A stretch of 36,628 nucleotides of DNA, taken from positions 1 through 36,628 of the forward strand of contig CAMYKY010000019.1 of NCBI GenBank assembly GCA_947259165.1, written 5' to 3'. Position 1 is the first letter of the stretch, and each line of letters opens with the position of its first letter. This document shows, in pieces, positions 1-36,628 of this stretch. The DNA is from an uncultured Acidobacteriota bacterium (GTDB lineage Bacteria > Acidobacteriota > Vicinamibacteria > Marinacidobacterales > SMYC01). Under the pieces are notes generated by a model, which saw only the letters and a program-made list of their open reading frames with translations, did not search any database and was not told the DNA's origin. The translations under genes and the position numbers were made by a program.

Positions 1-246
1 AAGTGAGGTTTCCTGACTGAGTTCGTCTTCAGTCAGCTGGAACGTTTCCACCCCGTAGTCAGCGAGTTTTGCAAGGAATACGCACCGCGGAACACCTGCA
101 AGATTCGCTGCCGCCCCGGTTGAAAGCCGCCCGAGCTCGTAGAGCTTGGCGGCTGCTGCGAGTCGCAGCTCGGCCCCTAGCTGTTCCGCGTTCATTTTTA
201 GAGCCAGCAAGGACTCGTCGGGCACCGATAGCTTGATCTCGCTCAT
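1..246 (-). CDS. UPF0175 family protein (putative antitoxin), 3' end cut by window
   Basis: Reading from an ATG at 246 toward position 1 gives 82 residues without a stop, beginning MSEIKLSVPDESLLALKM. The central stretch AAAKLYELGRLSTGAAANLAG followed by FLAKLADYGV is the hallmark of the UPF0175 family (about 80-90 aa), so the gene is nearly complete and only the last few codons lie outside the window. Family members are small, probably HTH-like proteins that commonly sit just upstream of a PIN-like (DUF3368-type) gene and are regarded as antitoxins. Here the partner would lie to the left, beyond the window, so the toxin-antitoxin role is inference. Family assignment is firm from the sequence pattern. 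Confidence 0.8.
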   Translation of the reverse strand, partial: MSEIKLSVPDESLLALKMNAEQLGAELRLAAAAKLYELGRLSTGAAANLAGVPRCVFLAKLADYGVETFQLTEDELSQETSL

Positions 247-315
247 GCTACGTTCTATTTTACCGCATGAGCTCAAAGACTGCCCGGCTGACTTTGCAAA
301 CAGCATAACTCCTAC

Positions 316-477
316 ATGGCTGAGCTCGACTACGGCAAAGAGAAAATGGACGAATACCGACGTTCGGCGGATCGGGTTGGGGAACCCCAGGCTGCTTTCG
401 AGCTCTGCCCGGACAGAGTCGCGCAAAACGCCACCGCGCCTAGCGCGGCTTTGGTGTCTTGGAGCCCGGTGCCCTAG
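316..477 (+). CDS. possible small ORF, 53 aa, unknown
   Basis: An ATG at 316 opens a 53-codon frame starting MAELDYGKEKMDEYRRSADR and ending at TAG 475-477. The N-terminal half is charged and protein-like; the C-terminal half is Ala/Pro/Ser-rich. There is no convincing ribosome binding site (ACTCCTAC precedes the ATG), and I recognise no family. It may be the remnant of a larger gene in this degraded accessory stretch. Low confidence. Confidence 0.2.
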   Translation: MAELDYGKEKMDEYRRSADRVGEPQAAFELCPDRVAQNATAPSAALVSWSPVP

Positions 478-571
478 CTTCCCCAGTTCCTGGGGCCGAA
501 GTAATGATCGATATTTCGATAAGTGCAGGAAGCGTCTCGGGTCGGGCATTGAGCGATCTTATGGACCAAGT

Positions 572-883
572 TCATGACTGGTGGTTCGATCTTGATTCCG
601 TAGAAAACAGCGCGGACTCCCGATCGATCATAATCTGTTTGGGTCCGTCCAAGAACGCGCCACGCAATAGACCGATGTCATGGGCAGATGGATCAGTTTG
701 GAACTCCCATTCGATAAGCTGGCTGTGATCGGCATCCGACGTGTTGAGCCGCAGAGACAATCTTTTATTGGGATATCGAGACGCAATCACATATCGGAGT
801 AGAGATGGGTCCTTAGTCTCGAAGTGAGATTGCCGTGCCGTTACGCAAATCGGAGCGCCACTGGACGTGCAGCCCGAGCGCAA
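572..883 (-). CDS. hypothetical protein, possibly a gene remnant
   Basis: This 103-codon frame contains a protein-like middle section (for example LLRYVIASRYPNKRLSLRL and LIEWEFQTDPSAHDIGLL), but its first 20 residues look random and no ribosome binding site stands before the ATG. It overlaps the 813-1016 frame on the same strand in another register, which suggests either one gene broken by a frameshift near 813-883 or chance. I recognise no family. The GC content of this stretch is lower than that of the neighbouring housekeeping genes. Confidence 0.25.
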   Translation of the reverse strand: MRSGCTSSGAPICVTARQSHFETKDPSLLRYVIASRYPNKRLSLRLNTSDADHSQLIEWEFQTDPSAHDIGLLRGAFLDGPKQIMIDRESALFSTESRSNHQS

Positions 884-1016
884 GCACTACAACATGCAGC
901 ATCGGATTTTCGACGGTGATGCGAGCAGGCCCACGCTTTTGGAGCGCCCGGACGCGGGATTCTTGTTCAGCGCGCGCAATCGTACGAGCGACGACGTGCA
1001 ACGATTCTTGAGTCAT
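813..1016 (-). CDS. hypothetical 67-aa ORF downstream of the S8 peptidase
   Basis: The frame starts at ATG 1016, about 60 bases after the stop of the S8 peptidase on the same strand. It reads MTQESLHVVARTIARAEQES and later VENPMLHVVVLALGLHVQW, with GC-rich third positions like genuine genes of this genome. It could be the 5' part of a gene whose 3' part continues in the 572-883 frame after a frameshift. No known domain is recognised. Apart from this frame and the two weak ORFs before it, I see nothing supportable between 247 and 1077. Confidence 0.22.
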   Translation of the reverse strand: MTQESLHVVARTIARAEQESRVRALQKRGPARITVENPMLHVVVLALGLHVQWRSDLRNGTAISLRD

Positions 1017-1077
1017 TCTCGCTATCTACGCGCCTTCGCAACCGACGTTGGCGGGGAGGTTGTTGCTGTCTCTCGTT

Positions 1078-2709
1078 TTACTGTTGTTCGACCCAGACGT
1101 TGATCGACGTACTTTCCGTAAGTCCGTCGCTCCACATGAACGCGTCGTTCCACATGAACGCATCGTTCCACATGAACGCATCGTTCCACATGAACGCATC
1201 GTTCCACATGAACGCATCGTTCCACATGAACGCGTCGTTCCACATGAACGCGTCGTTCCACATGAATGCGTCGTTCCACGCGTAACCGCTCAGGCCCTCC
1301 ACGTAATAGTTGCCTTCCTCGTCCCGATTCGCGCGTCCTCGGTAGTGAGACGCCCCGCTGATGTCCAGCGCGACGTCGAGCCCCTGGTTGGCGCAACCGA
1401 ACTCGGTGCTGTAAACCGCGCGGTAGGCGTCGACCATCCCGGCGCCCTGTTGAAAAATGCTATACGCAAGGTTGCCGTCGCTGTCCACCGCAGTTTGGGC
1501 TGATGCCATGAGTCGGCATTTGATGTCGTCCGGACTGAGCGCCGGGTTGTGGTGCAGCATGAGTGCAACCGTTCCCGTCAAGACAGCGGTTGCTTGGGAG
1601 GTACCTGACATCATGAAATACTTCCCCTGGTCGTGAAACTCAGGGTGTTCTTTCGCGATGGTGGTGGAGACTTGCATAGTGGCGAGGACGTGCCCCCCCG
1701 GCCCCACGATCTCCGGCTTGATGAATCCCTCCTGTGTCGGCCCCGCCGAAGAGAACGTTGCAAGCGTATCATCGGATCGATCCGTCGGGGTGTAACCATC
1801 GGTCATGGCACCGACCGTGACCACGTAAGGGACGTTGCCGGGCACACCGATCGTCATAGCCTCGGGGCCTCGATTCCCTGCCGAAGCCACGACAACGATT
1901 CCAGCTTGCCAAGCCGCCATCACGGCGCGATTGAGCGGGTCATCCCAATAATACGATTGAGCGGGCGCACTGAACGAGAGATTGAGCACCCCGATGTTGT
2001 AACGAGACTTGTTGGCAACCACCCAATCGACGCCACGAATGACGTCCACATAGGTTCCCCACCCATGCTCGTCAAATGCTTTGACCGACACCAAGTCGGC
2101 CATCGGAGCGATCCCATTGTAACGGCCACCGAGTTCGCGGCTGTTGAGAGCGACACTCGTGACGTGCGTTCCGTGCCCGTTTTTGTCGTTTGTAACCCGG
2201 TTGGAAACCGAATCCCGTATCGCGTCGTATTGAACGATGGCTCGCTTTTTCCCGTCAGCGCTCTCGACAATGCCCGCGTCTTCCCAAACACCCGTATCGA
2301 GGATCGCGATCGCGACTCCGGCTCCATCGACCCCTTCTTGATGAAGGCGGTCGGCACCAACGAGCGATGGAACGAACGTTTCTCGGTCCTCGTTGCCCGA
2401 ACTAGACAGCGATTCAACGCCGCTGATCTGGGCCGAACGGTTCTCGTAGACGTTGTCGATCGGATCGAGCTCCATGAGAAGGCTTGCTTGCCACGGACGG
2501 AGTTGCGCACCGACAGAGTCGATGATCCGAAGCTCATGCGTGATCGTCCCTCCCACGGATAGAACACTCGCGCGGACGGACGCGAACTCGTCGCCTTGGA
2601 CGATGAAGGTCGTCACTGGTTGCGACGGTTCGGTGCCGAGGGACGCAGACCAAACGCAAAACCCAAGTGCGAGGGCTCCAGCTAATGTGGCTGCATTAGT
2701 CTTTCGCAC
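1078..2709 (-). CDS. exported S8 (subtilisin-like) serine peptidase with C-terminal MWNDAF repeats
   Basis: A secreted subtilase of 543 aa. I chose the GTG start at 2709 because AAGGAGA sits about 6 bases upstream and translation then begins with a good signal peptide (MRKTNAATLAGALALGFCV); the open frame extends upstream to 2838, but that N-terminus is not signal-like. A propeptide of about 90 residues follows. The catalytic triad is visible as Asp138 (AILDTG), His179 (GHGTHV) and Ser371 (SGTSQA), with the oxyanion Asn279 (SAGNRG). The last part, from about residue 477, is a tandem hexapeptide array (AWNDAF, seven MWNDAF, MWSDGL) before a short tail ending NVWVEQQ. Trp/Asp-rich C-terminal repeats occur on some surface subtilases; their role is unknown. 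The gene looks monocistronic. Confidence 0.9.
   Translation of the reverse strand: MRKTNAATLAGALALGFCVWSASLGTEPSQPVTTFIVQGDEFASVRASVLSVGGTITHELRIIDSVGAQLRPWQASLLMELDPIDNVYENRSAQISGVESLSSSGNEDRETFVPSLVGADRLHQEGVDGAGVAIAILDTGVWEDAGIVESADGKKRAIVQYDAIRDSVSNRVTNDKNGHGTHVTSVALNSRELGGRYNGIAPMADLVSVKAFDEHGWGTYVDVIRGVDWVVANKSRYNIGVLNLSFSAPAQSYYWDDPLNRAVMAAWQAGIVVVASAGNRGPEAMTIGVPGNVPYVVTVGAMTDGYTPTDRSDDTLATFSSAGPTQEGFIKPEIVGPGGHVLATMQVSTTIAKEHPEFHDQGKYFMMSGTSQATAVLTGTVALMLHHNPALSPDDIKCRLMASAQTAVDSDGNLAYSIFQQGAGMVDAYRAVYSTEFGCANQGLDVALDISGASHYRGRANRDEEGNYYVEGLSGYAWNDAFMWNDAFMWNDAFMWNDAFMWNDAFMWNDAFMWNDAFMWNDAFMWSDGLTESTSINVWVEQQ
1120..1281 (-). repeat. 18-bp tandem repeat array, nine units, in frame in the S8 gene
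   Basis: Nine contiguous 18-base units with no spacers. On the plus strand the unit reads CACATGAACGC(A/G)TCGTTC, recurring every 18 bases from 1133 to 1259. Read on the minus strand it encodes one AWNDAF (1264-1281), seven MWNDAF, and a degenerate MWSDGL (1120-1137). Units differ almost only at one synonymous Ala codon base (GCG versus GCA or GCT side), indicating recent expansion by slippage or recombination. As the unit is a multiple of three, copy-number change would alter length without breaking the frame. Confidence 0.95.
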
Positions 2710-2890
2710 AACATGTCTCCTTGACGTACTCCCGCGCGCGTCGACACGAATTTCGTAATAACAGATGCCTTGGGCTAAGCAAAACGGTGGCCAATTCTGG
2801 TGAATTGTGCTTCGAAACCGTGAGATTGGGAGCATCATCGAATCTATAGCCGTATCAGTCGGTTACAGCCATCAGGGTACCAGCGCGCGT

Positions 2891-3183
2891 TCAGGAGCTC
2901 TTTCGTGATAGCCACCTTTGCGGCGCCTTTGTGAAAAACCGGAGGCTAATCGACCGCAAAAGCGGCACATCGGGAGCGCTGCTTTCGACGCCCCCCCCAG
3001 CCTTGTGCATTTGAGCGGTCTTGGCTTCGAGTTCGTGGATCGCGTTGACGTAGAATTCCCGTCGTTGCTCAGCGCTTCGTTCTAGAAGGAACGGAAGCGG
3101 CCCTTAGGTGCACCGTTTCCGTCGACGGGAAGCGCTTGTGCTCGCCGCGTGAGTGCACCCGATACTGGGAACCACAACCTCAT
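2891..3183 (-). pseudogene. possible decayed coding remnant in the gap upstream of the S8 gene
   Basis: The 538-base gap between the S8 start and the purF stop has no intact gene. On the minus strand one frame (3103 to stop 2891) reads protein-like text, ERSAEQRREFYVNAIHELEA then KTAQMHKAGG, but has no start codon; a second frame from ATG 3183 (MRLWFPVSGALTRRAQ) ends at a stop just where the first becomes convincing, as a single frameshift would produce. A run of eight C on the plus strand (2991-2998 region) lies inside and could be another slip point. No family recognised; it may be chance. Confidence 0.2.
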
Positions 3184-3247
3184 GCGCGGGCGAGCTTCCG
3201 GGAAGAAGCGGAAGGCGCCGAGCCGCCGTTTTAGCGGTCGAACGTAC

Positions 3248-4663
3248 TCAGTCGCGGGTTTTGGCGAAGAGCTTTAGCTGGTCGCGGCCGTCTCGTGGGA
3301 CGGGAATCGGATAGTCGCCGGAAAAACACGCGGCGCAGTAGTTATCGCGCTCCTCGCCCACCGACGCCATCAAGCCTTCCTGGGAAAGATAGCCGAGCGT
3401 GTCGGCGCCGATGTGCTCGGCGATTTGCTCGACGGTGTGGTTCGCCGCGATGAGCTCGTCGCGTTTTGGAGTGTCAATGCCGTAGTGGCAGGGCCCGGTC
3501 GTGGGTGGCGAGGAAACGCGGAAATGAACTTCCGACGCGCCTGCATGCCGGAGCATGCCGACGATCTTACGACTCGTCGTTCCTCGGACGATGGAATCGT
3601 CAATGAGGACGACGCGGCGATTCTCGACGACCGAGCGCACCGGGTTCAGCTTGATCTTGACGCCGAAGTGGCGGATCGACTGGCGTGGCTCGATAAAAGT
3701 CCGGCCGACGTAGTGGTTTCGGATGAGGCCGAACTCCATCGGAAGTCCCGATTCTTGAGAGTAGCCGGTGGCCGCGATGACGCCCGAGTCGGGCACCGGA
3801 ACCACGACGTCCGCATCGACTGGCGTTTCGCGGGCGAGTTGGCGCCCCAAGGCGATGCGGGTCGGATGCACATCGCGCCCGAACACTTTGCTATCCGGTC
3901 GAGCAAAGTAGACATGTTCGAAAATACAATGCGACGGTGGAGTAGCGGAAAACGGCCGCAGGGAGCGCACCCCTTTGTCGTCGATGACCACCATCTCGCC
4001 TGGCTCCACCTCGCGGATGTACTCGGCGTCGATGAGGTCTAGCGCGCAGGTTTCTGAGCACAACACGTAGCGCTCTCCGACCTTTCCCAGGATGAGCGGT
4101 CGGAAACCTCGAGGATCGCGAACGCCGACGAGCGCGTCCTTGGTGAGGAACAGAAGCGAGAACGCGCCGGTCACCGTTCGGACCGCGTCGAAGATGGCGT
4201 CCTCGCGGCTGGATTGCATCGATTTTGCGAAGAGGTGAAGGATAACCTCGGTGTCGCTCGTGGTTCGAAAAATCGACCCGCGCTCGACGAGCTCGTTCCG
4301 GAGCGTGTGCGCGTTCACCAGGTTTCCGTTGTGACAAACCGCGATCTCGCCGAACTTGCACTCGATATAGATCGGCTGGATGTTCGCGTTATTGCTCTCA
4401 CCCGAAGTCGAGTAGCGCGTGTGTCCGATCGCGTTCATCCCCTCGAGCTTTTCGAGTGCCTTGGCGTCGAACACGTCAGCGACGTAGCCCTTTTTCTTGC
4501 GGCTTCGAAAACCGGACTTACTCCCGAGCTTGCCGGAGGTCACGATACCGGCCGCCTCCTGGCCCCGGTGTTGGAGCGCATAGAGACCAAGGTAGGTCAG
4601 CCGTGACGCATCCGGGTGACCAAGAATGCCGAAAACACCGCATTCGTCTTTGAAGCCGCTCAT
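3248..4663 (-). CDS. purF: amidophosphoribosyltransferase (PurF)
   Basis: Catalyses the first committed step of purine synthesis, glutamine + PRPP to 5-phosphoribosylamine. The start at 4663 is chosen because its ATG overlaps the purL stop (ATGA) and because translation gives [12 protein letters not shown], a seven-residue propeptide before the catalytic N-terminal Cys8; the open frame extends 11 codons upstream without reason. The Ntn glutaminase domain is followed by a phosphoribosyltransferase domain with the PRPP loop [14 protein letters not shown]. Cysteines in SHCIFEH, GPCHYG and NYCAACFSG match the ligands of the Bacillus-type [4Fe-4S] PurF, so this is the iron-sulphur, propeptide-processed class. 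471 aa, normal length. Last gene of the M16-purF run. Confidence 0.97.
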
Positions 4664-6873
4664 GACGATAGCCCTCGCTCGATTGCCGTCCACCAAGTTT
4701 CTCGAAGCGTGGCGACCATTTCCGAGATCGCATGAGTGCCGTTGATCTGGATGTCGAGGCGCTCGCCGCCAGTCACGCCAATCCTGGAAAGCGGAACGCC
4801 GTGTCGTTCCGCGAGCGCGCTCAGCGTGTCCACGGACTCAGGTGCGACACTCGCAAGTATCCGACTCTGCGTCTCTGAGAACAAGACACCGTCGGCGCGT
4901 CGTGGGGCCTCGATCGCGACCGCCGCTCCCATGGTCTCGCCGAGCGGGCCAAAAAGACTCTCGGCGATGGCGATCCCGAGTCCGCCGTCGCTGAGATCGT
5001 GCGCCGAGCGGAGTAGCCGCTGGGACGTGGCGTCTTTCATGAGGCCATGGAGTGCGGCCTCGACGTCGAGGTCGAGCCTGGGCGGCCGGCCGTCGATTCG
5101 AGCGTGAACGGCCTTCAGGTACTCGCTCGCGCCGAGCTCGTCGTGCGTCTCTCCGAGTAGGTAAATGAGATCACCCGGTTGTTGAAAATGATGCCGAACG
5201 CATTTCGTTGCGTCGTCGATGATGCCGACCACGCCGATCACGGGAGTGGGATAGATCCCCACCCCTTCGGTCTCGTTGTAGAAGCTGACGTTGCCTCCGG
5301 TGATGGGAACACCGAAGCGCTCGCAAGCGTCACGGATTCCGTCGACAGCCTGGGAGAACTGCCACATGATCTCGGGTTTTTCTGGGTTGCCAAAGTTGAG
5401 GCAGTTGGTCGCTCCGATGGGTGTCGCTCCCACGGCGGCGAGGTTGCGGCAGCTTTCGGCGACAGCGCTCGCGCCTCCGAGATAGGGGTCGAGCGAAGCA
5501 TAACGACCGTTGCCATCGAGACACATCGCGAGCGCCATCGGCGTGCCCTTGATACGAACCACACCGGCATCCGAGCCTGGCATGACGATCGTATTGCTTC
5601 GGACCATATGGTCGTACTGCTCATAGATCCAATGTTTGCTCGCGATCGTGTGCGACGAGAGCATCTGGACGAGAGTCTCGCCAAGGTCGGAAGGCTCGTC
5701 GACGTCGTCCGCATGTACTTCGGTTTGGGTCGCGAAAGAAGCGGGCCGCTCCAACGCTCGCTCGTAGACCGGTCCCTCGTCGGCGAGATAGCGGTTGGGC
5801 ACGGACGCGACCGTTCTCCCGTCGGCGATGACGCGTAGCAAACCGTCCTCGGTGACGCGTCCGATGGCACTCGCGTCGAGATCCCATTTGTCGAAGATCG
5901 CTTCGACCTTTGCCTCTTTGCCCGCGTGGGCGACGAGGAGCATTCTCTCCTGAGACTCGGACAACAGGATCTCGTAGGCGCTCATGCCCGTTTCCCGCTT
6001 CGGCACCTTGTCGAGATCGATCTCGATCCCCATCCCGCCTCGAGCGCCCATCTCGCAGGTGGAGCACGTCAAACCCGCGGCCCCCATGTCCTGAATGGCG
6101 ACGAGCGCGTCCGACTCCATGAGCTCGAGGCACGCTTCGAGCAAGAGTTTTTCCATGAACGGGTCGCCGACTTGAACGGTCGGACGTTTCTCCTCGGCCG
6201 CCTCATCGAACTCGGCCGAAGCCATGGTGGCTCCGTGGATTCCGTCTTTACCGGTTTTGGCGCCGACGTAGAAGACCGGGTTGCCGACGCCCTCGGCCGC
6301 GGCGAGGAAGATGCGCTCTTTCGGTGCAATCCCGAGACAAAACGCGTTGACGAGGGGGTTGAGGTTGTAGCTGTCTTCGAAGACGACCTCGCCGCCCACG
6401 GTCGGGATCCCCATACTGTTGCCGTAGTTCGCGATCCCCGCGACAGCGCCGCGCAAAATCGAGCGGTTCTTGGCGACACTGAGTGGACCGAATCGCAGCG
6501 AGTTCATGAGCGCGATCGGTCGAGCGCCCATCGTGAAGATGTCCCGGATGATGCCGCCGACACCCGTCGCCGCGCCCTGAAACGGCTCGATGAACGACGG
6601 GTGGTTGTGAGACTCGACTTTGAAAACGGCGGCGAGGCCCTCGCCGATATCGACGACGCCGGCGTTTTCTCCCGGTCCCTGGAGAACGTTTGGTCCCTTG
6701 GTGGGAAGCCGTTTCAAATGAACGCGCGAGCTCTTGTAGCTGCAATGCTCCGACCACATCACCGAGAACAGGCCAAGCTCGTTGTCGTTCGGTTCTCGCC
6801 CGAGCTTCGACACGATCGTGTCGTACTCGTCACGAGTGAGGTTATGAGCCTCGAGCTTCTCGTCCAGAATCAT
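4660..6873 (-). CDS. purL: phosphoribosylformylglycinamidine synthase subunit PurL (small type)
   Basis: The ATP-dependent synthetase subunit that converts FGAR to FGAM using ammonia delivered by PurQ; it works in a complex with PurS and PurQ encoded just upstream. 737 aa is the normal length of the small, Bacillus-type PurL, which lacks the fused glutaminase of the proteobacterial enzyme. Visible motifs are [10 protein letters not shown] (residues 40-49), ESHNHPS (87-93) and [10 protein letters not shown] in the second half, followed by the AIRS-type C-terminal domain with [11 protein letters not shown] start 13 bases after the purQ stop; its TGA overlaps the purF ATG by four bases, suggesting translational coupling. 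Confidence 0.97.
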
Positions 6874-6886
6874 GGTTGCGCCGACA

Positions 6887-7588
6887 TCAAGCGTGGTCCT
6901 TCGTCCAGGCGACGAGGCTTTCGAACAGTTTTCGGCCGTCGTCGGTTCCGAGCTCCGGTTCGTAGCAGCGGTCGGGGTGCGGCATCAATCCCACCACGTT
7001 TCCCTGCTCGTTCGTGATCCCGGCGATGGCGTGAGCGGCGCCGTTGGGGTTCGACGACTCATCGCGCTCACCGGCTTCGTTGACGTAGCGGAACACCACC
7101 CGAGAGTCGCGCTCGAGTGTGTCGAGAGTCTCGTCATCTGCGTAGAAGTTTCCGTCCGCGTGTCCAATCGGGATGCGGACGATCTCTCCATTGGCGAGTG
7201 TTTGGGTCATCGGCGAGTCCGCTCTCTCAGCGCGAAGGTACAAGTAGCGGCAAATATAGGTGAGCGTTTGGTTCCGCAGCATCGCGCCCGGCAGAAGGCC
7301 GGCTTCCTGGAGCATTTGAAAACCATTGCAGATCCCGATGACGGGCTTGCCGTCGTCGGCCATCGCGCGCACCGCGTCCATGATTGGTGAAAATCGCGCG
7401 ATCGCGCCAACCCTCAAGTAATCGCCGTGAGCAAACCCACCTGGCAAGATCGCCGCGTCGTAGCCGGCGAGCGAGGACTCTTTGTGCCAGACGAGCTCGG
7501 CGAGCTCGCCGAGAACGTTTTGGAGCGCATACTGGACGTCTTCTTCGCAATTCGACCCCGGAAAGACGCAAACCGCGAAACGAGGCAA
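6887..7588 (-). CDS. purQ: phosphoribosylformylglycinamidine synthase, glutaminase subunit PurQ
   Basis: Class I glutamine amidotransferase that supplies ammonia to PurL. 233 aa. The sequence shows the N-terminal [17 protein letters not shown], the nucleophile Cys87 in GICNGFQ, and the His204/Glu210 dyad in [11 protein letters not shown]. The start is TTG at 7588, two bases beyond the purS stop, with GGAGG overlapping the last purS codons at a good distance; no better in-frame ATG exists at the family's usual N-terminus. It is sandwiched between purS and purL, the standard order for the three-subunit FGAM synthase. Confidence 0.96.
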
Positions 7589-7589
7589 G

Positions 7590-7832
7590 TTAGTCCTCCA
7601 CCTCCACCTCGAACACTTCGAGCACCGGGTTGGAGAGCACTCGCTCTGCGATCTCTCTCGCCATCGATGCCGCTTCCTCTTTGGAGCTCACGTCGAGCGT
7701 CAGCTCGAAGATTTTGCCTTGGCGGACGCTGGTAACCTGGTCGTATTCGAGCCCCGCGAGCGCATGCCCGATGGTCTCTCCTTGAGGGTCGTGCACGGCG
7801 CTTTTGAGCTTGATGATGACGTTGGCTTTCAT
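7590..7832 (-). CDS. purS: phosphoribosylformylglycinamidine synthase subunit PurS
   Basis: Small (80 aa) structural subunit that bridges PurL and PurQ. The start at 7832 (MKANVIIKLKSAVHDPQGET) is chosen because it overlaps the purB stop by ATGA and matches the family N-terminus; the frame is open for 30 more codons upstream, but that part lies in purB. The typical core, DPQGETIGHAL and YDQVTSVRQGKIFEL, is intact. Its presence confirms the PurS/PurQ/small-PurL type of FGAM synthase. Confidence 0.96.
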   Translation of the reverse strand: MKANVIIKLKSAVHDPQGETIGHALAGLEYDQVTSVRQGKIFELTLDVSSKEEAASMAREIAERVLSNPVLEVFEVEVED

Positions 7833-9127
7833 GAGCCAAACACCCGACGGTAGATCGTATCGATGTGCTCCATTTGTCTCTCCAGATCGAACGCCTCGTC
7901 GAGCTCGTCCGCGGAGAGCCACTCGGCGACGTCCCCGTCGCCACCGAGAAGCTCACGCAACGTGCCCTTGTCCTGCCAGACGGCCATGGCGTTTCGTTGC
8001 ACCACGCGATAGGCGTCTTCGCGTGCGAGGCCCTTTTTGGAGAGCAGCAAGAGCACCTGGCCGCTGAAGACCAGGCCCTTCATCGAGTCGAGGTTCGCCC
8101 GCATCGTGTCGGGGTAGACGATCAAGTTGTCGAGCACCGTTGTCGCGCGGCGAAGGATGTGGTCGGTCAAGATGTAGCTCGACGGCAGGATCATTCGCTC
8201 GGCGGAAGAGTGCGAGATGTCGCGCTCGTTCCAAAGCGGTACGTTCTCGAGGGCGACCTGCAAGTTGCCGCGAACGACGCGTGCGAGTCCGGAAATCTGC
8301 TCGCTTGCCACTGGGTTGCGCTTGTGCGGCATCGCGGACGAGCCTTTTTGCTTGTCGGAGAAGAACTCTTCGACTTCTCGGATCTCGGTGCGCTGCAAAC
8401 TTCGGATCTCGACGGCGATCTTGTCGAGAGTGGACGCGGTGATGGCGAGCGCGGCGAGGGCCTCGGCGTGCCGGTCACGCTGCAAAACCTGGGTCGAGAT
8501 CGGCGCTGCTGCTAGCCCGAGCTTGTCGCAAAGCTTCTCTTCGATGTCCGGCGGCAGGTGCGCGAAGGTTCCTACCGCGCCCGAGAGCTTTCCGACGGCG
8601 ACAGCGTCACGCGCGTCGCTGAGGCGTTTGCGGTTTCGCTCCATCTCGGCGTACCAGAGCGCGAGCTTCATCCCGAAGGTCATCGGCTCTGCGTGGACGC
8701 CGTGAGTGCGCCCGACCATGAGCGTGCGCTTATGGTCGTGGGCCCGAGTCTTCAATACGCCCAACAATGCGTCCACGTTTTTCAGGATGAGATCGGTTGC
8801 GTCGCGCAACCTCATCCCGAGCGCGGTATCGACGACGTCGTAGCTGGTGAGTCCGAAGTGGATGAATCGCCCGGCCTCGCCGACGTTCTCCGCCATCGCC
8901 TGGGTGAAGGCGATCACATCGTGCTTGACGTCTTTTTCGATGGCGTCGATCCGTTCGATCGAGTACGCACCCTTCGCGCGGATCGCTTCGGCGGCTTCCT
9001 TTGGGATGATACCGACCTCAGCCATCACTTCGGCTGCGGCCGTTTCCACTTCCATCCACGAATCGAACTTGGCTTCCTCGCTCCAGATGCGACCCATTTC
9101 AGGGTGGACGTAGCGATCAGTCAGCAT
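7829..9127 (-). CDS. purB: adenylosuccinate lyase
   Basis: Fumarase/aspartase-superfamily lyase acting twice in purine synthesis: SAICAR to AICAR, and adenylosuccinate to AMP, releasing fumarate each time. 432 aa, usual length for the bacterial enzyme. The signature loop GSSAMPHKRNP lies near residue 265; other conserved parts are HFGLTSYDVVDTA and GRTHGVHAEP with the catalytic His region. ATG at 9127 gives the canonical N-terminus (MLTDRYVHPEMGRIWS). The stop overlaps the purS start by four bases, and the upstream MBL gene ends 22 bases before, so it sits inside one transcription unit. Confidence 0.97.
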   Translation of the reverse strand: MLTDRYVHPEMGRIWSEEAKFDSWMEVETAAAEVMAEVGIIPKEAAEAIRAKGAYSIERIDAIEKDVKHDVIAFTQAMAENVGEAGRFIHFGLTSYDVVDTALGMRLRDATDLILKNVDALLGVLKTRAHDHKRTLMVGRTHGVHAEPMTFGMKLALWYAEMERNRKRLSDARDAVAVGKLSGAVGTFAHLPPDIEEKLCDKLGLAAAPISTQVLQRDRHAEALAALAITASTLDKIAVEIRSLQRTEIREVEEFFSDKQKGSSAMPHKRNPVASEQISGLARVVRGNLQVALENVPLWNERDISHSSAERMILPSSYILTDHILRRATTVLDNLIVYPDTMRANLDSMKGLVFSGQVLLLLSKKGLAREDAYRVVQRNAMAVWQDKGTLRELLGGDGDVAEWLSADELDEAFDLERQMEHIDTIYRRVFGS

Positions 9128-9149
9128 TGGCCGTCAGCATCAGGCTATG

Positions 9150-9986
9150 TCAGGCAAATTCCAAAACACCTTGCTTGTGGTCGTCGAGAGCCATCCGAGG
9201 CTCGCTCAGACGAAGAAGCGGTGTCGGTCTTCCGGCGTAGGTGAGATGCAATTTGGGCGCGCGCCCTCCGCGGCGATCGAGCGCCGCGAGGCAACATTCG
9301 AGTGCGAGGTGCTCGTGGTTGTTCTGCTGCGACAAGTGCGCGAGGAAGATATGGCGCACTCCGTCGGGAAGTCGACGCTCGAGATAACTCGCGAGCGCGT
9401 CGTTCGACAGATGCCCCCAGCGGCTGCCGACACGATGCCGAAGCGATGCCGGGTAGTCACTGTCGCGCAACATCTCGACGTCGTGATTCGCTTCGATGAG
9501 GATCGCCGAGCAGCCGCGAAGCCCGTTTACGACGTCGTCGGAAATATGCCCGATGTCGGTGACGTGACCGAAAGCGAGCTTGCCGCGCCGGAGTCGAAAC
9601 CCGACAGGGTCGGCCGCGTCATGTGGGGTCGGAAAGAAGTCGACCGTCAGCCGACCGAGCTTGACGCTCGAGCGGGCGCGAGCTCGTACCCAGTCGACCG
9701 GCTTGTCAGGGAGTGGTTTGAGGGCTCGATACGTCCCCTCGGTCGCAATCAGTCGCACGTTGTGTTTCGCGCAGAAGCGCCACGCGCCTTTGGAATGGTC
9801 GCTATGCTCGTGCGAGAGGAGGACCCCGTCGATATGACCCGGCGATACCCCGAGCGTCCTGAGCCGTCGTTCGATCTCCCGACACGCGAGTCCTGCGTCG
9901 AGAAGGAGTCTCACCGAGCCATCGGAGACAAACGTAGAGTTACCTGAGCTACCGCTTCCGAGAACGGAGATGTGAAACTCAGGCAA
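9150..9986 (-). CDS. MBL-fold metallo-hydrolase, WalJ/YycJ-like
   Basis: 278-aa metallo-beta-lactamase-fold protein. The N-terminus MPEFHISVLGSGSSGNST and the metal-binding HEHSDH at 59-64 are typical of the WalJ/YycJ group, putative nucleases or phosphodiesterases of the cytoplasm linked in Firmicutes to the WalRK locus; no such two-component system is here. The start is TTG at 9986, inside the last codons of the M16 gene with GGAG seven bases ahead, an 8-base overlap that implies coupling. It is followed closely by purB. Precise substrate unknown; the YycJ-type assignment is by the N-terminal pattern. Confidence 0.85.
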   Translation of the reverse strand: MPEFHISVLGSGSSGNSTFVSDGSVRLLLDAGLACREIERRLRTLGVSPGHIDGVLLSHEHSDHSKGAWRFCAKHNVRLIATEGTYRALKPLPDKPVDWVRARARSSVKLGRLTVDFFPTPHDAADPVGFRLRRGKLAFGHVTDIGHISDDVVNGLRGCSAILIEANHDVEMLRDSDYPASLRHRVGSRWGHLSNDALASYLERRLPDGVRHIFLAHLSQQNNHEHLALECCLAALDRRGGRAPKLHLTYAGRPTPLLRLSEPRMALDDHKQGVLEFA

Positions 9987-11235
9987 CCAGCAACTCCGGT
10001 TTGGGATCCAAGTGGACGTTTTTTCCGAGAAGCGTCATGGCGAGCGGACGCTCGGCGAATATTTCCGCCGCGAGTCGCAAAATGTCGTCGCTCGTGACCG
10101 CTTCGAAACTCACGAGGGCTTCTTCCACCGGAATGTGCTTACCGAACGTCATTTCCTGTCGTGCCATGCGCGACATCCGCGCACCGGTGGACTCGAGCCC
10201 CATGAGCGTGCTGCCGCGGAGATGGGCTTTGGCGCGGTCCAACTCATCGTCGGGGATCGGCTCCGTTTTGATCCGACTCAGCTCACGAAGCGTGAGATCC
10301 AAGACGTCGCCGACGTTTTTGGGGTCCGTGCCCGCATACACCGTGAGCTGCCCGCAGTCCTCGAAACTGGACAAACCCGAGTAAACCGAATATGCGAGGC
10401 CGTGCTCTTCACGAATGACTTGAAACAGTCTCGAGCTCAGATTGCCGCCCAGTACCGCGTTCAGGACATAGGCCGCGAAACGATCGGGCGATGCGGATTC
10501 GGGCGCTACCGTCCCCAAGATCAGGTGCGCTTGCTCGAGGTCTTTTTCTTGAATCTGAACCGAGGACGCGACCGCGGGAGGTGTTTGAATAACGCCGTCC
10601 GGCGGGGTTTGGAGCTGCGCAAAATGGGACGCCACGAGCTGTGTGACCACGTCGTGGTCGAGTCTTCCTGCGGCCGCCACAATCATGTTGCTCGGCGCGT
10701 AGGTCGTGCGAAAAAACGTGACGAGATCGTCACGGCGAAAACTCCCCACCGTTCTGGGCGTACCCAGGATGGGGCGCCCCAACGCGTGGTTGGGCCAGAA
10801 GGACTCGCAGAACATGTCGTGCACGAGCTCTTCGGGAGCGTCTTCGATGCTTTTGATCTCTTCGCAAATCACCATCCGCTCGCGCTCGAGCTCGTCGGCA
10901 TCGAACTTGGGTGCGAGCACGATGTCGGAGAGCAGGTCCACCGCCCGGGGCAGGTCCTCTCCGAGGACCTTGGCATGGAATCCGGCATACTCCTGGGAGG
11001 TGAAGGCGTCGGTCTGGCCGCCGATCTCATCCATTTCCTGCGCAATGCGGGCTTGCGAGCGGCGCTCGGTCCCTTTGAACACCATGTGCTCGATGAAGTG
11101 CGCAAGACCGCTTTGCTTCTCGCTCTCGTGGCGGCTGCCACGCTTGAGCCACACCCCGACCGTCACTGAAGGGACGTGCTCCATCCGTTCGGTGAGGAGG
11201 GTAAGTCCGTTATCCAGAACCTGTTTACGGAACAT
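9979..11235 (-). CDS. M16 family zinc metallopeptidase (processing-peptidase-like)
   Basis: 418-aa pitrilysin-family peptidase of the compact bacterial type. The inverted zinc motif HFIEH is at residues 46-50, with the third ligand expected in the ELERERMVICEEI helix about 75 residues later; the second half is the non-catalytic M16 domain. The start at 11235 (MFRKQVLDNGLTLLTERM) is chosen by family similarity; the frame is open 17 codons further. No signal peptide, so cytoplasmic. It is the first gene of a same-strand run that continues through the MBL gene and purB to purF. Similar enzymes often stand beside pnp or dut; the substrate is unknown. Confidence 0.9.
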   Translation of the reverse strand: MFRKQVLDNGLTLLTERMEHVPSVTVGVWLKRGSRHESEKQSGLAHFIEHMVFKGTERRSQARIAQEMDEIGGQTDAFTSQEYAGFHAKVLGEDLPRAVDLLSDIVLAPKFDADELERERMVICEEIKSIEDAPEELVHDMFCESFWPNHALGRPILGTPRTVGSFRRDDLVTFFRTTYAPSNMIVAAAGRLDHDVVTQLVASHFAQLQTPPDGVIQTPPAVASSVQIQEKDLEQAHLILGTVAPESASPDRFAAYVLNAVLGGNLSSRLFQVIREEHGLAYSVYSGLSSFEDCGQLTVYAGTDPKNVGDVLDLTLRELSRIKTEPIPDDELDRAKAHLRGSTLMGLESTGARMSRMARQEMTFGKHIPVEEALVSFEAVTSDDILRLAAEIFAERPLAMTLLGKNVHLDPKPELLVA

Positions 11236-11364
11236 TCGAGAAGGACGAAGACTATCACAGGGCGTCAGCGGCGGCAAAAAGATCACCGCGGAGCCCCGGA
11301 GGGCGAAATAGCAGAGTCTTTCTCGACATCCCTACGGTTGCGACGTGGTCTTGGCCGGAGCTCG

Positions 11365-11865
11365 TCAGAACGTCAAACCGATTTGAGCAGCGACATGCGT
11401 GTCGCCTCCTTCGACGGGAATGCGGGCACGGGCCTCGATCCGTACGGCCATGCCGTTTCCCGTCCAGAGGTTTACGCCGCCACCGAAATTCGCGATTCCG
11501 ACCGACGACCCCGACTCACCCCCGAAGCCAATGCCGCCCACGATGAAAGGAACGATGCGGCTCGAGCTTGGAATGATGTGATACGAGACGTCGAACGACC
11601 CGACGAAGAATCCGTAGGCGTTGCTGCCGAAGATCGTCGCGTCCACGCCCAGGCCCAGCCCTTCGAAAACGAGCCAGTCTGCACCCGCGCCGAAGCCGTA
11701 AGTGGCTCCGCCGCCAGCGCCGGAGGTGAACGCCCCCACGCTACCGTAGAGGTAGGGCTGCGATTCTAGATCGTCGCGATCGAGCCCTTGCGCAAGAGCG
11801 GGCGCGGCAAGAAATAGCAGCAGGACGACTTGAAGGACGCTCGCTGGATTCGCCAGAAAGGACAT
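11365..11865 (-). CDS. small outer-membrane beta-barrel-like protein
   Basis: 166 aa. The start at 11865 has GGGAGG five bases upstream and yields a clear signal peptide (MSFLANPASVLQVVLLLFLA, cleavage probable after ALAQ). The mature part is rich in Gly and alternating hydrophobic residues (GGGATYGFGAGADW, YGFFVGSFDVSYHI, IVPFIVGGIGFGG) and ends in an aromatic residue (AAQIGLTF), as in small eight-stranded outer-membrane barrels. No precise family is recognised. Single gene, divergent from rlmN; 129 bases separate it from the M16 gene, with no terminator that I can see. Confidence 0.7.
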   Translation of the reverse strand: MSFLANPASVLQVVLLLFLAAPALAQGLDRDDLESQPYLYGSVGAFTSGAGGGATYGFGAGADWLVFEGLGLGVDATIFGSNAYGFFVGSFDVSYHIIPSSSRIVPFIVGGIGFGGESGSSVGIANFGGGVNLWTGNGMAVRIEARARIPVEGGDTHVAAQIGLTF

Positions 11866-12081
11866 CGCTACCTCCCGAGACCCGGGCTTTCGACCGTCGG
11901 TCCCTGCGTGACAGAAAGGTTTGCAAAAAGGGTGCCACGGCTCGCCGTTTCGTATCGACCCGGTGAATGCGCGATGGGGCAAGCAACAGAGTCCTGCTTT
12001 TGCCGCGGCGCTGGGTGTAGTCGCGCACTCGTTGCAGGTTGTTGCCCCCGTCCGTTGTGGCTCCGTGGTAAGAATGAGGTC

Positions 12082-13137
12082 TTGAAGAATCTATTTGGGC
12101 TCAGTCGTGGCCAGATTGAAGCGGAGCTCGTCGCGCTCGGTCACGCGGCGTTTCGGGGGAGGCAGATCTATCGGTGGATCTATGCACGCGGTGTCGCGGA
12201 CTTCGAGGCGATGACGGATCTCTCGCGGGAGCTTCGCGCGGATCTCTCTCGGGCTTTCACGATCACGCTGCCCTCGATCGCACAGCGTCATGTTTCGCGC
12301 GACGGCACGATCAAATATTTGCTCGAGCTCGCGGACGGTCGGAACGTCGAGACCGTCTACATCCCCGACGGTGAGCGGCACACATTCTGTCTATCGACCC
12401 AGGTGGGGTGCCCGCTCAAATGCACTTTTTGTTACTCTGGAACGATACGTTTCGAGCGGAATCTCGAGCCGGGTGAGATTCTTGCGCAGCTACTTCTTGC
12501 GCGCGATGATCTGCCCACTCCTCCCGCACGCACCAACCTCGTCTTTATGGGGATGGGCGAGCCGCTTCTCAATGCGGAGGGGGTCTTGAGCTCGCTCGAG
12601 GTTTTTACGGACGACGACGCGTTCGCGGTATCCCCGCGTCGAATTACGGTCTCGACAGCGGGGGTCGTCGATCAACTCGAGACGTTCTCCGCCAAAGCGC
12701 CCACGATTGGCTTGGCCATCAGTTTGCACGCGACCACCAACGAACGACGCGATCAGCTCATGCCGATCAATCGCAAGCATCCCATCCGAGCGGTGATTGA
12801 AGCAGCGCGTCGGCTGCCATTGCCGCGTCGTCGTCGCATCACATTCGAGTACGTACTTCTCGGCGGCGAGAACGATACGCTCGAGGACGCGCACCGACTC
12901 GCGAGCCTTCTCGAAGGAGTCAAAGCAAAGGTCAACGTCATTGCCTACAACCCATGGCCGGGCGCGCCGCACTCTCGCTCGACCTCGGAGGCCACCGAGC
13001 GTTTCATAGAGGTTCTCGCGGCCGCAGGGTTGACCGCGAGCTTGAGACGAAGCCGCGGTGACGATGTGCTCGCGGCGTGCGGGCAACTCGCGAACCAGAG
13101 CGACGACGAGGTGCTAGAACGTCAAAGCTCCGATTGA
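12082..13137 (+). CDS. rlmN: dual-specificity 23S rRNA/tRNA adenine-C2 methyltransferase RlmN
   Basis: Radical-SAM enzyme that methylates C2 of A2503 in 23S rRNA and A37 in several tRNAs. The CxxxCxxC cluster motif is CPLKCTFC (Cys110, 114, 117), preceded by FCLSTQVG; FMGMGEPL, ISLHATTNERRDQLMPIN and the late Cys in DDVLAACGQL (the methyl-carrying/resolving cysteine region) are all present. I placed the start at TTG 12082 because it gives MKNLFGLSRGQIE, where homologues begin; the frame is open back to 11830, across the OMP promoter region, and there is no good Shine-Dalgarno, so the start is uncertain. Length 351 aa. Its 3' end overlaps the end of purE by 16 bases, convergently. Confidence 0.93.
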   Translation: MKNLFGLSRGQIEAELVALGHAAFRGRQIYRWIYARGVADFEAMTDLSRELRADLSRAFTITLPSIAQRHVSRDGTIKYLLELADGRNVETVYIPDGERHTFCLSTQVGCPLKCTFCYSGTIRFERNLEPGEILAQLLLARDDLPTPPARTNLVFMGMGEPLLNAEGVLSSLEVFTDDDAFAVSPRRITVSTAGVVDQLETFSAKAPTIGLAISLHATTNERRDQLMPINRKHPIRAVIEAARRLPLPRRRRITFEYVLLGGENDTLEDAHRLASLLEGVKAKVNVIAYNPWPGAPHSRSTSEATERFIEVLAAAGLTASLRRSRGDDVLAACGQLANQSDDEVLERQSSD

Positions 13138-13628
13138 AGTTTTTCCGAAGCCGCTTCGACTTCCTGGGCTTTTTGAGCTCGAAATGCGCGAATGCGCTCC
13201 GCTAGATCTGGGTCGGAGGTGGCGAGGATTTGGGCGGCGAGGTGGGCGGCGTTGCGGGCGCCGGCTTTGCCGATGGCGACCGTCGCGACGGGAAAGCCCG
13301 CGGGCATTTGTACGGTTGCGAGCAGCGCGTCCATACCGCCGAGGGACGTTGCGGACAACGGCACGCCGATCACGGGCAGGTGTGTATGGGCGGCCATTGC
13401 GCCGGCCAGGTGAGCGGCTGCGCCCGCGCCGGCGATCAAAACTTTGACTCCTCGCGCGGCGGCCTCCGAAGCGAGCTTGGCGGAGCGCTCCGGCGTGCGA
13501 TGGGCTGAATAGACGCCCATCTCGAAGGGGATCTCGAGCTCTCGCAACACGACGGCCGTCTCGTTCATGACCTCTTTGTCGGAGATGCTGCCCATGACGA
13601 CGATCACTTTGGCTGATGACAACGGCAC
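13122..13628 (-). CDS. purE: N5-carboxyaminoimidazole ribonucleotide mutase (class I PurE)
   Basis: 168 aa. Converts N5-CAIR to CAIR in purine synthesis. GSISD (13-17) and SAHRTPE (41-47) with the conserved catalytic His, plus [10 protein letters not shown] and [11 protein letters not shown], identify class I PurE. The start GTG at 13628 shares a base with the purD stop (TAGTG), so translation is coupled to purD. Class I PurE needs N5-CAIR made by PurK; no purK is in this window, so it must be elsewhere if the enzyme is of that type. The 3' end overlaps rlmN, leaving no room for a conventional terminator. Confidence 0.95.
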
Positions 13629-14923
13629 TAACCTCCGGTGAGCCGAGCGAGGGCCTTGAGGCCAATGTCCTTACGGTACTGACGCCCCTCGAACTGAATG
13701 CGCTCGACGTGTTGATAGGATAGATCGATAGCTGCCTTGAGATTCTGGCCGAGTGCGGTCACGGCGAGGACGCGCCCTCCGGCGGTGACGAGGTTGCCGT
13801 CTTCATTCTTTGTACCGGCGTGAAAGACATAGGCAGCTTCGCCTAGCTCGATAGTCCCGTCTTCGAGCCCTTTAATGGGCTTGCCGGTTTCGTACGAGCC
13901 GGGGTAGCCACCCGACGCAAGGACCACGCTCACCGCCGGCTCCCGAGTCCATTCCGGGCGATGCTTTCCAAGACGGCCCTCGGCGACCTCGAGCAGAAGC
14001 GGCAACAGGTCGCCCTTGAGGCGGGGTAGGATCGCCTGAGCCTCGGGATCCCCGAAGCGAGCGTTGAACTCGAGCACTTTGGGGCCCTCGCTCGTGAGCA
14101 TGAGCCCGCAGTAGAGCAGCCCTTGGTACTTCCGACCTTCCGCGGCGAGGCCGGAGATGGTCGGGTTGATGATGTCCTTGACGATCATCTTGAACGTATC
14201 GGCTTTCAGATTCGTTGCCGGGCAGATGCACCCCATGCCCCCGGTGTTGGGGCCTTCGTCACCGTCGTACGCGCGTTTGTAGTCTTGGGCCGATACCAGA
14301 GGGAGCACGTGGTGGCCGTCCGAGAGCGCGAAAAACGAAACTTCGTCTCCTTCCAGGAACTCCTCGAGAACGAGTCTCGTGCCGGCGCTTCCGAGCTGGC
14401 GGTCCTCGATCATCTTCGCCGCTTCTGCGAGCGCGTCTTCACGGTTGGCGACAATCGACACGCCTTTGCCGGCGGCAAGGCCATCCGCCTTGACGACCAG
14501 TGGCATCCCGACATCGTCGCTTTCGATCACCGACTTGGCTTCGTCCATGGAGCTGACGACGTGATAGCGAGCGGTCGGGATACCGTGACGTTTCAGGAAG
14601 TCCTTCGCGAACCCTTTGCTGCCTTCGAGCTCGGCAGCGGCCCGGTTGGGCCCGAATACCGGGAGTCCACGACGCCCGAACTCGTCCGCGAGACCGAGAA
14701 TCAGCGGTAGCTCGGGCCCCACCACGGTGAGGCCGATCGAGAGATTCTCCGCGAAATCCGCGAGCTCGACGATATCGGAGGGGTCGATATCGATGCAGTC
14801 GGCGATGCCCGCAATCCCCGGGTTTCCCGGAGCGCAATACAGCTCCGTCACCTCGGGACTCTGTCTGAGCTTCCACGCGAGCGCGTGTTCTCGTCCACCG
14901 CCGCCCACGACGAGGACTCTCAC
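13628..14923 (-). CDS. purD: phosphoribosylamine-glycine ligase (GAR synthetase)
   Basis: 431-aa ATP-grasp enzyme joining phosphoribosylamine and glycine. The N-terminus (MRVLVVGGGGREHALAWKL) carries the glycine-rich loop; the ATP-grasp core shows VVKADGLAAGKGV, the EEFLEGDEVSF strand and EFNARFGDPEAQ with Mg-ligand residues. The start is GTG at 14923. It is the first gene of a purD-purE pair expressed from the TTGACA/GATAAT promoter about 60 bases upstream, separate from the purB-S-Q-L-F run, so the pathway is split over at least two promoters. Confidence 0.97.
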   Translation of the reverse strand: MRVLVVGGGGREHALAWKLRQSPEVTELYCAPGNPGIAGIADCIDIDPSDIVELADFAENLSIGLTVVGPELPLILGLADEFGRRGLPVFGPNRAAAELEGSKGFAKDFLKRHGIPTARYHVVSSMDEAKSVIESDDVGMPLVVKADGLAAGKGVSIVANREDALAEAAKMIEDRQLGSAGTRLVLEEFLEGDEVSFFALSDGHHVLPLVSAQDYKRAYDGDEGPNTGGMGCICPATNLKADTFKMIVKDIINPTISGLAAEGRKYQGLLYCGLMLTSEGPKVLEFNARFGDPEAQAILPRLKGDLLPLLLEVAEGRLGKHRPEWTREPAVSVVLASGGYPGSYETGKPIKGLEDGTIELGEAAYVFHAGTKNEDGNLVTAGGRVLAVTALGQNLKAAIDLSYQHVERIQFEGRQYRKDIGLKALARLTGG

Positions 14924-14980
14924 GGCATCGCCGCCAAATTCAATTCTATCAGCAACTTACGATACTCACCGAATCCAGTG

Positions 14981-15010
14981 ATTATCCCATGGAGGATCCG
15001 AAAGTGTCAA
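14981..15010 (-). promoter_or_regulatory. sigma70-type promoter for purDE
   Basis: Reading the minus strand, TTGACA (15010-15005) is followed after 18 bases by GATAAT (14986-14981). Transcription would begin near 14974, giving a leader of about 50 bases before the purD GTG. The -35 is a perfect consensus match. No PurR-box-like palindrome is obvious. Its -35 element lies only 19 bases from the -35 of the divergent rpsU promoter. Confidence 0.6.
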
Positions 15011-15029
15011 CATTCGCGGTGAGAAGCAG

Positions 15030-15059
15030 TTGACAACTCGTAACCGCGTTACTTATAGT
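15030..15059 (+). promoter_or_regulatory. sigma70-type promoter for rpsU
   Basis: TTGACA (15030-15035) is followed by TATAGT at 15054-15059 (18-base spacer; TTATAG with 17 is the alternative). Transcription would start near 15066, some 190 bases before the rpsU start codon, so the mRNA would have a long leader. Confidence 0.6.
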
Positions 15060-15066
15060 AGTTTCT

Positions 15067-15256
15067 AGTCGAACGGGCTTCACAAACCGCACCGATCAAG
15101 TTCAGGCGTTCGCTGGATCCATTCTCCGAAAAAGAGCTGGTCTTTTTTTCACCAGGGTAGTATCGGCCTCTCCAGGCTCTCCTGGGAGGATGAATTTTCG
15201 ACGAATGCGGTGTCCAGTTCGACCATTTTAAAAAAGGAAGGGGGGTGCTGTCGCCA
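15067..15256 (+). other. long untranslated leader of rpsU with a possible 13-codon uORF
   Basis: If the TTGACA promoter is used, this leader of about 190 bases precedes rpsU. It contains short stems (CCAGG-CTCT-CCTGG at 15174-15187 region; CTGGT/ACCAG flanking a T7 run) and a mini-ORF 15191-15232 (MNFRRMRCPVRPF, four Arg of 13 residues) that ends in TAA just before the AAGGAAGG ribosome-binding region. GGGAGG directly abuts its ATG, which is too close for efficient initiation. A control role is only suggested by the layout. No known riboswitch pattern is recognised. Confidence 0.3.
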
Positions 15257-15460
15257 TTGGCCGAGATTAGAGTCAATGATAACGAGTCGATCGAGAGTGC
15301 GCTCAGACGTTTCAAGCGCAAAGTCCAACAAGAGGACATCATCAAAGAGATCAAGAAACACTCGTTTTACATGAAGCCAGGAGACAAGCGACGCGCCAAG
15401 CAGGCACTAGCGCGTAAACGGCAGCGCAAGAAGATGCGCCGCGAGTCAACGGATACGTAA
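15257..15460 (+). CDS. rpsU: 30S ribosomal protein S21
   Basis: Small basic ribosomal protein of the 30S subunit, needed in initiation. From TTG 15257 it reads MAEIRVNDNESIESALRRFK, the family N-terminus, 67 aa with a very basic tail (RRAKQALARKRQRKKMRR). The alternative start GTG 15245 adds four residues (MLSP) and lies closer to AGGAAGG; I prefer TTG on family similarity, but either is possible. It stands alone downstream of a strong promoter, not in the rpsU-dnaG-rpoD arrangement of proteobacteria. Confidence 0.93.
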   Translation: MAEIRVNDNESIESALRRFKRKVQQEDIIKEIKKHSFYMKPGDKRRAKQALARKRQRKKMRRESTDT

Positions 15461-15525
15461 GCTCGTTGCGGCGGGCCGTATTCGGTGACTGCCGCGCTGC
15501 CGCCCTCAGCTATTCGCTTTCTGCT

Positions 15526-15548
15526 CTCCGGTCTCACTGGGACCGGAG
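15526..15548. terminator. hairpin between convergent rpsU and pta
   Basis: CTCCGGTC (15526-15533), loop TCACTGG, GACCGGAG (15541-15548): a perfect 8-bp GC-rich stem, extendable by two pairs. It lies between the convergent ends of rpsU and pta, where a bidirectional terminator is expected. There is no T-run on either side, so it would not be a classical intrinsic terminator; the role is inferred from stem and position. Confidence 0.5.
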
Positions 15549-15569
15549 GGCGGGGAGCGGGAAGCGACA

Positions 15570-16559
15570 TCAATCGCGGGACTGCAAGGACGTGATGGCC
15601 GCGACGTTCACGATATCCTCGACGCTACAGCCCCGGGACAAATCGTTCGCCGGCATGGCCAAGCCTTGAAGAATAGGACCGATCGCTGCCGCTCCAGCGA
15701 GTCGCTCGACCAGTTTGCACGCGATATTGCCGGAGTTCAGGTCCGGAAAAATCAAGGTGTTGGCGTGCCCTGCGACCGCGCTGGCGGGAGCTTTCCTCCG
15801 GCCGATCTCGGGCACGATGGCAGCGTCGGCCTGAAGCTCGCCGTCTGTTGCCAGGTTTGGGGCCCGCGCCTTCAGGGTCTCGGCTGCTGCGGCTACTTTC
15901 CGGGTGTCGGGGTGGTCGGCGCTGCCTTTGGTCGAGAAAGACAGTAGCGCGACCTGCGGCTCGACGTCGAGAAACAGGCGCGTGTTTGCGGCCGCGAGCT
16001 GGGCAATCTCGACGAGCTCCTCCGCGCTCGGGTCGGGTAATACCGCGCAGTCGGCGAATAGAAATTGTCCGCGCTCGTCGGGAAAGCTCATCAGAAAGAA
16101 GCTCGAGACTCGGCGCACCCCGGCTTGAGTTCCGAAGACGCGGATTGCCGGTCGCAGAACGTTGGCGGTGCTGTTGTGAGCCCCGGCCACGTAGCCGGCT
16201 GCGTCACCAGCGGCGACCATGAGCGCCCCGAAGTAGAGTGGATCTTGCGCCCGGGTTCGGGCCTCATCTTCCGATATGCCTTTGTGGCGGCCGGTCTGGT
16301 AGAGACGTTCGCCGTAAGTGTCTGCCCTGGGGTGGTTTGTCGGCGACAGGATCTCGATGTTTGAGAGCGTGACTCCCGCGGATTGTGCAGCCGCGACGAC
16401 CGTGTCTGGCTCGCCCACAAGAACGGGCTCGGCGATGCCACGCGAGCGGAGCTCGGCGGCGGCTTTTAGCGTTCGCGGTTCGGTCGCCTCGGGGAGAACG
16501 ATCCGTTTCTGGCTCGACGCGGCGCGCCGCTGCAGCTTTTCGAGGAACGGGTCGGGCAT
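15570..16559 (-). CDS. pta: phosphate acetyltransferase (PTA_PTB family)
   Basis: 329-aa short-type phosphotransacetylase, interconverting acetyl-CoA and acetyl phosphate. Typical parts are KRIVLPEATEPRTLKAA at the N-terminus, AGYVAGAHNSTANVLRPA in the middle, LLSFSTKGSADHP and FPDLNSGNIACKLVERL with GPILQGLAMPANDLSRGC at the C-terminus. The length equals that of EutD/Pta short enzymes, without the N-terminal DRTGG regulatory domain of E. coli Pta. ATG start at 16559. No ackA lies beside it here. A phosphate butyryltransferase is the alternative within the family, but the C-terminal motif favours Pta. Confidence 0.92.
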   Translation of the reverse strand: MPDPFLEKLQRRAASSQKRIVLPEATEPRTLKAAAELRSRGIAEPVLVGEPDTVVAAAQSAGVTLSNIEILSPTNHPRADTYGERLYQTGRHKGISEDEARTRAQDPLYFGALMVAAGDAAGYVAGAHNSTANVLRPAIRVFGTQAGVRRVSSFFLMSFPDERGQFLFADCAVLPDPSAEELVEIAQLAAANTRLFLDVEPQVALLSFSTKGSADHPDTRKVAAAAETLKARAPNLATDGELQADAAIVPEIGRRKAPASAVAGHANTLIFPDLNSGNIACKLVERLAGAAAIGPILQGLAMPANDLSRGCSVEDIVNVAAITSLQSRD

Positions 16560-16623
16560 TTCGAAGCGGCGAGTCTAGCACACGTAAAACGGCAACCAAA
16601 TAAGTGCTCGTGGCTCAGATAGT

Positions 16624-16650
16624 TTGACAGACTATGGTGAGTGTGATAAT
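16624..16650 (+). promoter_or_regulatory. candidate promoter of the STAS gene/glycan cluster
   Basis: TTGACA at 16624-16629 and GATAAT at 16645-16650 are near-consensus but 15 bases apart, shorter than ideal (shifting to ATAATT gives 16). The leader then has a small hairpin AAGGGC-GAT-GCCCTT (16670-16684) and a strong TAGGAGGAAC site before the STAS ATG at 16709. Confidence 0.45.
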
Positions 16651-16708
16651 TCTGTAGGGCTTCTACTGAAAGGGCGATGCCCTTGGTTTCTAGGAGGAAC
16701 TCTGAGCG

Positions 16709-17056
16709 ATGAAAATCGAGGAACGAGCAGTTGATGGCGTCACCATCTTGGATTTGCATGGCAAAATGCTCATCGGTGAAGGTGACGAGCTGCTGCGCGA
16801 GAAAATCAACAGTTTAGTCGAGAACGGAACCGAGAAGATCGTGTTGAATCTGGCCGAGGTTCCCTACGTCGACAGCGCGGGCCTGGGAGAGATCGTTCGC
16901 TGTTTTACAACGGTTAGCCGAAAAAACGGTGAGCTCAAACTCTTGAACTTAACGAAACGCATCCACGACTTGCTTTCGATCACAAAGCTTCTGACCGTCT
17001 TCGATACCTACGAAGAGGAGTCGGCAGTGATCAAGAGCTTCGACAAGGGCGCGTAG
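16709..17056 (+). CDS. STAS-domain anti-sigma factor antagonist (SpoIIAA/RsbV-like)
   Basis: 115-aa single STAS domain. The phosphorylatable Ser56 lies in the family motif YVDSAGLGEI, after the beta-strand KIVLNLAEVP. Such proteins release sigma factors or other partners from anti-sigma kinases when the serine is unphosphorylated. No anti-sigma kinase, PP2C phosphatase or sigma gene lies in this window, so its partner is unknown. AGGAGG precedes the ATG by about 10 bases. It stands immediately before the prenyltransferase and glycosyltransferase cluster and is on the same strand, so it may be the first gene of that transcript. Confidence 0.9.
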   Translation: MKIEERAVDGVTILDLHGKMLIGEGDELLREKINSLVENGTEKIVLNLAEVPYVDSAGLGEIVRCFTTVSRKNGELKLLNLTKRIHDLLSITKLLTVFDTYEEESAVIKSFDKGA

Positions 17057-17104
17057 GAGTTGTTGGGGAACGCCTTACGCCGCAAGGAGTAGGGACGCCA
17101 ACGT

Positions 17105-17200
17105 GTGAGGAAGCCAGAGCTCGAAAAGCCTAGAGAACCCAGCGTCGTCGCGGAAGCTCTGCTGCAGTTGAACGCGGGGAACTTTCTAGCGAATCGGTAG
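17105..17200 (+). CDS. possible 31-aa leader ORF overlapping the prenyltransferase start
   Basis: GTG 17105 opens MRKPELEKPREPSVVAEALL and ends after NFLANR at TAG 17198-17200; the last base is the first of the GTG start of the prenyltransferase (TAGTG). AAGGAG lies at 17084-17089, 15 bases upstream, rather far. The arrangement resembles a translational coupling ORF. No family recognised; it could be chance. Confidence 0.25.
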   Translation: MRKPELEKPREPSVVAEALLQLNAGNFLANR

Positions 17201-18108
17201 TGGCGCTGGTGTCTTACGCTCGCCAGCTCAAACAACTTCTCGTTTCCCTCCGCCCTCACCAGTGGACAAAAAATCTCGTCGTATTCGCCGCGCTCATCTT
17301 CTCGGAGCGTCTGTTTCATTGGCCTTCGCTGACGGCCGCTGCGGGCGCGGTCGGGATCTTTTGTTTGCTGTCGGGCGCGGTCTACCTGGTCAACGACCTG
17401 GTGGATGTCGAGCAGGATCGTCGACACCCGGTGAAACGCGAGCGACCGTTGGCTTCAGGGAAGCTGTCGAAAGGGTTTGCGTTGGCGTCGGCGGTGATTA
17501 TCGTCACCGTGGCTCTGTTTCTTGCGTTCGAGCTGACCACGCCGTTTGGGATCGCGTCGGTCGTCTATCTCGTGACGATGACCGGCTATTCGTTAGCGCT
17601 CAAGCACGTCGTCATCTTGGACGTTCTCATCGTTGCGTTAGGTTTCGTGCTGAGGGCAGTCGCCGGAGCATTGGCGATCGACGTCGCCTTCAGCAATTGG
17701 CTTTTAGTTTGCACATTACTGGGCGCGTTGTTTCTGGCTCTAGCCAAGCGTCGACACGAGTTGACACTTTTGGCGGGTGAAGCAGCGGGGCACCGAAAAA
17801 TTCTAGGAGAGTATAGTCCCTATCTGTTGGATCAGATGATTGCCGTGGTGACGGCCTCGACTTTGGTCTCGTATGCGCTCTATACGCTGGCGCCCGAGAC
17901 AGTGGCCAGATTCGGCACCGATCGATTGATATGGACGCTTCCTTTCGTGTTGTATGGGATTTTTCGCTACCTGTACTTGGTGCATCGAAAGGAAGAGGGA
18001 GGAAATCCCACGAAAGTACTTCTCAACGATAGGCCGATTCTCGTGACGGTAGCGCTTTGGGCAGCGACGGTCGTCACGGTGATTTACCACGGAAGCCGAT
18101 CGGGATAG
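17200..18108 (+). CDS. UbiA-family prenyltransferase, decaprenyl-phosphate phosphoribosyltransferase-like
   Basis: 302-aa integral membrane protein with about eight hydrophobic helices. The first Asp-rich motif is NDLVDVEQDRRHPVKRERP (from residue 65) and the second surrounds DVLIVALGFVLRAVAGA. This form, with 'HPxKRxRPxASG', is that of the DPPR-synthase branch of UbiA, which transfers phosphoribose from PRPP to polyprenyl phosphate on the cytoplasmic face; in mycobacteria it begins decaprenyl-phosphoryl-arabinose synthesis. The adjoining glycosyltransferases fit a lipid-linked glycan pathway, but no DprE1/DprE2-like epimerase is present here. GTG start at 17200 (a second GTG at 17209 is possible). 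The exact acceptor is unknown. Confidence 0.85.
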   Translation: MALVSYARQLKQLLVSLRPHQWTKNLVVFAALIFSERLFHWPSLTAAAGAVGIFCLLSGAVYLVNDLVDVEQDRRHPVKRERPLASGKLSKGFALASAVIIVTVALFLAFELTTPFGIASVVYLVTMTGYSLALKHVVILDVLIVALGFVLRAVAGALAIDVAFSNWLLVCTLLGALFLALAKRRHELTLLAGEAAGHRKILGEYSPYLLDQMIAVVTASTLVSYALYTLAPETVARFGTDRLIWTLPFVLYGIFRYLYLVHRKEEGGNPTKVLLNDRPILVTVALWAATVVTVIYHGSRSG

Positions 18109-18180
18109 ACTCTCCGAAACAACGAACTGCCCAACGTAGTTAACGCGTCCTACCTCCGGGTGGGCGCGGTTAGGAGGCCT

Positions 18181-18960
18181 ATGTCTACCTTCAGCGCGAA
18201 GGGGTCGGACATCGACGTGGAGGCCATCATGGCCAACATTCGAAAGAAGATCGAAGAGAAGCGCAAAGGGCTCTACACCGAGGAAGAAGTGCGCGAAATC
18301 GCAGAAATGCAGCTCGACGCGATCCTCGACAGCAACCAGTTCAACAGTGATTTCGTCGCGGCGTTTCGGGCGCGGGACGAGCAGTGGAACTACACATTCA
18401 CGCCTGAGACGATCTATGCATCATCGCGCGGAGGAGGGGGCGGGCTCATCCGCTCGCTGCGCGGACTGTTGAATCCTCTCTTGAAGTTGTTCTTCAACCC
18501 CAATCCCATCATCAGCGCGCTCTCGCGTCAGTCCGACTTGAATCGCTACTACGTGCTCATGCTCCACAACATGACGACCGAGATGACGAGGTTGAACCTC
18601 GAATTCACCAATCTCAAAGCGCGACTTCGCACTCTCGGCGTCCGGGTCGACTTTCAGACGAAACGAGAAAAGACCTTCGAGCAACTCGCGACCTCCAATC
18701 GGGAAGCACGGGAAGCACGGGAATCGCGGGAGCCGAGAGAGCCACGGGAACCAAGAGAGACTCGGGAGCCGCGACAGGCACGCGAGTCGTCGTCGCGCGA
18801 ATCCGCGTCAGGCGAAGGTCGCCGTCGCGGGCGGGGTGGTGGTGGCGGCGGGCGTCGCCCCTATCGTCGCCGTCGCGGCGGCAAGCCGAACGGCGGTCGC
18901 GGTGGGGATTCCGGCTCGCGGGACAGTGGCGGCGGAAGTGGCGGTGGAGGCTCGAAGTAA
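18181..18960 (+). CDS. glycan-cluster protein with helical core and Arg/Gly-rich tail
   Basis: 259 aa, function unknown. Residues 9-50 (GSDIDVEAIMANIRKKIEEK, then YTEEEVREIAEM) and the helical segment 86-160 (LLNPLLKLFFNPNPI, LNRYYVLMLHNMTTEM) resemble N-terminal segments I associate with methyltransferases and glycosyltransferases of polysaccharide clusters. Residues 174-203 repeat RE(A/S/P) units (REPREPREPRETREP), and 214-259 is a disordered basic R/G tail (GEGRRRGRGGGGGGRR; GGSGGGGSK). ATG 18181 follows AGGAGG by only three bases; GTG 18160 is an alternative start. It precedes four glycosyltransferase genes on the same strand. A scaffold role is speculation. Confidence 0.75.
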   Translation: MSTFSAKGSDIDVEAIMANIRKKIEEKRKGLYTEEEVREIAEMQLDAILDSNQFNSDFVAAFRARDEQWNYTFTPETIYASSRGGGGGLIRSLRGLLNPLLKLFFNPNPIISALSRQSDLNRYYVLMLHNMTTEMTRLNLEFTNLKARLRTLGVRVDFQTKREKTFEQLATSNREAREARESREPREPREPRETREPRQARESSSRESASGEGRRRGRGGGGGGRRPYRRRRGGKPNGGRGGDSGSRDSGGGSGGGGSK

Positions 18961-18988
18961 CCGAGCGCCAGGAGGCTCTTCTCAGACT

Positions 18989-20302
18989 GTGACTCCGCGT
19001 GCAGCTCGACCTTCTTCGCAGCCGCGAAGAGACGTCGAGCCGCTCAGACTCGCGTTCATCGTGCAGCGCTACGGCGAGGACGTGAATGGGGGCGCAGAGT
19101 ATCACTGCCGTCTGATCGCGGAGCACCTGGCGCCGCAGCATCAGGTCGAGGTCATGACCTCGTGCGCGAAGGACTACATTACTTGGCGCAACGAGCATCG
19201 TCCTGGGCTTGATGAAGTCAACGGGGTTCGTGTGCGTCGGTTCAAAGTCAGGAGACCTCGGGACCCCGACCGTTTCGGGCGCTTGTCGCAGAAGGTTTTT
19301 CTCGGGCGCCACAGTGAGAAGGATGAGCTCGCGTGGCTCGATGAGCAAGGACCGTTTTCGCCGAAGCTGTTATCGTTCTTGAAACGCCGCCATGATGACT
19401 ACGACTACTTCATCTTTTTCAGCTATCGCTACTATCACAGCTTTTTCGGGGTGCAGGCCGTCGCGCCGAAGGCCGTGTTAGTGCCAACCGCTGAAAGGGA
19501 CGAAGTCATCAATCTCGATATTTTCAAGGGGATGTTCAACCTTCCGCGAGCGATTGTTTACAACTCCGTGGAGGAGCGCTCGATGATTTGGAAGACGTCG
19601 GGCAACCGAGCCGTTCGCGGCGAGGTTGTCGGAGTCGGCTCCGATGTGCCGTCGTCCATTGATCCGGAGCTCTTTCCATCTCGTTATCGAGTGTCGGGGC
19701 GCTACATTATTTATGTCGGACGGGTCGACCCCAACAAAGGCTGCCGTACGCTGTTCAACTACTACCGTCGCTATCGCGAGGAGACGAAAACCCCACTCGA
19801 GCTCGTGCTCGTCGGCGGCAAGATGATGGAGATTCCCGAGGAGCCGGGGATTCGCTACGTCGGGTTTTTGTCGGAAGCCGAGAAGTGGAGTGCGCTCGTG
19901 GGCGCCGAGCTACTGGTGATGCCGTCCGAGCTCGAGAGCTTGTCCATGGTGACGAACGAAGCCTGGTCCGTGGGGAAACCCGTGCTAGCGAACGGTAAAT
20001 GCGACGTGCTCGCTGGGCAATGCCGACGGTCGAATGCCGGCCTCTACTTCGAGGACTACTACGAATTTCGAGAAGCGCTGTCGCGTCTCGAATCCGATGC
20101 GGCATTGCGCGAGGGCCTCGGGGAAAACGGCAAGATCTACTACCGCGATCACTACCGTTGGGAAGTTGTCGAAGGCAAGTACAACCGCATGCTGTCGTTG
20201 CTCCGCGAAGAAGATCGGCTGAAGCCTCCGGTGATCGCTAGAGTGGGCCTGTTGGCCCGGCTGACGCGCTTCGCCGGGCAGGCCCGTCAGGTTGTCGCGT
20301 AG
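18989..20302 (+). CDS. GT-B glycosyltransferase, family 4 type (copy A)
   Basis: 437 aa from GTG 18989; AGGAGG lies 13 bases upstream, so the start is uncertain, and the frame stays open into the previous gene. The N-terminal acceptor domain begins LRLAFIVQRYGEDVNGGAEY, and the C-terminal donor domain shows YIIYVGRVDPNKGC and an EX7E motif in PSELESLSMVTNEAW, as in GT4 retaining enzymes that use nucleotide sugars. No membrane segment. It shares CAKDYITWRNEHRPG and other segments with the gene at 22445, so the two are paralogues. Sugar and acceptor cannot be told. Confidence 0.88.
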   Translation: MTPRAARPSSQPRRDVEPLRLAFIVQRYGEDVNGGAEYHCRLIAEHLAPQHQVEVMTSCAKDYITWRNEHRPGLDEVNGVRVRRFKVRRPRDPDRFGRLSQKVFLGRHSEKDELAWLDEQGPFSPKLLSFLKRRHDDYDYFIFFSYRYYHSFFGVQAVAPKAVLVPTAERDEVINLDIFKGMFNLPRAIVYNSVEERSMIWKTSGNRAVRGEVVGVGSDVPSSIDPELFPSRYRVSGRYIIYVGRVDPNKGCRTLFNYYRRYREETKTPLELVLVGGKMMEIPEEPGIRYVGFLSEAEKWSALVGAELLVMPSELESLSMVTNEAWSVGKPVLANGKCDVLAGQCRRSNAGLYFEDYYEFREALSRLESDAALREGLGENGKIYYRDHYRWEVVEGKYNRMLSLLREEDRLKPPVIARVGLLARLTRFAGQARQVVA

Positions 20303-21385
20303 ATGCAGGTTCACCAGATGCTGGCCGCGCTGTCATACGGCGACGCGATCGGTAACGAGGCGCTTCGCATCCAGCAGATTCTGCGGGAGGAAGGGTTCGA
20401 TTCCGATATCTTCGCGGAATCGGTGCACCCCGAGATGGCGGGTCATGCGAACAAGCTCTGGGATTACCAGAACATAGCGTCTCCCGACAATCTTCTCATT
20501 TTGCACTTTTCGATCGGCGCCGGCGTTAGCACATTCGCCTATCATCTCCCGGACCCGATACTACTCGTCTATCACAACATCACGCCGGCGCGATGGTTCG
20601 CGAAGTTTCACGAGCACCTCGCCGGTCTGTGCTATCACGGTCGTCGTGAGCTCTCGGCGTTCGTCCCTCGAGCCCGATTGGCGCTCGGCGATTCCGAGTT
20701 CAACCGCGCCGAGCTCGAGGCCGTTGGGTTTCACCCTACGGGGGTTTTGCCGCTGTTGCTCGACCCTGACCGTCTCGCGGAAGATCCGAGCCCGGTCGTG
20801 CTCGAGATGTTCGACGATAACAAGTCGAATTTCTTGTTTGTCGGCAGAGTGATCCCGAACAAGTGTTTCCAAGATCTGATCAAGGTGTTTGCGTTCTACC
20901 AGAAGTTCATCGATCGCAACTCCCGTTTACTGCTCGTCGGCGAATGGGTAGGGTTCGAGAAGTACTATGAAGCGCTGGTTCGACTCGTCGATGACTTGGC
21001 GTTGAAGGATGTCGTTTTCACCGGGCACGTCGATGACGATGACCTGTCGGCGTACTACGAAGTGGCCGATCTGTTTTTGTGTCTGAGTGAGCACGAAGGC
21101 TACTGCGTGCCACTCGTCGAGGCGTTCAGGTTCGGCGTTCCCGTTATGGCGGCTGATGCGGGCGCCGTTCCCGAGACCCTCGGGGATGCGGGCGTTCTTA
21201 TTCGCGAAAAACGAATCGATGAGATCGCCCTCATGGCCCACGCCATCGTTACCGATGAAGCGTTAGCCCAAAAGATCGTCGAGGGCCAGGACCGCGTGCT
21301 CGATCGCATGGAGTCGCTCGATGACGCCGAGCTGCTCATGCGGTTCGTCAAACAGGCTTTGGCAACGGAAACGGTGAGCCGCTGA
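20303..21385 (+). CDS. GT-B glycosyltransferase, family 4 type (copy B)
   Basis: 360 aa; the ATG follows the previous stop with no gap (TAGATG). The N-terminus is MQVHQMLAALSYGDAIGNEA, the middle has LLVYHNITPARWF and LALGDSEFNRAEL, and the donor domain has NFLFVGRVIPNKCFQDL with the EX7E element in LSEHEGYCVPLVEA. GT4-like, cytoplasmic, probably adds a sugar to the lipid-linked glycan. The next gene (21387) is its tandem paralogue. Confidence 0.88.
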   Translation: MQVHQMLAALSYGDAIGNEALRIQQILREEGFDSDIFAESVHPEMAGHANKLWDYQNIASPDNLLILHFSIGAGVSTFAYHLPDPILLVYHNITPARWFAKFHEHLAGLCYHGRRELSAFVPRARLALGDSEFNRAELEAVGFHPTGVLPLLLDPDRLAEDPSPVVLEMFDDNKSNFLFVGRVIPNKCFQDLIKVFAFYQKFIDRNSRLLLVGEWVGFEKYYEALVRLVDDLALKDVVFTGHVDDDDLSAYYEVADLFLCLSEHEGYCVPLVEAFRFGVPVMAADAGAVPETLGDAGVLIREKRIDEIALMAHAIVTDEALAQKIVEGQDRVLDRMESLDDAELLMRFVKQALATETVSR

Positions 21386-21386
21386 C

Positions 21387-22448
21387 ATGCGTGTCGACCA
21401 ATGGGTGCCGGCAGCGCATCGCGGCGATGCGATTGGCGATGAGGCGATGCGCATCCGAGACGTCCTGCGCGGAGCCGGGATGGACTCTGACGTGTTCGCG
21501 CTAGACGTCGACGACGATCTCGAGGGAGACGTTCTCGAATTCTCCCAAAGGCCGCGAAGCGACACGACGATTCTTCACTTCGCGCTGCCGTCTCCCCTGA
21601 CGGCGGCGCTCGCCGACACATCGGGCAAGAAGATTCTCATTTACCACAACATTACACCGTCCCGATTCTTTGTGGGCTATGACGATGAGCTGGCTCGTAT
21701 CGCCGAAGCGGGCGTCAAGGAACTGGTCTCGTTGGCGGACGAAGTCGATCTCGCGCTTGGCGATTCCGAGTTCAATCGGGAGGAGCTAGCTAATCTCGGG
21801 TTCTCGCGGACGGGAGTGCTTCCCATTCTCATGAATTTCGACGAGTTTACCGATGGAACCCCGAACCCGGTCATGGAGGAGCTGTTGAGCGACGGACGTG
21901 CCAATTTCCTTTTCGTCGGGCGTGTCTTTCCGAACAAACGGTTCGAGGACCTGGCGCGGCTCGCTTTTTTCTACAAGAAGTACGTATCAGAAGATTTTCG
22001 ATTCATCCTCGTCGGCAAAGCCGGGCGGATGGAGCGTTATCAACAATCGGTACAGGCCCTGGCGGACAAGTGGGGTTTGAGGCCGAGTGAGTTCTTGTTC
22101 ACCGGTCACGTAAGCTTTGACGATCTGCTTGCGTGCTATCGGTGCTCCGATGTTTTTATCAGTATGAGTGAGCACGAAGGCTTCGCAGTGCCTCTCGTGG
22201 AGTCGATGCTCATGGATCTCCCGGTGATGGCCTATGCCGCTGCCGCGGTGCCCGATACTCTGGGCGGCGCCGGGATTCAGTTTCGCGAAAAGCGATACGA
22301 GGAGTTGGCCGAGATGGCCCTTTTACTTACAGTCGATACGAATTTGAGAGCAGCCGTGATCCGCTCTGAGCAAGAGCGATTGGGGCGGTTCCAACCTGGT
22401 CGCGTCGAGGCGGATCTTCTAGGCTACGTCGAGGAGGTGCGCTCGTGA
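21387..22448 (+). CDS. GT-B glycosyltransferase, family 4 type (copy B')
   Basis: 353 aa, starting one base after the stop of copy B. It is a diverged duplicate: GDAIGDEAMRIRDVLRGAGM, LIYHNITPSRFF, LALGDSEFNREELANLGF and MSEHEGFAVPLVES all align with copy B. EX7E is intact, so it should be active. The stop overlaps the start of the next gene (GTGA), implying that the four glycosyltransferases are translated as one coupled set. Confidence 0.88.
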   Translation: MRVDQWVPAAHRGDAIGDEAMRIRDVLRGAGMDSDVFALDVDDDLEGDVLEFSQRPRSDTTILHFALPSPLTAALADTSGKKILIYHNITPSRFFVGYDDELARIAEAGVKELVSLADEVDLALGDSEFNREELANLGFSRTGVLPILMNFDEFTDGTPNPVMEELLSDGRANFLFVGRVFPNKRFEDLARLAFFYKKYVSEDFRFILVGKAGRMERYQQSVQALADKWGLRPSEFLFTGHVSFDDLLACYRCSDVFISMSEHEGFAVPLVESMLMDLPVMAYAAAAVPDTLGGAGIQFREKRYEELAEMALLLTVDTNLRAAVIRSEQERLGRFQPGRVEADLLGYVEEVRS

Positions 22449-24532
22449 AGCTGGCATTCATCGTACAGCGATATGGACGAGAGATTCTCGGAGGCTCCGA
22501 GACTCTAGCTCGCCAGTTGGCCGAGCGACTGTCGCGTCGCCATGAGATCACCGTGCTCACAACGACAGCGAAGGATTACATTACTTGGAAAAACGAGTAC
22601 GAGCCAGGCGAGGAGAAGCAGCGCGGCGTTCAACTCATACGCTTTGCGGTCGACGGCGAGAGAGATATCGACGAGTTCAACAAGTTCTCGGAAGAGATCT
22701 ATCAGGGCGAGCCGACACGTGAGCAGGAGCTCGATTGGCTCAACCGGCAGGGCCCGGTTTGTCCCGGTCTCATTGAGTATCTCGAAAAAGAGCACGAGAA
22801 CTTCGACCTGCTCGTGTTTTTCACGTACCTCTACTATCCGACGTTTTACGGTTTACAAGTCGCGCCAGAGAAGAGCGTCCTTATTCCCACGGCTCACGAC
22901 GAACCGCCGCTCAAGCTCTCTATTTTCAAGGAAATGTTTCAGCTTCCGGGTTCTTTCTTGTTCAACACGGAAGCCGAAGAGCTCCTCGTGCTCGAACGTT
23001 TTCCGGTTCACAAGAAGATGCGCGAAACCATCGGGATGGGCATGGAGCTTCTCGACCAACCCGATCCTTCGATTTTCCGCAGCCGTCACAACGCCTCGGC
23101 CAAGTACTTTCTCTACGCCGGGCGCATCGACGGCGGTAAGGGCCTCGAAGAGCTGTTCCGGTATTTCACGTTTTATAAGGAAGAGAATCCCGCATCCGGA
23201 AACTTGGAGCTCATGCTCATTGGCAAACTTGGCATGAAGCTTCCGGACGACAAGTCTATCCGCTACGCCGGATTCGTCGACGAAGCCGAGAAGCTTTCGG
23301 CGATGGCCGGTGCGATCGCGGTCTTGCAGCCGTCCAAGATGGAGAGTCTTTCTATCGTGACCCTGGAAGCGTTTGCCGTGGGTACGCCGGTCGTCGCCAA
23401 CGCTGCGTCGCGCGTTCTCATCGATCATTGTCGTAAGGCCAACGCCGGGTTCTACTATCACGAGTTCGAGGAGTTCGAGGGGATTATCAATCTGCTGCTC
23501 TCGGATCGGAACCTCGGCAAGAGCCTTGGCAAGAACGGACAGCGTTACATCAAAGACAACTATGGATGGCAGAAGCTTCTGAACAAGTACGAGCTTGCGC
23601 TGCGCGCCTCCGGACGCCCTCTCAAAGAGCCCAAGGAAGCTCGACGTCGCGACCCGGGCGAATCGAGAGCGGAGACGACTCAGAAGGGGCGCGAACGCGA
23701 CGACCAACGGCCGCCCGCCGAGATCGTGGCCGCTACACCGGCTGCGTCACAGAGCGATGAAAAACCAGAGCCCGAACGGTCGGAGAGACCCGAGCGTGGG
23801 CGGAGTGTGAAATCTGACGCTGCCCAAGGCGGGCAACGTGACGCTGCGCCACACGAGAGCCCGGATAGCGCGGGAGCCTTTGTCGGTGCGGTGTCGGAAT
23901 CCGCGGACACCGACGCGACGGTCAGCGAGATGGAGCAGCGCAAAGCCCCGTCGCGCGATGATGTCGATGCCAGCAGGGAAGGCTCCGGCCTTCCCGCGGA
24001 GGCTCGCGTTACCCGCGAAGGCGATCTGGCCGAGCCCGCGAAAGCCGAGTCGGTCGTCGATTCAGGTGACGAGCCCCGGAGCGTTGAGGCAGCGCCTTTG
24101 GAGCCAGCTGAACCTGCCGAGCCAGCAACAGACAAACCGTCGGGCGAGGTTATCACCGGCGTTGAGCCTGAAGGGGACGCTGCCGCCGAGCTCGTCGAAG
24201 AAGAAGTGAGCGAGGACGTCGCTCACTTGCCGAGTTTTTTCCAGGCGGCGATCCCGGCGCGCAAGCAAGAGCCTGTGGTCCGTATTGCGCCGAAACCGGC
24301 CGAGCCGAAGCTTCAGCCACCCCCGCCCCCTCCTCCGCCTGAGCCACCCGCTGACGGCGGGTTGCCCTCGTTTTTCCGCCCCAAGCCCGAGGCACTGGCG
24401 AAGCCTGCGCCTCAGCCGGAGGAGCTGAAGGCCGACGAGCCTGAAGCTGTCAAGCCTGAAGCTGAGGAGCCTCAAATTGAGGCGACGAAAGAGCAGGAAA
24501 ACGAACCGCCGAGCGACCGAGCGGACGAGTAG
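22445..24532 (+). CDS. GT-B glycosyltransferase (copy A') with ~300-aa disordered acidic/proline tail
   Basis: 695 aa from GTG 22445. Residues 1 to about 390 form a GT4-type enzyme like copy A (LAFIVQRYGREILGGSETLA, TAKDYITWKNEYEPG, YFLYAGRIDGGKGLEEL, EX7E in PSKMESLSIVTLEAF). From about 395 to the end is low-complexity sequence rich in Glu, Pro, Ala and Asp, with no predicted fold, an eight-Pro run and two copies of a short motif: LPSFFQ (595-600) and LPSFFR (640-645). Copy A has no such tail. The reading frame and codon use stay regular through the tail, so it is not a frameshift product. Confidence 0.88.
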   Translation: MKLAFIVQRYGREILGGSETLARQLAERLSRRHEITVLTTTAKDYITWKNEYEPGEEKQRGVQLIRFAVDGERDIDEFNKFSEEIYQGEPTREQELDWLNRQGPVCPGLIEYLEKEHENFDLLVFFTYLYYPTFYGLQVAPEKSVLIPTAHDEPPLKLSIFKEMFQLPGSFLFNTEAEELLVLERFPVHKKMRETIGMGMELLDQPDPSIFRSRHNASAKYFLYAGRIDGGKGLEELFRYFTFYKEENPASGNLELMLIGKLGMKLPDDKSIRYAGFVDEAEKLSAMAGAIAVLQPSKMESLSIVTLEAFAVGTPVVANAASRVLIDHCRKANAGFYYHEFEEFEGIINLLLSDRNLGKSLGKNGQRYIKDNYGWQKLLNKYELALRASGRPLKEPKEARRRDPGESRAETTQKGRERDDQRPPAEIVAATPAASQSDEKPEPERSERPERGRSVKSDAAQGGQRDAAPHESPDSAGAFVGAVSESADTDATVSEMEQRKAPSRDDVDASREGSGLPAEARVTREGDLAEPAKAESVVDSGDEPRSVEAAPLEPAEPAEPATDKPSGEVITGVEPEGDAAAELVEEEVSEDVAHLPSFFQAAIPARKQEPVVRIAPKPAEPKLQPPPPPPPPEPPADGGLPSFFRPKPEALAKPAPQPEELKADEPEAVKPEAEEPQIEATKEQENEPPSDRADE

Positions 24533-24572
24533 GGTTTCATCGGTGAGGCCGAGCCTTTCTTGAAAAGTCGAG

Positions 24573-24606
24573 TTCGGGGGATGTGTTCGTAGCATCCGTC
24601 CCCGAA
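24573..24606. terminator. hairpin between convergent glycosyltransferase and GH20 genes
   Basis: TTCGGGG-GATG (24573-24583), loop TGTTCGTAG, CATC-CGT-CCCCGAA (24593-24606): 11 pairs with a 3-base bulge, in the 137-base gap between convergent genes. No T-run follows on either strand, so termination is inferred from stability and position only. Confidence 0.4.
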
Positions 24607-24669
24607 AGGGTTACTTCCCTCGTGGGCCGGCGTGGGATTAACTCCGCGTGTACGTGGGGCGAAAATACG

Positions 24670-26442
24670 TCACCGACGCTCGAGACTGCGAATCGACGTT
24701 TGGTAAAGCTTATCGGTGGCCTCGAAGTTCGAAGGACGATTGCGCGCGAGCCACAGCTCGTGATGACGCACCAGGAGTCGCCGCTGCTCGCGGGCGAGCG
24801 TCTTCGGTCGTTTTCGTGAAAGTCCCTTTTCTGCGGCAAAGATGGACGCGTCGATCGCGAAGCGTAGCTCGTCTCTTGCAATAGGGCGCGGGGCGAATCG
24901 TTTTCGGTTGGCGATGAAGGTGTCCCTCGCTGTCACGAGTCCGGCGAGCGTACGTCCAAGGACTGTGGGGTTCACCTGGTTTGTAAACTTCGCCTCGACG
25001 ACATCATCGAAATACAACGACTTGAGCGGTGAATTGTTGAAGTGGTCGAATCCTGTTTGGTGCAATCCGCCGAGGGTCCGGTAGATGCGGCCGGTAGCGC
25101 CCGAAGTGTCACCGAAAATCTGGGACGAGAACGCACGCGAGAACGCGCGCGCGTCGAAGTGAGTGCTTCCCCAGCTCGCCTGAGCCCCCCAAGCAAATCC
25201 GAACAGTGAGTTCCCGAGCAGGTTGTACGCTCCGTTGTCTCCCCAGTCCGTGTTAATGAACCCTTTGGCGCCGAATTTCTTTCCGGCTTCGGCGTGTCCC
25301 TTGATGTTCGCAATAGCGTTGTCGCCTCTCGGAAACAGTGTGTTCCAGCTCGCGGTTCCCGCGCACACCATGAAAGAAATGCCATGCTTTTTGAAAACTC
25401 GCACGCGCCGGAAGTCGTGGTCGGCCTCGTACCACCAGTCGAGCAACATGAGCTCGCGGCTCAAAAGAGGGAGCTGCTCTGGGTGTTCGTGGACGACATC
25501 GCCCCAGACCATCGTCTTCTTCCCAAACGTCTTTGCCAAGGCTTCGACGCGCTCGAGGTGCGCGCGGAAGACGGCGCCGCGACCCTCTTTCTCCGCCCAC
25601 GCCCTAGATCGACCCTTGCCGAGATCGACGGGCTCGTCGCAGTTCGCGTTGAACCACGGCGAGCGAAAGTTTCCGATGTACTCCGAGTAGAGATCTTCCA
25701 ACAGCTCGTAGCTCCCCTCGAGCGCGGGCGAGATGGACCAACGGCGGTCGCTTTCCGCGAGGTGGCGGTAGCGAGAAATTCCGAGGAGATGGTGCATGTG
25801 GCCAAGCGACTGGAGCGTCGGTACGAGCTCGACGTGGCGTTCAGCCGCGTAGGCATCGAGCTCGCGAAGCTCTGCCGCATGCATCGGTGAGGCACCTTTG
25901 CCAATCAAAGGGTGACGTCGAAACCGGAACACATGCTCCGTGTAGAGCATGAGCAGGTTCAATTTGAGTTGAACCATGAGGTCGACGATCCCTTTGAGTG
26001 TTTCGAGCGTCGGCACCTTGCCGCGCGAGATATCGATCAGGAGCCCTCGCCGCTCCAGATCCGGGGAGTCGGTGATGTCGCAAGCCGGCACCGACGTGCG
26101 CGCCAGTTGCGAGAGCGTCTCGACGCCGTATCGAAGTCCCGCCGCACCCTCTCCGAGGATCGAAATCGCGTCCGGCCGAGCTCGAAGCCGATACCCCTGT
26201 CCTTCGTTCGCGTTACGCGAAAGCTCGATGCGCCGCCCGAGACCCCTCGTGCCCGCATGCGTCTCGATTGGAAGGCTGAGCCCAGTGCGACGTGAAATGC
26301 TGTCCCGAAGGGCGCAAGCCGAACGAAAATCGTCATCGTCGGTCTGCGTCAAAACGATCGGCGTATTGGCCCGCAGACGAAATTTGCCTTCGCGAAGCCG
26401 AACGCGTCGGGGTGCTGGCAAGAGCGTCGAAGACGGATGCAT
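24670..26442 (-). CDS. glycoside hydrolase family 20 (beta-N-acetylhexosaminidase-like)
   Basis: 590 aa. An N-terminal GH20b-like domain (LPAPRRVRLREGKFRL to about 120) precedes a TIM barrel beginning ERRGLLIDISRGKVPTL. The catalytic Asp-Glu pair of GH20 is probably Asp269-Glu270 in FNANCDEPVDLG, where most members have GGDE. Long helical C-terminal region after 480. No signal peptide, so probably cytoplasmic, consistent with turnover of imported or recycled hexosaminides. ATG start at 26442. Convergent to the glycan cluster, but not part of it. Confidence 0.85.
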   Translation of the reverse strand: MHPSSTLLPAPRRVRLREGKFRLRANTPIVLTQTDDDDFRSACALRDSISRRTGLSLPIETHAGTRGLGRRIELSRNANEGQGYRLRARPDAISILGEGAAGLRYGVETLSQLARTSVPACDITDSPDLERRGLLIDISRGKVPTLETLKGIVDLMVQLKLNLLMLYTEHVFRFRRHPLIGKGASPMHAAELRELDAYAAERHVELVPTLQSLGHMHHLLGISRYRHLAESDRRWSISPALEGSYELLEDLYSEYIGNFRSPWFNANCDEPVDLGKGRSRAWAEKEGRGAVFRAHLERVEALAKTFGKKTMVWGDVVHEHPEQLPLLSRELMLLDWWYEADHDFRRVRVFKKHGISFMVCAGTASWNTLFPRGDNAIANIKGHAEAGKKFGAKGFINTDWGDNGAYNLLGNSLFGFAWGAQASWGSTHFDARAFSRAFSSQIFGDTSGATGRIYRTLGGLHQTGFDHFNNSPLKSLYFDDVVEAKFTNQVNPTVLGRTLAGLVTARDTFIANRKRFAPRPIARDELRFAIDASIFAAEKGLSRKRPKTLAREQRRLLVRHHELWLARNRPSNFEATDKLYQTSIRSLERR

Positions 26443-26464
26443 GGGTGATTCTACTGCTAATGCT

Positions 26465-26740
26465 CACCACGGAGGCACGGAGTAAAAGAGCTATTCCTCC
26501 ATGTTGCCTCCGTACTACTATTGTCGAAAAGCCTGTTATCAAAAGAAGAAGAACTCAACGCAAAGGCGCAAAGGCGCGAAGGCGCAAAGTGAGCACCTCC
26601 GGCGGGACGTCTCTTTGGCAGGTGTCCAATCAACGTCCGCGGCGGCAATGACCGCCACTCATACTCGACGACCTTTGCGCCTCTGCGCCTTTGCGTTGAG
26701 AGTATTGGTTGCGGCTCTGCTGCGCTGTGTCTCCGTGGTG
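26465..26740. repeat. nested inverted-repeat element (MITE/REP-like)
   Basis: Outer arms CACCACGGAG (26465-26474) and CTCCGTGGTG (26731-26740) are perfect 10-bp complements. Inner arms are the A-rich 'CAAAGGCG' repeat CTCAACGCAAAGGCGCAAAG... (26554-26589) and its complement ...GCGCCTTTGCGTTGAG (26672-26700), 29 bases aligned with 2 mismatches. The internal section holds tandem GGCGCAAAG-like units. No transposase frame inside. It fills the gap between the GH20 gene and rpiA. Similar 'ACGCAAAGGCGCAAAG' sequences are familiar to me as dispersed repeats in environmental bacteria; copies elsewhere in this genome are expected but unseen. Confidence 0.75.
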
Positions 26741-26793
26741 AAGAAAGCCGAATGCTGGCTGCTGGCTGCTGGATGCTGATACGCTACGCTGAT

Positions 26794-27465
26794 ATGAGCG
26801 ATATCTGGCCCGCGGCCGTTGAGGCCGCCGATCGAGTGGAGCCCGATATGGTGGTGGGGCTCGGGACAGGGCGCGCCGCCGCGATGTTCGTCCGCGCTCT
26901 GGCTCGCCGGATCGAGTGCGGCCTCACGGTCCGAGGCGTTCCCACCTCGGTCAAAACGGCCGAGCTCGCCAAGGAGCTATCGGTCCCGCTCACTGCGCTC
27001 GACGAAATCGATCGCATTGATATCGACGTCGACGGTGCTGATGAAGTCGACCCCAACCTCGACCTGATTAAAGGACACGGCGGAGCTCTGCTGAGAGAGC
27101 GCGTCGTGGCCTCGATCTCGAAAGTTTTCGTGGTGATCGTTGGCGAGGAGAAGCTCGTTCCCCACCTCGGAGCCAAAATGTCCGTGCCCGTGGAGGTGGT
27201 GCCGTTCGCGGTCCCGGTCGTCCGAGCGCGTCTTCACGACCTGGGCGCGGCCGTTGAACTGAGGATGGGCGAGGACGGGCCTTTCGAGTCTGATAATGGC
27301 AATCAAATCCTCGACGCCCGGTGGACTCGTATCGACGATCCGCTCGAGCTCGAAAAGCGCATCGATGAGCTTTCTGGCGTCGTTGATAGCGGTCTGTTCA
27401 TCGGGATGGCCGATGTCGTTCTCGTTCATCATGGCGATGGCTTCCGCGAAATGAAACGCTCCTGA
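26794..27465 (+). CDS. rpiA: ribose-5-phosphate isomerase A
   Basis: 223 aa from ATG 26794 (MSDIWPAAVEAADRVEPDM); the frame runs open 14 codons further, into the repeat element. Interconverts ribose 5-phosphate and ribulose 5-phosphate, feeding PRPP. VVGLGTGRAAAMFV is the phosphate-binding loop, DIDVDGADEVD carries the two catalytic Asp, and KGHGGALLRER the conserved Lys and Glu. There is no clear ribosome binding site before the start. The ABC transporter genes follow 12 bases later, possibly co-transcribed. Confidence 0.95.
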   Translation: MSDIWPAAVEAADRVEPDMVVGLGTGRAAAMFVRALARRIECGLTVRGVPTSVKTAELAKELSVPLTALDEIDRIDIDVDGADEVDPNLDLIKGHGGALLRERVVASISKVFVVIVGEEKLVPHLGAKMSVPVEVVPFAVPVVRARLHDLGAAVELRMGEDGPFESDNGNQILDARWTRIDDPLELEKRIDELSGVVDSGLFIGMADVVLVHHGDGFREMKRS

Positions 27466-27477
27466 GCTCGATCGACA

Positions 27478-28236
27478 ATGGCCGATCCCGCCGTCGAGCT
27501 CCGCGAGGTCAGCAAGGCTTTTGGTGGCGATCGTCCTGCGCTTTCGAAAGTCTCGCTCCAAATCGGAAGCGGAGAAACTGTCGTTCTTTTGGGGTCTTCG
27601 GGGTCGGGGAAGACAACAACGCTCAAGACGATCAACCGGCTGGTCACTCCCGATTCCGGCGAGATTCTTGTTCGTGGGAAAAGCGTCGGCTCCTGGGATC
27701 CAATCGATTTGCGGCGACAAACCGGGTACGTGATTCAAGAGGTCGGACTCTTGCCGCATCTGTCCGTGGAAGACAATATCGGCCTCGTGCCTCGACTATT
27801 GGGTTGGACGGAACAGAAGCGGCGTGAACGAACCCTCGAGCTTCTCGAGCTCGTTTCGCTCGCGCCAGAGGCGTTTGCTCACAAACGCCCGTTCGAGCTG
27901 TCGGGTGGTCAACGTCAGCGCGTGGGTGTCGCGCGCGCACTCGCTGCCGACCCGCCCCTACTCTTGATGGACGAGCCCTTCGGTGCGTTGGACCCCATCA
28001 ATCGCCGAAAACTACAGGACGAGTTTCGAGAGCTTCGTGACCGTTTGAACAAGACCATCGTGTTCGTGACCCACGATGTGCCCGAGGCACTCAGGCTCGC
28101 CCACCGAATTGGGGTCATGCACGAGGGAAAACTGCTGCAGCTCGATTCGCCGCGAACGGTGCTCGAGCGTCCTGCCGACGCGTTCGTACGTGACTTAGTG
28201 CGCTTGGATACGAAGGAAGCCGTGCTCGGATCGTGA
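27478..28236 (+). CDS. osmoprotectant ABC transporter ATP-binding protein (OpuBA/OsmV-like)
   Basis: 252 aa. Walker A GSSGSGKT (39-46), Q-loop in YVIQEVGLLP, signature LSGGQRQRVG (141-150), Walker B LLLMDEPFGALDP (161 onward) and the switch His in FVTHDVPEA. The YVIQE-G-LLPHL-V pattern and the partners that follow place it in the glycine-betaine/choline/carnitine (QAT) group. It lacks the C-terminal CBS domains of ProV/OpuAA, being only 252 aa, so osmotic sensing through CBS is absent. Its stop overlaps the permease start by four bases (GTGA). Confidence 0.92.
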   Translation: MADPAVELREVSKAFGGDRPALSKVSLQIGSGETVVLLGSSGSGKTTTLKTINRLVTPDSGEILVRGKSVGSWDPIDLRRQTGYVIQEVGLLPHLSVEDNIGLVPRLLGWTEQKRRERTLELLELVSLAPEAFAHKRPFELSGGQRQRVGVARALAADPPLLLMDEPFGALDPINRRKLQDEFRELRDRLNKTIVFVTHDVPEALRLAHRIGVMHEGKLLQLDSPRTVLERPADAFVRDLVRLDTKEAVLGS

Positions 28237-28877
28237 CGCGTATCATGGAGATCCTCCAGTTTTTTGTCGAGCGCCATGACGAAATATTGAGCAAGACGTG
28301 GCAGCACTTGCAGCTTGTCGGTCTCTCTATGTTCATTGCGATCTTCGTCGGGGTTCCTCTGGGTTTGTTGTTGACGCGGAAAGAGAAGCTGGCGCCGCCC
28401 CTTCTCGGATTCGCCAATGCGGTACAGACGATACCGAGTCTTGCCCTGTTCGGGTTTCTCATTCCGATCCCGATCATCGGTGGGATCGGAATGCGTTCGG
28501 CGACGATTGCTCTCGTGCTCTACGCGCTCCTACCCATTCTGCGGAACACGTATACCGGGATACGGTCGGTCGATCCTGCGGTGGTGGAGGCAGGGAAGGG
28601 AATGGGCATGACCGATATTCAGAGGCTACGCTGGATCGAAGTGCCGCTTGCGCTTCCGACCGTGATCGCCGGCGTTCGGATTGCGACGGTGCTGACGGTT
28701 GGCTTGGCGACGATTGCCTCCGCGATTGGCGCCGGCGGGTTGGGAGACTTCATTTTTCGCGGCATCACGATGGTCGATAGTCGGTTCATTTTGGCGGGTG
28801 CTCTGCCGGCGGCAATTCTGGCGATTGCCCTGGACGCGCTACTCGGTCGTGCCGAGAAGAGGTGGGTGATGTCGTGA
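28233..28877 (+). CDS. osmoprotectant ABC transporter permease (OpuBB/OsmW-like)
   Basis: 214 aa with about five or six membrane helices. The GTG start at 28233 overlaps the ATPase stop (an ATG four codons later is an alternative). LQLVGLSMFIAIFVGVPLGL, QTIPSLALFGFLIPI and the coupling segment EAGKGMGMTDIQRLRWIEVP (EAA loop) are typical of the BPD_transp_1 permeases for quaternary amines. No substrate-binding domain is fused; it is encoded separately next, overlapping by GTGA. Confidence 0.92.
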   Translation: MTRIMEILQFFVERHDEILSKTWQHLQLVGLSMFIAIFVGVPLGLLLTRKEKLAPPLLGFANAVQTIPSLALFGFLIPIPIIGGIGMRSATIALVLYALLPILRNTYTGIRSVDPAVVEAGKGMGMTDIQRLRWIEVPLALPTVIAGVRIATVLTVGLATIASAIGAGGLGDFIFRGITMVDSRFILAGALPAAILAIALDALLGRAEKRWVMS

Positions 28878-29758
28878 TCCAGAAATCCATATTCGCGATG
28901 GGGATGCTGGGGGCTTTCGTCATGGGTTGTTCGAGCGGTCCCCGTCCCGTTGTGGTGGGCTCGAAGAATTTCAGCGAGCAAGTCATCCTCGGTGAAATCG
29001 TGGCGCAGCTTCTCGAAGCCCGGGGTGTTGCCGTCGATCGTCGCCTCAATCTTGGCGGCACCTTCATCTGCCATCAGGCGCTCATCTCCGGCGACCTCGA
29101 TATCTACGTCGAATACACGGGAACGGCGCTAACCGCGATTCTCAAAGAGCCGTTCGACTACGATGCGCAAAAAGTTTACGAACGGGTGCGAGAAGTCTAT
29201 CGCGACGATTTGAAACTCGAATGGAGCGCGCCCTTGGGCTTCAACAACACGTTTGCCCTCGTCATGACACCCGACCGAGCGCAAGAGCTCGGCGTCACGA
29301 GAATCTCGGACCTCGAGGAGCACGAGGCCACGATCCGTCCCGGTTCGGGTCACGAATTCCTGGAGCGAGAAGATGGTTTTCGAGGCCTTACGAAAGCGTA
29401 CGATCTCGAGTTCTCCGTCGAACCGCGCGGGATGGAGCTCGGGTTGATCTATCAGGCAATCGTGGAGGGGAAGTTGGATTTCGTCGCGGGCAACTCGACC
29501 GACGGGCTCATCGAAAAATTCGATCTGGTTGTGCTCGAAGACGATCGGCGCTTTTTCCCGCCCTATGACGCCGCGGCCGTCTATCGGCCGGATGCCGTGA
29601 GCCGACACCCCGCGCTCGGCGACGTGATTGAGACGATGAGCGGCGGGATCGATGAAGAGGCGATGCGTCGACTCAACCGGTTGGTGGACGACGAAGGGCG
29701 TTCCGTCCGAGGCGTGGTCTCAGAGTTCCTGGAAACACGAGGGTGGCTCACGCCGTAA
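28874..29758 (+). CDS. osmoprotectant substrate-binding lipoprotein (OpuAC family)
   Basis: 294 aa from GTG 28874, which overlaps the permease stop; the start at 28862 is possible but would destroy that overlap. A lipoprotein signal peptide (MIQKSIFAMGMLGAFVMGC, Cys19 acylated) leads into VVVGSKNFSEQVILGEIVAQ, the usual opening of OpuAC binding proteins, and GDLDIYVEYTGTAL. Binds glycine betaine, choline or a related compound at the outer face of the inner membrane and hands it to the permease. Ligand specificity cannot be set from sequence alone. Confidence 0.9.
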   Translation: MIQKSIFAMGMLGAFVMGCSSGPRPVVVGSKNFSEQVILGEIVAQLLEARGVAVDRRLNLGGTFICHQALISGDLDIYVEYTGTALTAILKEPFDYDAQKVYERVREVYRDDLKLEWSAPLGFNNTFALVMTPDRAQELGVTRISDLEEHEATIRPGSGHEFLEREDGFRGLTKAYDLEFSVEPRGMELGLIYQAIVEGKLDFVAGNSTDGLIEKFDLVVLEDDRRFFPPYDAAAVYRPDAVSRHPALGDVIETMSGGIDEEAMRRLNRLVDDEGRSVRGVVSEFLETRGWLTP

Positions 29759-29789
29759 GGCCTGTTACAGGGACGCGGCGGGGATCGAC

Positions 29790-29818
29790 TTGACGAAGAC
29801 GGGGGGCGATCCTACTCT
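29790..29818 (+). promoter_or_regulatory. candidate promoter of the FHA-VWA pair
   Basis: TTGACG (29790-29795), 17-base spacer, TACTCT (29813-29818). Transcription would begin about 29825, inside the palindrome TGTAGGC...GCCTACA, leaving a leader of less than 20 bases. The match to sigma70 is fair at -35 and moderate at -10. Confidence 0.4.
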
Positions 29819-29839
29819 GTAGGCTTGTATCGGCCTACA
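29818..29839. promoter_or_regulatory. 22-bp palindrome between promoter and FHA start (operator or RNA hairpin)
   Basis: TGTAGGC (29818-29824), loop TTGTATCG, GCCTACA (29833-29839): a perfect 7-bp inverted repeat ending three bases before the ATG at 29843. It occupies the place of the ribosome binding site, which is otherwise missing. It could be an operator for a dimeric regulator or a hairpin that hides the start. Confidence 0.45.
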
Positions 29840-29842
29840 ACC

Positions 29843-31042
29843 ATGACCAGATTCTTTGCTCTCTTCATCGCGTTTTCCGCGCTTCCTGCGACGAGTCGTG
29901 GTCAAGAAGGGCCGCCGTCCGCCGTCGCCGCGGTGGAGGCCTTGCCGAATGCGGGCGACGATGAGCCGTGGGGTTATCTGTACGCCGTTCGTTCCCTGAA
30001 CACCTACCCACTCATCGATGTAGACAATCGGATTGGGCGCCTACCGGAGAACCACATCGCGCTCACGTCGTCTCGAGTATCCCGGCGCCATGGCGTCATC
30101 CGCCGAAGGGACGACGGAGCTGAGTTCGTCGATGTCGGCAGCTCGAACGGGAGTCGAGTCAACGGCGCCGAGACGCGGCGCGACATTCCGGTCCCCCTCG
30201 AGCCCGGTGACCGGATCCAAGTGGCCGACGAGCTTCTCCTTTACCACACGTCGCTCGACGGTCTCTGGAATGCAGAACTGCGAATGCGTTTGCTCTCGAG
30301 CATGGTTAACCTCAATGTGAACTTGCCGCAGGACTTCGCGAGAAAATCTCTGGGCCGGGAGGCTATCGTGCCGGTTTCGAGCGAAGCGCTGGTGAGTCCC
30401 GATGCGGGGGTTGTGGAGATCGCCCATTCCAGTGCAATCGAGCCCGGCTCGGGTTTCGGCAAAGGGACGGCCGCTTTCGTCGGCAACGTGATTTTGGACG
30501 ATGGTGTCGTCGAGCTCAGTCTTTGGGCTCTCGAAGGCGCCGGCTCGATGACATCGCGCCGTGCCTCGATCTCGCGTCTAAAACATACGACGCTGCAGAT
30601 CGCAATCACGGATGATGAGACTACGCCGGGCGAGGGACCGTGGTTCTCCCCGCAATATTTGAGCGGCCTATTTGACGTGTTTCCCGAAGCGCGCGACGTC
30701 AGCCTGCGATTTGCGACGAGCCTGGCTGCCCAAACTCAAGCAGTGGCGCTTCGCGACGCGTCGGTAGTGCTAGCTTTTCGCCACACGCTTTCCGGTGCCA
30801 CAGAGTGGAAACTCCTGACGCTGTCGGCGCAAGCCGGTGGATCTTGGGTCGAAAACGCGGTTCGGGAGAGACGCATGAGCCTGACGCAGATCGAGCGGAA
30901 CGCACTGGCTGAGGCGCTCGAGGCGAGTCGGGCTCGCCTTCGTCGAGCGCGCGAGCTAGGAGCGGAAGGGGAGCGTGTCGCTGACGCCGAGTCCGCGATC
31001 GAGCGCGCGAAGAGTCGACTCGAGGCATTGGATGCGCGGTAG
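29843..31042 (+). CDS. exported FHA-domain protein
   Basis: 399 aa. ATG 29843 gives a signal peptide (MTRFFALFIAFSALPATSRG, cleavage probable before QEG); the TTG at 29825 would lie in the palindrome and is less likely. An FHA domain covers about residues 45-135, with the conserved Gly-Arg (NRIGR), Ser-Arg-x-His (SSRVSRRHG) and Asn-Gly (NGSRVNG) signatures. A middle domain of unknown fold follows, and a charged helical region, probably a coiled coil, from about 345 to the end. FHA domains normally bind phosphothreonine inside the cell; a signal peptide is unusual. It is coupled to the VWA gene next to it. Confidence 0.85.
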   Translation: MTRFFALFIAFSALPATSRGQEGPPSAVAAVEALPNAGDDEPWGYLYAVRSLNTYPLIDVDNRIGRLPENHIALTSSRVSRRHGVIRRRDDGAEFVDVGSSNGSRVNGAETRRDIPVPLEPGDRIQVADELLLYHTSLDGLWNAELRMRLLSSMVNLNVNLPQDFARKSLGREAIVPVSSEALVSPDAGVVEIAHSSAIEPGSGFGKGTAAFVGNVILDDGVVELSLWALEGAGSMTSRRASISRLKHTTLQIAITDDETTPGEGPWFSPQYLSGLFDVFPEARDVSLRFATSLAAQTQAVALRDASVVLAFRHTLSGATEWKLLTLSAQAGGSWVENAVRERRMSLTQIERNALAEALEASRARLRRARELGAEGERVADAESAIERAKSRLEALDAR

Positions 31043-32006
31043 CTTTCCGCTAGGTCTCGGCCACGCCCCGATGCGCTTTGTCGCGTGGCTGCTCTTTGCG
31101 GGTGCGCTACCCACGACGGCGGTCGCGCAGGAGGCGAGTGACGTCGCGCGGTTTCGCGTTGGCGTCGACACCGTGAGCCTTTCCCTGACGCTCCTCGACG
31201 AAGACGCCCATCTGGTCACGGGATTGCCCCGAGAGAATTTCACTGTCTTCGAGGATGGAGCCGAACAAACGATCGAATTTTTTGCTCATGGTGAGCTTCC
31301 GTTGAAGATGGTGATTTTGCTCGACATCTCGGTGAGTATGCGCGAGAGGCTCGAGTTGGCTCAAGAGGCGGCGGTACGGTTCGTGGAATTCCTCAAGCCG
31401 GGCGACGAAGTTCAGGTGGTCGAGTTTGGTGACCGCGTTTCGACACTCATCGAGTTCACTCCGAATTTCGACGAGGTCGCGACCGCGATTCGATCGACCG
31501 AGGTTGGTGGCGCCACTGCGCTCTACAACGCGATTTACATCTCACTGAAGGACTTCGAAGCCTATCGGACGGACGAGGTCGACCGTCGAGCCGTCATCGT
31601 GCTCTCGGACGGCAATGACACGCGATCGGTCCTCGGCTTCGAAGATGTGAAGCAACAAGCGCGAAAAAGCAACGTCATCATTTATGCGATTTCACTCCGG
31701 GCGAGCAAAGCTGATCTCGAAAAAGACAAATACCGTAACGCGAAATTCGAGCTGGATCTGTTGGCGGAAGAGAGCGGTGGTGTCTCTTACGCACCGGCAC
31801 GGCTGGAGGATCTCGCGGGGGTTTACGAGGATATCCTGGAAGAGCTGAAGGGCCAATACAGTGTAGGCTATGTTTCGACCAACGCGGAACAGGATGGCAA
31901 GTGGCGCCACCTTCAGATCCTCACCGCGGAGCCAGGCACGAAGGTCCGGAGTCGAGAAGGCTACTACGCCCCGAGAAAATCAAGACTCCGCCGCCGCGCC
32001 CGCTAA
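31032..32006 (+). CDS. exported VWA-domain protein, Acidobacterial VWFA-related type
   Basis: 324 aa from ATG 31032, chosen because GAGG lies six bases upstream and the gene then overlaps the FHA stop by 11 bases; MRFVAWLLFAGALPTTAVAQ at 31071 is an alternative start and the actual hydrophobic signal. The VWA domain has a complete MIDAS: DISVS (98-102), Thr162 (GGATALYN) and Asp193 (LSDGND). The flanking LPRENFTVFEDGAEQTIEFF and the ending GQYSVGYVSTNAEQDGKWRH then VRSREGYYAPR match the 'VWFA-related Acidobacterial domain' family. Likely a periplasmic or surface metal-dependent adhesion/scaffold protein. Confidence 0.9.
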   Translation: MRGSFPLGLGHAPMRFVAWLLFAGALPTTAVAQEASDVARFRVGVDTVSLSLTLLDEDAHLVTGLPRENFTVFEDGAEQTIEFFAHGELPLKMVILLDISVSMRERLELAQEAAVRFVEFLKPGDEVQVVEFGDRVSTLIEFTPNFDEVATAIRSTEVGGATALYNAIYISLKDFEAYRTDEVDRRAVIVLSDGNDTRSVLGFEDVKQQARKSNVIIYAISLRASKADLEKDKYRNAKFELDLLAEESGGVSYAPARLEDLAGVYEDILEELKGQYSVGYVSTNAEQDGKWRHLQILTAEPGTKVRSREGYYAPRKSRLRRRAR

Positions 32007-32019
32007 ACAGCGACACGAA

Positions 32020-32799
32020 TTAGCGGAGCGAGGCGGGGATTTTGCAGACGGGGATCGGGACCATCTTGTGGCGGTTGGCGCCGTGGTGGCTTCGGTAAAT
32101 GGCGAGGACAACCTGCTGGCGAGCGTCCAGCGTAGTTTCATCGCCGGTGAAGTCCATGGCCCACTCGAGCTCCGGGTAGCTGGCGCCGATTTGGTCTTCG
32201 TCGGTGCGCCCGTCTCCCCAGAGCCCGTCGGTAGGCGCGGCTTTCAGGATGTCGTCACTCACTCCCAGGGTCTCCCCTAGCGCGTAGACTTCGGATTTCG
32301 TGAGATCTGCGATGGGGCCCAAGTCAACACCCCCGTCGCCGTACTTCGTAAAGAAACCAACCCCAAAATCCTCGACTTTGTTCCCGGTTCCCACCACCAG
32401 ATCTTTGGAGAGCGCGGCGAAATAGTAGAGCGTGGTCATTCGAAGTCGCGCGCGCGTATTCGCGAGGGACAGCTCGCGCTGGGCACCGTCTTGTGTGTCC
32501 GGTAGCGCCGTGATCAGGGCATCGAGGACGCTCGCGAGCTCGACTTCGACGGACGAGACGTTGTCGTAGCGCCTCTCTAACCACTCGATATGCTCACGGG
32601 CCCGTCGCAGTTGCGGGGGGCTCTGATGAATCGGCATCGTCACCGCCAGTAGAGGCCGCTTCGTCATTGCGACGAGCGTCGAGGTGACGGCCGAATCGAT
32701 CCCTCCGGAGATGCCCACGACGAAACCGCGGGTGCCGGAGGTGTCAGAGTAGTCCGACAGCCAGCCGGTAATATGGTCGGCGATCTGCTGCATCTTCAC
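32020..32799 (-). CDS. nadE: ammonia-dependent NAD+ synthetase
   Basis: 259 aa, one ATP-pyrophosphatase domain, no N-terminal glutaminase, so it uses ammonia directly (or takes it from another protein) to amidate nicotinate adenine dinucleotide. The P-loop is SGGIDS (31-36); FVVGISGGID, LVVGTGNKVEDFGVGFFTKYGDGG and LTKSEVYALGE are characteristic. The start is GTG at 32799 (M-K-M-Q); ATG 32793 is an alternative. It lies eight bases after the phosphodiesterase lipoprotein gene, same strand, and is convergent to the VWA gene with 13 bases between. Confidence 0.94.
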   Translation of the reverse strand: MKMQQIADHITGWLSDYSDTSGTRGFVVGISGGIDSAVTSTLVAMTKRPLLAVTMPIHQSPPQLRRAREHIEWLERRYDNVSSVEVELASVLDALITALPDTQDGAQRELSLANTRARLRMTTLYYFAALSKDLVVGTGNKVEDFGVGFFTKYGDGGVDLGPIADLTKSEVYALGETLGVSDDILKAAPTDGLWGDGRTDEDQIGASYPELEWAMDFTGDETTLDARQQVVLAIYRSHHGANRHKMVPIPVCKIPASLR

Positions 32800-32806
32800 C
32801 GGCGTT

Positions 32807-34147
32807 TCACGGGATGTAGCCGAGCGAGCGGAGCTCCTCGAGAGTGCGTGCGTCGACCTCGGCGTCGCGACGGTGCTCCTTGGGTGTCATGAGATCTCGC
32901 GCGTAGCGTTGGTGTCTGACGTCACGCTCGAGCTCGAGCGCTGCGGTCAACGGCTCTCCGTCCATCGTCTCGCCCACGGGTAGTCCCAAAAGATACAGGA
33001 TCGTTGGGGCGATGTCGTACACGCTGACAGACGCTACTTTGCCCGCCACCGTGTCGGGCCCTCTCATCAGAAAAATGCCCGCAGGGGCCTCGGCGTGCTC
33101 CGGGATATGGTAGTGGTCGTAGCCGCCGCCGTGGAGCGTGAACCCGTGGTCGGAAAGGACGAAGAGGTAGGTGTCATCGTCGGGGAGCGTGCGCAAGTAG
33201 GCGTCGATGATCGACTCCATGTAGTGGTAGAACGGTTCGAGAACGAGCGCGAGGCGCTGTTGAAAGTCTCTCGCCTCCGCTTCGGCGAGCTCGCCTCGCC
33301 TCAGCTTCGTCAGTGTCGACTCGACGAGCTCTGGCTCGATCAGGCTGAGCGCGACATGCTGCACGATGTCCGGCAGTCGAAAGTACGTTGCGAAAAGGTC
33401 GAACTCCTCGGTCTCGAAGAGATGACGGGAGACAGTCTCGGTGAGAGCCTCCTGCAGCACGTAGATCCAATAGTCCTTGAGCACGGGAATGCTCGCGGCG
33501 TCATTTGACGAGTCGAGGCGGTCGTGGAGCGCTGCGATATCGGGAAGCTCTCGCTCCCGACGTATGGCGTCATAATCGAGGTTCACCAGTGGCTGCAACG
33601 TTTCGAACAACTCGGGTGGGTGCACGGAATCCGCCATCCGTGCGCGCCGCTCTGGTGGAAGCAGGAGAGTTTTACGAAACCGGTTCGAGACCATGATGCC
33701 GTCGATCTCGTCTGGCGGGTAGGTGACGAACCAGTTCACGATCACAGAACGTCGGTCGAAGTGGTCTAGTATTTGCCAAACCGACGGCTCGCGTCGCTCG
33801 GAATTGCTGTAGGGAACTTGGATGTCGTTGTTCTCCATGAAGACGAAGTCCAGAATCCCGTGCTTGGCCATGGATTTTCCGGTCGCGATGCTCGTCCAGA
33901 TCACCGGGGACTTCGTTGGCTTGAACGTCTCCAGCGGACCCCAGGCGGCTTCTCGTTTCAAGCGCGCTAGCAGCGGGAGTTTCCCCGCCTCGATCAGGGG
34001 GTCGATGGTGTCCCAACCGGCGCCGTCGAAGCCGAGCAGGACGACCTTGGTCTTGCCGCGCGGCTCCTCCACACACGCCGCGACGAGAACGGTGGCCGCG
34101 AAGGTGGCGGCCACCATCGCAACAGGAAGGCTTGCGGGTCGCAACAC
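32807..34147 (-). CDS. alkaline-phosphatase-superfamily phosphodiesterase, lipoprotein
   Basis: 446 aa from GTG 34147. An N-terminal lipobox (VLVAAC, Cys25) marks it as a lipoprotein. KVVLLGFDGAGWD (metal Asp41), the Ser/Thr nucleophile region TKSPVIWTSIATGKS (78-92), LSDHGF and GYDHYHIPEH are the metal and active-site residues of the type I phosphodiesterase/nucleotide pyrophosphatase (PF01663) subfamily of the AP superfamily. The C-terminal end ELRSLGYIP is a common tail of such enzymes. Substrate unknown. It is divergent from the MFS-PlsC gene. Confidence 0.85.
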   Translation of the reverse strand: MLRPASLPVAMVAATFAATVLVAACVEEPRGKTKVVLLGFDGAGWDTIDPLIEAGKLPLLARLKREAAWGPLETFKPTKSPVIWTSIATGKSMAKHGILDFVFMENNDIQVPYSNSERREPSVWQILDHFDRRSVIVNWFVTYPPDEIDGIMVSNRFRKTLLLPPERRARMADSVHPPELFETLQPLVNLDYDAIRRERELPDIAALHDRLDSSNDAASIPVLKDYWIYVLQEALTETVSRHLFETEEFDLFATYFRLPDIVQHVALSLIEPELVESTLTKLRRGELAEAEARDFQQRLALVLEPFYHYMESIIDAYLRTLPDDDTYLFVLSDHGFTLHGGGYDHYHIPEHAEAPAGIFLMRGPDTVAGKVASVSVYDIAPTILYLLGLPVGETMDGEPLTAALELERDVRHQRYARDLMTPKEHRRDAEVDARTLEELRSLGYIP

Positions 34148-34292
34148 GCGGGCAGTCTAGCACGGCACCGAGCCTTAGTTCATGCACGCCTGCATGCAAG
34201 AAACTGCAGCGCACGTTCGCGTAACTCGTTGAAACAAAGCCCCTTTGGTGTGGAACGGGTCTTGCTCTACCAGGCGGTGGGAGAGGTCACCG

Positions 34293-36152
34293 ATGAGCCA
34301 ATCGCACCAAGTAGGTCACTTAGAATTGCTACGCGACCGCCATTTCGGCCCGCTGTTTTGGACCCAGTTTCTTGGGGCGTTGAACGACAACCTGTTCAAG
34401 ACAGCGTTCATCTTCATTATTACCTACGGTGTGCTCGCCGAGACGCACGACGGCGCTCGATGGACGCCCATGTTGAATGGTCTCCTGATCCTTCCGTTTT
34501 TCCTGTTTTCTGCGATGGCCGGTCAGATTGCCGACAAGCTCGAAAAATCGAGGCTGATTCGATGGATCAAGCTCTGGGAGGTGGCGGTTATGGCTGTTGC
34601 CGCCGTCGGCTTTCTCACCAGCAATGCGTGGCTTCTAGCAGCGGCCCTGTTCCTGATGGGGACGCAGTCAGCGTTTTTCGGTCCGGTCAAGTATTCCATC
34701 CTCCCGCAAACGTTGAGCGCGGACTTACTCATTTCCGGAAACGCTTTGATTGGCACCGCGACGTTTCTGGCGATTCTTCTCGGCAGTATGGGAGGAGGGC
34801 TGCTCATGGAAACCGGGTCTGTCTCGACGGTGACGGCGGTCCTGCTGCTGGCGATCTCTGCGGCGGGATTGGCGGCGAGCTGTCGTATTCCCGCGGCGCC
34901 GGCAAGCGATCCTGGACTCCGCTTCGACTGGAACCCGCTTCGACAAGCGCTAAGCGTGTGTCGTGACGCGGCGAGAGACCCGTTGGTTTGGCGCGCGATT
35001 CTCGGTGTGTCGTGGTTTTGGTTCTTCGGCGCGACGCTCCTGACCCTGTTTCCGACCTATGGAAGAAACGTGTTGCACGTGAACGAACAAGTGGTGACGG
35101 TCTTCCTCATGACGTTTTGTATCGGCATTGGCCTCGGAGCGATGCTGTGCTCTGTCGTCGCCCGTTTCCGCCTTGCAATGGGCCTCGTGCCGGCGGGCGC
35201 GCTCGGTCTCAGCGTCTTCGCGTTCGACCTCTTTTTTGCGAGCCTGGCGTTCGAGCCGACTGTGGGACTCGCTGGGATTGCCACCTTCTTGGCGAGCTCC
35301 GGAAGCGCTCGCATCGTGATCGACTTGCTCGGACTCGCCATCTGCGGAGGCCTGTACGTCGTGCCGCTCAACGTGCTCGTTCAGGCGCGCGCACCCGTCG
35401 ACCGCCGCTCCCGGATTCTCTCGGCCAACGGCATCGTCTCGGCCTTGTTCATGGTCGTCTCGGCGGGAATGACGCTCGGGTTTGCGTCGCTCGCGATCCC
35501 GTCGGTATTGACGTATCTCGTGCTTGCGCTTATGAACGCGGCTGTCGTCGTATACATCTTCAAACAGGGGCCGGAGCTGTTTCTTCGCTTGGTCGTCTTC
35601 GTTGTCGTACGCACTTTCTATCGGCTTCGCGTTAGCGGCCTCGAACATGTTCCGGAACACGGGCCGGTCGTCCTCGCCGCCAACCATGTGACCTACGTCG
35701 ATGCTTTGATTCTCTCCGCGGCGCTCGCCCGTCCGATCCGCTTCGTCATGTACTACAAGTTCGGCGAGATGCCGCTCGTCGGACGATTTCTCGAGCGTGC
35801 TCGCGTTATCCCTATCGCCAGCGCTCGTGAGAACCCGGAGCTACTGCAAGAAGCGCTCGACGACATCGCACAAGCGTTGCAGGATGATGAAGCGGTGTGC
35901 ATTTTCCCGGAAGGCGCCCTGACGGACGACGGCGAGATCAGGGACTTCAGGAGAGGCATCGAGCGGATTGTTGCCCGTACCCCGGCGCCGGTCGTTCCGA
36001 TGGGGCTCCAGGGGCTTTGGGGAAGTCTCTTCAGCCGGGCGCGGAAGCGCTTCCGGCTGTGGACCAAGATTCGCGTTCGTGTCGGTACGCCGATTGCGGT
36101 GAGTGAGGTCTCAGCGCTGCGGGTGCGGGAGCGAGTCGCGGCGCTAGTGTGA
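34293..36152 (+). CDS. MFS lysophospholipid transporter-PlsC acyltransferase fusion
   Basis: 619 aa from ATG 34293 (MSQSHQVGHLELLRDRHFGP); 16 extra codons are open upstream. Residues 1 to about 430 are a 12-helix MFS domain like LplT (FWTQFLGALNDNLFKTA, QSAFFGPVKYSILP). The C-terminal PlsC domain shows NHVTYVD (HX4D, His465-Asp470), and FPEGALT (538 onward) of the acyl-acceptor site. The AMP-binding acyl-ACP synthetase domain of E. coli Aas is missing. Probably imports lysophospholipids by LplT-like flipping and re-acylates them, maintaining membrane lipids. Single gene. Confidence 0.9.
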   Translation: MSQSHQVGHLELLRDRHFGPLFWTQFLGALNDNLFKTAFIFIITYGVLAETHDGARWTPMLNGLLILPFFLFSAMAGQIADKLEKSRLIRWIKLWEVAVMAVAAVGFLTSNAWLLAAALFLMGTQSAFFGPVKYSILPQTLSADLLISGNALIGTATFLAILLGSMGGGLLMETGSVSTVTAVLLLAISAAGLAASCRIPAAPASDPGLRFDWNPLRQALSVCRDAARDPLVWRAILGVSWFWFFGATLLTLFPTYGRNVLHVNEQVVTVFLMTFCIGIGLGAMLCSVVARFRLAMGLVPAGALGLSVFAFDLFFASLAFEPTVGLAGIATFLASSGSARIVIDLLGLAICGGLYVVPLNVLVQARAPVDRRSRILSANGIVSALFMVVSAGMTLGFASLAIPSVLTYLVLALMNAAVVVYIFKQGPELFLRLVVFVVVRTFYRLRVSGLEHVPEHGPVVLAANHVTYVDALILSAALARPIRFVMYYKFGEMPLVGRFLERARVIPIASARENPELLQEALDDIAQALQDDEAVCIFPEGALTDDGEIRDFRRGIERIVARTPAPVVPMGLQGLWGSLFSRARKRFRLWTKIRVRVGTPIAVSEVSALRVRERVAALV

Positions 36153-36155
36153 GTG

Positions 36156-36174
36156 CTAGCTTAGTTATAGCTAG
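36156..36174. terminator. weak dyad between convergent genes
   Basis: CTAGCT-TAGTTAT-AGCTAG (36156-36174), a 6-bp stem in the 18-base gap between the fusion gene and the BON gene, overlapping the BON stop. AT-rich and lacking a T-run; it is the only structure available between the two ends, so a terminator role is possible but weakly supported. Confidence 0.2.
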
Positions 36175-36628
36175 TTCTCGCGGACGCGAAGTTCGTTCCG
36201 CACGGAGCGGACGCCAAAGGTGGTGCGCACGATCGCTTCCGCACTCATCCGGAGAATGAGCGTGTCCACCAGGCCGGTCAGGGTCACGTGCGCGGATTCG
36301 ACGATGATGTGGACCGGCGGGTTGGGCGCGTCTGCAAACTCGGCGAACGACGCGTCTTCGTAAATCCGTTGGAACAATCTCTCCCGCATCCTTCGCTGTT
36401 CGGACGAGCTCGAAAGAACGCGGAGCTCGTTCTCGACGGAGCGAACTCCCGGAACACTTGCAATGGAGGTCTCGAAGTTCTGTTTCTTGGCAACGGTTGT
36501 CACCGACCCTCCTAGCAAGACCGTGTTGCCCTCGAGTGTGAATTGCACATGGTCGAACACGGTGTAGTCCGGGGTGGAGAGGATTTGAACGGCAATAGCG
36601 TTCGGGAGGTTGGGGTCAGCGGGGGGCG
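36171..36628 (-). CDS. BON-domain protein, 5' end cut by window
   Basis: The frame runs open to the right edge (152 codons visible), so the start lies outside. The text begins PPADPNLPNAIAVQIL and contains two BON domains: residues DYTVFDHVQFTLEGNT... to SVENELRVLS, and PPVHIIVESAHVTLTGLVDT to SVRNELRVREN. BON domains bind phospholipids or sit in periplasmic and outer-membrane proteins (OsmY-like). A GTG at 36560 could be an internal start, but the sequence before it is good BON domain, so it is not the real start. Convergent to the LplT-PlsC gene. Confidence 0.85.
   Translation of the reverse strand, partial: PPADPNLPNAIAVQILSTPDYTVFDHVQFTLEGNTVLLGGSVTTVAKKQNFETSIASVPGVRSVENELRVLSSSSEQRRMRERLFQRIYEDASFAEFADAPNPPVHIIVESAHVTLTGLVDTLILRMSAEAIVRTTFGVRSVRNELRVREN

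Follow-up and report, generated by a model that had tools for sequence, protein, structure and literature searches.

A conserved glycosyltransferase cassette of Acidobacteriota with a probable coiled-coil scaffold and oppositely charged tails on its first and last products

In Escherichia coli O9a, the non-catalytic region of WbdD brings the WbdA polymerase to the membrane (PMC3482155, PMC11231755). In this and related polymerase-terminator systems, glycosyltransferases (GTs) are encoded together with a protein that has a coiled coil and an amphipathic helix predicted to bind the membrane. Two further described systems bear on the present locus through an enzyme of the UbiA type: the three-component pentofuranose systems (PMC11127046), in which a polyprenyl phosphoribose synthase lies beside a MATE flippase and a GT-C, and the mycobacterial decaprenyl-phosphate arabinose pathway (Rv3806c, DprE1/E2). 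The GT4 family (PF00534), finally, has a fold and R-x4-K/E-x7-E residues that recur in all four GTs considered here. The open literature that we searched yielded no description of the cassette reported below, and nothing relevant on Vicinamibacteria glycosyltransferase loci or on disordered GT tails.

Gene order and the polyprenyl-phosphate pentose enzyme

The stretch of DNA analysed (the window; 36,628 nucleotides) comes from a member of the class Vicinamibacteria, phylum Acidobacteriota, and contains five adjacent and co-directional genes, S-A-B-B'-A', on the forward (+) strand. Two genes precede them on the same strand. The product of the first (16709..17056) is a STAS-domain protein (PF01740, 58.2 bits) whose gene adjoins UbiA or S in most of the class loci examined; we regard it as a conserved upstream neighbour and only a candidate member of the system. 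The second, UbiA (17200..18108), is annotated as a polyprenyl-phosphate phosphoribosyltransferase of the DPPR-synthase type: it scores 315.4 bits against equivalog model NF008977 (cut-off 234), matches the decaprenyl-phosphate phosphoribosyltransferase of PDB entry 8j8j (E 2e-36), carries the motif NDxxDxxxDxxHPxK at residue 65 and has six TM-like segments. Judged by these matches, it is a lipid-linked pentose-donor enzyme. Its absence from the f2 genomes and from G025, G052 and G076 makes it separable from the cassette.

UbiA is thus the same kind of enzyme as the synthase of the three-component systems, but no MATE flippase or GT-C adjoining it was recognised among the window proteins, in which respect the locus departs from them. 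The only other window protein tested that is rich in TM-like segments is encoded at 34245-36152 and reads as an MFS plus acyltransferase protein. UbiA is likewise homologous to the first enzyme of the mycobacterial arabinose pathway. The domain PF04030, which we take to be present in DprE1, is missing from the window genome (completeness 84%) and from 13 of 14 relatives tested (14 of the 15 genomes), so arabinose is disfavoured as the product.

Intergenic distances are short throughout: 72 nt between UbiA and S, 28 between S and A, 0 between A and B, 1 between B and B' and -4 between B' and A', in keeping with the original prediction that the GT genes overlap or touch. The same five-gene order recurs in other classes of Acidobacteriota among unrelated flanking genes, which bears out the proposal of a coupled set.

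S, the four glycosyltransferases and their tails

S (18181..18960) begins with ATG, immediately preceded by AGGAGG. It was found in all 80 class genomes searched, and matched nothing in Pfam or NCBIfam; a PDB profile search returned only coiled-coil-like matches with E values of 0.2 or worse, and an alignment of 37 rows has no conserved stretch (the profile used to scan contigs for S was built on 11 closer rows). AlphaFold 2 (AF2) predicts a structure that is all helix plus a tail. Residues 85-104 (18433..18492) form a predicted amphipathic helix with the highest hydrophobic moment in the protein, 0.61, and may serve as a membrane anchor. They are followed by a 75-residue helix at residues 108-182 (18502..18726; pLDDT about 83-97 for most of its length), probably a coiled coil, in which the heptad score is moderate, with 67% hydrophobic residues at positions a and d. 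S is accordingly described as a probable coiled-coil protein outside any known family. Its tail, residues 176-259 (18706..18957), contains 22 R and 23 G, with a net charge of +12 and a pI of 11.8. The basic R/G tail expected from the earlier reading is therefore present, with the refinement that it opens with a mixed-charge R-E-P repeat, pure R/G being confined to the second part.

The four remaining genes encode GT4 enzymes in the predicted A-B-B'-A' order, all above the PF00534 cut-off (53-82 bits against 26.4) and all with the complete tetrad RKEE (R-x4-K, E-x7-E). A (18989..20302; GTG start) scores 53.1 bits and B (20303..21385) 82.1 bits against PF00534, while B' (21387..22448) scores 65.1 bits against PF13692; A' (22445..24532) closes the cassette. 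The outer pair, proposed as paralogues sharing DYITW[RK]NE, are identical at 160 of 386 positions (41.5%), and the inner pair, which share YHNITP and LALGDSEFNR, at 141 of 340 (also 41.5%); all three segments and both relationships hold, with A-type and B-type proteins only 23-27% identical to one another. In the GT tree the four lineages are separate, with the minimum of three label changes, and the duplications are therefore older than the radiation.

The catalytic region of A' (residues 1-395, 22445..23629) has a GT-B fold, with AF2 pLDDT mostly >90 and Foldseek matches that include the GT4 structures MshA, PimA and WaaG. Residues 396-695 (23630..24529) form the long Glu/Asp/Pro tail anticipated for the last gene: 300 residues with 48 E, 22 D and 47 P, net charge -33, pI 4.4 and pLDDT <50 across nearly the whole length. 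Two LPSFF motifs lie within it, at residues 595-599 (24227..24241), conserved in f1 and f2 tails, and at residues 640-644 (24362..24376), with an LP[SAE]F[FY] counterpart in 4/4 f1 genomes. Thirteen of the 14 A' tails from the two groups contain LPSFF, one of them as LPSFY, the exception being LTGFF in G006; only 1 of 20000 shuffled A' tails contained any motif of this type. Within a long acidic tail it occurs in A' only (G000, G008). A role as a genome-wide docking motif was rejected, the DNA pattern being as frequent as its control pattern in G000, as was an AF2 hint that the motif folds onto A' itself, since pLDDT there is below or near 50. Outside the motif the acidic tail evolves fast (dN/dS about 0.3-0.7), and it may therefore act as a solubility element or spacer.

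Distribution of the tails, gene loss and active-site decay

Both tails are kept in three genomes of the window's family, and together they occur in 14 of 14 genomes of its order (f1 and f2). Elsewhere the tails differ. In family f3 of the class and in other classes the cassette has neither tail; in the remaining families of the class the basic block, (R)8GRRG, sits beside an acidic segment on S itself, and A' has no acidic tail. The acidic A' tail is found exclusively where the S tail is purely basic, that is, exactly where S has no acidic segment in cis, and nowhere else does an A' tail fall below a net charge of -1. Few independent events lie behind this correlation: as f1 and f2 are sisters, the arrangement in trans arose once. 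The original prediction had named relatives with the same genes and no tails as evidence against a shared role, and for the cassette as a whole such relatives exist. Since some lineages are tail-less and others are charged on S alone, the tails cannot be a general glue of the cassette; they are better seen as young and particular to this lineage, added to a partnership of S and A' that is older.

What persists is the pair itself. In the ten f2 genomes, genome-wide search finds no UbiA, A, B or B', and S and A' are retained; G025 and G078 have S and A' alone at the locus; B and B' are lost in G053 and in eight f5 genomes, and UbiA in G052 and G076. Through every reduction seen S and A' stay together, so that the special tie proposed between first and last gene is borne out. 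In G078, an A-type GT lies elsewhere in the genome, near a second copy of S.

The active site of A' is less durable. RKEE is present in 67 other A' proteins, whereas the GT4 residues are partly lost in f2, where the tetrad reads PRAE, or RHAE in G006, and in an f5 subclade, where it reads RNDE or IRDE; f2 A' has at best a sub-threshold Pfam match. Because the tree places f2 next to f1 and the f5 subclade elsewhere, at least two losses occurred independently, and descent of f2 A' from a degenerate f5 A' is rejected. Despite these losses A' is under purifying selection: most dN/dS values within the main f2 genus are 0.14-0.20, and those of the f5 subclade are 0.17-0.47. Forms lacking the full residues are probably pseudoenzymes kept under selection, and those of f5, in which D replaces E and N replaces K, could keep some activity.

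A proposed S-A' partnership and its relation to known systems

With moderate confidence, we propose that S forms an oligomeric coiled-coil scaffold at the membrane and that the last GT4, A', is the partner at its core. The enzymes A, B and B' would be catalytic, joining or working beside the pair to build a lipid-linked glycan, with polyprenyl-phosphate pentose provided by UbiA where present. The S-A' contact would lie in the folded parts and predate the tails; in the window's order the R/G and acidic tails would reinforce it as a second contact, and the LPSFF-bearing A' tail probably has a protein partner on which it docks. A structural role of A' besides catalysis would explain why it persists in two lineages that have lost catalytic residues. 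The shared LPSFF, the retention of both genes in reduced loci and the repeated catalytic loss under purifying selection support the S-A' link, and since lineages keep the pair through gene loss and active-site decay, S and A' are probably a structural core and not an enzyme set only. More tentatively, the pair may form an independent scaffold unit in Vicinamibacteria, a GT having twice independently become the non-catalytic partner of a membrane coiled-coil protein. In f2 the pair, tails and LPSFF outlast the adjoining pathway, and on that reading the unit would function outside glycan synthesis or organise other envelope enzymes.

Other accounts of the tails fare differently. That they are neutral low-complexity expansions of GC-rich genomes would suit their variable lengths (22-118 aa in S, 73-321 aa in A') and an A' tail dN/dS of about 0.5 in f2, but purifying selection acts on the tail of S, with values of 0.13-0.25 between close f2 genomes, near that of the S core, and 0.14-0.35 in f1 where defined. 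This selection, together with conservation in three same-family genomes, argues against chance, and the recurrence of LPSFF also makes neutrality improbable. Opposite net charges, the disorder of the A' tail and the adjacency of co-directional genes are what one would expect if charged tails gathered the enzymes into a membrane condensate or assembly line, as had been suggested for a site next to the UbiA-like protein. That idea is very improbable: tail-less cassettes of the same genes exist, and f2 has both tails and, with A, B, B' and UbiA all missing, no assembly line to hold. A condensate specifically is possible but unsupported, disorder and charge being the properties computed.

A further account, somewhat unlikely, is that the tails act separately and coincide by common descent only, the R/G tail binding anionic lipid or RNA and the acidic tail with LPSFF recruiting a protein encoded elsewhere. 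Confinement of the co-occurrence to one order, hence one origin, is consistent with this, as is the conservation of LPSFF on its own, and the basic block of S does not need A', being present in families whose A' lacks the acidic tail. Against it stand the joint retention of S and A' and the coincidence of the acidic tail with S proteins lacking such a segment. Three states of the tails occur naturally: no tails at all, both charges carried by S, and one charge each on S and A'. They form a series that could be used to test how bacterial enzyme assemblies use charged tails.

This cassette belongs to the core loci of a large soil group, most of it uncultured, and extends across the phylum. It brings to light a probable scaffold protein that has no family model and a glycosyltransferase that has repeatedly turned into what is probably a pseudoenzyme kept under selection. 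Among described systems, the best reading is that S would work like the non-catalytic part of WbdD. S may resemble it in combining a predicted amphipathic helix with a probable coiled coil, in its case a single AF2 helix, and is encoded with GTs; its joint retention with A' suggests recruitment of that enzyme, and the amphipathic helix suggests a membrane site. There are also differences. WbdD-type terminators have an N-terminal methyltransferase, kinase or GT domain, and S has none by Pfam or NCBIfam; no ABC transporter genes of the WbdD-WbdA kind were recognised at the locus; and the likely partner here is a single GT4 able to lose its catalytic residues.

A glycosyltransferase cassette of mirror-like order

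Our finding is best viewed as a glycosyltransferase (GT) cassette, ancient and previously undescribed, with a proposed scaffold-partner core; opposite tails were added to it in one order, that of f1 (the family of the window) and its sister f2. In the window genome (a draft of 5.02 Mb, 84% complete), six plus-strand genes make up the locus: UbiA (17200-18108), which passes the threshold of a model for decaprenyl-phosphate phosphoribosyltransferase and matches a solved structure of that enzyme; S (18181-18960), encoding a predicted coiled-coil protein; and the GT4-like genes A (18989-20302), B (20303-21385), B' (21387-22448) and A' (22445-24532). From S to A', adjacent genes almost touch or overlap. 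Identity is 41.5% for both A/A' and B/B', and 23-27% between A-type and B-type proteins; the tails of S and A' carry net charges of +12 and -33, respectively. The gene set, paralogy and tails of the original prediction are thus real. Elsewhere in the window lie a subtilisin-like protease (1078-2838, minus strand), whose C-terminal part holds about eight head-to-tail FMWNDA hexapeptide copies, and a plus-strand gene (34245-36152) that reads as an MFS-like transporter with 10 TM-like segments fused to an acyltransferase-like domain, resembling lysophospholipid transporter/acyltransferase fusions.

The host belongs to the class Vicinamibacteria of the Acidobacteriota. S was detected in all 80 genomes of this class that were searched, none of them preselected for it, and the order UbiA-S-A-B-B'-A' is present across most families, downstream of conserved genes that include purD and a STAS gene. 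S-A-B-B'-A' also occurs in other classes of the phylum with different flanking genes, UbiA adjoining in two. A tree built from 60 GTs separates the four types A, A', B and B' with as few label changes as possible (support 92/70 for A, 84/61 for A' and 100/100 for B; no single branch sets B' apart). Because these lineages separate and the order recurs across the phylum, we infer that the mirror-like arrangement is the product of an ancient duplication and no quirk of the window genome. Several families have a DUF362 gene between UbiA and S (L055:4888-6087, L075:5356-6642, L206-L213), which the window lacks. Four loci from genomes of another family, f3 (L161, L162, L163, L078), represent a second cassette located elsewhere, in which two A-type GT4 genes come after an S-like gene. 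Public MAG records titled Bifidobacterium breve or Acidimicrobiia (L120, L128, L137) hold a Vicinamibacteria-type S, along with an A' gene in L120 and L128, and are probably mislabelled.

Distribution and conservation of the charged tails

Tail arrangements of S and A' fall into three states among the families compared. All 14 f1 and f2 genomes combine a basic S tail lacking an acidic stretch with an A' tail that is acidic (net -11 to -48). Charged tails of this sort are missing from both proteins in f3 and other classes, where S has a short, mildly basic end in a few cases. In the remaining families, S itself bears an acidic stretch behind an (R)8GRRG-like block, and none is present on A'; outside f1 and f2, no A' tail falls below net -1. 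The two tails thus occur together within f1 and f2, but relatives that carry the same genes with neither tail argue against the proposed shared role for the cassette as a whole. As f1 and f2 are sisters, a single origin of their split arrangement is probable. Between the two GT-B domains of A' (around residues 215-275), families without an A' tail (L049, L055, L057, L070, L075) have a variable and often acidic insert, which is missing in f1, f2 and f3.

Purifying selection acts on the S tail (dN/dS 0.13-0.25 among close f2 genomes; 0.14-0.35 for those f1 comparisons with unsaturated dS). Change is faster in the A' tail (about 0.3-0.7) outside the motif LPSFF, which is found in all four f1 genomes (as LPSFY in G001) together with a second LP[SAE]F[FY] copy. 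In f2 it sits at the C-terminus, G006 having LTGFF. Such a motif arose once in 20000 shuffled window tails.

The S-A' pair in reduced lineages

The most telling evidence on S and A' comes from lineages that have lost other parts of the cassette. In f2, a UbiA match is absent from nine of 10 genomes (the tenth has a 26% match), B yields generic GT4 matches only, and the single A-type relative left per genome is the A' adjoining S. At the locus in G025 and G078, S and A' alone remain; G053 retains UbiA, S, A and A', and eight genomes of family f5 retain these plus the DUF362 gene. G052 and G076 lack UbiA. An A-family match occurs in all 66 other class genomes, A and A' being distinguished only at loci read. 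Taken as five separate losses of B/B' and three of A from the locus, against none of S or A', the pattern would have a chance of about 0.4% ((1/2)^8) were four units equally likely to be lost, a rough guide with events not counted on a species tree. The predicted special tie between the first and last genes is upheld, both being kept at every main-cassette locus of the class that could be read through. A tail-based assembly line fares otherwise: the cassette exists without tails, and this cannot be their purpose in f2, where UbiA, A, B and B' are lost.

The motifs R-x4-K and E-x7-E hold residues of GT4 enzymes. This tetrad is RKEE in the 67 A' proteins outside f2 and the f5 subclade, and PRAE or RHAE in f2, while the f5 subclade (eight genomes) shows RNDE or IRDE; the N-terminal glycine loop (LGGSE) is also changed in f2 and most of the subclade. 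The f2 proteins give at most a sub-threshold Pfam match, and within the main f2 genus their folded part has a dN/dS mostly of 0.14-0.20. These two degenerate groups, placed apart in the tree, are probable pseudoenzymes, judging activity from residues only. The predicted A' structure has a disordered tail and a confident GT-B core, the nearest matches being GT4 structures, among them MshA, PimA and WaaG.

Comparison with known systems

With UbiA present, the sugar donor may be a polyprenyl-phosphate ribose like that of PMC11127046, but the flippase and GT-C partners of those systems were not recognised near UbiA. PF04030 is also missing from the window genome and 13 of 14 relatives tested. S is predicted to form short helices, an amphipathic helix (residues 85-104; hydrophobic moment 0.61, the highest in the protein) and a long helix (108-182); no transmembrane segment was found in it. 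One other-class S (L144:7786-8370) has a weak, sub-threshold DivIVA match (PF05103, E 0.003) over the long helix. In Escherichia coli O9a, the mannosyltransferase WbdA is brought to the membrane by a non-catalytic region of WbdD (PMC3482155), and WbdD proteins contain an amphipathic helix, a site that recruits the polymerase and a coiled coil acting as a ruler (PMC11231755). Elements of these kinds are predicted or proposed for S, in which no terminator domain was recognised; by analogy, S may act as the non-catalytic region of WbdD does, although it is not itself a WbdD.
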